Shown here in pieces: positions 1 to 59,411 of a stretch of 59,411 nt of DNA. Under the pieces are notes generated by a model. The model saw only the letters and a program-made list of their open reading frames with translations, had not been told where the DNA came from and made no database searches. Made by a program: the position numbers and the translations under genes. The stretch lies in NCBI RefSeq assembly GCF_000787815.1, contig NZ_BBPO01000015.1, positions 11,763 to 71,173 on the forward strand. The letters run 5' to 3'. This DNA is from Streptacidiphilus neutrinimicus. GTDB taxonomy: Bacteria > Actinomycetota > Actinomycetes > Streptomycetales > Streptomycetaceae. Position 1 is the stretch's first letter. Each line of letters starts with the position of its first letter.

Positions 1-39
1 CCGAGGGGCGGGCCGGGTATTCCCCGGCCCGCCCCTCGG
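1..39 (-). terminator. Strong hairpin after the OmpR-type regulator gene
   Basis: A perfect 17-bp GC-rich stem (1-17 with 23-39) closes a 5-nt loop (TATTC). It lies immediately downstream of the minus-strand regulator gene that ends at 47, so it probably terminates that transcript. There is no U-tract, as is common in high-GC actinobacteria. Confidence 0.7.
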
Positions 40-46
40 CGTTCGC

Positions 47-766
47 TCAGCCGCGGCCCAGCCGGTATCCGACGCCGTGGACGGTGATGATCCACTTGTC
101 GCCGAGCTTGGCTCGCAGGTTGCTCACGTGCGTGTCGATGGTGCGGCTGGACGCCGCCCAGCTGGTGTCCCACACCCGGGCCATCAGCTCCTTGCGGGAC
201 AGCACGCTCCTGGGGTCCGCGGCGAGCGTGTGCAGCAGGTCGAACTCCTTGGAGGTGAGCTCCACCGGCCTGCCGTGCAGGCGGACCTCGCGGGTGCTGC
301 CGTCGATCTGAAGCGGGGTCAGCGAGATGGTGTGCGAAGCGGGCTGCGGCCGCGCCCGGCGCAGCACGGCCTCGATGCGGGCCAGCATCTCGCGGATGCC
401 GCACGAGGAGACGACGCAGTCGTCCGCCCCCGCCTGCAGCGCGAGGACCCGGTCGAGTTCGGTGTCGCGGGGGGCGATGGAGATGATGGGCTGGTCCCCG
501 CTGGTGCGCAGCAGTCGGCACACCTCCAGGCCGTCGATGTCGGGCAGGTCGAGGTCCAGCAGGACCAGCTCCGACCGCTGGTGTGCGGCGAGCGCCTCCG
601 CGCCGGTGGCGACGCTGCTGACGGCGTAGCCCTGCCGCCGCAGGTCCCGGACCCTGGACTCGGCCGCGGCCTGGTCGGCGGCGACCACCAGCACGGAGCC
701 GGTCAGGCCCGGCGCGCGGGCCGTCCGCGCCTCTGCTCTCAGTGCCTCCGTCGTGATCATGGTCAT
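47..766 (-). CDS. Atypical OmpR/PhoB-family response regulator (JadR1-like)
   Basis: A 239-aa DNA-binding regulator with an N-terminal receiver domain (about residues 24-140) and a C-terminal winged-helix domain ending in the usual THVSNLR ... HGVGYRL motifs. The phospho-acceptor Asp is present (D71, in LLDLDLP). The acidic pocket is reduced to VVAAD instead of a DD pair, and the conserved Lys of the usual KP(F/L) turn is replaced (DDCVVSSC). The receiver is therefore probably not switched by normal phosphorylation. Such atypical OmpR regulators (JadR1, Aur1P type) are known next to butyrolactone receptors in antibiotic clusters and can be ligand-regulated. ATG at 766 is chosen because GGGGGA precedes it; an upstream in-frame ATG at 823 lacks a clear Shine-Dalgarno. 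It is divergent from the TetR gene at 944. A role as pathway activator is inferred. Confidence 0.85.
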   Translation of the reverse strand: MTMITTEALRAEARTARAPGLTGSVLVVAADQAAAESRVRDLRRQGYAVSSVATGAEALAAHQRSELVLLDLDLPDIDGLEVCRLLRTSGDQPIISIAPRDTELDRVLALQAGADDCVVSSCGIREMLARIEAVLRRARPQPASHTISLTPLQIDGSTREVRLHGRPVELTSKEFDLLHTLAADPRSVLSRKELMARVWDTSWAASSRTIDTHVSNLRAKLGDKWIITVHGVGYRLGRG

Positions 767-837
767 GGATCCCCCACTCGTAAGCCCGGCGGGGCGCCGG
801 TGCCCCGCCGGCTGCCCCCACATGACGGTACCCGCTT

Positions 838-858
838 AAATAATAGCGACACTTATTT
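838..858. promoter_or_regulatory. AT-rich inverted repeat in the divergent promoter region
   Basis: AAATAA (838-843) and TTATTT (853-858) flank a 9-nt spacer in a very AT-rich patch between two divergent regulator genes (starts at 766 and 944). A CACGTG palindrome follows at about 865-870. The position suits an operator or promoter element for one or both genes, possibly bound by one of the ArpA-like TetR proteins nearby. The match to butyrolactone autoregulatory elements is too loose to claim. Confidence 0.35.
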
Positions 859-943
859 TTTTGTCACGTGAGCCGGATAACATCAGGCTGAACAGCCGAC
901 GACGGTCTGCGGGCAACTCTGCTTGCGGGGAAGGAGCGTGGTG

Positions 944-1561
944 ATGCAGGAGAGGGCCGCCCGGACCCGGCAGGCGTTGGTGTGCGCCGCCGCGCGCGAG
1001 TTCGACCGCAACGGCTACGCCGCCTCGTCGCTGGCGCGGATCACCCGTTCGGCGGGGATCTCCGTGGGGGCGCTGACCTTCCACTTCGCCAGCAAGGAGG
1101 ACCTGGCGGCCGAGGTCCGCGTGCACGGACACGCCGCCACCGTGGCCACGGTCAGGACCGTGCCGCGCCAGTCCGAGGCGGTGCTCTGGGTGATCTCACT
1201 GACGCTCGCCCTGGCCACGCTGCTGGAGGAGGACGTGGCCGTACGCGCCGCGGCCCGGCTGACCCGGGAACAGCCGGAGGGCGGGCCCGACTGGTCCTCC
1301 GCGTGGGTCCCGGCGATCAGGGAGCGGCTCGGCCAGCCCCGTCAGGACGAGGCGCTCCCCGGCACCGCCAGGGCCGCCCTCGCGGCCCTGGCGACCCATC
1401 TGCTCACCGGCGTCGAGGCGGAGATCCGCCAGCTTGTCTCCCTCGACCAGACCCCGGACGGCCGGCCCACCGCCCGCCTCGCCCGCATCTGGGACCTCAT
1501 CCGCCAGGGCCTCGCCGCCGCCCAGGCGGAAGCCGGCCCGACGCTCCGCGACGCCCTTTAG
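944..1561 (+). CDS. TetR-family regulator, gamma-butyrolactone-receptor-like
   Basis: A 205-aa protein with an N-terminal TetR helix-turn-helix (residues about 5-50: RTRQALVCAAAREF ... ISVGALTFHFASKEDLA). This pattern closely resembles ArpA/ScbR-type butyrolactone receptors and their pseudo-receptors, where the residues after the recognition helix typically read GALYFHF. The C-terminal ligand domain carries a Trp (SAWVP). ATG at 944 is chosen because GGAAGGAG lies 7 nt upstream; a TTG at 923 opens the frame but has no ribosome site. It is divergent from the atypical OmpR regulator, and a second receptor-like gene and an afsA homologue lie within 3 kb. It may be the pseudo-receptor (R2 type) of the pair. 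That role is inference. Confidence 0.85.
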   Translation: MQERAARTRQALVCAAAREFDRNGYAASSLARITRSAGISVGALTFHFASKEDLAAEVRVHGHAATVATVRTVPRQSEAVLWVISLTLALATLLEEDVAVRAAARLTREQPEGGPDWSSAWVPAIRERLGQPRQDEALPGTARAALAALATHLLTGVEAEIRQLVSLDQTPDGRPTARLARIWDLIRQGLAAAQAEAGPTLRDAL

Positions 1562-1574
1562 GGCCCGGCGCGGC

Positions 1575-2369
1575 TCAGACCGCGGAGCAGCCGCCGTCGA
1601 CCGGGACCGCGCCCCCGGTGACGAAGGAGGCGTCGTCGCTGAGGAGCCAGGCGGCGGCGCGGGCGATCTCGGCGGGCTCGGCGAGGCGTCGCTGGATGGC
1701 CCGGCTCGTGGCCGCCTGCTCCAGTTGCGGGACCGCCTCGATGGCCTGCTCCAGCAGCTCGGTGCGGGTGCTGCCGACGATGAGCGCGTTGATCCTGATG
1801 CCCCGGCCCCCGTACTCGGCCGCCGCCGCGCGGGTCAGGCCCAGCACGGCGTGCTTCGCCGCCACGTACGGCGAGACCACCCCGGTGGCGAAGAGGCCCG
1901 CCGTGCTGGAGGTGTTGACGATGGCACCGCCGCCCCGCCCCAGCATGGCCGGGATCTGCTGTTTCATGCAGTTCCAGACGCCGCGCACGTTGACGTCCAT
2001 GATGCGGTCGAAGACGTCGTCGTCCGTCTCGTGCAGCGCGGTTCCCAGCGTCCCCCAGCCCGCGTTGTTGAACGCCGCGTCCAGCCGCCCGAAGGCGCGC
2101 ATCGCGCGGCCGACGGCCCGCTCGACGTCGGCCGCGTCGGTCACGTCGCCGACGGCGACCTCCGCGTCCCCGCCCTCGGCCCGTATCTCGTCCGCCAGTT
2201 CGCGCAACGGCCCTTCGCGTCGCGCCATCAGCACCACCGCCGCCCCCTCGGCGGCGAACACGCGGGCGGCGGCGGCGCCGATCCCGCTGGACGAACCGGT
2301 GATCATGATGATCTTGTCGTGCAGAAGCCCCTTGTCGCCCATCGGCGCCGATCCCCCCAGATCGCTCAT
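1575..2369 (-). CDS. Short-chain dehydrogenase/reductase (classical SDR)
   Basis: A 264-aa NAD(P)-dependent oxidoreductase with a Rossmann fold. It has the cofactor motif TGSSSGIG (residues 24-31), NNAG (101-104), catalytic Ser near 154-155 and the YxxxK pair Y168/K172. It sits between two butyrolactone-receptor-like genes and near an afsA homologue. A ketoreductase is often encoded in such loci (ScbB/BarS1 type) to reduce the 6-keto group of the signal, so that substrate is plausible but inferred. The start at 2369 follows a hairpin that buries the Shine-Dalgarno. An alternative Met at residue 10 (2342) has its own G-rich site upstream. Convergent with the TetR gene ending at 1561. Confidence 0.88.
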   Translation of the reverse strand: MSDLGGSAPMGDKGLLHDKIIMITGSSSGIGAAAARVFAAEGAAVVLMARREGPLRELADEIRAEGGDAEVAVGDVTDAADVERAVGRAMRAFGRLDAAFNNAGWGTLGTALHETDDDVFDRIMDVNVRGVWNCMKQQIPAMLGRGGGAIVNTSSTAGLFATGVVSPYVAAKHAVLGLTRAAAAEYGGRGIRINALIVGSTRTELLEQAIEAVPQLEQAATSRAIQRRLAEPAEIARAAAWLLSDDASFVTGGAVPVDGGCSAV

Positions 2370-2371
2370 TC

Positions 2372-2393
2372 GCCCCCGCTGATCGGCGGGGGC
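2372..2393 (-). promoter_or_regulatory. Hairpin covering the SDR ribosome binding site
   Basis: GCCCCCGC and GCGGGGGC form a perfect 8-bp stem around the 6-nt loop TGATCG. The stem ends 2 nt before the ATG at 2369. On the mRNA the only Shine-Dalgarno-like tract (GGGGG) lies in the 3' arm, so the structure could limit initiation at this codon or favour the Met at 2342. Confidence 0.4.
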
Positions 2394-2538
2394 GTGGGCG
2401 TCACCGTAACCCGGGGGTCGAGCCTCCCGCCAACTCTGTTTCCTGAACTCCAGGTTGACGCAGAGCTGCGGCGGTCGGGGGGCTGCGGCGGTCGGGGAGG
2501 TGCCGGCGGGGGGAGGCGCGGGCCGGACGGCCGGGCGG

Positions 2539-3183
2539 TCAGGCCGCCACGTGGGTGCGCCCCTCGCCCATCTCGATGCGCTTGACCGCGCTCGGCACGG
2601 CGAAGGCGGGCAGCAGGCAGTGCCACATGTCCTCGACGCGCTCCGGCAGGTTGGGCCGGGTGCGGTCCGAGGTCTCGACGTAGGAGCGCATCTGCGCGCC
2701 GGTGCAGGCGTCGACCACCAGCCGCGAGAGCGTGTCGACGTCGGTGCCGGCGCGCAGCTCCCGGCGGGCCAGCGCGACCTGGAGGGCCTCGGAGATGATC
2801 TCGGTCCACTGGTCGTGGGAGTTGGCCTGCGGGGAGGCGAAGTTCTCCTGCTCCCAGACCAGTCGCGCCCCCGCCTGCAGGATCGGGTCCTTCGGCATCC
2901 GGTACGCCCAGGTGAGGGTGATGTCCACGGCCTGCTGCAGGCCCTCGGAGGCGTGCGGCGGGACCACGTGCTTGGGCTGCTCCTGGACCAGCAGTTGGGC
3001 CAGTTCGTCCTTGCTGCGGAAGTGGAAGTACACCGCTCCCATCGTGAGACCGGCGCGGTCGGCGATCTTCATCATGCTGGCTCCGGCGAAGCCCAGCTCT
3101 CCGAACACCTCCGCCGCCGCCTGGATCAGGGTGTCACGGGTCCGTTCGGCCCGCGCCTGCTTCACTGTCCGTCCAGCCGCCAT
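2539..3183 (-). CDS. TetR-family gamma-butyrolactone receptor homologue (ArpA/ScbR type)
   Basis: A 214-aa protein starting MAAGRTVKQARAERTRDTLI. The DNA-binding domain is typical of butyrolactone receptors (AAAEVFGELGFAGASM ... LTMGAVYFHFRSKDELAQ), and its Trp-containing ligand domain (LTWAYRMP ... LVWEQENF) resembles ArpA, ScbR and FarA. Receptors of this kind bind DNA without ligand and are released by the butyrolactone. ATG at 3183 is preceded by GAGGTG and matches family N-termini; an upstream in-frame ATG at 3228 would add 15 residues without a ribosome site. It is divergently transcribed from the afsA homologue at 3309, the classical receptor/synthase arrangement (scbR/scbA, with reciprocal control). 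Confidence 0.9.
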   Translation of the reverse strand: MAAGRTVKQARAERTRDTLIQAAAEVFGELGFAGASMMKIADRAGLTMGAVYFHFRSKDELAQLLVQEQPKHVVPPHASEGLQQAVDITLTWAYRMPKDPILQAGARLVWEQENFASPQANSHDQWTEIISEALQVALARRELRAGTDVDTLSRLVVDACTGAQMRSYVETSDRTRPNLPERVEDMWHCLLPAFAVPSAVKRIEMGEGRTHVAA

Positions 3184-3308
3184 GAGTGCACCTCGAGGAT
3201 CGCGCTTCCCAAAAACCAAAGTGTTCATTATGTTATTGACGGATGCAGCGGCCAGGCAACTGCCAGTGCGCCGCCGTTCAGCACGTACTCTCGAGGAGAC
3301 GACTCGTC
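3184..3308. promoter_or_regulatory. Divergent promoter region of receptor and AfsA-type synthase
   Basis: A 125-bp spacer between the receptor gene (minus) and the synthase gene (plus). It contains the only AT-rich stretch nearby (about 3210-3240, with AAAAACCAAAGTG then TTCATTATGTTATTGA). By analogy with scbR-scbA this is where an autoregulatory element should lie, but I could not align a convincing two-arm consensus. GAGGAGA before 3309 is the synthase ribosome site. Confidence 0.4.
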
Positions 3309-4241
3309 ATGACATCGTGCACGACCGCGAACCTGCAGCTCATCAGTGTTCCGCCGCAAACGCCTGCCGGAATCTTAACTCAGGTCCGCAAGACCGACGC
3401 TGGAGAAGTCCTCGTGGCCGGCTGGAGTCGCATCTCGGACACCACCCAGCACGTCACCGTCGGCTGGCCCACGGCGCACGAGTTCTACGCCGAGGACGGG
3501 CGCTACCGTCCGCTGCTCTTCGTCGAGAGCCTGCGCCAGGGGCTGGCCCTGCTGAGCCACAGCGTGCACGAGGTCCCGCTCGGCCACCGCCTCGGCTGGG
3601 AGGCGGTCGACCTCTCGGTCAACCCGGAGGCGCTGCACGTCACGTCGGAGCCGGTGACGGTCACGCTGCTGGTGACGCACCAGTCCGTCAGACGTCGCAG
3701 ACTCGGCTCCGCCCACTTCGCGTCGCGCATCGAGGCGCGGCACTCCGGACTGCAGCTCGGCACCGCCGAGGTGCACTACACCACGCATCCGCCGGCGCTC
3801 TACGACCGGCTGCGCGGCCGCTACGCGAACGCCCGCGAGGCCTTCGCGCTCGCCGCGCCCCCCACGCCGCCCGTCCCGCCGAGCCTGGTCGGGCGCACCC
3901 GCGCCCGCGACGTCGTGCTCTCGCCGACGGGCTCCGCCCTCGGCTGGCAACTGCGCGTGGACACCGGCCACAGGGTCCTCTTCGACCACCCGCACGACCA
4001 CATACCCGGCATGGTTCTGCTGGAGGCGGCGGATCAGGCGGCGCAGGCCGCCACGGGCCGGCCCGTGACCGCCGTCGGGTTCGACACGACCTTCGTCCGC
4101 TACGTCGAGTTCGACCGGCCGTGCCTGGTGACGGCCGAACCGGAGGCCCCCGACGGGCTCGGTCGCGCCCGGACCAGGGTGGAGATCACCCAGGACGGCC
4201 GCCGCGTGTTCACCTCGACCGTGACCACGCTGCCCCGCTGA
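3309..4241 (+). CDS. A-factor type gamma-butyrolactone synthase (AfsA-like)
   Basis: A 310-aa protein with two AfsA hot-dog repeats (about residues 40-160 and 185-300). Typical features are HVTVGWPTAHEFY and LLFVESLRQGLALL in repeat one, and HDHIPGMVLLEAADQA in repeat two. AfsA-family enzymes condense a beta-keto acyl chain from acyl carrier protein with dihydroxyacetone phosphate to start butyrolactone signal synthesis. ATG at 3309 has GAGGAGA at good spacing; a longer in-frame extension to 3243 lacks a ribosome site. It is divergent from its likely receptor gene and close to an SDR that could act later in the pathway. The family call is firm; the exact signal made cannot be read from sequence. 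Confidence 0.92.
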   Translation: MTSCTTANLQLISVPPQTPAGILTQVRKTDAGEVLVAGWSRISDTTQHVTVGWPTAHEFYAEDGRYRPLLFVESLRQGLALLSHSVHEVPLGHRLGWEAVDLSVNPEALHVTSEPVTVTLLVTHQSVRRRRLGSAHFASRIEARHSGLQLGTAEVHYTTHPPALYDRLRGRYANAREAFALAAPPTPPVPPSLVGRTRARDVVLSPTGSALGWQLRVDTGHRVLFDHPHDHIPGMVLLEAADQAAQAATGRPVTAVGFDTTFVRYVEFDRPCLVTAEPEAPDGLGRARTRVEITQDGRRVFTSTVTTLPR

Positions 4242-4252
4242 GGCCCAGCCGG

Positions 4253-4876
4253 TCACTGCCCGGCGAGCCTGCCGCGCACCATCGTCGACAGGACCGCGTG
4301 CACGTCGTCCAGGCTGCGCTCCGGCTGGAACGTGAGCCAGTCCACGGCGACGACCAGCACCATGCCGAAGACCGCCGCCGCCACCAGCCCGGTGTCGAGA
4401 TCCGCCCGCAGCTCCCCCGACGCCACCGCGTCGTCCAGGGAGCCGCGCACCACCGCGACCGCCTCCTCCCGCAGCAGGGTGAGTGTGGACTGCCACGCGC
4501 GGTTGGTGCGCCACAGCTCCGACAGCAGCAGCCGTGCGAACGCGCGGTACTGCTCGATGAAGGCGAGACCCTCGCGGATCATCGCGTCGAGCTGGTCGAT
4601 CGGCGCACCGGGGTGGGCGGCGGAGGCGGTCCGCAGTGCGGCGGTCAGCAGGCCGACGCCGTGCCGCAACAGCTCCTCGAACAGCTCGTTCTTGTTCTTG
4701 AAGTTGTAGTAGACCGTGCCCTTGGCGACGCCGGCCCGCTCCGCGATCTCGTCCACCGAGGTCGCGGAGAACCCTTGTTCCGCGATCAGCTGCTGGGCGG
4801 CGACGAAGAGCTTCTGCCGGGTCTGCTCGCGGCGTCCGCCGCCGCCCGCTCTGGCTGTTCTCGGGGGAGGGGTCAT
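4253..4876 (-). CDS. TetR-family repressor of the YhgE/Pip transport operon
   Basis: A 207-aa TetR protein with N-terminal HTH (REQTRQKLFVAAQQLIAEQGF ... VAKGTVYYNFKNKNELFEELL) and a C-terminal all-helical ligand domain. ATG at 4876 is chosen for the AAGGA 7 nt upstream. It is the last gene of a minus-strand operon after the YhgE-type permease (28-nt gap) and the ABC ATPase. The 26-bp palindrome in front of the operon (7783-7808) fits a TetR dimer pair and suggests autoregulated repression relieved by a small molecule, probably an export substrate. Convergent with the afsA-like gene. Confidence 0.88.
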   Translation of the reverse strand: MTPPPRTARAGGGGRREQTRQKLFVAAQQLIAEQGFSATSVDEIAERAGVAKGTVYYNFKNKNELFEELLRHGVGLLTAALRTASAAHPGAPIDQLDAMIREGLAFIEQYRAFARLLLSELWRTNRAWQSTLTLLREEAVAVVRGSLDDAVASGELRADLDTGLVAAAVFGMVLVVAVDWLTFQPERSLDDVHAVLSTMVRGRLAGQ

Positions 4877-4904
4877 GACGTCATCCTTCCGCACCGGGCG
4901 TCGC

Positions 4905-6998
4905 TCACAGCACCAGCTCGGGGTGGAGCGAGGCCACCGTCCACATCTGGCGGCGGCGCGCCGCCAGCACGGTGCCGGCCAGCGAGGCGACCAGGAACGC
5001 GGCGAGGACGGCCGTGCCCTGCCACACCACGGTCAGGTCGCCCCCGCTGATCAGGCGGCGCAGGCCGTCGACCACCCAGGTCATCGGCAGGTAGGGGTGG
5101 ATCGTGCCGAAGAAGCCGGGGCTGGTCTGAACGGGGTAGGTGCCGCCCGCCGAGGTCAGCTGCAGCATCAGGATCGCCAGGCCGATGACCCGGCCGCGCG
5201 TGCCGAAGACGGCGTTGACGCACTGGAGCACCGCGGCGAAGCTCGCGGAGGTCAGCAGCAGGAAGCCGATCGCCGCCGCCGGGCGGGCCAGGTCCAGGCC
5301 GAGCGCGAAGTGCAGCACCGCCAGCAGCGCCCCGACCTGCGCGACGCCGATCGCGACCGCCGGCAGCCAGCCGGCCAGCGCGGCGCGCCAGGAGGGGATG
5401 CCCGCGGCGAGCAGCCTGCTGTTCAGCGGGCGCAGCAGCATGTAGGCGACCATCATGCCGACCCACAGCGCCAGCGGGATGAAGTAGGAGGACAGTCCGG
5501 TGCCGTAGTTGGCGGCCTTGTTGAGCGTGCCGAGGGCGAGCTGCACCGGGTCGCTCATCACGCCGGTCGTGTTCGCGCGGTCCTGGGCGCTCAGGTCCGG
5601 GATCTTCGCGGCGCCGTCGTGGAGGGAGCCCGCCAGCTGGTCCGAGCCGCCCGCGAGCTTGTAGAGGCCGGAGTCGAGCCGGTCGGCGCCGGAGGCGAGG
5701 GTGCCCAGTCCGTCGTCCAGGCGGTGGGCGGCGGTGGAGAGTCGCGCGCTGCCCGTCGCGATGCCGCGGACGCCCGCGTTCAGCTCGTCGATCTTCGCCA
5801 CCTGCGCGTCGACCTGGTCGGCCAGATGCGGCGCGTCGGCTGCGAGCTGGTTCGCGTAGCCGCGCACCGTGCCCGCGTCGGAAGCCAGTTGGGCCAGCTC
5901 GGCCTTGTTCGAGGCGACGGCCTGGTCGACCGAGGTGGCGATCGCGACCGTCCGCTGCGACGCCTGGACGGCGGTCCGCAGCGCGACGCACTCGGCGGCG
6001 CTGCCGCCCGGCGCCGCCCCGGCCTGCTGCCCGGCCTGGCACTGCTGGGCGTAGACCTGCTCCAGCTGCGCCTCGGCGGCCTTGGCGTCCGCCACGGCCC
6101 GGGCCGAGTCGGCGGGCAGCGAGGTGGCGATCTGCTGCACGGTCCCGGCAGCCGTCGCGACGGCCTGCGCGGCCCGCTGGATGTCCCCGGCGCGGCTGCG
6201 CAGCGTCGGCGTCAGCTTGTCGGTGACCCCGTGCACCATCTGGTCCAGCTGTGCCGTCCCGGCAGCGGCCTGGGCCGCACCGCTGTGCAACTGGTCCAGC
6301 CCGCCCGCGAGTTGGCCGCTGCCGGCCTGGGCCTTGCTCAGGCCGTCGCTCAGCTGCTGCGCCCCGCCCTGCGCGGTGTGCGCGCCCTGAGCCAACTTCC
6401 CTGCTCCGCCCGCCGCCTGGAGGGTCCGGTCGTGGATGTCGCCGAAGGAGACGTAGATCTGGTCGAGATAGCCGCGCACGGCGCTCGCCGAGCTGGCGGC
6501 GCGGATCTCCGAGAAGGCGGACTTCGCGATGATGCCGCTCAGGTAGCTGTTCGAGTCGTTGCTGCGGGCCTGGAGCAGGCCCGCGACGGGGTGGTCGCTC
6601 CCGCCCGTCGCGATCTTCGCGGTGAAGTCGGCGGGGATGGTGAGCGTCATGTAGTAGTCGCCCTTGCGCAGCCCCTGGTCGGCGCGGGCGGCGCTGACCT
6701 CGTGCCAGTCGAAGGTGTGCCGGTCCAGCAGCTCCGTGGTGAGGTCGCGTCCGGCGTTCAGCTGCTTGCCGCCCACCTGGGCGCCCCGGTCCTGGTCGAC
6801 GATCGCGACCGGCAGGCGGTCGAAGTGGCCGTAGGGGTCCCAGAACGACCAGATGTAGAGCGCGCCGTAGAGCAGCGGCAGCAGGGCCACCGCGACGACG
6901 GCGGCGCGCGGCAGCGAGCCGCGCCGGAACCGGCGCAGCTCGAGCGAGCCGAGGGAGAGGGCGCGCAGGGGGCGCCGGCGGGCCAGCTTGTCACTCAT
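4905..6998 (-). CDS. YhgE/Pip-type ABC-2 membrane protein
   Basis: A 697-aa membrane protein. One N-terminal membrane segment (about residues 30-50, AAVVAVALLPLLYGALYIW) is followed by the family signature WDPYGHFDRLPVAIVDQD. Next comes a large extracytoplasmic domain of alanine-rich helical repeats (G-x-x-x-L-x-x-G patterns, residues about 190-460), then five or so C-terminal membrane segments of the ABC-2 permease type (about 480-690). Relatives include YhgE and phage infection protein Pip. Many actinobacterial members pair with a small ABC ATPase and a TetR gene, as here. It overlaps the ATPase gene by 8 nt (6991-6998), so the two are translationally coupled. Export of a hydrophobic or toxic compound is inferred. 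Confidence 0.88.
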   Translation of the reverse strand: MSDKLARRRPLRALSLGSLELRRFRRGSLPRAAVVAVALLPLLYGALYIWSFWDPYGHFDRLPVAIVDQDRGAQVGGKQLNAGRDLTTELLDRHTFDWHEVSAARADQGLRKGDYYMTLTIPADFTAKIATGGSDHPVAGLLQARSNDSNSYLSGIIAKSAFSEIRAASSASAVRGYLDQIYVSFGDIHDRTLQAAGGAGKLAQGAHTAQGGAQQLSDGLSKAQAGSGQLAGGLDQLHSGAAQAAAGTAQLDQMVHGVTDKLTPTLRSRAGDIQRAAQAVATAAGTVQQIATSLPADSARAVADAKAAEAQLEQVYAQQCQAGQQAGAAPGGSAAECVALRTAVQASQRTVAIATSVDQAVASNKAELAQLASDAGTVRGYANQLAADAPHLADQVDAQVAKIDELNAGVRGIATGSARLSTAAHRLDDGLGTLASGADRLDSGLYKLAGGSDQLAGSLHDGAAKIPDLSAQDRANTTGVMSDPVQLALGTLNKAANYGTGLSSYFIPLALWVGMMVAYMLLRPLNSRLLAAGIPSWRAALAGWLPAVAIGVAQVGALLAVLHFALGLDLARPAAAIGFLLLTSASFAAVLQCVNAVFGTRGRVIGLAILMLQLTSAGGTYPVQTSPGFFGTIHPYLPMTWVVDGLRRLISGGDLTVVWQGTAVLAAFLVASLAGTVLAARRRQMWTVASLHPELVL

Positions 6999-7755
6999 CG
7001 TCGTCGCCCTCCGTGTCGTTCGCGTCGTCCGCCTGCGGTACGGCCGCGGGTTCGGCGTGGGCGGCCTCGATGGGCGTGGGTTCGGCAGGCGTGGGTTCGG
7101 CGGGCGCGGGTTCGCCGAGGTCGACGACCACGTCGGCCCAGGCGCCCGCCGGGGCCTGTCGGGTGGTGGCCAGCACGGTGAGCCCGGCGTCGGCGAGGGA
7201 GCGCAGCGTCGCCCAGGCCGCGTCGCGCTCGGTGTCGGAGAGGCGGTCGCCGACGTCGTCGACGGCGAGCACGCGCGGACGCCCGATCAGCGCCGCCGCG
7301 AGGGAGGTGCGGAACGCCTGCGGCGCGGAGAGGGTGTCCGCCCGCAGCGGCAGCTCGGCCCGGGTCAGTCCGGCCGCGTCGATCGCGGCGGTGACGCGCC
7401 GGTGCGCGCGGCGTCCGTGCGAGCGCAGCAGCAGCCGCTCGGTCAGGTGCTCCTCGACGGTCAGGCCGCCGTCGAGGTCGTTGACCCCGGCGACCGCGCC
7501 GAGCGCGACCAGCTTCCGCACCGCCGCGGCCCGCCGCGGCAGCGGCAGCCCGGCGACGCTCGCCTTTCCGCCGGTGGGACGCATCCGGCCCGCGACGCTC
7601 AGCAGCAGCGAGGTCCGCCCGGACCCGCTCGCCCCGACCAGGGCCACCAACTGCCCAGGTTCACCTTTGAAACTGACGCCCTGATAGACGTCTCCGCGCG
7701 GCCCCCGCAATGACAGCTCCGCCACCGCGACGGGGGCGCCTTCGTAGTCGCCCAT
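6991..7755 (-). CDS. Degenerate ABC transporter ATP-binding protein
   Basis: A 254-aa nucleotide-binding-domain protein. The Walker A reads GASGSGRTS (about residues 41-49), with Arg in place of the invariant Lys. The signature region is LSAPQ instead of LSGGQ. Walker B is LAVDD, with Asp where the catalytic Glu normally sits. A long acidic/proline tail (APAEPTPAEPTP ... EGDDDE) follows the domain. ATP hydrolysis may be weak or absent. ATG at 7755 follows a GGAGGGG tract; a GTG at 7770 is possible. It is the first gene of the operon with the YhgE-type permease and TetR gene, directly behind the palindromic operator. Confidence 0.82.
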   Translation of the reverse strand: MGDYEGAPVAVAELSLRGPRGDVYQGVSFKGEPGQLVALVGASGSGRTSLLLSVAGRMRPTGGKASVAGLPLPRRAAAVRKLVALGAVAGVNDLDGGLTVEEHLTERLLLRSHGRRAHRRVTAAIDAAGLTRAELPLRADTLSAPQAFRTSLAAALIGRPRVLAVDDVGDRLSDTERDAAWATLRSLADAGLTVLATTRQAPAGAWADVVVDLGEPAPAEPTPAEPTPIEAAHAEPAAVPQADDANDTEGDDDE

Positions 7756-7782
7756 CCCCGCCCCTCCCACTGCTCCGCAGTC

Positions 7783-7808
7783 TTTTGAACTGACCGGTCA
7801 GTACAAAA
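7783..7808. promoter_or_regulatory. 26-bp palindromic operator, probable TetR site
   Basis: The 14-bp core ACTGACCGGTCAGT (7789-7802) is perfectly palindromic and is flanked by TTTTG and CAAAA arms. The whole 26-bp site has 12 of 13 symmetric positions matching. A second, overlapping imperfect palindrome GTACAAAAATGTAC follows (7801-7814). It lies about 30 nt upstream of the first gene of the ATPase-permease-tetR operon, where a repressor would block transcription. Binding by the TetR protein encoded at 4253-4876 is inferred. Confidence 0.75.
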
Positions 7809-7863
7809 ATGTACCACCGAAGACGCCACCGTGCGGCGAAGGGGGGCGAATCGGGCGGGTCCG

Positions 7864-8520
7864 TCAGGCGGGTCGGGCGAGGCCCGCGTCGTAGGCGATG
7901 ATCACGGCGTGGACGCGGTCGCGGGCGCCCAGCTTGGAGAGGACGCGGCTGACGTGGGTCTTCACCGTCGACTCCGACAGGACCAGGCGCGTGGCGATCT
8001 CACTGTTCGTCAGGCCCTGGGCGACCGCCTCCAGGACCTCGCGCTCACGGTGGGAGAGGAGCGCGATGCGGGGGTCGGTGTCCGGCTCGCGGGAGGGCGC
8101 GCCGGAGGTGAAGGCGTCCAGGAGGCGGCGGGTCATCGCCGGCGCGACGACGGCGTCGCCCCCCGCCACGGCGCGGATGCCGGAGAGGAGCTCGTCCGGG
8201 CGGGCGTCCTTGAGCAGGAAGCCGCTCGCGCCCGCGCGCAGCGCGCCGTAGGCGTACTCGTCGAGGTCGAAGGTGGTGAGCACCAGGACCCGCGACCGGT
8301 CACCCGCCGCGACGATGCGGCGGGTGGCCTCGATGCCGTCCATGCCGGGCATCCGGATGTCCATCAGCACCACGTCCGGCCGCAGTTCGGCCGTCAGCCG
8401 GACGGCCTCCGCGCCGTGCGCCGCCTCGCCGACCACGGAGGTCTCGGGGCTGCTCTCCAGCAGCATGCGGAAGCCCATCCGCTGCAACGGCTGGTCGTCC
8501 ACGATCAGCACGGTGGTCAC
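7864..8520 (-). CDS. NarL/LuxR-family response regulator
   Basis: A 218-aa regulator. The receiver domain spans residues 3-120, with acidic pair D8/D9, phospho-acceptor D54 (LMDIRMPGMDG) and Lys in GFLLKDA. The C-terminal LuxR-type HTH (LSHREREVLEAVAQGLTNSEIA ... STVKTHVSRVLSKL) spans about 150-210. GTG at 8520 overlaps the stop codon of the upstream histidine kinase gene (GTGA), so the pair is coupled. It is the last gene of a four-gene operon with an ABC ATPase and permease. Regulation of that transporter, perhaps in response to antibiotic or envelope stress, is inferred from context. Confidence 0.92.
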   Translation of the reverse strand: MTTVLIVDDQPLQRMGFRMLLESSPETSVVGEAAHGAEAVRLTAELRPDVVLMDIRMPGMDGIEATRRIVAAGDRSRVLVLTTFDLDEYAYGALRAGASGFLLKDARPDELLSGIRAVAGGDAVVAPAMTRRLLDAFTSGAPSREPDTDPRIALLSHREREVLEAVAQGLTNSEIATRLVLSESTVKTHVSRVLSKLGARDRVHAVIIAYDAGLARPA

Positions 8521-9920
8521 GCCTTGCCGCCTTCCCTTGGAAGCCCGCCGCCGTCGAGCTTAGGGCCCGCCGCCGGGCCGCCCGGCAGCGGCAGGGTCGC
8601 GGCGACGGACCAGCCGCCCCCGGGACGCGGTCCGGCGGACACCGTGCCGCCGGCGAGCGCGGCGCGCTCGCGCAGGCCGATCAGGCCGTGGCCGGGGCCC
8701 GGACCGGGTGAGGGGCTGTCGCCGTCCTCGCCGCCGGAGTCGTCGACGCGGACCCGGACCTCCCCGGAGCGGGCGTCGGCCGTCACCGAGACGCGGACGT
8801 CGGTGCCGGGACCGGCGTGCTTGAGGCTGTTGGTCAGCGCCTCCTGGACGATCCGGTAGACGGCCAGCTGCAGACCGGGCGGCAGCGCGGAGGTGTGCCC
8901 CGAGGCGGTGTAGGTGACGGTCGGCCCGGCCGAGCGCAGCCGCTCGCACAGCGCGCCCAGCTCGGCCGTCCCGGGTTGCGGGTGCAGTTCCGCCGCGCCC
9001 GTTCGTTCGGCGCCCGTCTCCCGGGCGACGGCGAGGGAGACGGCCGGCTCGGCGCCGTCGCCGGACGCGGCCTCCGTGTCCGGGACCTCCGCGCGCAGCG
9101 CGCCGAGGGTGCGGCGCAGCTCGCCCAGCGACTCGCGGCCGGTCTCGGCGATGATCCGCAGCACCTCGGGGCCGCGTTCGGGCCGCAGCGCGGCCTGGGC
9201 GGCGCCGCCGTCGGCGAGGCCGATGATGACGGCCAGGCTGTGGCCGACGATGTCGTGCAGCTCGCGCGAGACCCGGGCCCGTTCGTCGGCCGCCGCGAGG
9301 CGCTCGCGCTGCTCGCGCTCGACCTCCAGCGTCGCGGCGCGGTCGGCGAGCGCCGCCAGCTGCCCCTGCCTGATCCGGGCCGCCAGGCCGAGGGCCGCGG
9401 CGGCCGTCGCGGCGCAGGCGACGAAGAAGAGGCCGGTCCAGGGCCGCCGGGCGAGCGGCTCGACCCGCCAGGCCAGGACCGCGATGCAGGGCAGGACCGC
9501 GGCTGCGACCCAGGGCAGCCGTCGCGGCGGCGAGTACCGGGCCACGCCGTAGAGGGCGATCATCAGACTGATGTCGCTGTGCAGTGCGACGCCGAGGGCC
9601 CACTGCGCCGCGCAGACGCCCAGCACGATCCAGAAGACCGTCAGCGGCGCACGCCGCCGCCACCCGAGCGGCACCGCCTGGGCGGCGGCGGTCAGCGCGC
9701 TCACCCACAGCGGGACGGAGTTCACCCCGAAGAGGGTGTGGTGCTCGCCGTCGCGGAAGAGATCGGCGAGCCCGATGAGCAGCACGAACAGGGCGATGAC
9801 CGAGTCCAGCACCTGCGGGTGCGCCCGGTCGGCCGCACGCACGCGGAGCCAGCCGCGGGCGACGGGGTGTCCGGCCAGGTGCTCCCAGAGGGGATCGGTG
9901 CCGTGCGTCGTACTGCTCAT
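8517..9920 (-). CDS. Sensor histidine kinase (HisKA_3 type)
   Basis: A 467-aa NarL-partner kinase. The N-terminal half has about five membrane segments (residues ~40-165). A coiled linker follows (LEVEREQRERLAAADERARV), then the phospho-acceptor motif SRELHDIVGHSLAVI and a C-terminal HATPase domain (VQEALTNSLKHAG ... DDSGGED ... GHGLIGLRERA). ATG at 9920 is used. No Shine-Dalgarno precedes it, but TAACCC lies 5 nt upstream, so initiation may be leaderless or depend on readthrough from the permease gene that ends 25 nt upstream. Its stop overlaps the regulator start at 8520. Confidence 0.9.
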   Translation of the reverse strand: MSSTTHGTDPLWEHLAGHPVARGWLRVRAADRAHPQVLDSVIALFVLLIGLADLFRDGEHHTLFGVNSVPLWVSALTAAAQAVPLGWRRRAPLTVFWIVLGVCAAQWALGVALHSDISLMIALYGVARYSPPRRLPWVAAAVLPCIAVLAWRVEPLARRPWTGLFFVACAATAAAALGLAARIRQGQLAALADRAATLEVEREQRERLAAADERARVSRELHDIVGHSLAVIIGLADGGAAQAALRPERGPEVLRIIAETGRESLGELRRTLGALRAEVPDTEAASGDGAEPAVSLAVARETGAERTGAAELHPQPGTAELGALCERLRSAGPTVTYTASGHTSALPPGLQLAVYRIVQEALTNSLKHAGPGTDVRVSVTADARSGEVRVRVDDSGGEDGDSPSPGPGPGHGLIGLRERAALAGGTVSAGPRPGGGWSVAATLPLPGGPAAGPKLDGGGLPREGGKA

Positions 9921-9945
9921 CGGGAGGGTTACCAAGCGGTCGCTG

Positions 9946-10788
9946 CTAGCTGTCGGAACGCAGCAAACGGTACGCCGCGCCGATCAGGGCGGCCACGACC
10001 CACGCGCACAGGACGGCGAGACCGGCGCCCGGGCTCAGCGTGCCCGACCCCTGGTGCAGGGCGATGATCGACCCGCCCGCGCCGCCCTCGAGACCCGGGA
10101 GGTACGGGGAGACGTCCGGCTTCCAGCTGCTGGGCAGGATGTCCAGGAAGACCGGCAGCAGCATCAGCAGGACCACCAGCAGCGAGATGCCGCCGGCCAC
10201 CGAGCGGACCAGCATGCCGAGCGCCGCGCCGAGCACCGCGATGAGCGCCAGGTACAGACCGGCGCCGAAGAGGCAGCGCAGCACCCCGGAGGAGGAGAGC
10301 GTCAGCGCGATCGCCTTGCCGTGCAGGAAGGGCTCCCCGCCGAGGAAGGACAGGAAGGCGCCGACGGTGGCCACGACGATGACGACGCCGAAGTAGACGA
10401 GCACCTTGGCGCCCAGCACCGGCAGGCGCTTCGGCACCGCGGCCAGGGTCGAGCGGATCAGACCGGTCGTGTACTCGCCGGCGGTGGCCAGCACGCCGAG
10501 CACGCCGAGGGCCAGCTGGGCCAGCTCGGTGCTGCGCAGCGCGATCGTCACGGCGTCGTGCGCGTCGGCGCTCGGGCCGCGCAGGGCGCTCGGGTCGTAC
10601 CGGTAGGCGCCCATGATGCCGATGCCGACCAGCAGCAGCGCGGCCACGGCCAGCGTGATCCAGGTCGAGCGGAGCGAGAGGAACTTCGACCACTCGCTGC
10701 GCACGACGCGCGCGAAGGTCACCTTGTACTCGGGTCGATTCGCCGGGGCGTCGGCGATCCCGGACGTCGCGGTCAGCGTCGCGCTCAT
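9946..10788 (-). CDS. ABC-2 type transporter permease
   Basis: A 280-aa protein beginning MSATLTATSG, with six predicted membrane segments (first near residues 40-60, last near 250-270) and the conserved start of this family (FARVVRSEWSKFLSLRSTW). The interior motif ATAGEYTTGLIRSTLAAVPKR is a hallmark of actinobacterial ABC-2 permeases that export drugs or peptides. ATG at 10788 overlaps the ATPase stop (ATGA) and has GGAAGGGAG upstream. It forms a transporter with the upstream ATPase; the kinase-regulator pair follows. Confidence 0.92.
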   Translation of the reverse strand: MSATLTATSGIADAPANRPEYKVTFARVVRSEWSKFLSLRSTWITLAVAALLLVGIGIMGAYRYDPSALRGPSADAHDAVTIALRSTELAQLALGVLGVLATAGEYTTGLIRSTLAAVPKRLPVLGAKVLVYFGVVIVVATVGAFLSFLGGEPFLHGKAIALTLSSSGVLRCLFGAGLYLALIAVLGAALGMLVRSVAGGISLLVVLLMLLPVFLDILPSSWKPDVSPYLPGLEGGAGGSIIALHQGSGTLSPGAGLAVLCAWVVAALIGAAYRLLRSDS

Positions 10789-11738
10789 GCGGCCACGCTC
10801 CCTTCCGGCGCACCGGTCTGGGATGCGCTGCCGGCGTTGCTGCGGTACTCGACGGTGTCCCCGGTCAGCGTCATGAACGCCTCCTCCAGGGAGACCGCCT
10901 GCGGGGTCAGCTCGAAGACGGCGATGCCGGCGTCGGCGGCCGCCTGGCCGATCTGACGCGCGCTCAGGCCGGAGACGGCCAGCGTCTCGGAGCCGGCCTC
11001 GCCGGTCACGGTGACGTCCGGGCCCAGCAGCACCTCGCGCAGGCGCGCGGAGTCGGCGGAGACGACCTTGACGCTGTCGCCGCCCGCCTGGTCGATGAAG
11101 TCCGCCACGGTGGTGTCGGCCATCAGCCGGCCGCGGCCGATGATCACCAGATTGGTCGCGGTCAGCGCCATCTCGCTCATCAGGTGCGAGGAGACGAAGA
11201 CGGTGCGGCCCTGCTCGGCGAGGTTCGTCAGGAGCGTGCGGATCCACAGCACGCCCTCCGGATCGAGACCGTTGACCGGCTCGTCCAGCATGATCGTCTG
11301 CGGGTCGCCGAGGAGTGCGGCGGCGATGCCGAGGCGCTGGCCCATGCCGAGGGAGAAGGCGCCGGCGCGCTTCTTGGCCACCTTGCCGAGACCGGTCAGC
11401 TCGATCACCTCGTCCACCCGGCGGCGCGGGATGCCGTGGGTCAGCGCGAGCGCGTGGAGGTGGTTGTAGGCGGAGCGCCCCGGGTGGATGGAACGGGCCT
11501 CCAGCAGCGCGCCGACCTCCTGCAGGGGCGCGGCGTGCTGGGCGTAGCGCTTGCCGTTCACGGTGACGCTGCCGCTGGTGGGCGCGTCCAGTCCGAGGAT
11601 CATGCGCATGGTGGTCGACTTCCCGGCCCCGTTGGGGCCGAGGAAGCCGGTGACCACACCGGGCTTGACGGTGAAGTGCAGGTCGTCCACGGCGGTCTTG
11701 TCGCCGTAGCGCTTGACCAGATGCTGGATTTCGATCAC
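10785..11738 (-). CDS. ABC transporter ATP-binding protein (drug-efflux type)
   Basis: A 317-aa ATPase starting VIEIQHLVKRYGDKTAV. Walker A is GPNGAGKST, the signature is FSLGMGQRLGIAAALL and Walker B is IMLDEPVNGLDPEG; the His-loop is in FVSSHLMSE. A C-terminal extension of about 80 residues is usual for this drug-efflux subfamily. GTG at 11738 is chosen from the conserved N-terminus. No Shine-Dalgarno precedes it, but TAGTGT sits 7 nt upstream, consistent with a leaderless transcript that starts the four-gene operon. The longer frame running to 12050 crosses a repeat element and is not coding. Confidence 0.92.
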   Translation of the reverse strand: MIEIQHLVKRYGDKTAVDDLHFTVKPGVVTGFLGPNGAGKSTTMRMILGLDAPTSGSVTVNGKRYAQHAAPLQEVGALLEARSIHPGRSAYNHLHALALTHGIPRRRVDEVIELTGLGKVAKKRAGAFSLGMGQRLGIAAALLGDPQTIMLDEPVNGLDPEGVLWIRTLLTNLAEQGRTVFVSSHLMSEMALTATNLVIIGRGRLMADTTVADFIDQAGGDSVKVVSADSARLREVLLGPDVTVTGEAGSETLAVSGLSARQIGQAAADAGIAVFELTPQAVSLEEAFMTLTGDTVEYRSNAGSASQTGAPEGSVAA

Positions 11739-11859
11739 ACCAGACACACTACGAGCGCAACGGCCTGCGGCCCCGGCACACGGGGACCGTTCCGCCAGCC
11801 GTGACGGTACCCCGGTACTACCGCCCCCTAATCCCCAAGAGGTAGCCGCAATCTCCTCC
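11739..11859. other. Non-coding stretch upstream of the ABC operon
   Basis: The promoter region of the minus-strand transporter operon, with the probable TAGTGT -10 element at about 11746-11751. No gene is seen. The remainder, up to 12105, is occupied by the inverted-repeat element described separately. Confidence 0.4.
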
Positions 11860-12072
11860 AGGGGCGCGAGGCTCTGCTGATGTGCGGCTACGCCGCCTGG
11901 TCGCGACAGGTCACAGACGCTCCCGCAGGCGGGTGCACCACCCCGGGGGGGCCCGGGGAACTGCGCGACAAGCCACTCACGCAGGGGAGCCCCGAACGCG
12001 CGGGGCCATCCGCCCAGGGTGGTTCTCGCGCCCGCGCGGCGGAGCCGCACATCGGCAGAGCCCCGCGCCCCT
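11860..12072. repeat. 213-bp element with 37-bp terminal inverted repeats (repeat family copy A)
   Basis: The left arm (11860-11896, starting AGGGGCGCGAGGCTCTGC) and right arm (12036-12072, ending AGAGCCCCGCGCCCCT) are inverted copies with 34 of 37 matches. The interior holds ACTGCGCGACAAGCCAC (11960-11976), CCGAACGCGC and CCATCCGCC. The same order of blocks recurs at 51667-51806 and 55856-55972. It lies between the stop of the terpene cyclase gene and the start of the ABC operon. It has no coding potential. A mobile miniature element or a transcription-terminating repeat are both possible. Confidence 0.75.
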
Positions 12073-12105
12073 TACGTGAGTGCGACTACCTGCGGGAGCG
12101 CGTTC

Positions 12106-13137
12106 TCAGAGCAGCTCTTCCAGGTAGTTCGGCTGGTCGATGGGCAGCGCGCCCTCCGGGCGGTAGCGGAGGGTGCTCGCCTCCCAGGCGAAGTAGCCGC
12201 GCATCCAGTCGCCCATGCCGTCGACGTAGCGCAGCACCGCTGCGCCCTCCTCCCTGCTGCAGCCGAGCCCCAGCACCGTGCCGGGGATCTGCTCCGCCAG
12301 GGCGAAGAACTCGTCCACCATCCCTTGTGCCTCGTCGCGGACCAGCGCGAACGCGCCCTCGCGGCTGATGCCGCGGTCCCGCTGGGTGATCACGGCGAGG
12401 TTGTAGACGTCCCCGCGCGGGGCCTCCTTGGCGTAGGAGTAGACGTCGTTGTTGACCGCGGGGGCGTCCCCGGCGAGCCGACGCATCAGCGTCAACTGCG
12501 GGTTGTGGTACGCGGTCGCGGGCACCTCGCCGAGGACGCGTTCGACGAGGTCGAGGACGGTGTCGACGCCGGACGCCCCGCGGCGCAGCACCAGGTAGGC
12601 CGCCCGGCTCGGGCGGGAGTCGGGCAGGGCGCGGCCGAGCGCCTCGCTCGGGTGGGCCATGAAGTAGCCCTCCCAGTGGAACGCCGCCCGGGCGCGCCAG
12701 CGCGCGGACATGCCCTGGCTGCCGCGACGCCACAGGTCGGCGAAGGCCGACTCGACGGGGGAGGGGTTCTCCGGCGCGCGGCCGGTGTGCAGGGTGGTGA
12801 TCAGCGGCGCGCACACGCGCGCCACCTCGGCGGGACGCTCGCCGCGCTCGCCGTCGAACTGGTCGTCGAAGAGGAAGTAGAAGGCGCACTGGTCGACCGC
12901 GAGGCACAGGTCGGCCAGATCCGCGTCGGGAAAGCTGGTCGCGGCCAACTCGGGGATGGACCAGCGGTCGTAGAGTAGCTGCGCGCGCTCCTCGCGCAGC
13001 ATGCCGTGGGCTCTGAGCCACTGGAGGTTGTGTCGTGCGGCGGCTTCCAGCAGTGGGTTGCGCCGGAGCGGGCCGGGGATGCGAATGACCTCCCCGGTTC
13101 CGTGCGTCTGCTCCTGATGGTGCATCAGTTCATGCAT
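12106..13137 (-). CDS. Class I terpene cyclase (sesquiterpene synthase type)
   Basis: A 343-aa terpene synthase. The metal-binding motif DDQFD lies at residues 91-95, the pyrophosphate sensor Arg near 185-186, the NSE triad N230/S234/E238 (NDVYSYAKE) and the RY pair R324/Y325 near the C-terminus. All catalytic elements are intact and the length is typical of bacterial sesquiterpene cyclases acting on farnesyl diphosphate. The product cannot be named. ATG at 13137 is chosen for the GAGGAGG 8 nt upstream; the frame continues to 13299 without a ribosome site. No prenyltransferase or P450 gene is adjacent, but a large ATPase/LuxR-type regulator is divergent from it. Confidence 0.92.
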   Translation of the reverse strand: MHELMHHQEQTHGTGEVIRIPGPLRRNPLLEAAARHNLQWLRAHGMLREERAQLLYDRWSIPELAATSFPDADLADLCLAVDQCAFYFLFDDQFDGERGERPAEVARVCAPLITTLHTGRAPENPSPVESAFADLWRRGSQGMSARWRARAAFHWEGYFMAHPSEALGRALPDSRPSRAAYLVLRRGASGVDTVLDLVERVLGEVPATAYHNPQLTLMRRLAGDAPAVNNDVYSYAKEAPRGDVYNLAVITQRDRGISREGAFALVRDEAQGMVDEFFALAEQIPGTVLGLGCSREEGAAVLRYVDGMGDWMRGYFAWEASTLRYRPEGALPIDQPNYLEELL

Positions 13138-13188
13138 CAGCTCGTCCTCCTCTGCCCCTGGTCTGACGGCTCGGTGGTCCCCCTGTAC

Positions 13189-13242
13189 GAACCGATTACG
13201 ACGGTAGCTGAACCGATCACTCCTGTTGAGTAATCGATCGGT
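13189..13242. promoter_or_regulatory. Repeated GAACCGATYAC boxes upstream of the terpene cyclase
   Basis: GAACCGATTAC (13189-13199) and GAACCGATCAC (13210-13220) are direct repeats exactly 21 bp apart, about two helical turns. GATCGGT (13236-13242) is an inverted partner of ACCGATC (13212-13218). They sit in an AT-rich patch 50-105 nt upstream of the cyclase start, between it and the divergent regulator gene. An activator binding array is likely; the binding protein is unknown. Confidence 0.5.
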
Positions 13243-13414
13243 CATATGCTCAATTATCCAACAGAGTTGGCGTATCTGATCTGTCTTGAGCATTGCCAAA
13301 GGATCCTCCGATGCGCCAGCGCGAGGCCTCTGCGCTGGTTAACCTCGAAGTCGGGGGTGGGCCCAAGCGAGGCCGGCCGGCGGGTCAAGAGAACGGGCAG
13401 GAGCGGAGCGAGCC

Positions 13415-16336
13415 GTGGACGATCGACAGCTCTACGAGCGCGAGGAACCGATCGGCCTGGGCGCACGCGCCCTCGCCCGGCTGAAGGCGGACGTCGCCGC
13501 GGGCGACACCAGTCCCGGCGGTCTGCTGCTCTACCGGGGCGCGGCCGGCTTCGGCAAGACGAGCCTGCTGGGCCGCCTGCGCGCGGCGGTCAACACCGAC
13601 CGCGGCGCCCAGATCCTGCTCTTCGCCAGGGCCACCGAACAGCAGCAGGGCGCGCCGTTCCACGTGGCCCGTAGCCTGCTGCAACCCGCCCTCGCGAACC
13701 TGCACGAGGCGGACCGCCGGGAGATGTTCGGCGGCTGGTACGACATCGCCGCGCCGGCCCTCGGCCTCACCCCCGCGGAGGCCGGCAGCCCGGCCGACCC
13801 GACGGGTGTGCAGGAGGCGCTCAGCTGGGTCATGACGCAACTGGCGGTGCGCCAAGGGCCCTTGCTGGTGGTGGTCGACGACCTGCACTGGGCGGACGCG
13901 GAATCGAGCCAGTGGCTCGCGAGCTACGTCGGCCAGATTCAGCACTTGCCGATGCTGGTCGCCCTGGCGTATCGGAGCGACGAGCTCGAGCCTTCCCTGG
14001 ACGACCTGCTGCTGCGCGAGGTGCGCGAGCTCGGCACCCGCGGCCACAGCGTCGAGTTGCAGAAGCTCTCCCCGAACGCCGTCGAGGCGATGGTCCGCAC
14101 CCGCCTCGGCGAGGACGCGGACGACGTGTTCTGCCGCACCTGCTGGTCCATCACCAACGGCAACCCCTTCTTCGTCACCAGCCTCATCGACCGCCTGAGC
14201 GAGCAGGACGTCCCGCCGATCGAGGAGAGCCAGGACCAGCTGCGCGCGCTCGCCGCGCTCAGCGGCGCCCGCGACATCGGCCGCCGCCTCGAACGGCTCG
14301 GCACCGACGTGCAGCGCACCGCCTTCGCCGCCGCGGTGCTGGACATCCCGTTCGACCTGGAGCTGATCTCCCGGGTCGCGGGCCTTCCGTTCAACTAGGC
14401 GCAGACGGCCGTCGACAAGCTGGTCGGCGACCAGATGCTCACCCGTTCCGGGCACGAGTTCCACTTCTCGCACCCCACCGTGGCCAGCGCCGTCTACCAG
14501 TCGATCACCTTCCCTGCGATGCGCACCAGCATCCACAGCAAGGCGGCCGACGAGGTGATCGCCTCGGGCAGGGGCGGCATGGCCGCGGCCTCCCGCCACC
14601 TGATCGAGCTCTACCCCGACGACAACCCCACCGTCGTGCACCAGCTGCGGCAGGCCGCCCACGAGCACCTCGCCATGGGCGCGCCGGACGCCGCCAAGCG
14701 CTGTCTGGAGCGCGCGCTGCGCGAGCCCCCGGCGGAGGAGGAGATGGCGGAGGTCCGCTACGAGCTGGGCTGCGCGGTCATGCTGCGCGACCCGGACCTG
14801 ACCGTCCGCCAGCTGCAGATGGCGCTCGACGAGGTGCCCGGCCTGGAGCCGGAGCACCGGCTGAACGCCGTGCTCCGGCTCGGCCAGGCGCTCACGCACA
14901 GCAACCGCGTCACCGAGGCCGTCGAGCTGACCCGCGAGGAGGTGGCCCGGATGCCGGACGGCCCCGCGCGCACCAGGCTGCAGGCGGCGTCCTTCATGTT
15001 GCGGCTGCTGCGCCGCAACGACCCGGCGGGGCGCGAGACCTCGCGCGAGCTGGAGCTGCTGGTCCGGCAGCAGACCGGACGCACGGATCCGGAGGCGCGC
15101 TCGGTCCAGGTGCTGCGCGCCTGGGATCTCACGATGCGGGGCGAGAGCTCGTCCGAGGCGCTGGCCTTCGCCGATCTCGGCATGGACAGCGGCCGTCCGG
15201 TGGAAGGCCTCGGCTGGACCAACCAGGTCCTGGGCTTCGAGATCCCGGTCATGCTCGGCGTCGCCTACCTCTACAACGACCGCCTCGACCGCGCCCGCAG
15301 CCTCTTCATGGACGCGGCCTACGAGTTCGAGATGATGGGTTGGAGCGGCGGCCACCTGGGCTTCGCCAACTTCTTCCAGGCCCTGGTGATGTTCCGTCAG
15401 GGCAAGCTGGAGGACGCGGCCAAGGCGTTGCGGCCCACCCTGCTGCGCAAGGCCAAGGGGCTCGGCCCCGGCAACCCGCTGCTGTGGGACGTGGTCGCGG
15501 TCCTCTGCGACATCATGCTCGCCCAGGGGCAGGCCGACGAGGCCGCCAAGCTGGCCGAGGAGTACGGCATCCGCCCCGGCCAGTACCCGCCCGCGGCCGT
15601 GCTGCCGGACGCGCCCGCCCTGGTCGGCCGCCTGTTGCTGGCCCAGGGCCGCCGGGACGAGGCGGTGGCCGAGCTCGAGCGCCACGGCCGCGAGCTGGAC
15701 GAGCGCGGCTGGGAGAACACCGTCTGGTCCCCGTGGATGAGCACGCTCGCTCTCGCGCTGGCGGACACCGACCCGGAGCGGGCACGCTCCCTGGCCGCGG
15801 ACGCGTACGGCCGCGCCCTGCGGTCCGGAACGAACTCCGCCGAGGGCATGGCCCTGCACGCCTGGGCCAAGGTCGCCGAGCCCGCGATGGAGCTGGACCT
15901 GCTGCGCCGGGCCGTCTCCGCGCTCGGCCAGTCGCCGATCGCCTTCGAGCACGCCTCCGCCCTGGTCGACTACGGCGCGGCCCTGCGCCGGGACGGTCGG
16001 CTGCGGGATGCGGTGGCCGCCCTGGAGCAGGGCCTGGACATCGCCCGCGACTGCGGCGCGACCAGCCTGGCGGAGCGTGCCCGTCGCGAGCTGAAGGCCT
16101 CCGGCGTCAGCCCCCACCGCCTGCGGCCGATGCCATCGCGCGACCTCACCGCACTGCAGCTGCGGGCCGCCCAGCTGACGGTCGGGGGCAAGGACCGCAA
16201 CGAGGTGGCGGAGTCGCTGTCCGTCAGCCCCGCCAAGGTCGACGAGCTCCTGGCGGCGGTCTACCGCACGCTGGGCACGGACGCGAAGGGCCTCGCCGAG
16301 ACGTTGAAGGACGACCCCGGGGTCGATTCGGAATAG
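13415..16336 (+). pseudogene. LAL-type ATPase/LuxR regulator interrupted by an in-frame TAG
   Basis: One reading frame of 974 codons is broken only by a TAG at 14396-14398 (codon 328). Both sides continue the same protein: N-terminal AAA ATPase with Walker A GAAGFGKTS (residues 42-50) and Walker B LLVVVDDLHWAD, then after the stop AQTAVDKLVGDQ ... FHFSHPTVASAVY, a long TPR-like helical region, and a C-terminal divergent LuxR-type HTH (LTALQLRAAQLTVGGKDRNEVAESLSVSP). The stop context TTCAACTAGGCGCAG is one C-to-T change from Gln. GTG at 13415 has GGAGCG upstream. If translated as two pieces, 13415-14398 gives a 327-aa ATPase fragment and the first ATG after the stop (14435) a 633-aa piece. A recent nonsense mutation, sequencing error or readthrough are the options. 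Confidence 0.85.
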
Positions 16337-16398
16337 GTTGGATCGTGTCTCCGTTGTGAGCACAGGCCGAGAACCGGCCGGAAAGGCGGAACCACGAC

Positions 16399-16776
16399 AT
16401 GGCCACGATCGAGCTGACCAAGGACAACTTCAACGAAATCGTCGACAAGAACGACTTCGTTCTGATCGACTTCTGGGCGTCCTGGTGCGGTCCGTGCCGG
16501 CAGTTCGCGCCCGTCTACGACAAGGCCTCCGAGGAGAACCAGGACCTGGTCTTCGCCAAGGTCGATACGGAGGCACAGCAGGAGCTGGCCGCCGCGTTCG
16601 ACATCCGGTCGATCCCGACCCTGATGGTCATCCGCGACCGGACGGTCATCTTCGCCCAGCCGGGCGCGCTGCCCGCCCCGGCGCTGGCCGAGGTGATCAC
16701 GCAGTCCCGCGCCGTGGACATGGACGAGGTCCGGGCCAAGGTGGCGGAGCAGCAGGCCAAGCAGTCCGAGGCCTGA
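16399..16776 (+). CDS. trxA: Thioredoxin
   Basis: A 125-aa thioredoxin-fold protein with the redox motif WCGPC at residues 29-33 and the cis-proline loop RSIPTLMV. The C-terminal extension of about 15 residues (AVDMDEVRAKVAEQQAKQSEA) is slightly longer than in E. coli TrxA. It reduces cytosolic protein disulfides using thioredoxin reductase, which is not encoded here. GGAACCACGAC precedes the ATG. It follows the interrupted regulator by 62 nt and converges with a TetR gene. Confidence 0.93.
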   Translation: MATIELTKDNFNEIVDKNDFVLIDFWASWCGPCRQFAPVYDKASEENQDLVFAKVDTEAQQELAAAFDIRSIPTLMVIRDRTVIFAQPGALPAPALAEVITQSRAVDMDEVRAKVAEQQAKQSEA

Positions 16777-16794
16777 CCGGGGGTCCCGAGGTGT

Positions 16795-17409
16795 TCACCG
16801 GCCGCGCGCGGCGAAGCTGCGCTGCGGCCGGTACTCCACCAGCGTGAGCGCCAGCTCGACGTGCCGGTCGACCAGCGCCCCGAGCGTCAGCGCGCCGTCG
16901 GAGCGGTACCACTGGGCGACGGCGTTGCACATCGCGATGACCCCGCGCCGGGCCTCGTCCGGGTAGGGGGTGTGGAACTCCCCTGAGGCGATGCCGGCCT
17001 CGATCGGGTCGCGGAACAGGTTGGTGGCCTCCGCCTGTCGCCTGCTGTACAGCTCCAGGCGCTCCGCCTCCAGGCTGCGTTCCTCCAGCAGCAGGATGTT
17101 GCTGCGCGCCGCGTGCTCCGCGCGGAACCGGGTGGTGGCCGCGACGACCGCGCCGAGCCGGTCCGCGGGTGCGGCCTGCTCGCCGCCGACGGAGTCGAGC
17201 TCGGCCGCGACCGAGGCGAAGTACCGGTCCATGCCCTCGTCCAGCAGCGCGTGCAGCAGCTCCTGCTTGCCGGAGTAGTAGTGGTACATCGCGGAGAGGC
17301 TCATCCCGGCCCGCGCGGCGATGTTCCGGATCGAGGCGCTGCCGAAGCCCCGCTCGGCGAACTCCTGCCGGGCGGCTTCGAGCAACGCGGTCTGACCGGC
17401 AGGGCGCAT
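16795..17409 (-). CDS. TetR-family regulator (KstR2/FadR-like)
   Basis: A 204-aa protein beginning MRPAGQTALLEAARQEFAE, with a TetR HTH (GFGSASIRNIAARAGMSLSAMYHYYSGKQELL) and a C-terminal domain that resembles lipid/steroid-degradation regulators with CoA-ester ligands. It is divergent from the DUF35 gene at 17560. Two copies of a CGATCGTTC-containing palindrome lie in the intervening 150 bp, making it the probable regulator of both genes. Ligand identity is inference. Confidence 0.85.
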   Translation of the reverse strand: MRPAGQTALLEAARQEFAERGFGSASIRNIAARAGMSLSAMYHYYSGKQELLHALLDEGMDRYFASVAAELDSVGGEQAAPADRLGAVVAATTRFRAEHAARSNILLLEERSLEAERLELYSRRQAEATNLFRDPIEAGIASGEFHTPYPDEARRGVIAMCNAVAQWYRSDGALTLGALVDRHVELALTLVEYRPQRSFAARGR

Positions 17410-17450
17410 TCGAGCCTGTCCTTACGACGTGACTGGGCGATGACGGGACT

Positions 17451-17535
17451 GAGCGATCGTTCGGGATTCTATCGAGCCCGGGTTTCCGCGGCCTACTGGA
17501 CAGCGGCTCCCTTCGCCTCTAGCTTAACGATCGTT
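17451..17535. promoter_or_regulatory. Paired CGATCGTT operators between the TetR and DUF35 genes
   Basis: GAGCGATCGTTC (17451-17462) and AACGATCGTT (17526-17535, perfectly palindromic and extended by CG) share the GCGATCGTTC/ACGATCGTTCG core. One lies near each divergent start. This suggests one repressor-dimer site for each promoter, bound by the TetR protein encoded at 16795-17409. Confidence 0.6.
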
Positions 17536-17559
17536 CGTGAAGGTTGGAGGAGGCAACTG

Positions 17560-17973
17560 ATGGCGAGCACGGCTGTGACGGCGAAGGCCGCGACGAAGGC
17601 CGCGACCGCGAAAAGCCCGGCCGAGGTCTACCGCGAGGGGCTGGCGCTCGGGGAGCTGCGCTACCAGCGGTGTCAGTGGTGCTCGACGCGGTTCTGCAGC
17701 GTCAGCCTGCTCTGCGCCACCTGCGGCGGCCCGGACTTCGTCTGGGAGCGCAGCAGCGGACGCGGGCGGATCCACGCCCTGCCGCAGGCGGTCGGCCCCG
17801 ACGACTGGCAGGAGCGCACCGCGGTCGTCGAGCTGGACGAGGGCTTCCGGGTGCGGGCCCGGCTCGCGCCGACTCCCGCCCACCGGATCTGGCGCGGCGC
17901 GCCGGTGCGGCTGGAGGTCGCCGAGACGGGTGACGGATCACTGCGTCCGGTCTTCCGCCCGGTGGCGGCCTGA
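17560..17973 (+). CDS. DUF35 zinc-ribbon/OB-fold acyl-CoA-associated protein
   Basis: A 137-aa protein starting MASTAVTAKAATK. The N-terminal rubredoxin-like zinc ribbon is formed by C-x2-C and C-x2-C pairs (CQWC ... CATC), and the OB-fold domain follows (residues ~70-135). DUF35 proteins usually partner a thiolase-like enzyme in acyl-CoA or hydroxymethylglutaryl-CoA-type reactions, but no thiolase gene is beside it here. GGAGGAGG upstream fixes the ATG at 17560. It is divergent from the TetR gene and probably repressed by it. Confidence 0.88.
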   Translation: MASTAVTAKAATKAATAKSPAEVYREGLALGELRYQRCQWCSTRFCSVSLLCATCGGPDFVWERSSGRGRIHALPQAVGPDDWQERTAVVELDEGFRVRARLAPTPAHRIWRGAPVRLEVAETGDGSLRPVFRPVAA

Positions 17974-18124
17974 CCTGGGGTCCGCTGCGGCCGCCCGCCG
18001 GTCGAATGCCCGTTTCCCGACCTTCGTCCGGTTGAAGCGGCATCCTTGGATCTGTCACTCTCGGCACGTTCGGCGCGTCTCGTCGCACGAGCACCATCAG
18101 TCCGTGGCTCATCGAGGGATCGCC

Positions 18125-18517
18125 ATGTCCGCACGCAGCGCCTCCGCGCTCATCGCCGCCTCCGTTCTGGCGGCCACCGGCCTCGCGGTGGCGAGCGCCG
18201 GGCCGGCCTTCGCCAAGTCCTCCATCGCGATCCAGGTCAGCGCGCGCAGCGTCACGCCGGGGCAGCGCATCGGCCTCATCGCCTACGGCGCCTCCGACGA
18301 CTTCGGCGGCAACCCCGTCCGCCTGTGCCTGGACGAGCGCGTCGGCCACGGGCCCTGGCGCGCCGTCGGCTGCGGGCGGGAGGGAGCGCTGCGTCTGGCA
18401 GTGCACCCCGCCCACCCCGGAACGCTGGCCTTCCGCTCCCAGTTGGTCGGCCGCAACGGGCACGGCCGCCTCGTCGTGGACCGGACCTCCCAGGTCGTCA
18501 CCGTGCAGGTGCGCTGA
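18125..18517 (+). CDS. Small secreted protein of unknown function
   Basis: A 130-aa protein with a clear signal peptide (residues 1-30: MSARSASALIAASVLAATGL, cleavage near GPAFA). The mature part reads as a small beta-sandwich (VSARSVTPGQRIGLIAYG ... LAFRSQLVGRNGHGRLV) with a Cys pair (RLCLDE ... GCGRE). No family is recognised. GAGGGA precedes the ATG. It stands alone between the DUF35 gene and the iron-uptake operon. Confidence 0.82.
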   Translation: MSARSASALIAASVLAATGLAVASAGPAFAKSSIAIQVSARSVTPGQRIGLIAYGASDDFGGNPVRLCLDERVGHGPWRAVGCGREGALRLAVHPAHPGTLAFRSQLVGRNGHGRLVVDRTSQVVTVQVR

Positions 18518-18559
18518 CCGCCCCGGGAGGGCCCTGCTCGACTTTGTCGAGGGCGCTAG

Positions 18560-18578
18560 TAAGGTATGCCTAAGCTAA
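18560..18578. promoter_or_regulatory. Iron box (DmdR1/IdeR-type operator)
   Basis: The complement of 18560-18578 reads TTAGCTTAGGCATACCTTA, 15 of 19 matches to the actinobacterial iron-box consensus TTAGGTTAGGCTCACCTAA. It lies about 75 nt upstream of the EfeU-EfeO gene, so ferrous DmdR1/IdeR should repress the operon when iron is sufficient. A short inverted repeat CTCGAC-TTT-GTCGAG (18537-18551) lies just upstream. Confidence 0.78.
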
Positions 18579-18651
18579 CCACCGAGCGGTGGTCGGCGTG
18601 TGCTGCCATACGTGTGCGTCCGGGCGAACGGCCCCGGGGGAGGGGCCAAGG

Positions 18652-20754
18652 ATGTGGAACGACGCGTTCCCCAGTTTCCTGATCGGTCTGCGAGAGGGGC
18701 TGGAGGCGGGACTGGTCGTCTCCATCCTTGTCGCGACCCTCGTCCGCGGTGAGGAGCGGGGCCGACTGCCGCAGGTCTGGACGGGCGTCCTGGCCGCGGT
18801 GGGGCTCTCCCTCAGCTTCGGCGCGATCCTGACGTTCACCTCGGCGAACCTCTCGGCCAAGGCCCAGGAGGCGTTCGGCGGCTCCCTCAGTGTCGTCGCC
18901 GTCGCGTTCGTCACGGCGATGGTGTTCTGGATGCGCCGCAACGCCCGCAACCTCTCCGGCGAGATCAAGGAAAAGGTGACGGCGGCCCTGGCCATCGGCT
19001 CGGGGATGCTGGTCCTCACCAGCTTCCTGGCGGTCGGCCGGGAGGGGCTGGAGACCGCGCTGTTCATCTGGACCACCGCGCAGACGGCCGGCGAGTCCAC
19101 CGGCCCGCTGGTCGGCGCGGCCGTCGGCCTGGTCCTGGCGGCGGCCCTGTGCTGGGGCCTGTACCGGCGGGTGCTGAAGATCAACCTGACCCGGTTCTTC
19201 ACCTGGACCGGCATCGGCCTGATCGTCATCGCCGCAGGCGTCCTCGCCTACGGCCTGCGCGACCTCCAGGAGGGCGGCGTCCTGCCGGGCGCGACCGCCT
19301 TCGCCGTGGACCTCAGCGGCAGCGTCGACCAGAACTCCTGGTACGCGACGCTCGTCCAGGGCGTCCTCAACCTCACCACCCAGATGACCTGGCTCCAGGT
19401 CGTCGCCTACGTGCTCTACCTGGGCACCGTGATGACCCTCTTCGTCCGCGGCCTGCGCGCCCCGAAGCCGGCCGCCCCGAAGCCGGCCGCCCCGGAGCCG
19501 GCCGCTCCGCGGGCGGTCGAGGCCGAGGCCGGGGCCGCCGAGGCGAAGCCCGAGCCCGAGGCCGCGCGGGCGGCCGATGCCGAAGCGCCCGCGCGCGGCC
19601 GCCGCTGGGTCGTGCCGGTGGCCGTCGTCGCCGTCCCGGCGGTCGTCGCGGGAGTGGTCATCGCCTCCTCCGACGGCAAGCGGCCCGCGGCCGCGACCGT
19701 CTCCGTCTCGCCGACCGAGTGCGGCAAGGGCTTCGCCGCCCCGCAGCCCGGCCAGCAGACCTTCCAGATGCACAACACAGGCCCGCAGACCTCCGAGGTC
19801 TACCTGGTCAACCCGGCCACCAACGCCGTCTACGGCGAGATCGAGGGCCTGGCCCCCGGCACCACCCGCGCGCTGGTCGCCACCATCGGCTCCGGACAGT
19901 ACGCCTGGCGCTGCGTGCCGACCGGCGGAAAGGCCGTGACCTCCGCGGCCGTCACCGTCTCCGGAGGGGGCTCCGTCGCCGCCGTCCTGCCCGTCTCGGA
20001 GCAGGACCTGGCCGGTCCGCTGGCCCAGTACCAGCAGTTCGTCGACGCGGGCCTCGCCACGCTGCAGACGCAGACCGCCAAGCTCGCCGCCGACCTGCAC
20101 GCGGGCGACGTCGCCGCCGCCAAGGTTGACTGGCTGACCGCGCACCTGCAGTACTCCTCCCTCGGCGCGGCCTACGGCACCTTCGAGGACTTCGACAAGA
20201 AGATCAACGGCCGGGCCGACGGCCTGCCGCAGGGCGTGAACGACCCGGGCTTCCAGGGCTTCCACCGGATCGAGTACGGCCTGTGGCACGGGCAGTCCGC
20301 CGCCTCCCTCGCGCCGGTCGCGGACCAGCTCGCCTCCGACGTCACGGGCCTGCGCAAGGCCTTCCCGAGCCAGGACTTCGACCCCTCGGACCTGCCGCTT
20401 CGCACCCACGAGATCCTGGAGAACACGCTCCAGTTCGAGCTCACCGCCGACACCGACGAGGGCAGCGGCACCAACCTGGCCACCGCGCAGGCCAACGTCG
20501 TCGGCACCCAGGAGCTGCTGACGGTGCTGCGCCCGCTGATCGCCAAGCGCAGCCCGGACCTGCTCGGCACCGTCGACGCCGACATCGCCCGCTTCTCGTC
20601 CCTGCTGAAGCAGGGACAGCAGCCGAACGGCTCCTGGACGCCGGTGCGGCAGCTCGACCCGACGCTGCGCGCCCAGCTCAACGGCGCGCTCGGCCAGCTG
20701 CTCGAAGACCTCTCGCCCATTCCCGACCTGCTCGAGATCCGGAAGTCCGCCTGA
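18652..20754 (+). CDS. EfeU-EfeO fusion: iron permease joined to periplasmic iron-binding domain
   Basis: A 700-aa protein combining two subunits that are usually separate. Residues ~1-270 are the FTR1/EfeU permease with seven membrane segments and the two REGLE iron motifs (REGLEAGL near 14 and REGLETAL near 143). A proline/alanine linker with repeats ([16 protein letters not shown]) and an extra membrane segment ([20 protein letters not shown]) follow. The EfeO portion then has a cupredoxin-like domain (~350-440) and an imelysin/M75 domain with HRIEYGLW. EfeUOB systems take up ferrous/ferric iron. The ATG at 18652 follows GGAGGGG. Its stop overlaps the efeB start (TGATG). Expression is probably controlled by the iron box upstream. 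Confidence 0.9.
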
Positions 20755-22067
20755 TGACCGACGTGACCGACCACCAGAACGCCACCGGCTCCTGCCCGTT
20801 CGGCTATGGATCGGGCGAGCGCCCGGGCTCCTCGCGCCGCAGCTTCGTCAGGACCGCCCTCGGCGCGGGCGCGGCCGGCGCAGCGATCGCCGGTGGAGCG
20901 CTGTCGCTGACCGGCGCCACGGCCACCCCGGCCGCCGCCGACCCGTCCAGCGACTTCAGCACCGGCAGCGTCGCCTTCCACGGCGAGCACCAGGCGGGCG
21001 TCACCACCCCGGCCCCGGCCTTCGCCGCGTTCCTGTCGATGACCGTCATCGCCCAGGACAAGGCCGGTCTGGAGCAGCTGCTGCGCACCCTGACCGGGCG
21101 GATCCGCTTCCTCACCTCCGGCGGCACCCCGCCGGACCTCGGCGTCGGCGCGCCGCCGTCCGACAGCGGGATCCTCGGCCCGGTGGTCCCGGCCGACGAC
21201 CTCACCGTCACCGTCGGCGTCGGCGCCTCGCTCTTCGACGGTCGCTACGGCCTGGCCAAGCAGCGCCCGGCCAGGCTCACGCCGATGCGGACCTTCCCCA
21301 ACGACAACCTGAACCCGGCCGAGTGCCACGGCGACCTCAGCCTGCAGATCTGCGCCTCCCGCCAGGACACCGTGCTGCACGCGATGCGCGACATTGCGAA
21401 GCACACCCGCGGCCTGATGCAGGTCAAGTGGCGCATCGACGGCTTCCAGTCCGCGCCGCGCCCCACCGGCGCGCAGCGCAACCTGCTGGGCTTCAAGGAC
21501 GGCATCGCCAACCCGGACGTGACGTCGGGCCGGGAGATGGACCGGCTGGTCTGGGTCGAGGCGGGCTCCGGCGAGCCGGCCTGGGCGGCGGGAGGCAGCT
21601 ACCAGGTGATCCGGATCATCCGGATGCTGGTGGAGTTCTGGGACCGGGTCTCGCTCACCGAGCAGGAGAAGATGTTCGGCCGCCGCAAGGACACCGGCGC
21701 CCCGCTGGACGGCGCGAACGAGACCGACATCCCCGACTACGCCAAGGACCCGCAGGGCAACGCGATTCCGCTCGACGCCCACATCCGGCTGGCCAACCCC
21801 CGCACCGCCAGGACGGACGACTCGCGCATCCTGCGCCGCGGCTTCAACTACGACCGCGGGATCGACGGCGTCGGCAACCTCGACATGGGCCTCGCCTTCT
21901 GCTGCTACCAGCAGGACGTCGTCCGCCAGTTCGAGGCCACCCAGACCAGGCTCATCGACGAGCCGCTGGTCGACTACATCTCGCCGACGGGCGGCGGCTA
22001 CTTCTTCGTGCTGCCGGGCGTCGAGGACGGCTCGGACTGGCTCGGCCGCGGACTGCTCTCCGCCTGA
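20754..22067 (+). CDS. efeB: Tat-exported DyP-type haem peroxidase EfeB
   Basis: A 437-aa dye-decolorising peroxidase. The Tat signal ([16 protein letters not shown], residues ~27-45) ends near PAAADP. The GxxDG motif is present (GFKDGIANP), and the conserved proximal-His/Arg region around RRGFNYDRG is intact. EfeB oxidises ferrous iron or releases iron from haem outside the membrane, feeding the EfeU permease. ATG at 20754 shares one base with the stop of the EfeU-EfeO gene, giving tight translational coupling. Confidence 0.94.
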
Positions 22068-22147
22068 GCCGCCTCCTGCCGGACCGGAGTGTGCGTCTCC
22101 CCTCGTGATCAGGCAAGGTAAGAGCCAGAGTACGAGGGGAGCGGTAG

Positions 22148-23842
22148 GTGCCCGAGGGCGTGCGGCCAGGAGAGCCCGAGCAGCCGGAGCAGCCGGAACG
22201 GACAGCGCAGGCGGAGCAGGAGACAGAGGAGCGGGCAGGGGGGTGGGCCGAGGAGGAGCTGTCGGTCACCCCCGGGCTGCTCGGCCCCACGGGACCCGTC
22301 GGCACCACCCCCGCCTCCCTGGAGGCCTCCGAGGAGGAGGCCTCCGACGAGGACTGGGCGCGCTTCGGCTACACCCCGACCATGGGCATCCCGGTCGAGG
22401 CCATGCGCCGGGACCTGCGTCGCGGCGCGCCCGGCGAGGCCCCCTGGCCGGACCGGATGCGCACGCTGCTGCGCACCCCGATGTCCGAGCGACCCGCCTT
22501 CGAGCGCACGGAATCGGAGGACCGGGCCGCGGAGGTGACCGCGCCCAAGATCGCCCGCGTGCTCGACCTGACGCTGCGCATCGGCGAGCTGCTGCTGGCC
22601 AGCGGCGAGGCCGCCGAGGACGTGGAGGCGGCCATGCTGGGCGTCTCGCACGCGCTCGGCCTGGACCGCTGCGAGCCGCAGGTCACCTTCACGCTGATCG
22701 CGATCACCTACCAGCCCTCGCTGGTCGAGCCGCCGGTCACCTCCACCCGCGTGGTGCGGCGGCGCGGCTCCGACTACACCCGGCTCGCCTCGGTCTACCG
22801 GCTCGTCGCGGACATCACCTCCGAGCGCGTCGGCGTCGAGGAGGCCTACGGCCGGCTCGCCGAGATCCGCCGCAACCGGCACCCCTACCCGACCTGGGTG
22901 CTCTCGCTGGCCACGGGCGCGCTCGCGGGCGCGGCGACGATGCTGGTCGGCGGCAAGGCCGACGGGCAGGCCTGGCTGGTGCTGCTGTGCGCGTTCGTCG
23001 CCTCCGTCATCGGCGACCGGCTTGCCTGGCTGATCTCCACCCGCGGGCTGCCGGAGTTCTACCAGTTCGTCATCGCGGCCACCCCGGCCGCCGGGCTCGG
23101 CGTCGGCCTCACCCTGATCGGCTCCGACCTGCGCGGCTCCGTCGTCATCACCGGCGGCCTGTACGCCCTGCTGCCGGGCCGCGCGCTGGTGGCGGCCGTG
23201 GCCGACGGCCTGACCGGCTTCTACATCACCGCCGCCGCCCGTCTGCTGGAGGTCCTCTACCTCGTCGTCGGCATCGTGGCGGGCGTGACGCTGGTGCTCT
23301 ACATCGGCGTCAACTTCGGCGCGAGCCTGCACCCCGAGCAGACCTTCACGCAGCAGTCCGCCCCGCTGATCCAGCTCCCGGCGGCGATGGCGCTGACGCT
23401 GTGCTTCGCCGTCCTGCTGCAGACCTCCCGTCAGGTGCTGCCGGTCGTCACCGTGCTCGGCGGCGTCGGCTGGACCGCCTTCGGGGTGCTGCGGGGGGCC
23501 GGCATCTCCGCGATCGTCGCCACGGCGGTGGCCGCCACCGTCATCGGCCTCTTCGGCCAGATGGCCTCCCGCTACCGCTACGCCTCCTCGCTCCCGTACG
23601 TGACGGCGGCCCTCGGCCCGCTGCTGCCGGGCTCGGTGATCTACCTCGGCCTGCTCTTCTTCACCCAGAACCAGCCGATCCCGGGCGTGCTGTCGGTCAT
23701 CCGCGCGGCCGCGCTGGCCCTGGCGCTGGCCGTCGGCGTCAACCTCGGCGGCGAGCTGGCCCGCCTGTTCCTGAAGATCCCCCAGGGCGTGGTCGGCGGC
23801 GCGAAGCAGCGCGGCGCGGCCAAGCGCACCCGAGGCTTCTGA
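22148..23842 (+). CDS. ThrE-family threonine/serine exporter (DUF1212)
   Basis: A 564-aa membrane protein. A long acidic N-terminal extension (~residues 1-125, rich in Glu/Pro) leads to a soluble domain with the family motif LLLASGEAAEDVEAAM and about ten membrane segments after residue 260. Both ThrE halves (DUF1212 and DUF3815) are fused, as in Corynebacterium ThrE. The GTG at 22148 follows GGGGAGCGG. The stop overlaps the next ATG by one base (TGATG). The true substrate may be another small amino acid. Confidence 0.88.
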   Translation: MPEGVRPGEPEQPEQPERTAQAEQETEERAGGWAEEELSVTPGLLGPTGPVGTTPASLEASEEEASDEDWARFGYTPTMGIPVEAMRRDLRRGAPGEAPWPDRMRTLLRTPMSERPAFERTESEDRAAEVTAPKIARVLDLTLRIGELLLASGEAAEDVEAAMLGVSHALGLDRCEPQVTFTLIAITYQPSLVEPPVTSTRVVRRRGSDYTRLASVYRLVADITSERVGVEEAYGRLAEIRRNRHPYPTWVLSLATGALAGAATMLVGGKADGQAWLVLLCAFVASVIGDRLAWLISTRGLPEFYQFVIAATPAAGLGVGLTLIGSDLRGSVVITGGLYALLPGRALVAAVADGLTGFYITAAARLLEVLYLVVGIVAGVTLVLYIGVNFGASLHPEQTFTQQSAPLIQLPAAMALTLCFAVLLQTSRQVLPVVTVLGGVGWTAFGVLRGAGISAIVATAVAATVIGLFGQMASRYRYASSLPYVTAALGPLLPGSVIYLGLLFFTQNQPIPGVLSVIRAAALALALAVGVNLGGELARLFLKIPQGVVGGAKQRGAAKRTRGF

Positions 23843-24828
23843 TGCGCGGCCACTTCTGGGGCTACTACACGCACCACATCCAGGACCCCGGAAAACAGCC
23901 GCTCTTCCTGCTGCTGGCCGGGTTCATCGGCTCGTTCCTGTTCATCCGGTTCAGCGTCCGGATGATCAGGCGCGGCGTGAAGTGGTGGCCCGGCAACGTC
24001 ACCCCCGGCGGCCTGCACATCCACCACGTGGTCTTCGGGGTCTTCTTCCTGCTCGCCGCGGGCTTCACGGTGTTCGCGACGGACGGCACGCACCCGTGGA
24101 TCGACGTCGCGGGGCTGATCTTCGGCATCGGCTGCGGACTGGTCCTGGACGAGTTCGCGCTGCTGCTGCACCTGGAGGACGTCTACTGGAGCGAGCAGGG
24201 CCGCAAGTCCGTGGACGCGGTGATCATCGGCATCCTCTTCGCCGCGCTGCTGCTGGTCGGCTACCTCCCGCTCGGCGTCAGCCCGGGCACGCCGGTGCGC
24301 TGGGGCGCGATCGCGATCATCTCCGTCAACGCGTTCTTCACGGTGGTGGCGCTGCTCAAGGGCAAGTTCTGGAGCGGCATGATCGGCATCATGGTCCCGG
24401 GCCTGTCCTGGATCGCCGCGACGCGCCTGGCGCGCCCGAACAGCCCCTGGGCGCGCTGGCGCTACACCTACCGCCCGCGCAAGTTCGCTCGCGCGAGGCG
24501 CAGGGAGGCCCGCTGGCACCGCCGGGGCGACGCGGCCCGCACCTGGTTCTTCGACCTGATCGCGGGCAAGCCCACGCCGCCGGGACAGGCGCCCTCCCGC
24601 GCACACCTCTTCGCCGAGCGCTGGGGCCACCGGGTGGCCGCCCGGCTGGAGCACGCCGCGTACGCCCCGCTGGACCAGGCCCGGGTCCAGAAGCTCGCCC
24701 GCCTGAACCGCCTCGCCGTCAAGCACGGCCCGAAGCCCGCCACCGGCACCGCCGAATCCGCCCGCCGCCGCGCCGCCGCCCGCCGCCGCCGCGCCATCGC
24801 CGCCGGCCGCCGCCGCAGCAACCTCTAG
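23842..24828 (+). CDS. Conserved actinobacterial integral membrane protein
   Basis: A 328-aa protein starting MRGHFWGYYTHH. Five or so membrane segments lie within residues 20-205, with a His-rich motif (GGLHIHHVVFG) after the first segment and acidic residues in the next loops (LDEFALLLHLEDVYW). The last ~120 residues are soluble and strongly Arg/Ala-rich, ending RRRAAARRRRAIAAGRRR. Coupled to the ThrE-type gene by a TGATG overlap, which suggests a related membrane function. No enzymatic role is recognised. Confidence 0.82.
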   Translation: MRGHFWGYYTHHIQDPGKQPLFLLLAGFIGSFLFIRFSVRMIRRGVKWWPGNVTPGGLHIHHVVFGVFFLLAAGFTVFATDGTHPWIDVAGLIFGIGCGLVLDEFALLLHLEDVYWSEQGRKSVDAVIIGILFAALLLVGYLPLGVSPGTPVRWGAIAIISVNAFFTVVALLKGKFWSGMIGIMVPGLSWIAATRLARPNSPWARWRYTYRPRKFARARRREARWHRRGDAARTWFFDLIAGKPTPPGQAPSRAHLFAERWGHRVAARLEHAAYAPLDQARVQKLARLNRLAVKHGPKPATGTAESARRRAAARRRRAIAAGRRRSNL

Positions 24829-24831
24829 CTA

Positions 24832-24920
24832 GGGCCTGGCTTGTGGATCATGCCGGGCCCACGACGCGGGCTGATCCGACCTGATCCGACCTGATCCGAC
24901 CTGATCCACGAGACAGGCCC
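24832..24920. repeat. 89-bp inverted-repeat element with 10-bp tandem repeats
   Basis: Left arm GGGCCTGGCTTGTGGATCA (24832-24850) and right arm TGATCCACGAGACAGGCCC (24902-24920) pair with 17 of 19 matches. The loop contains three exact copies of CTGATCCGAC (24871-24900), the fourth merging into the right arm. It begins four bases after the stop codon of the membrane protein gene. It could be a miniature insertion-derived element or a terminator-like structure. No target duplication is visible. Confidence 0.7.
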
Positions 24921-25239
24921 CAGCCCGCCCTCCGCCGCGCCGCTTCGGCGCCCGGCCGGCCACCCTGGCCCGGTCTGCCCGTCTCCGCGCCGCCAGCCCC
25001 CGGCCGTGGCCTCCCGGCCCCTCCCGTCCCCGGCCCGGCTGTGCTCGCTGCCTCCGAGCCTTCGGGCCCGGGCATCCTGGCCTCCAGGCCGGCGGCGCTG
25101 GCCGGCTCGGGCAGCGGGATCCCGTGCGGCGGGGGCTGCCTTCTTGCGTGAGGCCCACGGCCGCCGCGCCGCCGGATTCGCGAAACAACTGACGGGCCGT
25201 CACCCAGGTGGGTCACCCAGCGGTGCGAATCTCTGACGG
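24921..25239. other. Non-coding stretch before the NlpC/P60 gene
   Basis: About 320 bp with no convincing gene on either strand; the open frames have poor codon bias. A perfect 13-bp palindrome TGACGGGCCGTCA (25190-25202) followed by CCCAGGTGGGTCACCC may be an operator for the hydrolase gene. I looked for a ydaO-type cyclic-di-AMP riboswitch and did not see one. Confidence 0.4.
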
Positions 25240-26436
25240 GTGGCCAGACTTGAGAGGGTGAACCGCCCTAGCTCCGCACTCGCGTCCGCCGCGCTGCTGC
25301 TCGCAGCCGTTCTCGCCACGCCGCGGGCTGCCGCGGACGACGGGCCCGGCGGCCCGTCCGCCGGGCGGCTCGCGTCCGCGCAGACGGCCGCTCAGGCCGC
25401 GCAGGCGCAGGTCGAGGCCGTCGAGACGCAGCTCATCGCCGCGCAGAGCGCCGAGGCGGCGACGAACGTGCGCGTGGAGTCCGCCGTGGAGGCGTACAAC
25501 GGCGCCGTCGTCGCGCAGCAGAAGGCCGCGGCGCAGGCCGCCGCCACCTCCGTTGCGGCCCGTGGCGCGGACGCTGCCGAGCGCGGCGCGCGCGAGATGG
25601 TCGGCGCACTGGCCGCCCAGCAGTACCGGGAGGGCGGGCCGCCACAGCTGGCCGGCCTCGCCGGCCTCCTCGCGGCGCGGGACCCGCACGCCGCGGAGCT
25701 CGCCACGGAGGCCGCCCAGGGCGTGGCCCAGCAGGCGCAGAGCGCCCTGCGGCAGGCCGTCGCGACCGCGACGCAGGCCGCGCGCGCGGACACCGCCGCC
25801 CAGCAGGCGAACACCGCGGCCGCCGCGGCGACGGCCAAGGTCGCGGCCGCTCGGACGGCCGCCCAACTGCAACTGGCCGCACAACAGGCGCAGGTCGCCG
25901 TGCTGGACGCACAGCACACCGCGCTGCTCGAGGGCCTGGCCGATGCCCAACGGGTCGCGCTCCAGCTGACGGAGGCCCACGCCCAGGCGCTCGCCGCGCA
26001 GGCGGCCAAGCTGGCCGCGCTCGCCGCCCCGGCCAAGCAGCAGGCCACGCCGCCGCCTCCGCCGTCCGGGCCCGGAGACGTGCACAGCGTGCTGGCCTTC
26101 GCGCGTGCGGCCCTCGGCCTCCCGTACGTCTGGGGGGGCGCGGGCCCGCAGAACTACGACTGCTCGGGCCTCACCATGCGCGCCTGGGAGCGGGCGGGCG
26201 TCGAGCTGCCGCACTACGCCGCGGACCAGTACCAGCAGTCGCACCCGGTGACCTACCGTCAGTTGCAACCGGGCGACCTGGTCTTCTGGTCCCACGACGG
26301 CAGCCCGCAGGGCATCTTCCACGTCGCACTCTTCACCGGCGACGACACCGTCATCGAGGCCCCGCGCACGGGCGACGTCGTCAAGACCGCCTCCCTGTGG
26401 ATCATGGGCACCCCGGCCTTCTACGCCCGCCCCTGA
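25240..26436 (+). CDS. NlpC/P60-family peptidoglycan endopeptidase (RipA-like)
   Basis: A 398-aa secreted hydrolase. A signal peptide (residues ~7-32, ending PRAAADD) is followed by an alanine-rich coiled-coil region (~40-270), a proline linker and a C-terminal C40 domain with catalytic Cys in YDCSGLT and His in FHVALF, then Asp/His candidates in the last strands. These enzymes cut the gamma-D-glutamyl-diaminopimelate bond during growth and division. The GTG at 25240 gives a short n-region; GTG at 25258 is possible. The gene stands alone. Confidence 0.9.
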   Translation: MARLERVNRPSSALASAALLLAAVLATPRAAADDGPGGPSAGRLASAQTAAQAAQAQVEAVETQLIAAQSAEAATNVRVESAVEAYNGAVVAQQKAAAQAAATSVAARGADAAERGAREMVGALAAQQYREGGPPQLAGLAGLLAARDPHAAELATEAAQGVAQQAQSALRQAVATATQAARADTAAQQANTAAAAATAKVAAARTAAQLQLAAQQAQVAVLDAQHTALLEGLADAQRVALQLTEAHAQALAAQAAKLAALAAPAKQQATPPPPPSGPGDVHSVLAFARAALGLPYVWGGAGPQNYDCSGLTMRAWERAGVELPHYAADQYQQSHPVTYRQLQPGDLVFWSHDGSPQGIFHVALFTGDDTVIEAPRTGDVVKTASLWIMGTPAFYARP

Positions 26437-26986
26437 CCACCGCCGCTCCGTTCGCCGTCCCGCCTGCTCGCCGGAGCGTCGGCCGCCGGTCGGCCGAAAG
26501 TCGGCGGCACGCCGGGGGCAGAGCGCGTCGCCGACCAGCCCGGCGCGGCCGGGCAGCTCCCGTCCAGCGGAGCAGGCGTTCGCCGCAGCGGCAGGCGAGG
26601 CGCCGTGGCGCCGCGCCGTGCCTCTCCCGCAGCTGGGCGGGCAGGGCAGGCGGACGGCCCGCGTCCGGATCGAAGTGCACCGGCGTGCTGTAGCCCGCCG
26701 CCATCGGGCCGCCCGCGAGGGGTACGGCCACCGCGGCGAACAGCAGCAGGCACGCCGCCCGCAGCCCGATCCGCCGATGCCGCCGACGGAAACGCAGGGC
26801 GTCCGGGTCGCCGTGATGCGGCGCGGCCCACAGCGGGGACGGCAGCGCACCGCCGAGCAGCGCCAGTGCGAGCAGCCGCACCGGCAGGGGCGGGGCCAGC
26901 AGGACGACCAGGCACGCGGCCGCCGCGCCGAGCGCCCGCGCGGCAGCGCCCACCTCACTGACCTGGCCCGCACCCGTCGCGCCCAC
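26402..26986 (-). CDS. Possible membrane protein with late frame disruption
   Basis: From about 26986 to 26570 the minus-strand frame has strong third-position GC and encodes two hydrophobic segments (AACLVVLLAPPLPVRLLALALLGG and LRAACLLLFAAVAVPLAGG). This is followed by AGYSTPVHFDPDAGRPPALPAQLRE and a CRCGERL motif. After about 26560 the codon bias moves to another frame (reading GRELPGRAGLVGDALCP), suggesting a frameshift that removes a second cysteine pair. The start is unclear (GTG at 26986 is a guess). The 3' end overlaps the NlpC/P60 gene. It may be a decayed or mis-sequenced gene. Confidence 0.35.
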   Translation of the reverse strand: MGATGAGQVSEVGAAARALGAAAACLVVLLAPPLPVRLLALALLGGALPSPLWAAPHHGDPDALRFRRRHRRIGLRAACLLLFAAVAVPLAGGPMAAGYSTPVHFDPDAGRPPALPAQLRERHGAAPRRLACRCGERLLRWTGAARPRRAGRRRALPPACRRLSADRRPTLRRAGGTANGAAVVRGGRRRPGCP

Positions 26987-27092
26987 ACCCGTTCCGGCCT
27001 CAACAGGACGGCCAACCCCCGCATGGCACCCCCGTCCACGCACCTGCGCCGAGACGGCCACGGTGACACGCCGGGGGGCGTCCGTCCATGGT

Positions 27093-27563
27093 TCAGGCCT
27101 GCTGGGGCTCGGCCGTCGCCGGGACGAGCCCGAGCGCACGGAACGTCACCCGCTGGTCGTACCAGAGCAGCGCGACCGTCACGGCCGTCATCGCCACGGC
27201 CATCGCCAGGTGCCCCGCCGTCCCCTCGACCTGCGTGCCGAGGGCGCCCAGCCCGGCGTGGACGCCGACCCGCAGGGCGATCAGCCCGACCAGGATCTTC
27301 CGGCTGCGGCCGTTCTTGAGCATGGCCCGTAGCAGCTTGCGCCGACGACCCAGCATGGTGAAGCCGACCGCGATGTTGACCGCGCCCAGCGCGACCAGCG
27401 CCATCCACGCGTCCGGGTGCAGCTTGACGATGTCGAAGGCCGCGCCCATCACCCCCTCGAAGGCGAAGAACCACGGCGACAGCGGCTTGATCTCACCCGG
27501 CGCGAGCGGCTCGGGGCGGCTGCGCTTGAACGTGAACGCGTTGCTGAGCTGGCCGATCGCCAT
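27093..27563 (-). CDS. Small integral membrane protein of unknown function
   Basis: A 156-aa protein beginning MAIGQLSNAFTFKRSRPEPL. It has at least three hydrophobic segments (ALVALGAVNIAVGFTML, ILVGLIALRVGVHAGLGALG, LAMAVAMTAVTVALLWY). GGGGGAGACGACC places the start at 27563; the frame extends upstream without a ribosome site. No family is recognised. It is divergent from the zinc-ribbon gene at 27746. Confidence 0.7.
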   Translation of the reverse strand: MAIGQLSNAFTFKRSRPEPLAPGEIKPLSPWFFAFEGVMGAAFDIVKLHPDAWMALVALGAVNIAVGFTMLGRRRKLLRAMLKNGRSRKILVGLIALRVGVHAGLGALGTQVEGTAGHLAMAVAMTAVTVALLWYDQRVTFRALGLVPATAEPQQA

Positions 27564-27745
27564 GGTCGTCTCCCCCTGGACTGCGTCTCTCCCTGACGAC
27601 CACGAGCTTCCCGCGCCGGGGGACCACAGCGGCAGAAACAGCCGTCCTGACTCGGGCAGGACATTTGTCATACCGGCGGCGTGACACCGCCTAGGCTGGC
27701 CGCCGCCGCCCCGAGCGGGGCGGACCGCAGGAGAGGTGGGAGAAC

Positions 27746-27964
27746 GTGGCCAAGCCCGTGCGCGCGGCGATCGGTGGCAAGTGGATCAGGTGCGGCTTCT
27801 GTGGCGGCGACGCCTTCCGGGACCGCGAGGTCAAGCTGAACAGCTCCGGCATGGAACTGCTCAACCTCGGCTGGGCGAACGAGTCGGCCACCGGCCTGAT
27901 CTGCTGGAACTGCGGCTACGTCCAGCTCTTCATGAACGACGACCTCGACCTGTACAAGGCCTGA
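27746..27964 (+). CDS. Small zinc-ribbon protein
   Basis: A 72-aa protein with two CxxC knuckles (CGFCGG near residue 16 and CWNCGY near 54), so it should hold one zinc ion. Conserved hypothetical proteins of this size are widespread in streptomycetes. The GTG start follows GGAGAGGTGGGAGAAC. A strong bidirectional hairpin separates it from ppa on the other strand. No function is known. Confidence 0.8.
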   Translation: MAKPVRAAIGGKWIRCGFCGGDAFRDREVKLNSSGMELLNLGWANESATGLICWNCGYVQLFMNDDLDLYKA

Positions 27965-27978
27965 GCCGGAACGCACGA

Positions 27979-28006
27979 AGCCCGGCGGACGTCGGTCCGC
28001 CGGGCT
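27979..28006. terminator. Bidirectional terminator between the zinc-ribbon gene and ppa
   Basis: A perfect 12-bp stem AGCCCGGCGGAC / GTCCGCCGGGCT with a 4-nt loop lies 15 nt after the plus-strand stop and 62 nt after the minus-strand ppa stop. It can serve both converging transcripts. Confidence 0.8.
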
Positions 28007-28067
28007 CAGGTGCGGCCGCCGTCCGGTGCGGAGGGACGGCGGCGTCGGTCGTGCCTTCTGCCGCTGG

Positions 28068-28562
28068 TCAGTGGCTCTTGCCGGACTCGGCGAGGCGCTT
28101 GATGGAGTTGGTGATCTCCTCCTCCGCCTCCTGGCGGCCGACCCAGTGGGCGCCCTCGACGGACTTGCCGGGCTCCAGGTCCTTGTAGACCTCAAAGAAG
28201 TGCTGGATCTCGAGGCGGTCGAACTCCGAGACGTGGTGGATGTCGCGCAGGTGCTCCCAGCGCGGGTCCGAGGCCGGGACGCAGAGCAGCTTGTCGTCGC
28301 CGCCCGCCTCGTCGGTCATGTGGAACATCCCGATGGCGCGGCACTTGATGACGCAGCCGGGGAAGGTGGGCTCCTCCAGGATGACGAGCGCGTCCAGCGG
28401 GTCGCCGTCCTCGCCGAGGGTCCCGTCGACGAAGCCGTAGTCGGCCGGGTAGCGGGTCGAGGTGAAGAGCATGCGGTCGAGGTAGATGCGACCAGTCTCG
28501 TGGTCGACCTCGTACTTGTTCCGCGAACCCTTCGGGATCTCGATCGTGACGTCGAACTCCAC
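28068..28562 (-). CDS. ppa: Inorganic pyrophosphatase (family I)
   Basis: A 164-aa enzyme that hydrolyses pyrophosphate to phosphate with Mg2+. The active-site signature DGDPLDALV and the metal-binding E/D residues are intact ([20 protein letters not shown], then GGDDKLL). The GTG at 28562 follows GGAGGAG. It is divergent from the dacB-like gene, as in Streptomyces. Confidence 0.96.
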
Positions 28563-28625
28563 AGCTCTCCTCCAATATCAGTGGTTGCAGCCAATAGTGT
28601 CTCCTACGGCGTGGAGTGCTCAGGA

Positions 28626-30284
28626 ATGGGGAAGGGCCGGATGGGCAACTGGGCGGACCGTGGAGGCCGGGCGGCCGCGACGGCGAGACGAGTCGCGGGG
28701 CAGGTCGCACGGCAGGCGGCGGAGCGGACGGGACCGATACGCGCGTCCGCGCTGCGTTCGGCCGAGCGAGCGTGGCGGGAGTACGGGCGGCCGTACGGAC
28801 GGAAGTACGGGCGGCGGTACGCGTACGCGCCCACGCGCTGGGTCGTCGGCGTCGCCGCAGGCAGCGGGCTGGTGCTGGTCGTCGTCAGCATCGCGGTGGC
28901 CGGGCCCTGGCAGGGCGGTCAGCGGGTGGGCGACCGGGCGCTCGCGGAGGGGCGGCCCTCCGCCGCGGCCCGCCACGGCGGTCGTCCGGGCACGCCGAAG
29001 CCCGCCGGCCCGGCCTGGCACGACGCCGCGGACGTGCTCGCCCCCGCGAGCGGATCGGGCACTCTGCCGACCGCCGCCGGCCTCGGCGGCACGTTGGCCG
29101 GGCCGATGGGCGTGTCCGTGCTCGGCCGGGTCACCGCCTCCGTCGTGGACGTCACCGACGGCCACACCCTCTACAGCGTCGGCGCGGACCAGGCTCAGGA
29201 GCCCGCGTCCACCAACAAGATCGCCACCGCGACCGCCGCGCTCAGCCTGCTCGGGCCGGACCACCGCTTCACCACCAAGGTGGTGGGTGACGCAGCCACC
29301 GGCCTGACCCTGGTCGGCGGCGGCGACCCGACGCTGAGCGCGTCGAGCGGTCCCGACAGCCTGACCGCCCTCGCGGCGGCGACGGCGGCCGCGCTCCGCG
29401 CCCAGGCGAGCCCCTCGGCCTCGTCGGGGGCGTCCGCGTCCGCCGCGCCCTTGGGCGGCGGGCACCGGATCACGCTCCACTACGACATCTCGCTCTTCTC
29501 CGCGCCGGCCCTGCACCCCATCGGCGTCAACGAGAACATCGCCCTGGTCCAAGCCCTCACCGCCGACGAGGGCCGGCTCGACCCGACCAGCACGGAGAAC
29601 GCCCCCCGCGAGGCCGACCCCGCGTTGCACGCCGCGAACGCCTTCGCCGCGGCCCTGACGGCGGACGGCGTCGACGTCGACACCTCCCCGTCCCAGGGGA
29701 CCGCACCCGCGAACGCCCCGCAGCTCGCCCAGGTCCAGAGCGCGCCGCTGAGCGACATCGTCGAGCGGATGCTGACCGAGAGCGACAACGACGTCGCGGA
29801 GGCCCTCGGCCACGCCGTCGCCCTCGCCTCCGGCAGGCCTGCGACCTTCACCGACGCCGCGGCGGCGGTGACCGCGCGGCTCGCCCGGCTGGGCATCCGG
29901 CTCGGCTCGACCCACCTGGCCGACTCCAGCGGCCTCAGCGGCGACGACGGCATCCCGGCGGCGGTCCTGACGCAGCTGCTGGTGCTGGACGCCTCCCCGG
30001 CCCACCCCGAGCTGCGCAGCGTCATCAGCGGTCTCCCGATCGCGGGCTTCACCGGCACCCTGGACAACCGCTACGGCGGCGCCGGCAGCGAGGCCGGCCT
30101 CGGCGTCGTCCGGGCCAAGACCGGCACCCTGCAGACCGTCAACACCCTGGCTGGCCTGGTGGTGGACCGCAGCGGCCGGCCGCTGGCGTTCGCCTTCATG
30201 TCCAACGGCAGCGGCAGCCAGGACGCGGCCCGCGCGGCCCTCGACGTCCTGGCCTCCCGCCTGGCGACCTGCGGCTGCGGGTAG
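28626..30284 (+). CDS. dacB: D-alanyl-D-alanine carboxypeptidase/endopeptidase (PBP4, S13)
   Basis: A 552-aa penicillin-binding protein. The cytoplasmic N-terminus is Arg-rich (~70 residues), a membrane anchor lies at ~72-95, and the extracellular S13 catalytic domain follows with SxxK (STNK), SDN (TESDNDVAE) and KTG (AKTGTLQ). A Ser/Ala-rich insert (ASPSASSGASASAAP) interrupts the domain. It trims peptidoglycan stem peptides. ATG at 28626 has GGAG 9 nt upstream; ATG at 28641 with GGGGAAGGG is an equally good alternative. The zinc metalloprotease gene follows at 64 nt. Confidence 0.93.
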   Translation: MGKGRMGNWADRGGRAAATARRVAGQVARQAAERTGPIRASALRSAERAWREYGRPYGRKYGRRYAYAPTRWVVGVAAGSGLVLVVVSIAVAGPWQGGQRVGDRALAEGRPSAAARHGGRPGTPKPAGPAWHDAADVLAPASGSGTLPTAAGLGGTLAGPMGVSVLGRVTASVVDVTDGHTLYSVGADQAQEPASTNKIATATAALSLLGPDHRFTTKVVGDAATGLTLVGGGDPTLSASSGPDSLTALAAATAAALRAQASPSASSGASASAAPLGGGHRITLHYDISLFSAPALHPIGVNENIALVQALTADEGRLDPTSTENAPREADPALHAANAFAAALTADGVDVDTSPSQGTAPANAPQLAQVQSAPLSDIVERMLTESDNDVAEALGHAVALASGRPATFTDAAAAVTARLARLGIRLGSTHLADSSGLSGDDGIPAAVLTQLLVLDASPAHPELRSVISGLPIAGFTGTLDNRYGGAGSEAGLGVVRAKTGTLQTVNTLAGLVVDRSGRPLAFAFMSNGSGSQDAARAALDVLASRLATCGCG

Positions 30285-30347
30285 GGGCACGCCTCGATCG
30301 TGCGACGCTGCTGCCCGAACCGGCCGGGAGAACGTACGGTTGAACGC

Positions 30348-31466
30348 ATGACGAGCGCCAGCGGCAACAGCAGCAACGGCACGGACATGATCGACTGGGA
30401 TCTCGCGGTCGCCACGGCGACCCGCCTCGTACGGCCGGGGCCGGAGGTGACGCGGGAGGAGGCACGGGCCGTCGTCGCCGAGCTCCGGACCCACGCGCAC
30501 GAGGCGGAGGAGCACGTGCGCGCGTACACGCGCATGGGGGCCCCGCAGAGCGGCACCCCCGTGCTCGTCGTGGACCGGCCGGGGTGGATCAAGGCGAACG
30601 TGGCCGGGTTCCGGACCGTCATCAGCCCGCTCACGGGCAAGCTGGCGGCCCGGCGGGCGAACATCCCGGGCGGGGCGGCGATGAGCGTCGTCGGCAGCAA
30701 GATGACCGGCGTCGAGCTCGGGCTGGTGCTCTCCTTCCTGTCGACCAAGGTGCTCGGGCAGTACGAGACCTTCGCGCCGGCCGACCTGCCGGCCGACCTC
30801 TCCGCGCCGGAGGACGGCCGACCGGTCACCCCGCCGGGACGGCTGCTGCTGGTCGCGCCGAACATCGTCGCCGTCGAGCGGGAGCTCGACGTGGACCCGC
30901 ACGACTTCCGGCTGTGGGTGTGCCTGCACGAGGAGACCCACCGGACCCAGTTCACCGCGGTGCCCTGGCTGCGGGACCACATCGAGGGGGAGATCCAGGC
31001 GTTCCTCGCCGAGACCGAGATCGACCCGGGCACGCTCTTCGAGCGGCTGCGCGAGGCCCTCACCGAGGGCGGGCAGAAGCCGGAGAACCTGGTCGAGGTC
31101 GTGCAGACGCCCACTCAGCGGGAGATCCTCGGTCGGCTGACGGCCGTGATGTCCCTGCTGGAGGGTCATGCCGACGTGGTGATGGACGGGGTGGGGCCGC
31201 AGGTCGTGCCGACCGTCGGGGAGATCCGCGAGAAGTTCCAGCAGCGCCGCGCCAAGGGCGCGAGCCGGATGGACCAGCTGCTGCGGCGCCTGCTCGGCAT
31301 GGACGCGAAGCTGCGTCAGTACCAGGACGGGGCCGTCTTCGTGAACGCGGTGCTGGACGCCGTGGGGATGGACGGCTTCAACAAGGTCTGGACGTCCCCG
31401 AACACCCTCCCCACGCGGGAGGAGATCCACAACCCGGCCGCCTGGGTGGCCCGAATGCATCGTTGA
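30348..31466 (+). CDS. Zinc-dependent metalloprotease-like protein (DUF2342)
   Basis: A 372-aa protein of the DUF2342 zincin-like family, carrying HEETH (H-E-x-x-H, residues ~195-199) with a downstream EGHADVVMDGV that supplies further ligands. The family is also annotated as coenzyme F420-biosynthesis-associated, a role that remains unproven. TACGGT lies 7 nt before the ATG and no Shine-Dalgarno is visible, so a leaderless transcript is likely. It lies between dacB and tilS as in other streptomycetes. Confidence 0.88.
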   Translation: MTSASGNSSNGTDMIDWDLAVATATRLVRPGPEVTREEARAVVAELRTHAHEAEEHVRAYTRMGAPQSGTPVLVVDRPGWIKANVAGFRTVISPLTGKLAARRANIPGGAAMSVVGSKMTGVELGLVLSFLSTKVLGQYETFAPADLPADLSAPEDGRPVTPPGRLLLVAPNIVAVERELDVDPHDFRLWVCLHEETHRTQFTAVPWLRDHIEGEIQAFLAETEIDPGTLFERLREALTEGGQKPENLVEVVQTPTQREILGRLTAVMSLLEGHADVVMDGVGPQVVPTVGEIREKFQQRRAKGASRMDQLLRRLLGMDAKLRQYQDGAVFVNAVLDAVGMDGFNKVWTSPNTLPTREEIHNPAAWVARMHR

Positions 31467-31520
31467 GGCGCCGCCCGCAACCGCCGGCCCGCCCCGGGGC
31501 CCAGCTCCGGGACGACGGAC

Positions 31521-31544
31521 CGGCGGGGCGCCGTCGCCCCGCCG
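31521..31544 (+). terminator. Hairpin after the DUF2342 gene
   Basis: CGGCGGGGCG (31521-31530) pairs perfectly with CGCCCCGCCG (31535-31544) around CCGT. It lies 55 nt past the stop codon, probably ending the dacB-DUF2342 transcript before the tilS promoter. Confidence 0.65.
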
Positions 31545-31699
31545 AAACGATTCGGCATTCACTCGTCCGATCGAACCGGTACTGCGGGACGACGACGCAC
31601 CCGCGTGTCGTCGATGACTTCTGCGACGATGCGCAACATCCCGGTCACTCTGGGTGTGAGACGATGCGGCAGTCCACCCGCCCTGAGGAGTGATCGGTC

Positions 31700-32818
31700 A
31701 TGGGCCCCCATCCCGCGGTAGCGGCGATACGCCTGGCGGTGCGCCGGGTGCTCGCCGAGTTCTCCGACGAGGTTCCCGCCACTTTCGCCCCCGGGAGCCG
31801 AGCCCCCGGGAACGAAGCCGCCGTACCCCCGCAGTTCATCCGCTCCGTGGGCGACGTCGACCCGCGGCACGCGAAGTACCGCAGACCCCGTCCGAAGCCG
31901 GCGCCCTCCGCGCCGCTCGTGCTGGTGGCCTGCTCCGGCGGGGCCGACTCGATGGCCCTCGCCGCCGCCACCGTCTTCGAGGCCGCCAAGCTGGGCATCC
32001 GCGCCGGTGCGGTGACCGTCGACCACGGGCTCCAGACCGGCTCCACCGCCCGCGCCGTGGAGGTCGCCACGCGCCTGCGCGACCTCGGGCTCGACCCGGT
32101 CGACGCGCTCGGGGTGAACGTTCCTGCCGCGCGCGGCCACGGCGGTCCCGAGGCCGCCGCGCGGGACGCCCGCTACGCCGCGCTGGAGGCCGCCGCCGAG
32201 CGCCACGGAGCCCGCGCCGTGCTCCTCGGCCACACCCGCGACGACCAGGCCGAGACGGTCCTGCTCGGCCTGGCCCGCGGCAGCGGCACCCGCTCGCTCA
32301 GCGGCATGCCCGTCGTCGCCGGCCGCTACCGCCGCCCCTTCCTGGAGCTCGACCGGGCCACCACCCGCGCCGCCTGCCACGTGCTCGACCTGCCGGTCTG
32401 GGACGACCCGCACAACACCGACCCCGCCTACACCCGCGCCCGGGTCCGCCACGAGGTGCTGCCGGTGCTGGAGAAGCACCTCGGCGGCGGCGTGGTCGAG
32501 GCCCTGGCCCGCACCGCGCGGCTCTTCCGTGACGACGCCGACGCCCTCGACGCGTGGGCGGCCCAGGCCGAGACGGAGATCACCCACCCGGACGGCCTCG
32601 ACTGCGCGCGCCTGGCCGATCTGCCCGCCGCCGTCCGCCGCCGGGTGCTGCGCCGGGCCGCGCTGGCCGCCGGGTCCCCCGGCGGGGAGCTGTTCGCCCG
32701 CCATGTCGAGGCGATGGACCAGCTGGTCACCGCCTGGCACGGCCAGGGTGCGGTCCATCTGCCCGGCGACGTCCGGATGCGGCGGCAGGCGGGCCGCCTG
32801 GCCTTCCGGCGAGTCTGA
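31700..32818 (+). CDS. tilS: tRNA(Ile)-lysidine synthase
   Basis: A 372-aa N-type ATP pyrophosphatase with the PP-loop SGGADS (residues ~79-84), the VDHGLQ strand and [11 protein letters not shown] helix. It converts C34 of the CAU anticodon of tRNA(Ile) to lysidine. An N-terminal extension of ~60 residues before the PP-loop is typical for actinobacteria. GAGGAGTGATCGGTC precedes the ATG. It is followed by hpt at 81 nt. Confidence 0.95.
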
Positions 32819-32899
32819 GACTTCCGGCGCTCCCGTAAGGTTGAGGAACGCAGGCGCAGGGACGACTCTGCGGAATCCAGCTTCGAGGAAGTAGCGCGG

Positions 32900-33454
32900 G
32901 TGGACGAGAAGGACATGGGCACCGACCTTGCCAAGGTGCTCATCAGCAAGGACGAGATCGACGCCAAGCTGCTCGAGCTGGGCGCGCAGATCGACCGTGA
33001 CTACGCGGGCAAGGATCTGCTCATCGTGGGCGTGCTCAAGGGCGCGGTCATGGTGATGGCCGACCTGGCCCGGACGCTGCACTCCGATGTCACCATGGAC
33101 TGGATGGCGGTCTCCTCCTACGGGATGGGCACCAAGTCCTCCGGGGTGGTCCGTATCCTCAAGGACCTGGACACCGACATCTCCGGCCGCGACGTGCTGA
33201 TCGTCGAGGACATCATCGACTCCGGTCTGACGCTGTCCTGGCTGCTCAGCAACCTGCAGTCGCGCAACCCCGGGTCGCTGGAGGTCTGCACGCTGCTGCG
33301 CAAGCCGGACGCGGCCAAGGTGTCGATCGACGTCAGGTACGTCGGTTTCGACATCCCGAACGAGTTCGTCGTCGGCTACGGGCTGGACTACGCGGAGAAG
33401 TTCCGCAACCTGCCCTTCGTCGGCACGCTCGCCCCGCACGTGTACGGCGGCTGA
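32900..33454 (+). CDS. hpt: Hypoxanthine phosphoribosyltransferase
   Basis: A 184-aa purine-salvage enzyme making IMP or GMP from hypoxanthine or guanine and PRPP. The PRPP motif is [10 protein letters not shown], the flexible loop lies around [11 protein letters not shown], and [23 protein letters not shown] is the C-terminal signature. The GTG at 32900 follows CGAGGAAG; an ATG at 32915 is an alternative. The tilS-hpt-ftsH order is conserved from Bacillus to Streptomyces. Confidence 0.96.
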
Positions 33455-33546
33455 GCCCGGGCGGATTGCTCCAGGGCGGTGGGAACAGTGCTCGGTTTCC
33501 CTCCGTTGGACCGTGGGAAGAGCCGTTTGACACGGGAACGCAACCG

Positions 33547-33574
33547 TTCACATGGAGAATGGCTGCGGTACCGT
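33547..33574 (+). promoter_or_regulatory. Candidate ftsH promoter
   Basis: TTCACA (33547-33552), a 16-bp spacer and TACCGT (33569-33574) form a HrdB-like promoter about 130 nt before ftsH. It lies in the 251-bp gap after hpt, which otherwise holds a long leader. A TTGACA lies at 33527 but lacks a -10 partner. Confidence 0.4.
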
Positions 33575-33705
33575 CCAATAATTCGCTGTTCCTATCGGGG
33601 ACGGTCGAGGACAAACACAGACATAGGACGCACCACCGGCCGAAGGGCCGGGGGTGCCGCACTTAGTGGCAGGAGGGACGGGGCGGCCAGGGTCGCCCCG
33701 CATGG

Positions 33706-35706
33706 ATGGACGTGAAGCGATACTTCCGTGCGCCGGTGATGTGGATTGTGCTGGCTGTCCTCGCCATCGTCGTGCTGATGCAGGTGGTGTCTTCGGCCCA
33801 GGGCTACAAGACCGAGGACACCAGCAAGGTCATCAGCGCGATCAACGCGGGTCAGGCCCAGTCGGTCCAGGTCACGACCGGTGACAGCCAGATGATCAAG
33901 GTTCAGCTGAAGGACGGCCAGTCCGTCGACGGCACGAACATGATCCAGGCCCCCTACGCCTCCGACCAGTTCGCGGCGACGCTGCAGACCGAACTGCAGC
34001 AGGACGTGAGCAGTGGCAAGCTGCCGAGCTACACCGTCAAGGTGGACAAGCAGAACGCCTTCCTCGGCATTCTGATCTCGCTGCTGCCGTTCGTGCTGAT
34101 CGTCGGCGTGTTCCTGCTGCTGATGAACCAGATGCAGGGCGGCGGCTCGCGCGTCATGCAGTTCGGCAAGTCCAAGGCGAAGCTCATCACCAAGGACACC
34201 CCCAAGACGACCTTCGCGGACGTCGCGGGCGCCGACGAGGCCGTCGAGGAGCTCCAGGAGATCAAGGAGTTCCTGCAGGAGCCGGCCAAGTTCCAGGCCG
34301 TCGGGGCCAAGATCCCCAAGGGTGTGCTGCTCTACGGGCCGCCCGGAACCGGTAAGACCCTGCTCGCCCGGGCCGTGGCCGGCGAGGCGGGCGTGCCGTT
34401 CTACTCGATCTCCGGTTCCGACTTCGTCGAGATGTTCGTCGGTGTCGGCGCCAGCCGCGTCCGCGACCTGTTCGAGCAGGCCAAGGCGAACGCCCCGGCC
34501 ATCGTCTTCGTCGACGAGATCGACGCGGTCGGCCGCCACCGCGGCGCCGGCCTCGGCGGCGGTCACGACGAGCGCGAGCAGACCCTCAACCAGCTGCTGG
34601 TCGAGATGGACGGCTTCGACGTCAAGGGCGGCGTGATCCTGATCGCGGCGACCAACCGTCCCGACATCCTCGACCCGGCGCTGCTGCGCCCGGGCCGTTT
34701 CGACCGCCAGATCGCGGTCGACCGTCCGGACCTCACCGGCCGTCTGGAGATCCTCAAGGTCCACCAGAAGGGCAAGCCGGTCGCACCGGACGTCGACCTC
34801 ATGGCCGTCGCCCGCCGCACCCCCGGCTTCACCGGCGCCGACCTGAGCAACGTCCTCAACGAGGCCGCGCTGCTCACCGCGCGCAGCGACAAGAAGCTGA
34901 TCGACAACAACGTCCTGGACGAGGCGATCGACCGCGTCGTGGCGGGTCCGCAGAAGCGCACGCGGATCATGTCCGACAAGGAGAAGAAGATCACCGCGTA
35001 CCACGAGGGCGGTCACGCCCTGGTCGCGGCGGCCTCGCCGAACAGCGACCCGGTGCACAAGGTCACGATCCTCTCCCGCGGCCGCGCCCTCGGTTACACG
35101 ATGGTGCTGCCGGACGAGGACAAGTACTCGACCACGCGCAACGAGATGCTCGACCAGCTCGCCTACATGATGGGCGGGCGCGCGGCGGAGGAGCTGGTCT
35201 TCCACGACCCGACCACCGGCGCGTCCAACGACATCGAGAAGGCGACCGGCACCGCCCGGGCCATGGTCACCCAGTACGGCATGACCGAGCGCCTCGGCGC
35301 GATCAAGTTCGGGACCGACAACTCCGAGCCCTTCCTGGGCCGTGAGATGGGCCACCAGCGCGACTACTCGGAAGAGGTCGCCGCCCTGGTGGACGAGGAA
35401 GTCAAGAAGCTGATCGAGAACGCCCACAACGAGGCGTGGGAGATCCTGGTCGAGAACCGCGACGTGCTGGACACCCTGGTTCTGGAGCTCCTCGACAAGG
35501 AGACCCTGAACAAGGAGCAGCTCGCCGAGATCTTCGCTCCGATCGTCAAGCGCCCGCCGCGTCCGGCCTGGACCGGCTCGCCGCGTCGGACCCCGTCCAC
35601 CCGCCCGCCGGTGCAGTCGCCGCGCGAGCTGACGCTGACCAACGGTGTCACCGACACCGTGGGCCCGCTGGACACGACCACCAACCTGGACCAGCCGGAG
35701 CTGTGA
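33706..35706 (+). CDS. ftsH: ATP-dependent zinc metalloprotease FtsH
   Basis: A 666-aa membrane-bound AAA+ protease. Two membrane segments (residues ~10-28 and ~118-138) flank an extracytoplasmic domain. The AAA domain has Walker A GPPGTGKT, Walker B IVFVDEID and the second-region-of-homology [20 protein letters not shown]. The M41 protease site reads HEGGH, with the third zinc ligand downstream in the ASNDIEKAT region. It degrades misfolded membrane proteins. The ATG at 33706 matches conserved MDVKRYF N-termini. An efficient terminator follows, so folE has its own transcript. Confidence 0.97.
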
Positions 35707-35734
35707 CAGCCGTGGTCTGAGACCGGACATACCG

Positions 35735-35775
35735 ACGCTGCCCCGAGGCTTTAGCCTTGGGGCAGCGTTCTTTTG
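35735..35775 (+). terminator. Rho-independent terminator after ftsH
   Basis: ACGCTGCCCCGAGGCT (35735-35750) pairs with AGCCTTGGGGCAGCGT (35753-35768) around a 2-nt apical loop (one mismatch), and is followed by TCTTTTGTTTC. This is one of the few places here with a real T-tract. Confidence 0.88.
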
Positions 35776-35805
35776 TTTCGAACTTCCAGTCGAGGAGCAC
35801 TACTC

Positions 35806-36414
35806 ATGATCGATCCGGTGACCATCGAGGGTTCGACCGGAGCCGTCCGGGAGTTCGACCAGAAGCGGGCCGAGGACGCGATCCGCGAGCTGCTCATCGC
35901 CGTGGGTGAGGACCCGGAGCGCGAGGGCCTGCGGGAGACGCCGGCCCGGGTGGCGCGCGCCTACAAGGAGATATTCGCCGGGCTCTACCAGAAGCCCGAG
36001 GACGTGCTCACGACCGTCTTCGACCTGGGCCACGACGAGCTGGTGCTGGTCAAGGACATCGAGCTGGTCTCCTGCTGCGAGCACCACCTGCTGCCGTTCC
36101 ACGGCGTCGCGCACGTCGGCTACATCCCCGCCGAGAACGGCAAGATCACCGGTCTGTCCAAGCTGGCCCGCCTGGTGGACGTCTTCGCCCGCCGCCCGCA
36201 GGTGCAGGAGCGGCTGACGACGCAGATCGCGGACTCCCTGATGCGGATCCTCGAGGCCCGCGGCGTGATCGTGGTCGTCGAGGCCGAGCACATGTGCATG
36301 AGCGTCCGCGGCATCCGCAAGCCCGGGGCCAAGACGATGACCTCCGCCGTCCGCGGCCAGCTCCGCGACGGCAAGACCCGCGCCGAGGCGATGAGCCTCA
36401 TCATCGGCCGCTAG
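35806..36414 (+). CDS. folE: GTP cyclohydrolase I
   Basis: A 202-aa enzyme that opens GTP to 7,8-dihydroneopterin triphosphate, the first step of folate synthesis. Zinc ligands are in [10 protein letters not shown] and in [10 protein letters not shown]; the catalytic His is in the same EHHLLPFHG. The ATG at 35806 follows GAGGAG; an upstream in-frame ATG overlaps the terminator. The other folate genes (folP, folB, folK) lie 4.5 kb downstream after two hydrolases and an MprF-like gene. Confidence 0.97.
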
Positions 36415-36434
36415 GCGAGCGGGGCGCGGGCCGG

Positions 36435-37574
36435 TCAGTGGGTCAGCTGCTCGCTGATCCACTCCAGCATCGGCCCCTGCTCCACCGCCCAGGTGCCGAA
36501 GTTGTGGCCGCCCGAGGCGAGCAGCATCGGCGTCGCCCGCATCGGGGCGCGGACCTGCGCGAGGAACCGCTTCGTCGCCGGGTAGTCGCGGTCCCTGACT
36601 GAGGTGCCCAGCAGCACGCTGATCGGCGGGGGCGGCAGGTGGGTGAGCCGCCAGCCGAAGTCCGCCTCCTGGAGCAGGCGGTCGCGGTCCGGGCCGGGAG
36701 GGCCGAACAGGGTGCCGGTCTGCCGGTTCTCGTAGAGGCCGTAGTCGCCGCCCAGGTCCGCGACGACGCCGAAGACGGACGGGTGACGCAGGCCGAAGTC
36801 CAGCGCGCAGGTGCCGCCCTCCGAGTAGCCCTCCACCGCCCACCCGTCGGCGCCGGGCAACAGCCGGTACGCGGAGCGCAGCGCCGCGGGGACCTCCTCG
36901 GTGAAGTACGTCTCCACGCGCGGGCCGCCGACGGAGTCCACGCAGTTGGTGTCCCTGGGCAGGGCCACGTTCTGCGAGATCAGCACGAGCACCGTCGGCT
37001 GCATCCGGCCCGCGGCGATCAGGCCGGAGGCCTGCCGCGGCGGGTTCAGCCGGTCCAGCGTGGTCTGGATCGTGCCGGGGAAGCCGGTCATCATCAGCAC
37101 GACCGGGAACCGGGTGCGCGCGTAGGCCGGCTGGAAGTACTGCGGCGGCAGGTACACGTACGCCTGCTGTCCCAGGCCCGTGCGCGGGCCGAGCAGGCGC
37201 ACGCTGGAGACCTGGCCGACGGCGGCGGGCCGACCGGAGAGGAAGGCGGGCGCGGGACCGTCCGGGCGGACCAGACGGGAGCCGTGCCCGGTGGGGAGCG
37301 CGTCGCCGCTCGTGCCGGTGGAGGCCCCGAAGGTGACCTGCTGGTCCGCGCCGAGCAGGTCGCCCCAGGTGGGGTAGAAGTCGCCGTAGCCGTTGATCAG
37401 CAGGGCCGCGACCAGGACCAGGCCGAGCTGCGCGCTCAGCAGCGCGCCCAGCCGGGCCAGCACGAAGAGCCCGCCCGAGCGGGCCAGCCGCGGCCACAGC
37501 CACACCGTCGTCACCGTGACCAGCACGGTGACCCCGAGAACCGTCCAGAGCAGCGCGCCGCTGGTCAGTTCCAT
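36435..37574 (-). CDS. Membrane-anchored alpha/beta-hydrolase (esterase, antigen 85-like family)
   Basis: A 379-aa protein. Two N-terminal membrane segments (~8-27 and ~36-60) are followed by an extracytoplasmic alpha/beta-hydrolase domain. The nucleophile elbow is GYSEGG, the acid lies near GTSVRDRDYP, and the catalytic His is in GGHNFGTW. The fold resembles esterase D/mycolyltransferase-like proteins, but streptomycetes do not make mycolic acids, so the substrate is unknown. It is a tandem paralogue of the next gene (same topology, ~35-40% similar by eye). Convergent with folE. Confidence 0.86.
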   Translation of the reverse strand: MELTSGALLWTVLGVTVLVTVTTVWLWPRLARSGGLFVLARLGALLSAQLGLVLVAALLINGYGDFYPTWGDLLGADQQVTFGASTGTSGDALPTGHGSRLVRPDGPAPAFLSGRPAAVGQVSSVRLLGPRTGLGQQAYVYLPPQYFQPAYARTRFPVVLMMTGFPGTIQTTLDRLNPPRQASGLIAAGRMQPTVLVLISQNVALPRDTNCVDSVGGPRVETYFTEEVPAALRSAYRLLPGADGWAVEGYSEGGTCALDFGLRHPSVFGVVADLGGDYGLYENRQTGTLFGPPGPDRDRLLQEADFGWRLTHLPPPPISVLLGTSVRDRDYPATKRFLAQVRAPMRATPMLLASGGHNFGTWAVEQGPMLEWISEQLTH

Positions 37575-37644
37575 CCGCCTGTTCCCCGTTCCGCCGGTCG
37601 ACCTTCCCGGTGCTCAACGACGGAGAGCGGTGAAGAGGAGCGGG

Positions 37645-38802
37645 TCAGGCGCCTTGGGAGCTGGGAACGGAGAGCTTGTTGGCGACCCACGGGAGCGCCA
37701 GCGGCGTCTCCTGGTTCCAGGTGTTGAAGTTGTGGCCGCCGCTGGTGAGGTACAGCGAGGAGATCTGGAACGGCGGCTTGGCCGTGACGGCCTTGATGAA
37801 GGCCTCGGTGGCCTTGTAGTCGCTCTCGGTCTTGCTGCTGGTCACCAGCAGGGAGACGGGCACGGCCGGCAGGTGCTGCACCCGCCACATCAGGTTCGCC
37901 TGGTTGCGCAGCGCCTGGCTGCCGCCGAACAGGTCGCCGGTGGTGGAGTCCTCGGCCGCCTTGTAGTAGCCGGAGAGCGAGGCCGCCGCAGTGAAGGAGT
38001 TGGGCTCGCGCATGGCCAGCGAGAGGGCGCAGTAGCCGCCGGTCGAGTCACCGATCACGCCCCACGCCTTACCGTCGGTGGAGACGTTGTAGGTGGTGGC
38101 GAGGGCGCGCGGCAGGTCCTGCGAGAAGAACGTCTGGGCCTGCGGGCCGCCGGGTATGTCCTGGCACTCGTTGTCGCGCGGCATCGCGACCGAGGGGCGC
38201 AGCAGCACCATGACCGTGGGCGGCATCTTCTTCTGGTAGATGGCCTGCGCGGCGATGGTCGGGTACTTCATCCGGGAGATCAGGTTCTCCGCGGTGCCCG
38301 GGTAGCCGGTGAAGACGACCACGACGGGGAACTTCTTGTTCTTGTACGCGGGGTCCTTGTAGGCGGCCGGGAGGTAGACGTAGCCGTCCTCGTTCAGGCC
38401 CGTCGAGCCGCCGTGGACGGTGACCTGCTCCACCGTGCCGCCCTTGGCGCCCGCCGCCGCGCCGCCCAGCTGGAGCGCCACCGGCTTGCTGTCCTGCACG
38501 GTGACGCCGCCCAGGCCCTTGCCGTCGGAGGCGGGCTTGCTGTGGTCGACGATGGCCGGGGTGGCGCCCTGGTCGGTGCCGAAGAGGTCGCTGAAGGAGC
38601 TGTAGAAGCCGCCCCAGTTGTTGGCCACCAGCGCCAGCGCCATCAGGCTGAGCAGCTGGCTCAGCAGGAGCGTGCCGACCCGCCCGAGAACGGCCTTCCA
38701 GTTCCGACCGCTCAGGCGGGGCCAGAGGTAGACCGTCCCCGCGAAGCTGGCGAGTGCCAGCAGCGCGATGAGCAGCTCGAGCTTCTTGCTGGTGAGTCCC
38801 AT
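37645..38802 (-). CDS. Membrane-anchored alpha/beta-hydrolase, paralogue of the neighbour
   Basis: A 385-aa protein with two N-terminal membrane segments (~9-27, ~40-60) and an outer alpha/beta-hydrolase domain. The nucleophile motif is GDSTGG, with catalytic His in GGHNFNTW near the C-terminus. Conserved shared motifs with the downstream paralogue include YVYLP, FPVV(V/L)...TG(Y/F)PGT and LPRD/MPRDN(E)C. GCACGGGGA precedes the ATG. It is transcribed ahead of 36435-37574 with a 70-bp gap, so they probably form one operon. Confidence 0.86.
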   Translation of the reverse strand: MGLTSKKLELLIALLALASFAGTVYLWPRLSGRNWKAVLGRVGTLLLSQLLSLMALALVANNWGGFYSSFSDLFGTDQGATPAIVDHSKPASDGKGLGGVTVQDSKPVALQLGGAAAGAKGGTVEQVTVHGGSTGLNEDGYVYLPAAYKDPAYKNKKFPVVVVFTGYPGTAENLISRMKYPTIAAQAIYQKKMPPTVMVLLRPSVAMPRDNECQDIPGGPQAQTFFSQDLPRALATTYNVSTDGKAWGVIGDSTGGYCALSLAMREPNSFTAAASLSGYYKAAEDSTTGDLFGGSQALRNQANLMWRVQHLPAVPVSLLVTSSKTESDYKATEAFIKAVTAKPPFQISSLYLTSGGHNFNTWNQETPLALPWVANKLSVPSSQGA

Positions 38803-38978
38803 TCCCCGTGCCTACGCCTTCGTCCTGCGACCCGCGCCCGGGGTGCCGGGGCGGGCGGGCGCGAGGGTGGTGGCCCGGCCCGACGTACCAGCATGCCTGA
38901 GCGTTCGCTGGGAAGCTGCATCGAAGGTCGTATGTGTGACCCATTCATTACATGTCATCACCTCGCACACCCTCGCGT

Positions 38979-39009
38979 GGGACGAAGTCCTTACCTGTGC
39001 GTCTACGCT
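38979..39009 (+). promoter_or_regulatory. Candidate ECF (sigma-E type) promoter of the MprF-like gene
   Basis: GGGAC (38979-38983), 16 bp, then CGTCT (39000-39004) resembles the Streptomyces sigma-E consensus GGAAC-N16-CGTCT. TACGCT (39004-39009) overlaps it and could serve as a HrdB -10, 8 nt before the ATG. No Shine-Dalgarno is present, so the transcript would be leaderless. Control by cell-envelope stress would suit this enzyme. Confidence 0.5.
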
Positions 39010-39017
39010 GTCCTCCC

Positions 39018-40826
39018 ATGAGCGAACCCGTGGCCACCGAGCGACCGACCCGCAAGGGCCTGCCGATTCCCAAGGTCTCCCGCCCATGGGTGCCCCGAGC
39101 TGTGGGATTCGCCACAGCCCTGATCGGTCTCTTCGACATCGTCGCCGGTGTCGCCCCGCACATCCGCGAGAGCCGGATGCACAAGCTGGCGACGCTGCTG
39201 CCGGGCACGGTGACCACCGTCGCGACCGCGCTCTCGCTGGTCATCGGCATCGTGCTGATCATGCTCGCGCACGCGCTGCGCCGCCGTAAGCTGCGCGCCT
39301 TCCGGGCGGTCGCGGTGCTGCTGCCGGTCGGCTTCGTGATGGAGCTGCTGCGCTGGCATCACACCGGCACCGCGGTGATCACGCTGGTGGTCTGGATCGT
39401 CCTGCTGCTCAACCACCGCGAGTTCTACGCGCTTTCCGACCCGCGCACGCGCTGGCGGGCGGCGGTCAACTTCGTGGTGATGCTGGTGCTGAGCTTCGGC
39501 CTCGGCATGATCATCGTGAGTGCGCACGCCAAGACCACCGTCGGCGACCCGTCGCTGCGCCAGCGGTTCTGGGAGGTCTTCTGGGGCCTGATCGGCGTCG
39601 GCGGCCCGATCCACTACACCGGGAGCCGCACCGGCGACCTGGTCTACTACTCGCTGGCCGGCCTCGGCTTCTTCACCGCCGTCAGCACCATCTGGCTGGC
39701 GCTGCGCCCGTCCAAGCCGTTCGCGGTGCTGGACGCCTCCGAGGAGCAGCAGGTCCGCGAGCTGCTGACCAAGCACGGCGCCCGCGACTCGCTCGGCTAC
39801 TTCGCGCTGCGCCGCGACAAGAGCGTGCTCTTCTCGCCGACCGGCAAGGCCGCCATCGCCTACCGCGTCGTCTCCGGCGTCATGCTCGCCTCCGGCGACC
39901 CGATCGGCGACGTCGAGGCGTGGCCCGGCGCGATCAAGGTCTTCATGGAGGAGGCCCACAAGCACGCCTGGGTCCCCGCGGTCATGGGCTGCAGCGAGCA
40001 GGGCGGCGAGGTCTGGACCCGCGAGGCGGGCCTGGACGCGCTGGAGATCGGCGACGAGGCGATCGTCGAGGTCGAGGAGTTCACCCTCGAGGGCCGCGCG
40101 ATGCGCAACGTCCGCCAGATGGTCAAGCGCATCGAGCGCGCCGGCTACGAGTGCCGCGTCCGCCGCGTCGAGGCCCTGGACGCCGCCGAGCGCGACGCGA
40201 TCCGTCACGCCGCGGACGCCTGGCGCGGCACCGAGACCGAGCGCGGCTTCTCGATGGCGCTCGGCCGCTTCGGCGACGTCCGTGACGAGGGCTGCGTCGT
40301 GGTCACTGCGCACAAGGCCATCGAGGGCGCGCCGGAAGGGACTTCCGACATCCGCGCGGTGCTGCACTTCGTGCCGTGGGGCAAGGACGGCATCTCGCTC
40401 GACCTGATGCGCCGCGACCGCGACGCCGACCCGGGCCTGAACGAGCTGCTGATCGTCAAGGCCCTGCAGGCCTGCCCCGAGCTGGGCGTGAACCGCGTCT
40501 CGCTGAACTTCGCGATGTTCCGCAGCGCGCTGGCGCGTGGCGAGCGGATCGGCGCGGGCCCGGTGCTGCGCGCCTGGCGCGGGCTGCTGGTCTTCCTGTC
40601 CCGGTGGTTCCAGATCGAGTCGCTGTACAAGTTCAACGCGAAGTTCCGCCCGATCTGGGAGCCGCGCTTCCTGGTCTATCCGGGCCCCGGCGACCTGCCG
40701 CGTATCGGCATCGCGTCGCTCCAGGCGGAGGCGTTCATCGTGATGGAGCTGCCGAAGTTCCTGCGCCGTTTCCAGAAGGACCGCCCGGAGCCGAACGCCG
40801 CGATCACGGTCCCCGTACCGCGCTGA
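39018..40826 (+). CDS. MprF/LysX-like phosphatidylglycerol aminoacyltransferase (DUF2156)
   Basis: A 602-aa membrane enzyme. About six N-terminal membrane segments (~30-240) precede a cytosolic DUF2156/GNAT-like domain (~260-590) with AYRVVSGVMLASGDPIG and the FVPWGKDGISLDLMRRD region. This matches the transferase half of MprF/LysX, which adds an amino acid (Lys or Ala) from aminoacyl-tRNA to phosphatidylglycerol and lowers membrane negative charge. The lysyl-tRNA-synthetase part of LysX is absent. A homologue in S. coelicolor (SCO3397) is a reported sigma-E target. The donor amino acid is not deducible. Confidence 0.88.
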   Translation: MSEPVATERPTRKGLPIPKVSRPWVPRAVGFATALIGLFDIVAGVAPHIRESRMHKLATLLPGTVTTVATALSLVIGIVLIMLAHALRRRKLRAFRAVAVLLPVGFVMELLRWHHTGTAVITLVVWIVLLLNHREFYALSDPRTRWRAAVNFVVMLVLSFGLGMIIVSAHAKTTVGDPSLRQRFWEVFWGLIGVGGPIHYTGSRTGDLVYYSLAGLGFFTAVSTIWLALRPSKPFAVLDASEEQQVRELLTKHGARDSLGYFALRRDKSVLFSPTGKAAIAYRVVSGVMLASGDPIGDVEAWPGAIKVFMEEAHKHAWVPAVMGCSEQGGEVWTREAGLDALEIGDEAIVEVEEFTLEGRAMRNVRQMVKRIERAGYECRVRRVEALDAAERDAIRHAADAWRGTETERGFSMALGRFGDVRDEGCVVVTAHKAIEGAPEGTSDIRAVLHFVPWGKDGISLDLMRRDRDADPGLNELLIVKALQACPELGVNRVSLNFAMFRSALARGERIGAGPVLRAWRGLLVFLSRWFQIESLYKFNAKFRPIWEPRFLVYPGPGDLPRIGIASLQAEAFIVMELPKFLRRFQKDRPEPNAAITVPVPR

Positions 40827-40872
40827 GGCCGGCTCCGCCGGGAGGCGCGCGGGTCCGGCCGCGCCCCGGCGG

Positions 40873-40878
40873 GATAAT
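40873..40878 (+). promoter_or_regulatory. -10 element for a leaderless folP transcript
   Basis: GATAAT sits 6 nt before the ATG at 40885 and no Shine-Dalgarno intervenes. Transcription would begin at or next to the start codon. No clear -35 is visible. Confidence 0.5.
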
Positions 40879-40884
40879 CGAGCC

Positions 40885-41751
40885 ATGGAGACTCCGCACC
40901 GACACCTTCCCGGACTGGCCGATTGGGGCCGCTGCGGGGTCATGGGCATCGTCAACGTCACACCCGACTCCTTCTCCGACGGCGGCCTGTGGCTCGATCC
41001 GGACAAGGCGGTCGCGCACGGCGTCGAGCTGACGCGGCAGGGCGCCGACCTGGTCGACGTCGGCGGCGAGTCCACCCGGCCCGGGGCCAAGCGGGTCACC
41101 GAGGAGGAGGAGCTGCGCCGGGTCGTCCCCGTCGTGACGGGGCTCGCTGCCGCCGGGGTGACCGTCAGCGTCGACACCATGCGGGCCGCCGTCGCCGAGG
41201 CGGCCGTCGCCGCCGGGGCCGGGGTGATCAACGACGTGAGCGGCGGCCGGGCCGACGCGAACATGGTCAAGGTCGCGGCCGAGACCGGCGTCCCCTTCGT
41301 GGTGATGCACTGGCGGGGCCAGTCGACGGAGATGGACGCGCTGGCCCGCTACGAGGACGTGGTCCGCGAGGTCGTGGCCGAGGTCGAGGCGCAGACCGAG
41401 GCCGTGCTGGCCGCCGGCGTCCGGCCGGAGCAGCTCATCGTCGACCCGGGGCTGGGCTTCGCCAAGACGCGCGAGGACGACTGGGCGCTGCTGGCCCGCC
41501 TCGACGCCTGGAGCCGGCTCGGGTGCCCGCTGCTCGTCGCCGCCTCGCGCAAGCGCTTCCTCGGCACGCTGCTGGCCGACGCCGTCACCGGCGAACCGCG
41601 TCCGGCCAGGGAGCGCGACGCCGCGACCGCCGCCGTCTCCGCGCTGGCGGCCGCGGCCGGGGCCTGGGCGGTGCGCGTGCACGAGGTCGCGGCCAGCGCG
41701 GACGCGGTCCGCGTCGAGGCGGCGCTGCGGGCCGCGAGGGAGCAGCGGTGA
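40885..41751 (+). CDS. folP: Dihydropteroate synthase
   Basis: A 288-aa TIM-barrel enzyme joining p-aminobenzoate to dihydropterin pyrophosphate, the sulfonamide target. The motifs GIVNVTPDSFSDGG, GGESTRPGA, NDVSGG, VMHWRG, DPGLGFAKT and SRKRFLG are all present. Its stop codon overlaps the GTG of the next gene (GTGA). It starts a folate operon with folB and folK. Confidence 0.97.
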   Translation: METPHRHLPGLADWGRCGVMGIVNVTPDSFSDGGLWLDPDKAVAHGVELTRQGADLVDVGGESTRPGAKRVTEEEELRRVVPVVTGLAAAGVTVSVDTMRAAVAEAAVAAGAGVINDVSGGRADANMVKVAAETGVPFVVMHWRGQSTEMDALARYEDVVREVVAEVEAQTEAVLAAGVRPEQLIVDPGLGFAKTREDDWALLARLDAWSRLGCPLLVAASRKRFLGTLLADAVTGEPRPARERDAATAAVSALAAAAGAWAVRVHEVAASADAVRVEAALRAAREQR

Positions 41752-42218
41752 CGGGCGTCCCGCGCGGGAGCGAGGCCGAGGCCACCGCGGTCCGGGAGGC
41801 CAACGACGCCCTCTACGCCGCCCTGGAGGCCGGGGACCTGGACGCGCTGACGGACGTCTGGGTCTCGGGCGCCGACGCGGACGACGTCCACGGCGCGGTC
41901 TGCGTGCACCCCGGTTGGCCGGTGCTGCGCGGCCGGGCCTCGGTGCTTCGCTCCTACGCGCTGATCATGGCGCACACGGACTACATCCAGTTCTTCCTCA
42001 CCGACGTCGAGGTCGAGGTGCTCGGCGACGTGGCGCTCGTCACCTGCACCGAGAACATCCTCTCCGGCGGCGAGGCGGAGGAGGAGGGCCAGCTCGGTCC
42101 CCTGGTCGGGGGAAAGGTCGTCGCCACGAACCTGTTCCGACGGACGGGTGACGGCTGGCGGCTCTGGTCCCACCACGGTTCGCCGGTGCTGACCGGCGGC
42201 GACGACGAGGAAGAGTGA
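41748..42218 (+). CDS. NTF2/SnoaL-like fold protein in the folate operon
   Basis: A 156-aa alpha+beta-barrel protein (TAVREANDALYAALEAGDLDALTDVW ... RTGDGWRLWSHHGSPV), typical of nuclear-transport-factor-2-like proteins. It is coupled to folP through GTGA. This gene is conserved between folP and folB in streptomycetes. No catalytic assignment can be made; a role in folate metabolism would be inferred from position only. Confidence 0.87.
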   Translation: MTGVPRGSEAEATAVREANDALYAALEAGDLDALTDVWVSGADADDVHGAVCVHPGWPVLRGRASVLRSYALIMAHTDYIQFFLTDVEVEVLGDVALVTCTENILSGGEAEEEGQLGPLVGGKVVATNLFRRTGDGWRLWSHHGSPVLTGGDDEEE

Positions 42219-42407
42219 TCTTTTCGGGTACATCCGGTGAAGGTCCGAGCGCCTGGGAATCAAAAGGGTGCCCTGCGGGATTGTCGGTATTGCAAGGTAG
42301 CTTGGTGCTCGTGGGCAACGATGCCTGCGCCGCTCCCGCGTGCGTCCTCCCCGGTGCGCCGTACCGGTACGCAGATGGAGAGCCGGACCTCAGGGAGTGT
42401 TCGCAAC

Positions 42408-42770
42408 ATGCTCGACCGAATCGCGATCAAGGGCCTGCGCGCCCGCGGTCACCACGGCGTCTTCCCACGCGAGCGTGAGCTGGGGCAGACGTTCGTGGTC
42501 GACGTGGTGCTCGGCCTGGACACGCGCCCTGCCGCCTCCGGGGACGACCTGGAGGCGACGGCCCACTACGGCGTCATCGCCGAGGAGGTCGTGGGCATCG
42601 TCACCGGCGATCCGGTCGATCTCATCGAGACGCTCGCACAGCGCATCGCCGACCAGTGCCTCACCCACGCCGCCGTGCGGGAGGTGGAGGTCACCGTGCA
42701 CAAGCCGGACGCGCCGATCACCGTCCCGTTCGACGACGTCACCATCACTATCGTTCGGAGTCGCGGATGA
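42408..42770 (+). CDS. folB: Dihydroneopterin aldolase
   Basis: A 120-aa enzyme cleaving dihydroneopterin to hydroxymethyl-dihydropterin. The RARGHHGVFPRERELGQTF strand and DLIETLAQRIADQCL helix are characteristic, with catalytic Lys in VHKPDAPI. The ATG at 42408 follows GGGAG at a slightly long spacing; the 190-bp gap from the previous gene may include a promoter, but none is clear. The stop overlaps folK (ATGA). Confidence 0.95.
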   Translation: MLDRIAIKGLRARGHHGVFPRERELGQTFVVDVVLGLDTRPAASGDDLEATAHYGVIAEEVVGIVTGDPVDLIETLAQRIADQCLTHAAVREVEVTVHKPDAPITVPFDDVTITIVRSRG

Positions 42771-43363
42771 GCCCCATGTCTCCCGATCCCATCGCCACGC
42801 CGGTCCCGTCCGAGATCAAGGACACCGTCGACTCGGCCGACACCACCCTGCACAACCCTCGCCGTGCGGTGATCGCCCTCGGCAGCAACCTCGGCAACCG
42901 CCTGGAGACTCTCCAGGGCGCCGTCGACGCGCTCGAGGACACCCCCGGCGTCCGGGTCAAGGCCGTCTCCGCCGTCTTCGAGACGGACGGCGTCGGCGGC
43001 CCCGAGGACCAGCCCGCCTACCTCAACGCGGTGCTGGTGCTGAAGACCACGCTCCCGCCGCAGTCGCTGCTGGAACGCGCCAACGCCATCGAGGACGCCT
43101 TCGGCCGCGTCCGCGAGGTTCGCTGGGGCCCGCGCACGCTCGACGTCGACATCGTCGCCTACGAGGGCGTCGAGCAGGACGTCCCCGACCTCGTGCTGCC
43201 GCACCCGCGCGCCCACGAGCGCGGCTTCGTGCTCGCGCCCTGGCACGACGCGGACCCGGACGCCGAGCTCCCCGGCCACGGCAAGGTCGGCGAGCTGCTC
43301 GCCGCCGTCGGTGAGGAGGGCGTCCGCCGCCGCGAGGACCTCACCCTCCTCCTGCCGCGCTGA
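42767..43363 (+). CDS. folK: 2-amino-4-hydroxy-6-hydroxymethyldihydropteridine pyrophosphokinase
   Basis: A 198-aa pyrophosphokinase that activates hydroxymethyldihydropterin for FolP. The motifs ALGSNLGNR and RWGPRTLDVDI are intact, followed by LPHPRAHERGFVLAPW. An N-terminal extension of ~30 residues precedes the fold. The ATGA overlap couples it to folB. Confidence 0.96.
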   Translation: MSPMSPDPIATPVPSEIKDTVDSADTTLHNPRRAVIALGSNLGNRLETLQGAVDALEDTPGVRVKAVSAVFETDGVGGPEDQPAYLNAVLVLKTTLPPQSLLERANAIEDAFGRVREVRWGPRTLDVDIVAYEGVEQDVPDLVLPHPRAHERGFVLAPWHDADPDAELPGHGKVGELLAAVGEEGVRRREDLTLLLPR

Positions 43364-43464
43364 CCCCGGCTGCTTCCCGCCGTCCCCGGGCGGGTGACGC
43401 GCTGACACCCGGTCACCGCCGCCGTCCGGGTACGGTGGAGCAGATCCTGCTTGGAGGGACTGCT

Positions 43465-43956
43465 GTGAAGCCGCTTCGACCGCTCGTGCTGGTCGTGACC
43501 ACGCTCGTCGCCGGTGTGCTGTCCTGGGCGGGCGCCCGGCTGTGGAACGCGGTCGGTTCGCTGCCCGGAGTGCCGGCCGCCGCGCCGATCGTGCTCGCGG
43601 TGATCGCGGTGGTGCTGGCCGCCGCGGCGATCACGCTGCGCGGGCGGCTGCGCGCCCAGCGCGAACGCGAGGCCGGGGCCAAGGGCGTCGACCCGCTCTT
43701 CGCCGCGCGGGCGCTGGTGCTGGGCCAGGCCAGCGCGCTCGTCGCGGCGCTGGTGACGGGTGTCTACGGCGGCATGGGCGTCTTCCTGATCACCCTCTCC
43801 GGCTCCACCCCGGCCCGTCAGGGCCAGGCGCTGACGGCGCTGTTCGCCGTCATCGCCGGCATCGCGGTGATGGCGGCCGGGCTGTGGCTGCAGCACATCT
43901 GCCGACTGCCGGACGACGACGACCAGAACCGCGAGCACGCGGCGCAGCGACACTGA
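43465..43956 (+). CDS. DUF3180 membrane protein
   Basis: A 163-aa protein with four membrane segments (PLVLVVTTLVAGVLSWAGA, IVLAVIAVVLAAAAITL, ASALVAALVTGVYGGMGVFL, ALFAVIAGIAVMAAGLWLQ), starting VKPLRPLVL from the GTG at 43465 after TTGGAGGG. DUF3180 genes follow folK across actinobacteria. Function unknown. Confidence 0.87.
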   Translation: MKPLRPLVLVVTTLVAGVLSWAGARLWNAVGSLPGVPAAAPIVLAVIAVVLAAAAITLRGRLRAQREREAGAKGVDPLFAARALVLGQASALVAALVTGVYGGMGVFLITLSGSTPARQGQALTALFAVIAGIAVMAAGLWLQHICRLPDDDDQNREHAAQRH

Positions 43957-44046
43957 GGCTCTCGCGCCCAACGTCGGTTTTCGGACGCCGGATTGAACGT
44001 GTCCGGCAATTTCTGGGGCCTGTCAAGAGTGTCTTTGGCCCCCCGC

Positions 44047-44076
44047 CTGACATAAGTCGGACGATCACGCTAGATT
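44047..44076 (+). promoter_or_regulatory. HrdB-type promoter for the coiled-coil protein gene
   Basis: CTGACA (44047-44052), an 18-bp spacer and TAGATT (44071-44076) form a good sigma-HrdB promoter. The ATG at 44084 begins 7 nt after the -10, so the mRNA should be leaderless. Confidence 0.6.
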
Positions 44077-44083
44077 TCTGGCC

Positions 44084-45352
44084 ATGTCTCGTGGTCGCCA
44101 CCGTCAAGCCTCGCGCCTCGGCCGGGCGCTCCCGTCGATCGCCTGCATGGTCCTGGCGTCGGCCGCCTTCGCGGCCGCCCTGCTGACCAGCAGTCTCGGC
44201 ATCCTGCGTGTCCTGGTGGCCGCCGTCTGCGTCGGCGCGTGCGCCGCCGCGGTACTGCTGCGGCAGCGGGAGAGCGCCGCCCAGGCCGATCTCGACACCG
44301 AGAGGTCGGCACGGGGCCGGGACGAAGCCCGGTTCGAGGAGCGTGTCGCCGAGCTCGAGTACCAGGCCGAGGTCGCCGAGGAGCAGGTCAAGCGCCTGGA
44401 GCGGCGTGTGCTCGCCCAGCGCAGCCAGCTCGCCCACGCAGAGGCGGCCCACGGGCAGCTGCTCCGCGACCGTGCCCGCATGGCCGCCGAGCAGGCCGTG
44501 CGCGACGCCGAGACGGCCCAGGCCCTGGAGGTCGCGAAGCGCGGCGCCCGGCCGACCCCGGCCGCCTTCCTCAAGGCCGCGAACGCGCTGCGCTGGCTGG
44601 AGCGCCAGGCCGAGCAGTCCGAGTCCAGCCGTACCCTGGCCCTGCGTCAGCCCGCGCTCCCGGCCGCGGTCCCGCCCGCGCCGAGCGCCGAGGTGAAGAG
44701 CGCGGCGAAGGACGTGGCGAAGGAGGAGCGCCCCGCCGAGCAGCTGGAGCCGGCCGTCTCACCGAAGCCGAGCACCGGTCAGAACGCCGCGGAGTCCGGG
44801 TCGTTCTTCACCAGGAGCAAGCCCGCCGCGGCCGTCGTGGAGAAGTCCCAGGGATCAGCGGCGGCGCCCGCCCAGCGCGAGCGCGGGCTGGTCGCCCCCT
44901 ACATGCAGCCCTCGGCCCAGCCGCAGAACGCGGAGGCGGCGGCCTCGGCCCCGGCCTGGGCCCGTGCCGCGCTCCCGCCGCTGCGGCCGGCCGCAGCGGT
45001 CCCCCCGCAGTCGGCGCTGCCGCGCCAGGGCGGCACCCCGCAGGGCGCGTTCAACTTCTTCTCCCGCCAGGAGGCGGCGATCGGCAGCAAGCTCGGCACC
45101 CCGGCCGAGCAGACCGCAGCCGACCAGACCGCAGCCGACCAGACCCCAGCCGACCAGGCTGCAGCCGTCCACGACACGGCCGACGTCATCGGCGACGAGG
45201 CCGCTGCCGCGCAGGCCCGCTACGTCGCCGCGCCGGAGGCCCCCTCGGTCCTCCCGACGCACGCCCACGAGCGCACCGAGCACGCGATCGTCGACCTCAC
45301 GGCCGAGGACGAGACCGAGCCCATCGACGTCCGCGCCATCCGCGCGGTGTGA
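44084..45352 (+). CDS. Coiled-coil membrane protein of unknown function
   Basis: A 422-aa protein. Two hydrophobic segments near the N-terminus (SIACMVLASAAFAAALLTSS, ILRVLVAAVCVGACAAAVLL) are followed by a coiled coil (RGRDEARFEERVAELEYQAEVAEE, ~75-175). The rest is low-complexity, Ala/Pro/Gln-rich and disordered, including a 15-bp tandem repeat encoding (DQTAA)-like units. Such proteins occur in streptomycetes near this folate block. No enzymatic motif. Convergent with nuoD. Confidence 0.8.
   Translation: MSRGRHRQASRLGRALPSIACMVLASAAFAAALLTSSLGILRVLVAAVCVGACAAAVLLRQRESAAQADLDTERSARGRDEARFEERVAELEYQAEVAEEQVKRLERRVLAQRSQLAHAEAAHGQLLRDRARMAAEQAVRDAETAQALEVAKRGARPTPAAFLKAANALRWLERQAEQSESSRTLALRQPALPAAVPPAPSAEVKSAAKDVAKEERPAEQLEPAVSPKPSTGQNAAESGSFFTRSKPAAAVVEKSQGSAAAPAQRERGLVAPYMQPSAQPQNAEAAASAPAWARAALPPLRPAAAVPPQSALPRQGGTPQGAFNFFSRQEAAIGSKLGTPAEQTAADQTAADQTPADQAAAVHDTADVIGDEAAAAQARYVAAPEAPSVLPTHAHERTEHAIVDLTAEDETEPIDVRAIRAV
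45110..45169 (+). repeat. 15-bp tandem repeat in coding sequence
   Basis: Four tandem copies of CAGACCGCAGCCGAC: two exact (45110-45124, 45125-45139), one with a single change (45140-45154) and one diverged (45155-45169). They encode QTAAD/QTPAD units. The number of copies may vary between strains. Confidence 0.85.
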
Positions 45353-45359
45353 CGCGCGC

Positions 45360-45373
45360 GCCCCGGACGGGGC
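45360..45373. terminator. Short shared hairpin between converging genes
   Basis: GCCCC-GGAC-GGGGC lies in the 24 nt between the coiled-coil gene stop and the nuoD stop. It is weak but is the only structure available to end both transcripts. Confidence 0.4.
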
Positions 45374-45376
45374 TCG

Positions 45377-46546
45377 CTACTTGTCGACGTCTCCGACGAC
45401 GAAGAACAGCGAGCCCAGGATCGCCACCATGTCCGGGACCAGCGTGCCGGGCAGGACCTCGCTGAGGACCTGGAGGTTGTTGAAGGACGCCGAGCGCAGC
45501 TTCAGGCGCCAGGGGGTCTTGTCGCCGCGGGAGACCAGGTAGTAGCCGTTGATGCCCAGCGGGTTCTCCGTCCAGGCGTAGGTCGCGCCCTCGGGGGCCT
45601 TGAGGACCTTGGGGAGGCGCTGGTTGACGGGCCCCTGCGGCAGCTCCGCGATGCGGTCCAGGCAGGCGTCGGCGAGGTCCAGGCTGTTGTGCAGCTGGTC
45701 GAGCAGGACCTCGAAGCGGGCCAGGCAGTCGCCGGTCTGGCGGACCGGCACCCGGAGGACGTCGGCCAGCTCCCCGTAGGCGAGGTACGGCTCGTCGCGG
45801 CGGAGGTCGAAGTCGACGCCGGAGCCGCGGGCGATCGGGCCGCTCACGCCGTAGGCGTGGACCAGCTCGGGGGAGAGCACACCGACCCCGGCCGTCCGCG
45901 CGCGGAAGATCTCGTTGCCGAGAACCAGGCGGTCGAAGACGTCCATCCGCGCCCGCACCGCGGCCACCGAGCCGCGCACGCGGCCGTACCAGCCGGCCGG
46001 GAGGTCCTCCTTGAGGCCGCCGACGCGGTTGAACATGTAGTGCATGCGGCCGCCGGAGGCCTCCTCCAGCACCGACTGGAGGCGCTCGCGCTCGTCGAAG
46101 GCGTGGAAGATCGGGGTGATCCCGCCCAGCTCCAGGGGGTAGGAGCCGAGGAACATCAGGTGGTTCAGCACCCGGTTCAGCTCGGCCAGCAGCGTCCGCG
46201 TCCAGGTGGCGCGGACGGGGACCTCCATGCCGAGCATGCGTTCGACGGCCAGCACCACGCCCAGCTCGTTGGCGAAGGCGGAGAGCCAGTCGTGCCGGTT
46301 GGCCAGCATGATGATCTGGCGGTAGTCGCGCGCCTCGAAGAGCTTCTCCGCGCCGCGGTGCATGTAGCCGATGATCGGCTCGGCCTCGCCGATGCGCTCG
46401 CCGTCGAGGCGCAGTCGCAGCCGGAGCACGCCGTGGGTGCTGGGGTGCTGCGGGCCGATGTTCAGCACCATGTCGCTGGTCCCCAGCTCCGTGCCGCTGC
46501 CCGCCAGGGCCGCGCCTGCGCCGATGCCGACTGTCGTCTCCGTCAT
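45377..46546 (-). CDS. nuoD: NADH-quinone oxidoreductase subunit D (orphan NuoD)
   Basis: A 389-aa homologue of complex I subunit NuoD/49-kDa (NDUFS2). The family signature [27 protein letters not shown] and SVARGSG-like [17 protein letters not shown] are present. No other nuo gene is nearby, so this is a second, detached copy, as in S. coelicolor near SCO3392. ATG at 46546 overlaps the methyltransferase stop (ATGA). It may act in the quinone-binding arm of an alternative complex I, or be a relic. Confidence 0.92.
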
Positions 46547-47601
46547 GACACCAGAGTCTGCCATCCCCCGAGGGGCCCGGCGTCGTCGCTGTCCGCGGCC
46601 TGGATGTCCACCGTCTGCGCGCCCCAGAGGAAGGAGCCGAGGCCCCCGGTCGCGGTCAGCTCGGCGGCCTCCCCGGCGGAGGCCAGCGCCCGGACATACC
46701 CGGCTGGGTCGCTCGACGCAAGTGCGAGCGGGGGCCGCGCGCCGTTCACGCCCAGCGCGTGCAGCGCGGCGCGCTGCGTCGTCCACAGGCTGTGGGTGAC
46801 GCGCGGGTTCGCGCGCGTCGCCGCGTCGAGGCAGGCGTCGAGCGCGACATGGGCGGTCAGGTCACAGGAGCCGTCCGGGGCGGGTTCGACCTGGCGGCCG
46901 ACCCGGTAGCCGGTCAGCGTGCCGAAGGGGGGCCGGTCCGCGCGGGTGTGCGCGTAGTCGACGGCGACCGCGAGGCCGCGCCCGACGGCCCCGACCGCCT
47001 CCGCCCAGGCCCGGTCCCGCTCCCGCCCGAGCTCCGCGCGCTCGGCCGGCTCGGTCAGTGCGCCGGGGAACCACTCCCGCAGCCAGGCGGCGTCCGGCGC
47101 GTCCAGCGGCTCGCCCAGCCGCTCCGCTCCCGTCGCCGGATCGACCAGCACGTACCGCGGGACGCCGTCGTCGTCGGTCTCGGCGATCTCGCAGGGGACG
47201 TTGTCCAGCCACTCGTTGGCGAAGAGCAGCCCCGCAGGGACGGCCTCGATCCGGTCCGTCCAGGCGATCCAGGCGGGCAGCCCCTCCGGGCGCGCGGCCC
47301 GTTCCACGGCGACCAGCCGCAGCCGGTCCGCCAGGGCGGGGTCGACCGCGCGGGCCTGCGCGCCGAGCGCGAGCAGCAACTCGCCGCGCCCCGCGCCGAC
47401 GTCGCAGACGGTCAACTGCTCCGGACGGTCCAGCGCCTCGTCCACCCACCGGGTCAACCGCAGCACCGCCCCGGCGAAGAGCGGCGAGGCGTGCACGGAG
47501 GTGCGGAAGTGCGTGGCGGGCCCGGAGTCTTCGCGCACGAAGAACCCCTGCGGGCCGTACAGGGCCCGCTCCATGGCCGCGCGCCAGGGCAGATGGTTCA
47601 T
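46543..47601 (-). CDS. MidA/NDUFAF7-family SAM-dependent methyltransferase
   Basis: A 352-aa class I methyltransferase of the COG1565/MidA type. It has [19 protein letters not shown] near the start, the SAM-binding [16 protein letters not shown] (~residues 65-80), and [15 protein letters not shown]. Mitochondrial NDUFAF7 dimethylates an Arg of NDUFS2, the NuoD homologue, during complex I assembly. The gene here is coupled to nuoD by ATGA, which suggests the bacterial pair does the same. GGAG before the ATG at 47601 and the conserved N-terminus set the start; a longer frame to 47712 is unlikely. Confidence 0.9.
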
Positions 47602-47758
47602 GCGCTCCAGCCTCCCAGCGGGGCCGGCCCCCGCTCCAGTCGGGGCCGTGATCGCCGCAAGAACGATTGCCGCCGGCAACCAACTCCGACTTCCGGAGGA
47701 TGCCCGAGTCACCCCGGCGACGGAGGGCGGGGCTTTGCGCGCTGCCTAACCTGGAAGC

Positions 47759-48934
47759 GTGCAATTCCTCTACAGCTGGTTCCGCAGCCACCCGATGGTG
47801 TCCGACACCTTGTGGGCCGTGCTGCTGTTCCTGCTGTCGATGCCCGAGGCGATCTCCCAGGGCAGCCTGGGGCAGGTGCTGCTCGCGCTCGCGCTCTGCA
47901 CCCTCGTGGCGATCCGGCGGCGGCACCCGAACTTCGCGCTGTGGGCGGCGGCCGCCGTTGCCTTCGTCCAGCTCGCCTACGGCCACAACATCCACGCCTC
48001 CGACCTGGCGCTGCTCGTCATCGGCTACGGCGCCGCCGCCTTCGGCAAGCCGTGGACCGCGCGGGCCGCGCTCGCGCTCGGCTTCGTCTCCGGGCCGCTG
48101 GCGTTCATCGCGTTCGGCGACACCTCGCTGAACCGGCCCCAGGACGTCGTCTTCTCGCTGGTCGCCTCCACGCCGTTCGTGCTGGCCTGGCTGCTCGGCC
48201 GGTTCACCAGCATCCGCCGTGCCTACTACCTGGAGCTGGAGGACCGCGCCGCCCGGCTGGAGCGCGAGCGCGACGCCCAGTCCAAGGTCGCGGTCGCGGC
48301 CGAGCGCGCCCGCATCGCCCGCGAGCTGCACGACGTCGTGGCCCACAACGTCTCGGTGATGATCGTCCAGGCCGACGGCGCCTCCTACGTCATGGACGCC
48401 TCCCCGGAGCAGGCCAAGGAGGCGCTCGGCACCATCGCCGCCACCGGCCGCCAGGCGCTGGCCGAGATGCGCCGCCTGCTCGGCCTGCTGCGCAGCGAGG
48501 AGTCCACCGGGGAGTACGTGCCCCAGCCCGGCGTCGAGCAGCTGCCCGACCTGCTGGAGCAGGTCCGCAGCGCGGGCCTGCCAGTGGCCTTCACCGTCGA
48601 GGGGGAGCCCCGCCCGCTGCCGCGCGGCGTGGAGCTGACGGCCTATCGCATCGTCCAGGAGGCGCTCACCAACGCTCGCAAGCACGGCGGCCCGGCGGCC
48701 AGCGCCACCGTGCGGATCCGCTTCCAGGACAGCGACCTCGCCATGCTCATCGAGGACGACGGCCGCGGCGCCAGCGCCGAGCTCGTCCACGCCGGCGGCG
48801 AGGACGGCTTCGGGCATGGTCTGATCGGGATGCGCGAGCGCGTCGGCATGGTCGGCGGCAGCCTGGACGCAGGCCCGCGCGCCGGCGGCGGCTTCCGCAT
48901 CGAGGCCGTGCTGCCGCTCGGCTCCGCCCGCTGA
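47759..48934 (+). CDS. Sensor histidine kinase (HisKA_3 type)
   Basis: A 391-aa NarL-type kinase. About five membrane segments (~15-160) are followed by a coiled linker and the dimerisation motif RARIARELHDVVAHNVSVM, then HATPase motifs (VQEALTNARKHGG, DDGRGAS, GHGLIGMRERV). The GTG at 47759 has no Shine-Dalgarno but TAACCT lies 6 nt upstream, consistent with a leaderless mRNA. The partner regulator follows at 42 nt. Confidence 0.9.
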   Translation: MQFLYSWFRSHPMVSDTLWAVLLFLLSMPEAISQGSLGQVLLALALCTLVAIRRRHPNFALWAAAAVAFVQLAYGHNIHASDLALLVIGYGAAAFGKPWTARAALALGFVSGPLAFIAFGDTSLNRPQDVVFSLVASTPFVLAWLLGRFTSIRRAYYLELEDRAARLERERDAQSKVAVAAERARIARELHDVVAHNVSVMIVQADGASYVMDASPEQAKEALGTIAATGRQALAEMRRLLGLLRSEESTGEYVPQPGVEQLPDLLEQVRSAGLPVAFTVEGEPRPLPRGVELTAYRIVQEALTNARKHGGPAASATVRIRFQDSDLAMLIEDDGRGASAELVHAGGEDGFGHGLIGMRERVGMVGGSLDAGPRAGGGFRIEAVLPLGSAR

Positions 48935-48976
48935 CGCATCGCCCAGAACACCGCCCAGAACGAGAGGGAGAGCCGC

Positions 48977-49654
48977 GTGACCGTCCGGATCATGCTCGTC
49001 GACGACCAGGAGCTGCTGCGCACCGGCTTCCGCATGGTGCTGCAGTCCCAGCCCGACATCGAGATCGTCGCCGAGGCCGGCGACGGCGCCCAGGCGCTGG
49101 AGGTCCTCTCCGCCGTCGAGGTCGACGTGGTCCTCATGGACGTCCGGATGCCCCGCCTCGACGGCGTCGAGGCCACCCGCCGCATCTGCGACCCGGCGAC
49201 CGACCTCGCCTCGCGGCCGAAGGTGCTCATCCTGACCACCTTCGACCTGGACGAGTACGCCTTCTCCGCGCTGAAGGCGGGTGCGAGCGGCTTCCTGCTC
49301 AAGGACGTCCCGCCGGTCGAGCTGGTCGCCGCGATCCGCGCGGTCGACAGCGGCGAGGCCGTCGTCGCGCCGACGACGACCCGCCGCATGATCGACCGCT
49401 TCACCACCGTGCTGCCCGCCGCGGCCGAGCCCAAGCTGACCCCGGAGCTGGAGCGGCTGACCGAACGCGAGCGCGAGGTGCTGCTGCTGGTCGCGCAGGG
49501 TCTGTCCAACGGCGAGATCGCCGAGCGCCTCGGCCTGTCCGAGGCCACGGTCAAGACGCACGTCGGCCGCATCCTCACCAAGCTGGACCTGCGCGACCGC
49601 GTCCAGGCCGTGGTCCTCGCCTACGAGACCGGCCTGGTCCGCGCCGCGCGCTGA
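48977..49654 (+). CDS. NarL/LuxR-family response regulator
   Basis: A 225-aa regulator with receiver residues D9/D10 and phospho-acceptor D55 (LMDVRMPRLDG), Lys in GFLLKDVPP, and C-terminal LuxR HTH (LTEREREVLLLVAQGLSNGEIA ... ATVKTHVGRILTKL). AGAGGGAGAGCC precedes the GTG. It forms a two-component system with the upstream kinase; conserved near nuoD2 in streptomycetes (the SCO3389/3390 region). Target unknown. Confidence 0.92.
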   Translation: MTVRIMLVDDQELLRTGFRMVLQSQPDIEIVAEAGDGAQALEVLSAVEVDVVLMDVRMPRLDGVEATRRICDPATDLASRPKVLILTTFDLDEYAFSALKAGASGFLLKDVPPVELVAAIRAVDSGEAVVAPTTTRRMIDRFTTVLPAAAEPKLTPELERLTEREREVLLLVAQGLSNGEIAERLGLSEATVKTHVGRILTKLDLRDRVQAVVLAYETGLVRAAR

Positions 49655-49664
49655 GCCCCGGCTC

Positions 49665-49693
49665 GGCCGGGTCCGCCCTGGTTTGACCCGGCC
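49665..49693. terminator. Hairpin between the response regulator and the PLP enzyme gene
   Basis: GGCCGGGTC (49665-49673) and GACCCGGCC (49685-49693) form a perfect 9-bp stem between convergent genes, extended imperfectly on both sides. Confidence 0.6.
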
Positions 49694-49697
49694 CGGG

Positions 49698-50852
49698 CTA
49701 GCGGAGCATCTTCAGGAACTGCCCGAGCGCGTCCTCGATCTCCTGCGGGGTCCACTCCAGCGCCGGACCGGCGACGGTGATCTCGGTGAAGGACACGCCC
49801 GGCACCGCCGTCGCCCGCCAGCCGCGGAACAACGCCTGCCCGGTCTCCTCGGCCTGACGCAGCGTCGTCTCGTTCAGCGCGTCGACGGCGTAGGGGAGCA
49901 GGTACTGGAACTGGTGCGTCTGCGGCACGCCGGGGTTGACCCGGCTGCCCGGCACCGCGGCCAGCGCCTTCGCCACGACCTTGGCGTGCGCGACGTAGGC
50001 GGGCAGGCGGGGCAGCTCCCGGTCCAGCCCGACCAGGGCGGAGAGCACGGCCGGCCACTGCTGGTACAACTGGCCGCCGTAGCGATGCCGCCACGCCCTC
50101 GCCTGCGCGACGAACTCCTCCGGCCCGGCGAGCGCGGCGCCGCTGACACCGCCGAGGGTCTTGTAGAAGGAGACGTAGACGGAGTCCGCCAGCTCCGCGA
50201 TCTCCGCCAGCGTGTGCCCGAAGTGAGGCGTCGTCTCCCACAGCCGCGCGCCGTCGAAGTGCACGACGGCGTCGCGCTCGCGGGCCGCGTCGACGGTGGC
50301 CGTCAGCTCCTCCCAGCTCGGCAGCACGAAGCCGGCGTCGCGCAGCGGCAGCTCCAGCATCAGGGTGCCGAAGGGCTCGTCGCAGTCGGCCACCTCCTCC
50401 GCGTTCGGCAGCCGCGGCTCACGCGTCGGCCAGACGCTGCGCAGGCCCGTCAGCTGGGCGTAGGCGTGGCGCTCGTGCAGCTCCGGGTGCGCGAGCGGGT
50501 GCATCGCGACGAGCTGGTTCCCGGTCCGCTCGGCCCAGCAGCGCAGCGCGACTTGCTGCGCCATCGTCCCGGTCGGGAAGTACGCCGCCGCCTCCATGCC
50601 CAGCAGCTCGGCGACGCGGTCCTCCAGCGCGGCGACGATGCCGTCGCCGTAGAGGTCCGTCCGCCCGTCGAGGTCGTACGCGGCCCGGCCCGCGTCCCCG
50701 GACAGCTCCGCGAGCCACTCGCCCGGGGTGAGCGGGCGCACGCCGGACAGCAGCCGCTCCGCCCCGTGCGCCGCCGCGAAGCGGCGCTCGGCGCCGTCCA
50801 CGGGGGGCGCGGCCGACGGGGGCACGGACGCGGTGGAGTGTTCGTTTGCCAT
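49698..50852 (-). CDS. Threonine aldolase-family PLP enzyme
   Basis: A 384-aa fold-type I PLP enzyme of the beta-eliminating lyase/threonine aldolase family. The Schiff-base Lys is in VSFYKTLGG; AAYFPTGTMAQQVALR and VVHFDGARLWE are hallmarks of low-specificity L-threonine aldolases (LtaE). It would cleave threonine to glycine and acetaldehyde. An N-terminal segment of ~60 residues before the catalytic core is longer than usual. ATG at 50852 follows GGGAGG. Divergent from the acyltransferase gene. Confidence 0.87.
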   Translation of the reverse strand: MANEHSTASVPPSAAPPVDGAERRFAAAHGAERLLSGVRPLTPGEWLAELSGDAGRAAYDLDGRTDLYGDGIVAALEDRVAELLGMEAAAYFPTGTMAQQVALRCWAERTGNQLVAMHPLAHPELHERHAYAQLTGLRSVWPTREPRLPNAEEVADCDEPFGTLMLELPLRDAGFVLPSWEELTATVDAARERDAVVHFDGARLWETTPHFGHTLAEIAELADSVYVSFYKTLGGVSGAALAGPEEFVAQARAWRHRYGGQLYQQWPAVLSALVGLDRELPRLPAYVAHAKVVAKALAAVPGSRVNPGVPQTHQFQYLLPYAVDALNETTLRQAEETGQALFRGWRATAVPGVSFTEITVAGPALEWTPQEIEDALGQFLKMLR

Positions 50853-50989
50853 GACGTCAGCCTCCCAGACCCGAGCCCGTACGTCGCCGGACGTGCGCTC
50901 CCCGACCGGGCGACATGACGTAGCATCCGCAACGCCCGTCACTCTCCCCTCGTCTCGTCCACGGCTTGATCTGTTCAGGAGCAGTCACC

Positions 50990-51661
50990 TTGTCCCAAGC
51001 CCTCGCCCAGCTGGTGCTGTCCCCGATGACGCGGGCGGTCTACCGCCCGGTCGTGATCGGCCGCGAGAACATCCCGAGGACCGGGCCCGTCATCATCGCC
51101 AGCAACCACCTCGCCGCGATCGACAGCGCGGTCATCCCGCTGGTCGCGCCGCGCCCCGTGGCGTTCCTGGCGAAGGCCGAGTACTTCACCGGCACGGGCG
51201 TGAAGGGCAGGGCCAACAAGGTCTTCTTCTCCTCCATGGGCTCCATCCCGGTCGAACGCGGCACCCACCGCGCGGCGCAGGCCGCGCTGGACGCGGGCCT
51301 CGCGGTGCTCCAGGAGGGCGGCGCGTTCGGCATCTACCCGGAGGGCACGCGCTCGCGCGACGGCCGGTTGTACAAGGGCCGCACGGGCGTCGCCTGGCTC
51401 GCGCTGGCCTCCGGCGCGCCGGTCGTCCCGGTCGCCCTGACGGGCACGGAGCGGATCCAGCCGGTCGGCAAGCTGATGCCGCGGCTGCGGCGGATCACCG
51501 TGCAGTTCGGCAAGCCGCTGGACTTCTCCGACCGCATCGGGATCACCCCGGTCGGCCCGGTCCGCCGCGCGATCACGGACGAGATCATGGAGGCGATCCA
51601 CGCCATGTCGGCGCAGCCCCTCGCCGGGGTCTACAACGAGCACCAGAAGGCGGACGAGTAG
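50990..51661 (+). CDS. 1-acyl-sn-glycerol-3-phosphate acyltransferase (PlsC-like)
   Basis: A 223-aa membrane-associated acyltransferase with the NHxxxD catalytic motif (NHLAAID) and the FPEGTR-type motif (IYPEGTRS). It makes phosphatidic acid or a related acylated product. The TTG at 50990 is chosen for AGGAG 8 nt upstream; another TTG at 50966 opens the frame. The dispersed repeat copy B follows the stop codon directly. Confidence 0.9.
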   Translation: MSQALAQLVLSPMTRAVYRPVVIGRENIPRTGPVIIASNHLAAIDSAVIPLVAPRPVAFLAKAEYFTGTGVKGRANKVFFSSMGSIPVERGTHRAAQAALDAGLAVLQEGGAFGIYPEGTRSRDGRLYKGRTGVAWLALASGAPVVPVALTGTERIQPVGKLMPRLRRITVQFGKPLDFSDRIGITPVGPVRRAITDEIMEAIHAMSAQPLAGVYNEHQKADE

Positions 51662-51666
51662 GCCCC

Positions 51667-51806
51667 TCGGGGGCGCGCGGCAGTGGCGACAAGCCACGCA
51701 CCCGGGTAGAGCCCGAACGCGCCGGGTCCATCCGCACGTCGGTGGATGCTCGCGCCCACGCGGCGGAGCCGGCGGAGCCGCAGATCAGCAGAGCCCCGCG
51801 CGCCCG
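51667..51806 (+). repeat. GC-rich dispersed intergenic repeat, copy B
   Basis: It shares with copies A (11860-12072) and C (55856-55972) the ordered blocks GCGACAAGCCAC, GCCCGAACGCGC, GTCCATCCGC, GCTCGCGCCCACGCGGCGGAGCC and CAGAGCCCCGCGCG. CGGCGGAGC is duplicated here (GGCGGAGCCGGCGGAGCCGC). It starts six bases after the stop codon of the acyltransferase gene. Confidence 0.75.
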
Positions 51807-51900
51807 ACAGTGGCTGGCGCCACAGCACCTGCGCCCGTGCGGGCCGTAAACTGGCCGGGAACGTCTGGTACCCGCTGAGGACTGGAACGGAAACCGCACC

Positions 51901-52836
51901 ATGGACGACCTCGGGCTGCCCGCCTTCGGCGATCCCGACCCCACCGCGCCCGACAACCGGCCCGGGCGACTCGCCGTAGGCGTCGTCGGCACCGGGCGCG
52001 TCGGCCCGGCCCTGGGCGCGGCGCTGCAGTACGCCGGCCACAAGGTCGTCGCCGCCTCCGGCGTCTCCCTCGCGTCCCAGCGCCGGGCGAGCACGCTGCT
52101 GCCGGGGGTGCGACTGGTCACCCCGCCGCAGGTGATGGCCGCCGCCGACCTCGTGCTGCTGACCGTCCCGGACGACGCGCTCGAGGACCTCGTCGCCGGC
52201 CTCGCCGCGACCGGCGCGGTCCGCCCCGGCCAGATCCTCGTGCACACCTCCGGTGCCAAGGGCGTCTCCGTGCTGGAGCCGGCCACCAGGGCCGGCGCGC
52301 TGCCGCTCGCCCTGCACCCGGCGATGACCTTCACCGGCACCGCCGTCGACGTCGCCCGGCTCGCGGGCTGCCCCTTCGGGGTGACCGCTCCCGAGGAGCT
52401 GCGCCCGGTCGCGGAGGCGCTGGTCGTGGAGATGGGCGGCGAGCCCGAGTGGATCCCCGAGGAGCGCCGCCCGCTCTACCACACGGCTCTCGCCCACGGC
52501 TCGAACCACCTGGTCACCCTGGTCGCGCAGGCGATGGAGCTGCTGGCACTGGCCGGTGTCGCCGAGCCCGGCCGGATGCTGGGCCCGCTGCTGGGCGCGG
52601 CGCTCGACAACACGCTGCGGGCGGGGGACCTCGCTTTGACCGGGCCGGTCGCCCGGGGCGACGCGGGCACCGTCCGCACCCACATCGAGCAGCTGCGCGG
52701 CACCACGCCGCAGTTGCTGGAGGCCTACCGGGCCATGGCCCGGGCCACCGCCGACCGGGCGCTGGCGGGCGGAACGCTGAAGCCCGAGGCCGCCGAGGCC
52801 CTGCTGGACGCCCTCGCCGAGGAGAACAACCGATGA
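51901..52836 (+). CDS. Rossmann-fold DUF2520 oxidoreductase, possibly PanG-like ketopantoate reductase
   Basis: A 311-aa protein with an N-terminal NAD(P)-binding motif [13 protein letters not shown] (~residues 25-40) and a C-terminal DUF2520 helical domain containing [12 protein letters not shown]. Two-domain Rossmann/DUF2520 proteins include PanG, an alternative ketopantoate reductase, and this one overlaps panC by ATGA, which supports a role in pantothenate synthesis. No panE is present in the window. The function is still inferred from family and position. A TAAACT -10-like sequence lies at about 51847. Confidence 0.85.
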
Positions 52837-53690
52837 CCGTCCTGGTGCACACCAAGCGCGAGCTCGAAGCCCAGCGCGGCTGCGCGACAGGCCCGCACGC
52901 CGTCGTGATGACGATGGGCGCGCTGCACGAGGGCCACGCGGCCCTGGTCCGCGCCGCGCGCGAGCGCGCCGGGGCCGAGGGCACGGTCGTCGTCACCGTC
53001 TTCGTCAACCCGCTCCAGTTCGGCGCGGGCGAGGACCTGGACCGCTACCCGCGCACCCTCGACGCCGACCTGATGCTGGCCAGCGAGGCGGGCGCCGACG
53101 TGGTCTTCGCCCCGGGCGTCGACGAGGTCTACCCCGGCGGGGAGCCGCAGGTGCGGCTGTCCGCCGGGCCGATGGGCCGCGGCTACGAGGGCGCCTCGCG
53201 TCCCGGCCACTTCGACGGGATGCTGACCGTCGTCGCCAAGCTGCTCCACCTCACCGCGCCGGACGTGGCCTTCTTCGGCGAGAAGGACGGCCAGCAGTTG
53301 GCGCTGATCCGGCGCATGGTCGCCGACCTGAACTTCCCGGTGGAGATCGCGGGCGTGCCGACCGTCCGCGAGGCGGACGGGCTGGCGCTGTCCAGCCGCA
53401 ACCGCTTCCTCTCCGTCGAGGAGCGGGAGCGCGCGCTCGCGCTCTCCCGCGCGCTGTTCGCCGGGCGGGACGCCCGCGCGGCCGGCGCGGCCCCGTCGGC
53501 GGTGAAGAAGGCGGCCTCAGGCGTTCTCGAGGGGGTGGGAAGCACCATCGCTCTCGACTACCTCGGCCTGATCGACCCGTCCGACTTCACCGAGATCGAC
53601 CGGGAGGACTTCACCGGCGAGGCGGTTCTGGCCGTCGCCGCCAGGGTGGGGGCCACCCGCCTCATCGACAACGTCCGCTTCCGGTTCTGA
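52833..53690 (+). CDS. panC: Pantothenate synthetase
   Basis: A 285-aa enzyme joining pantoate and beta-alanine. It has HEGH in [21 protein letters not shown], the [10 protein letters not shown] region and LSSRNRFL. It is coupled to the DUF2520 gene by ATGA, and panD, which makes beta-alanine, follows at 54 nt. Length is typical. Confidence 0.97.
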
Positions 53691-53744
53691 CGCCCGCCGT
53701 CCGAGCCCCGGCATGTACTTCCCCACAGGAGACGTGACCACGCC

Positions 53745-54191
53745 ATGATCCGCACGATGCTCAAGTCCAAGATCCACCGCGCCACCGTCACCCAGGCCGA
53801 CCTGCACTACGTCGGCTCGGTCACCGTGGACGAGGACCTGCTCGACGCCGCCGACCTGCTCCCCGGCGAGCTGGTCCACATCGTCGACATCGACAACGGC
53901 GCGCGCCTGGAGACCTACACCATCGCCGGGGAGCGCGGCACCGGCGTGATCGGCGTCAACGGTGCGGCGGCTCGTCTGGTCCACCCCGGTGACCTGGTCA
54001 TCCTCATCGCATACGGTCAGATGGAGGACACCGAGGCCCGCGCGTACGAGCCGCGTATCGTCTTCGTCGACCGCGAGAACCGGATCACCCACACCGGCGC
54101 GGACGCCGCCGCTGCCCCAGAGGGCAGCGGCCTGACGCGGGGCGACGCGATCGTCGCGGCACCCGCCTTCGCTGTACGGAGTCACGAATGA
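53745..54191 (+). CDS. panD: Aspartate 1-decarboxylase
   Basis: A 148-aa pyruvoyl enzyme that makes beta-alanine from aspartate. The self-cleavage site is [10 protein letters not shown] (Gly-Ser at about residues 24-25) and the catalytic Lys and Tyr ([18 protein letters not shown]) are present. GACAGGAGACGTGACC precedes the ATG. Its stop overlaps the nadB start (ATGA). Confidence 0.97.
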
Positions 54192-55849
54192 GCAGCACCG
54201 CCTCAGCGCCAAGCCCCTCAGTGCGCAGACTCGCCGCCCCCGCGCCGGGCTGGACGAAGACGACCGACGTGGTCGTCGTCGGCTCCGGCGTCGCGGGGCT
54301 CACCACGGCCCTGCGGGTGCGCGAGGCCGGCCTGCGCGTGCTGGTCGTCACCAAAGCGATGCTCGACGACGGCTCGACCCGCTGGGCGCAGGGCGGTATC
54401 GCCGCCGCGCTCGGCGAGGGCGACACTCCTGAGCAGCACCTGTCGGACACCCTCGTCGCGGGCGCGGGCCTGTGCGACGAGGAGGCGGTGCGCATGCTGG
54501 TCACCGAGGGCCCCGGCGCGGTCCGCCGCCTCATCGCCACCGGCGCGACCTTCGACCGCGACGACGAGGGCGAGATCCTGCTCACCCGCGAGGGCGGCCA
54601 CCACCGACGCCGCATCGCGCACGCGGGCGGCGACGCGACGGGCGCGGAGATATCGCGCGCCCTGGTCGAGGCCGTCCGCACCGACGACGACCTCGAACTG
54701 ATCGAGCACGCCCTGGTGCTGGACCTGCTGACGGACGCGAAGGGCCGCACGGCCGGCCTGACCCTGCACGTCATGGGCGAGGGCCAGCGCGACGGCGTCG
54801 GCGCGGTGCACGCGCGGGCCGTCGTCCTCGCGACGGGCGGTCTCGGCCAGGTCTTCTCCGCCACCACCAACCCGGCCGTCTCGACCGGCGACGGCGTGGC
54901 CCTGGCGCTGCGCGCCGGGGCGGAGGTCGCGGACCTGGAGTTCGTGCAGTTCCACCCGACGGTGCTGTGGCTCGGCCCGGACGCGGAGGGCCAGCAGCCG
55001 CTGATCTCCGAGGCGGTCCGCGGCGAGGGCGCGCATTTGGTCGACGCCGACGGCGTCCGGTTCATGGTCGGACAGCACGAGCTCGCGGAGCTCGCCCCGC
55101 GCGACATCGTGGCCAAGGGCATCATGCGGCGCATGCAGGAGACCGGCGCGGAGCACATGTACCTCGACGGCCGCCGCTTCGGCGCGGCGATGTGGGAGGA
55201 GCGCTTCCCCACCATCCTCGCCTCCTGCCGCTCCCACGGCATCGACCCGGTCACCGAGCTGATCCCGGTCGCCCCTGCCGCGCACTACGCCTCGGGCGGC
55301 GTGCGGACCGACCTGCGCGGCCACACCTCCGTCTCGGGCCTGTACGCCTGCGGCGAGGCCGCGTGCACCGGCGTCCACGGCGCGAACCGGCTGGCGTCCA
55401 ACTCGCTGCTGGAGGGCCTGGTCTTCGCGGAGCGGATCGCGGCGGACATCATCGAGCGCGACCGCCTCGGCAAGCTGGCGCCGCGTCACGAGGACACGAC
55501 GCGCCCGGTCGAGGTTGTCCCGCTGCTCGCCGCCGAGGCGCGCGCGGAGATCCAGCGGGTCATGACGCGGGGCGTCGGCGTGCTGCGCTCGGCGGACAGC
55601 ATGGCCGCGGCGGTCGAGGGCTTGGCCGCTCTCGCGGAGCCGGAGCCCGACAAGTCCGAGTTCCCGCAGGTGGAGACCTGGGAGGCGACCAACCTCCACC
55701 TCGTCGCCTCCGCGCTGACGGCGGCGGCGCTGCTCCGGGAGGAGACGCGCGGCTGCCACTGGCGCGAGGACGCGCCGGATCGCGACGACGAGAACTGGCA
55801 GAAGCACCTGATCACCACCCTGGACGAAGGACGTCTGCAGGTCGGATGA
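54188..55849 (+). CDS. nadB: L-aspartate oxidase
   Basis: A 553-aa FAD enzyme converting aspartate to iminoaspartate, the first step of NAD synthesis. The dinucleotide motif [15 protein letters not shown] is near residue 30; [19 protein letters not shown] and the C-terminal helical domain are intact. It is coupled to panD by ATGA. No nadA lies beside it here; nadC follows after the dispersed repeat copy C. Confidence 0.96.
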
Positions 55850-55855
55850 ACCGTC

Positions 55856-55972
55856 AGGGGCGCGAGGACTGCGCGACAAGCCACCCACGCACCGGGCAGG
55901 CCGAACGCGCAGGGCCATCCGCCCCGGGTGGTCTCTCGCGCACGCATTCAACAAGCGGGGCCCCGCGCCCCT
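55856..55972 (+). repeat. GC-rich dispersed intergenic repeat, copy C
   Basis: It starts at AGGGGCGCG (55856-55864) and ends at CGCGCCCCT (55964-55972), which are inverted copies. The interior blocks ACTGCGCGACAAGCCAC, CCGAACGCGC and CCATCCGCCCCGGGTGGT match copies A and B. It lies six bases after nadB and 38 nt before nadC. Confidence 0.75.
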
Positions 55973-56009
55973 CAGTAGTGCAACACCCCTCTGACACAAA
56001 GGATCTGTC

Positions 56010-56960
56010 GTGTCCCACGAAGACCTCCCCCTGATCGAAGACGGCTGCGGCGACGACTGCGCGTGCGGCGAGTACGAGACCGCGCTCGACCCCGCGCTCG
56101 CGGCCCTGCTGGAGGACGCCGGGCTGGACCCGGTCGAGGTGGAGGACATCGCGACGATGGCCCTCGCCGAGGACCTCGCCGGTGGGGAGGACGTCACGTC
56201 CGTCGCCACCGTGCCGGCCGACGCCGTCGCCACGGCCGACTTCGTCGCCCGGCAGGCGGGCGTCGTCGCCGGTCTGCGCGTCGCGGAGGCAGTGCTCTCG
56301 CTCGTCGCCGAGGAGGAGTTCACCGTCGAGCGGCACGTCGAGGACGGCGCGCGGGTCGAGGCCGGCACGGTGCTGCTGAGCGTCACCACCCGCACCCGCG
56401 ACCTGCTCACGGCCGAGCGCTCCGCGCTCAACCTGCTGTGCCACATGTCCGGCATCGCGACCGCGACCCGCGCCTGGGCCGACGCGCTCGAGGGCACGAA
56501 GGCCGTCGTCCGCGACACCCGCAAGACCACGCCGGGCCTGCGCGCGCTGCAGAAGTACGCCGTGCGCTGCGGCGGCGGGGCGAACCACCGCATGGCGCTG
56601 TCGGACGCCGCGCTGGTCAAGGACAACCACGTGGTCGCCGCGGGCGGCGTCGCCGAGGCGTTCAAGGCCGTCCGCGCGGCCTACCCGGACCTGCCGGTCG
56701 AGGTCGAGGTGGACACGCTCGAGCAGATCCCGCCCGTGCTGGAGGCCGGTGCGGACCTGATCCTGCTCGACAACTTCAGCGTCGACGAGCTGCGCGAGGC
56801 CGTCGCGCTCGTCGCGGGTCGGGCGAGGCTCGAGTCGTCCGGCGGGCTGACCCTCGACACTGCCCGCGCGGTGGGCGAGACCGGCGTCGACTACCTCGCC
56901 GTCGGCGCTCTGACGCACTCCTCGCCGATTCTTGACATCGGCCTCGACCTGCGCGGATAG
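56010..56960 (+). CDS. nadC: Nicotinate-nucleotide pyrophosphorylase (quinolinate phosphoribosyltransferase)
   Basis: A 316-aa enzyme making nicotinate mononucleotide from quinolinate and PRPP. Key motifs are ALAEDLAGGEDVTS, ERSALNLLCHMSGIAT, RDTRKTTPGLR and LLDNFSVDELR with the C-terminal SSGGLTLDT. The first ~30 residues are an extension carrying CGDDCACG, a Cys cluster absent from most NadC proteins. AAAGGATCTGTC precedes the GTG. coaX follows at 29 nt. Confidence 0.96.
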   Translation: MSHEDLPLIEDGCGDDCACGEYETALDPALAALLEDAGLDPVEVEDIATMALAEDLAGGEDVTSVATVPADAVATADFVARQAGVVAGLRVAEAVLSLVAEEEFTVERHVEDGARVEAGTVLLSVTTRTRDLLTAERSALNLLCHMSGIATATRAWADALEGTKAVVRDTRKTTPGLRALQKYAVRCGGGANHRMALSDAALVKDNHVVAAGGVAEAFKAVRAAYPDLPVEVEVDTLEQIPPVLEAGADLILLDNFSVDELREAVALVAGRARLESSGGLTLDTARAVGETGVDYLAVGALTHSSPILDIGLDLRG

Positions 56961-56989
56961 TCACCCCCTCCCCACGAGAAAGTGCGCCC

Positions 56990-57772
56990 ATGCTGCTCAC
57001 GATCGACGTCGGCAACACCCAGACGGTTCTCGGCATCTTCGACGGCGAGGAGATCGTCGAGCACTGGCGCGTCTCCACGGATCCGCGCCGGACCGCCGAC
57101 GAGCTCGCGGTGCTGATGCAGGGGCTCATGGGCGCCCACCCGGTGCTGAAGAACGAGGGTGTGGACGGGCTGGCGATCTGCTGCACCGTCCCCACCGTCC
57201 TGCACGAGCTGCGCGAGGTGACCCGGCGTTATTACGGAGACGTGCCCGCCGTCCTGGTCGAGCCGGGCGTCAAGACCGGCGTGCACGTGCTGACCGACAA
57301 CCCCAAGGAGGTCGGCACCGACCGGATCGTCAACACGCTGGCGGCCAAGCACCTCTACGGCGGTCCGTGCATCGTCGTCGACTTCGGCACCGCGACGAGC
57401 TTCGACGCGATCAACGAGCGCGGCGACTTCGTCGGCGGCGCGATCGCGCCGGGCATCGAGATCTCGGTCGAGGCGCTGGGGGTGCGCGGCGCGATGCTGC
57501 GGAAGATCGAGGTGGCCAGGCCGCGCAGCGTGATCGGCAAGAACACGGTCGAGGCGATGCAGTCCGGCGTGCTCTTCGGCTTCGCGGGACAGGTGGACGG
57601 CATCGTCAACCGCATGGCGGCCGAGCTGGCGACGAACCCGGACGACGTGCAGGTGATCGCGACGGGCGGCCTGGCGCCGCTGGTGCTGGGCGAGGCGACC
57701 AGCATCGACGTCCACGAGCCGTGGCTGACGCTGATCGGACTGCGCCTCGTCTACGAGCGCAACACAGCGTGA
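56990..57772 (+). CDS. coaX: Pantothenate kinase, type III
   Basis: A 260-aa ASKHA-fold kinase phosphorylating pantothenate for CoA synthesis. DVGNTQTVLG at the N-terminus, DFGTATSFDAI, and ATGGLAPLV with GRE/VLGE near the C-terminus are characteristic. It ends the nadC-coaX unit; a terminator follows. Confidence 0.96.
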   Translation: MLLTIDVGNTQTVLGIFDGEEIVEHWRVSTDPRRTADELAVLMQGLMGAHPVLKNEGVDGLAICCTVPTVLHELREVTRRYYGDVPAVLVEPGVKTGVHVLTDNPKEVGTDRIVNTLAAKHLYGGPCIVVDFGTATSFDAINERGDFVGGAIAPGIEISVEALGVRGAMLRKIEVARPRSVIGKNTVEAMQSGVLFGFAGQVDGIVNRMAAELATNPDDVQVIATGGLAPLVLGEATSIDVHEPWLTLIGLRLVYERNTA

Positions 57773-57817
57773 TCTGAGCCGGGCCGCTGGGCCGAACGAC
57801 TGTCAGTTTTCCGGAAG

Positions 57818-57838
57818 ACCCGCCGACATACGGCGGGT
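57818..57838 (+). terminator. Terminator after coaX
   Basis: ACCCGCCG (57818-57825) pairs with CGGCGGGT (57831-57838) around ACATA, and is followed within 10 nt by TTTTCCCTTTTC. Confidence 0.75.
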
Positions 57839-57876
57839 TCATCCGATTTTCCCTTTTCGTTACGTACAGTCGTCCC

Positions 57877-58794
57877 ATGCCTACGCCTCACGGTTCGCGC
57901 GGCGGCATGGCCTTCAGCGCGGACGAGCTCCGGGTCCTTCGGCGGGCCCTGGCCCACGTGCTCAACCCTCCAGCCGCCGTGGACAGCAGACCTGCCGGGT
58001 CGGCCGCTCGTGCCACCTGGGTCGAGGACGTCCAGGACATGCTCCGGCTGTCCGAGGCGATCGAGGAGGCGGTGCTCGAGGGCGGCCGGATGCGCGCTTT
58101 CGCCCTCGCCGAGCTGGTCCGCTACCGGGCCGCCCTGCCGGGCAGCGCGACGGGGTACCTGCAGCGCCTGGAGGAGGCCGTCACGGACGGCTACCTGCCG
58201 GACGCCGACGACCTGTCCGCGCTGCGCGCGCTGAACGCCCTGCCCTGCGCCCAGGCCGAACACAGCCGCCGCACCCAGCTGCGCAGGCGCTGCGCCGAGC
58301 TGGCGGAGTCGGGCGCGGGCCGCCGGCTCGACCTGCCGACCGTTCCGCTGCCCTCTCCCGCCCTTCGGCCGGGGGTGCCCCAGTCCGCCCCCGCGCCCGC
58401 CGTCGCTCCGACGGTGGTCGCGCTGGTCCCGCCGCGCCCCGCCCCGACCGTGGGGGAGATCCCGCGGCCGCCGCGGATCGCGAGCGTGTCGATCGGCGGG
58501 AAGGTGGCGGACTTCGCCCGCGCGAACCGCCCGTCCAGGCTGCGCGAGCCGGGCTCGGTCGAGCTCGGCCGCGCCGAGTCGTATCCCCTGCCCATCCGAC
58601 GTGGAGGAACGAGCGACATGAGCAGCAGCAACGAGCACCCCGCCCCGGCTCCGTCCGCGGCGCAGGGCAAGCCGAAGCCGAAGCCCGCGGGGGACCGCCC
58701 GGTCCGGCCGATCCCCACGCCGGGGGACATCTTCCCGCGGGGCGTCCGCCGGCCCGGCGGCGAGGACGAGGAGCTCGCCACCGGTACAGGCTGA
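57877..58794 (+). CDS. Conserved streptomycete protein of unknown function, with internal start
   Basis: A 305-aa protein. The folded part is ~residues 10-150 (DELRVLRRALAHVLNP ... LRRRCAELAESG), helical and Leu-rich, followed by a Pro/Ala-rich disordered region. TACAGT sits 6 nt before the ATG at 57877 and no Shine-Dalgarno exists, consistent with a leaderless mRNA. Inside the frame, GTGGAGGAACGAGCGACATG places a strong ribosome site before an ATG at 58618, so a 58-residue C-terminal product (MSSSNEHPAPAPS...) may also be made. It lies next to coaX, as conserved in streptomycetes. Confidence 0.82.
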   Translation: MPTPHGSRGGMAFSADELRVLRRALAHVLNPPAAVDSRPAGSAARATWVEDVQDMLRLSEAIEEAVLEGGRMRAFALAELVRYRAALPGSATGYLQRLEEAVTDGYLPDADDLSALRALNALPCAQAEHSRRTQLRRRCAELAESGAGRRLDLPTVPLPSPALRPGVPQSAPAPAVAPTVVALVPPRPAPTVGEIPRPPRIASVSIGGKVADFARANRPSRLREPGSVELGRAESYPLPIRRGGTSDMSSSNEHPAPAPSAAQGKPKPKPAGDRPVRPIPTPGDIFPRGVRRPGGEDEELATGTG

Positions 58795-58932
58795 TTGATC
58801 CGGTTTCAGGCAGGGCGGTGGGTATCCGGAAGATAACGTTCGGGCCACCGCCCTGGTCCACGTGTTCCCCCAGGTGCTTGGATCTTGCTCGATTCACACC
58901 ACTCGCACCTCATTCTCACCGGGGAACCACAG

Positions 58933-59411
58933 ATGGCCTTCGCTCGCGCGCGACGGGCGGTCCGTTTCGGAGCCGTCGCCGCCGCCGTCCTCATGTCCGG
59001 CGGTCTGTCCGCCCTCCCCGCCACGGCGGCCGGGGGCGGCACCTTCGCCGCGATCGTCAGCACCGCCGACGCGACGCTGCTGCCGCAGACCGACGGCGCG
59101 GCGGCGCAGCGCTTCCACCAGGTCGGCGTGGTGGTGATGGCCGAGACCGGGCCGCTGACCGGCGTCACCGTCGCGGTCGACGCGAGCGGCGCGGCCGGGG
59201 TCGTCGAGCTCTCCCTGCCCACGGGCTGCGGCTACACCGACGCCGTCAAGCTGCACGAGCGGTGCGTTCTCGGCTCGGTGGACTCGATCGCTCAGCTGGA
59301 GGTCGGCATGCGCTCGGCCGCCGGCGCGGCGGTCGGCGCCAAGGGGACCGTGCGCTTCACCGTGACGGCCACCAACGCGACCGCCGACAGGCAGGCGCCG
59401 CCGACCGTCAC
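58933..59411 (+). CDS. Secreted protein of unknown function (runs off the window)
   Basis: At least 159 residues, open to the window edge. The signal peptide is MAFARARRAVRFGAVAAAVL through ~SALPATAA. The exported part looks like a beta-sandwich repeat (TGVTVAVDASGAAGVVELSLP ... CGYTDAV ... ERCVLGSV), with two Cys. GGGGAACCAC precedes the ATG. Possibly a cell-surface protein; only its N-terminal part is visible. Confidence 0.8.
   Translation, partial: MAFARARRAVRFGAVAAAVLMSGGLSALPATAAGGGTFAAIVSTADATLLPQTDGAAAQRFHQVGVVVMAETGPLTGVTVAVDASGAAGVVELSLPTGCGYTDAVKLHERCVLGSVDSIAQLEVGMRSAAGAAVGAKGTVRFTVTATNATADRQAPPTV

Follow-up and report, generated by a model that had tools for sequence, protein, structure and literature searches.

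An in-frame amber codon in a LAL regulator gene of Streptacidiphilus neutrinimicus: very probably a recent null allele, and one case of recurrent loss beside a sesquiterpene synthase

Results

The divergent LAL/terpene synthase locus

The window analysed here, a 59,411-nt stretch of Streptacidiphilus neutrinimicus DNA, lies within a 119-kb contig of a draft genome assembly (8,418,219 nt in 184 contigs). It carries a gene for a regulator of the large ATP-binding LuxR (LAL) family, interrupted by a single amber codon and facing away from a terpene synthase gene. The features of the locus are as follows.

12106 to 13137, minus strand: class I sesquiterpene synthase; frame open to 13299, start taken as ATG 13137 (uncertain)
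13238 to 13258, no strand assigned: conserved element of 21 nt, TCGGYCATATGYTCAAKWATC, within the divergent spacer; a candidate for an operator or promoter element
13415 to 14398, plus strand: 5' part of the LAL gene, from the GTG start to the amber stop; 327 aa; STAND/AAA_16 ATPase with Walker A (GxxGxGKT) and Walker B (VVDD)
14396 to 14398, plus strand: in-frame amber codon TAG, codon 328; CAG (glutamine) in six of six near orthologues
14399 to 16336, plus strand: 3' part of the LAL gene, with 645 codons before its own terminal TAG; encodes TPR-like repeats and, at the C-terminus, a LuxR-type helix-turn-helix (HTH)
16399 to 16776, plus strand: thioredoxin, a conserved downstream neighbour in the genus
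16795 to 17409, minus strand: TetR-family regulator, a conserved neighbour in the genus

The terpene synthase was assigned by Pfam (PF19086, E 1.7e-32). Its sequence contains DDQFD and NDVYSYAKE, which we take to be the two metal-binding motifs of terpene synthases. The nearest solved relative is germacradien-4-ol synthase (PDB 5i1u, E 4e-78 over residues 72-380), but avermitilol and pentalenene synthases match the window enzyme too.

The gene order, with the synthase divergent from the LAL gene and followed by thioredoxin and by TetR on the opposite strand, was found in all 13 other Streptacidiphilus genomes. In g14, a second genus, 67 of 70 genomes have the synthase next to the LAL gene and divergent from it; the same stretch also holds an aldehyde dehydrogenase (48 genomes) and an aldose epimerase (67 genomes). 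Because this divergent pairing is so consistent, a regulatory link between the LAL protein and the terpene synthase is likely on comparative grounds, and the tie that the earlier note drew between regulator and adjacent cyclase is borne out to that extent. The 21-nt element of the spacer is present in 10 of 14 genus spacers and nowhere else in 221 kb of genus loci, and it is conserved between loci whose LAL proteins share only about 50% identity. None of 57 g14 spacers contains it with up to four mismatches allowed. An inverted repeat at 13223-13264 was set aside, since by eye its right arm is not conserved in relatives, and a promoter and terminator scan returned no hits.

The interrupted frame and its product

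Translation of 13415-16336 on the plus strand gives 974 codons with two stops, the TAG at codon 328 and the terminal TAG at 16334-16336; the internal stop stands where the earlier note had placed it. This is a real coding frame and not a chance one, because the 95% identical frame of S. melanogenes is open throughout. A 992-codon antisense ORF (13385-16363, minus strand) spans the entire LAL gene; codon-position GC and homology identify the plus strand as coding.

By architecture, the product is a LAL regulator. The N-terminal ATPase is recognized by Pfam (AAA_16, E 7e-15), and residues G45, G47, K48, T49, D155 and D156 are invariant in 26 aligned orthologues. The middle of the protein matches TPR families, among them TPR_MalT with an E-value of 3e-7 but below its curated cut-off; MalT is the archetype of LAL regulators. 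Modelled from the 26-orthologue alignment, the intact S. melanogenes protein (mean pLDDT 85) is mostly helical over residues 367 to 895. In a Foldseek search with this whole model, the STAND-TPR protein 6mfv ranked first and the maltose-system structure 8bob seventh, both at low TM-scores (0.17-0.19 by query length).

The C-terminal HTH was identified by fold and not by Pfam, which reported no GerE domain in the window protein at E 0.001 and gave one for a single orthologue out of four (E 0.005, below the cut-off). A model of the last 94 residues, made from the sequence of the window itself (mean pLDDT 69, with the HTH helices at 81-89), superimposes on the DNA-binding domains of NarL (1je8; Z 11.2, rmsd 1.6 over 65 residues) and GerE (1fse; Z 9.9, rmsd 1.9 over 65). 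The Foldseek list for this model consists mainly of LuxR/NarL-type regulators, with a best E-value of 0.03. Thus the HTH that had been placed after the stop stands as a LuxR/NarL-type fold, but not as a Pfam-detectable domain. The companion claim that protein similarity runs straight through the stop holds as well: six orthologues align continuously across it, with AAA_16/NACHT families before and TPR families after. The window protein shares with LAL regulators an N-terminal STAND ATPase, a long TPR region and a C-terminal LuxR/NarL HTH, and differs from them in an HTH too divergent for Pfam GerE and in being truncated in this genome.

Two further arrangements of LAL genes were seen. In the window genome (G000), a LAL paralogue of 895 aa without an HTH lies at G000:C184:284360-287053, followed by a gene of the uracil-DNA-glycosylase superfamily, and in a third genus (g6) two LAL genes stand in tandem (G102, G060, G078, G114 and G131).

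The amber site in near relatives

We compared the site in six near orthologues, about 95 to 67% identical to the window gene: those of S. melanogenes, S. anmyonensis, S. pinicola, S. jiangxiensis, G009 and G004. The codon is CAG (Gln) in all six, in agreement with the proposal that a glutamine codon had turned amber through a CAG-to-TAG change. Four of the six frames (S. melanogenes, S. pinicola, G009 and G004) are open throughout. The LAL gene of S. anmyonensis (G002) has lost 1 nt near codon 260; that of S. jiangxiensis (G006) has gained 5 nt near codon 755, an insertion that resembles a tandem duplication.

Against three relatives, dN/dS of the window gene is 0.16-0.18 on either side of the TAG. 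A three-taxon count gives the window branch 19 nonsynonymous and 48 synonymous changes (N/S 19/48) against 137/434 in 34 control genes, which shows no relaxation. The similar dN/dS on the two sides of the stop and the lack of relaxation relative to the 34 controls therefore indicate that the loss is recent, and the gene was recently intact, as the earlier note had supposed. With five taxa, the window branch has more amino-acid changes (N/S 13/28) than two sister branches (6/44; Fisher p = 0.02 when the TAG codon is included). On this count, selection on the gene may have been relaxed over a period exceeding a single culture passage. The extra amino-acid change is weakened by the control, since it appears with five taxa only and not against the 34 control genes with three taxa.

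Decoding of the amber codon

Two possibilities that had been raised for the stop, its suppression and the separate production of two halves, found little in their favor. An Rfam search of the window genome gave 71 tRNA matches; with ARAGORN run on the loci covering them, none has a CUA anticodon. One low-scoring match that ARAGORN did not call has, by eye, a TTT anticodon, and an odd tRNA with an eight-base anticodon loop contains no CTA in that loop. Release factor 1 (prfA) is present in the genome, above its curated cut-off. Suppression is thus unlikely, because no CUA tRNA was found among the 71 matches, RF1 is present and the gene's own terminator is TAG. A TAG in the HTH-less paralogue at C184 was considered as a second internal stop; it proved to be the end of that 895-aa gene and is therefore no sign of recoding. 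As for separate halves, the first downstream start is the ATG at 14435, and four of the six near orthologues have ATC in its place.

Extra tRNA-like genes, possibly derived from a mobile element, occur at G000:C149:824-978 and C88:19927-20078. Among them is the tRNA with the eight-base anticodon loop, next to which lies a further tRNA-Pro(cgg); two short Leu-type tRNAs form a tandem pair.

Breakage of the LAL gene in two genera

The new observation of this study is that many relatives carry independent lesions in this regulator and yet keep the enzyme gene whole. The LAL gene is broken in 5 of 13 genus genomes, the window included, and in 12 of 70 g14 genomes, or 17 of 83 overall. No two of the 17 lesions are alike and none is shared between species. 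Besides the window TAG, the genus lesions are the 1-nt deletion in S. anmyonensis, the 5-nt insertion in S. jiangxiensis, a TGA at codon 167 in G003 (tryptophan in the related G005) and a frameshift around codons 815-850 in G001. The g14 lesions comprise four nonsense codons (G101, G086, G148 and G160), seven frameshifts (G170, G065, G150, G026, G176, G190 and G178) and one 5' loss, in G056, which is without the 5' part of the LAL gene and without the terpene synthase. The other 11 of these 12 broken genes have an intact synthase partner. A single lesion was detected in each broken gene, G056 being the 5' loss and G170 locally messy. The broken LAL gene of G160 is 97% identical in DNA to the intact one of G180.

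Homopolymer slippage or phase variation was considered as a common source and rejected. The lesion contexts are mixed (1-nt deletions, 5-nt and 8-nt insertions, a 10-nt deletion and nonsense changes), and there is therefore no common switch. Furthermore, the earlier note had named a natural split of the gene at this point in relatives as evidence against its reading, and none of the 13 genus and 70 second-genus genomes examined is split there.

These counts cover all 70 g14 genomes with a listed match, a survey in which badly decayed copies would be missed. G013 was left out because its assembly is 76% complete and both its LAL and its terpene synthase gene are frameshifted; with it included, the genus counts become 6 of 14 for LAL and 1 of 14 for the synthase. 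The G013 LAL gene has a +2 frameshift that is reversed by -2 about 150 nt later, and the G013 frameshifts are probably errors, since the assembly is only 76% complete. In G107 and G038 the stretch fetched contains no terpene synthase, that of G107 ending at a contig end. Four g14 terpene synthases that end 6-10 codons before the query were not scored as broken. G198, initially a partial match, is full length with no lesion against closer queries.

Control genes

None of the terpene synthase genes is broken (0/13 in the genus and 0/67 in g14, or 0/80). The same is true of thioredoxin and TetR (0/14 each in the genus), of the HTH-less LAL paralogue (0/14 copies in 13 genus genomes) and of the g14 aldehyde dehydrogenase (0/48); the g14 aldose epimerase is broken in 2 of 67. 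Pooled, 17 LAL genes against 2 control genes are broken in 79,810 and 90,804 codons, respectively (p = 1.3e-4; p = 2.3e-4 without the window), so that breakage per codon is about tenfold higher in LAL than in the controls. Tested against the terpene synthase alone, with length corrected, the excess gives p = 0.009, and against the HTH-less paralogue within the genus p = 0.016.

A wider syntenic check followed 13 to 39 S. melanogenes genes per genome through six genomes and treated the window's genes in the same way; the clear mid-gene lesions all fell in LAL, in three genomes. The check flagged 21 gene/genome rows. Five correspond to the LAL lesions in these three genomes, 13 are over-extended starts as judged by eye, and the other three are gene 6991-7770 in two genomes, with late stops, and ORF 17930-18517 in one.

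The excess of LAL loss over its conserved neighbors is clear. Over the average dispensable gene, as represented by published genome-wide pseudogene counts, it is moderate. Pseudogenes make up about 4% of genes as the mean of nine of the 11 Streptacidiphilus rows in Table 1 of PMC7601586. If this rate is tripled for gene length, LAL breakage in the genus is only mildly unusual: 5 of 13 gives p = 0.02 and 4 of 12, the window left out, gives p = 0.06.

Discussion

Together, the results lead us to conclude that the window gene is very probably a recent null allele, or young pseudogene, of a LAL regulator in a conserved divergent pair with a sesquiterpene synthase, and one case of recurrent loss. 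A frame-breaking lesion that is absent from the orthologues (TAG against CAG in six of six) is what a pseudogene is expected to display, and the stop itself is that of an ordinary young pseudogene. With no suppressor tRNA found and with RF1 present, translation would end after 327 residues, and the 3' part of the gene (14399-16336) is probably not translated. The predicted fragment would keep the ATPase and be without the sensor repeats (TPRs) and the DNA-binding HTH. Such a fragment could not be expected to bind the shared spacer, because it has no DNA-binding domain. Characterized LALs are activators. By analogy we infer that the intact protein activates the terpene gene; if so, this gene would go uninduced in the present strain. 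The amber codon is one instance of a regulator lost repeatedly by unrelated mutations while the enzyme gene is retained.

Other readings of the stop were weighed against the null allele. That the strain in fact has the glutamine codon and an intact gene, the TAG being a sequencing or assembly error, deserves some thought where one base (14396) in a single draft assembly of 184 contigs decides the matter. Nevertheless, a substitution inside a contig is not a typical error of short-read drafts, and here, on the assumption of such reads, the change lies within 119 kb of continuous sequence. Unrelated LAL lesions also occur in further assemblies, including single-contig ones (G001, G101, G160, G170 and G178), while nearly all control genes of these loci are free of lesions, which leaves error improbable. 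We consider it more improbable still that a suppressor tRNA or programmed readthrough lets ribosomes pass the TAG and yields some full-length regulator. The purifying dN/dS that persists in the 3' part would suit readthrough, but recent loss accounts for it equally well, and the tRNA complement, the presence of RF1, the use of TAG as the gene's own terminator and the lack of a stop at this site in any of the relatives examined all count against it. Equally slight is the chance that two separate proteins are made, one from the ATPase half and one from the TPR-HTH half. The ATG at 14435 does start a 633-codon frame; it is, however, not conserved, no strong ribosome-binding site is seen before it by eye, and none of the relatives examined is split here.

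The remaining alternative concerns why the gene was lost. Loss of the LAL regulator could be transiently favored, either in nature or within culture collections, so that null alleles repeatedly arise and die out; this goes beyond the null-allele explanation, yet is compatible with it. It fits 17 broken genes in 83 genomes with a single lesion each and no lesion shared, intact orthologues close by (G160 against G180) and an intact partner enzyme. Relaxed selection on a dispensable regulator, however, predicts much the same, and the excess over the genome-wide pseudogene share is only moderate. Both relaxed selection and transiently favored loss fit the data, and we regard selected loss as possible but doubtful. 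We can suggest, tentatively, that this conserved Streptomycetaceae module undergoes source-sink dynamics, in which long-term selection would keep the regulator while null alleles would be transiently favored, in nature or on domestication, leaving fresh, independent knock-outs and silent terpene genes in a large proportion of representative strains.

Whatever its cause, the pattern of repeated loss matters more than the stop. In two genera, about one in five of the genomes examined has a broken copy of a regulator that seems to be devoted to a widespread terpene synthase. The literature surveyed, which was mostly titles and abstract openings, names neither the terpene synthase/LAL module nor its repeated loss. 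If the pattern is general, a dead regulator may be the reason why many terpene genes of reference strains are silent, and strain choice or complementation of the regulator would reveal terpene products. The LAL/synthase pair also lends itself to testing how a regulator comes to be lost repeatedly while its target stays intact.

As in other bacterial pseudogenes and young null alleles, a single nonsense lesion interrupts an otherwise conserved frame. In contrast to these, the same syntenic regulator is hit here independently in many species while the partner enzyme is spared. Recurrent loss of a regulator in nature is familiar from lasR in Pseudomonas. There, likewise, a regulator is repeatedly inactivated while the source allele stays intact; the LAL protein belongs to a different regulator family, and its loss is seen here in genome comparisons.
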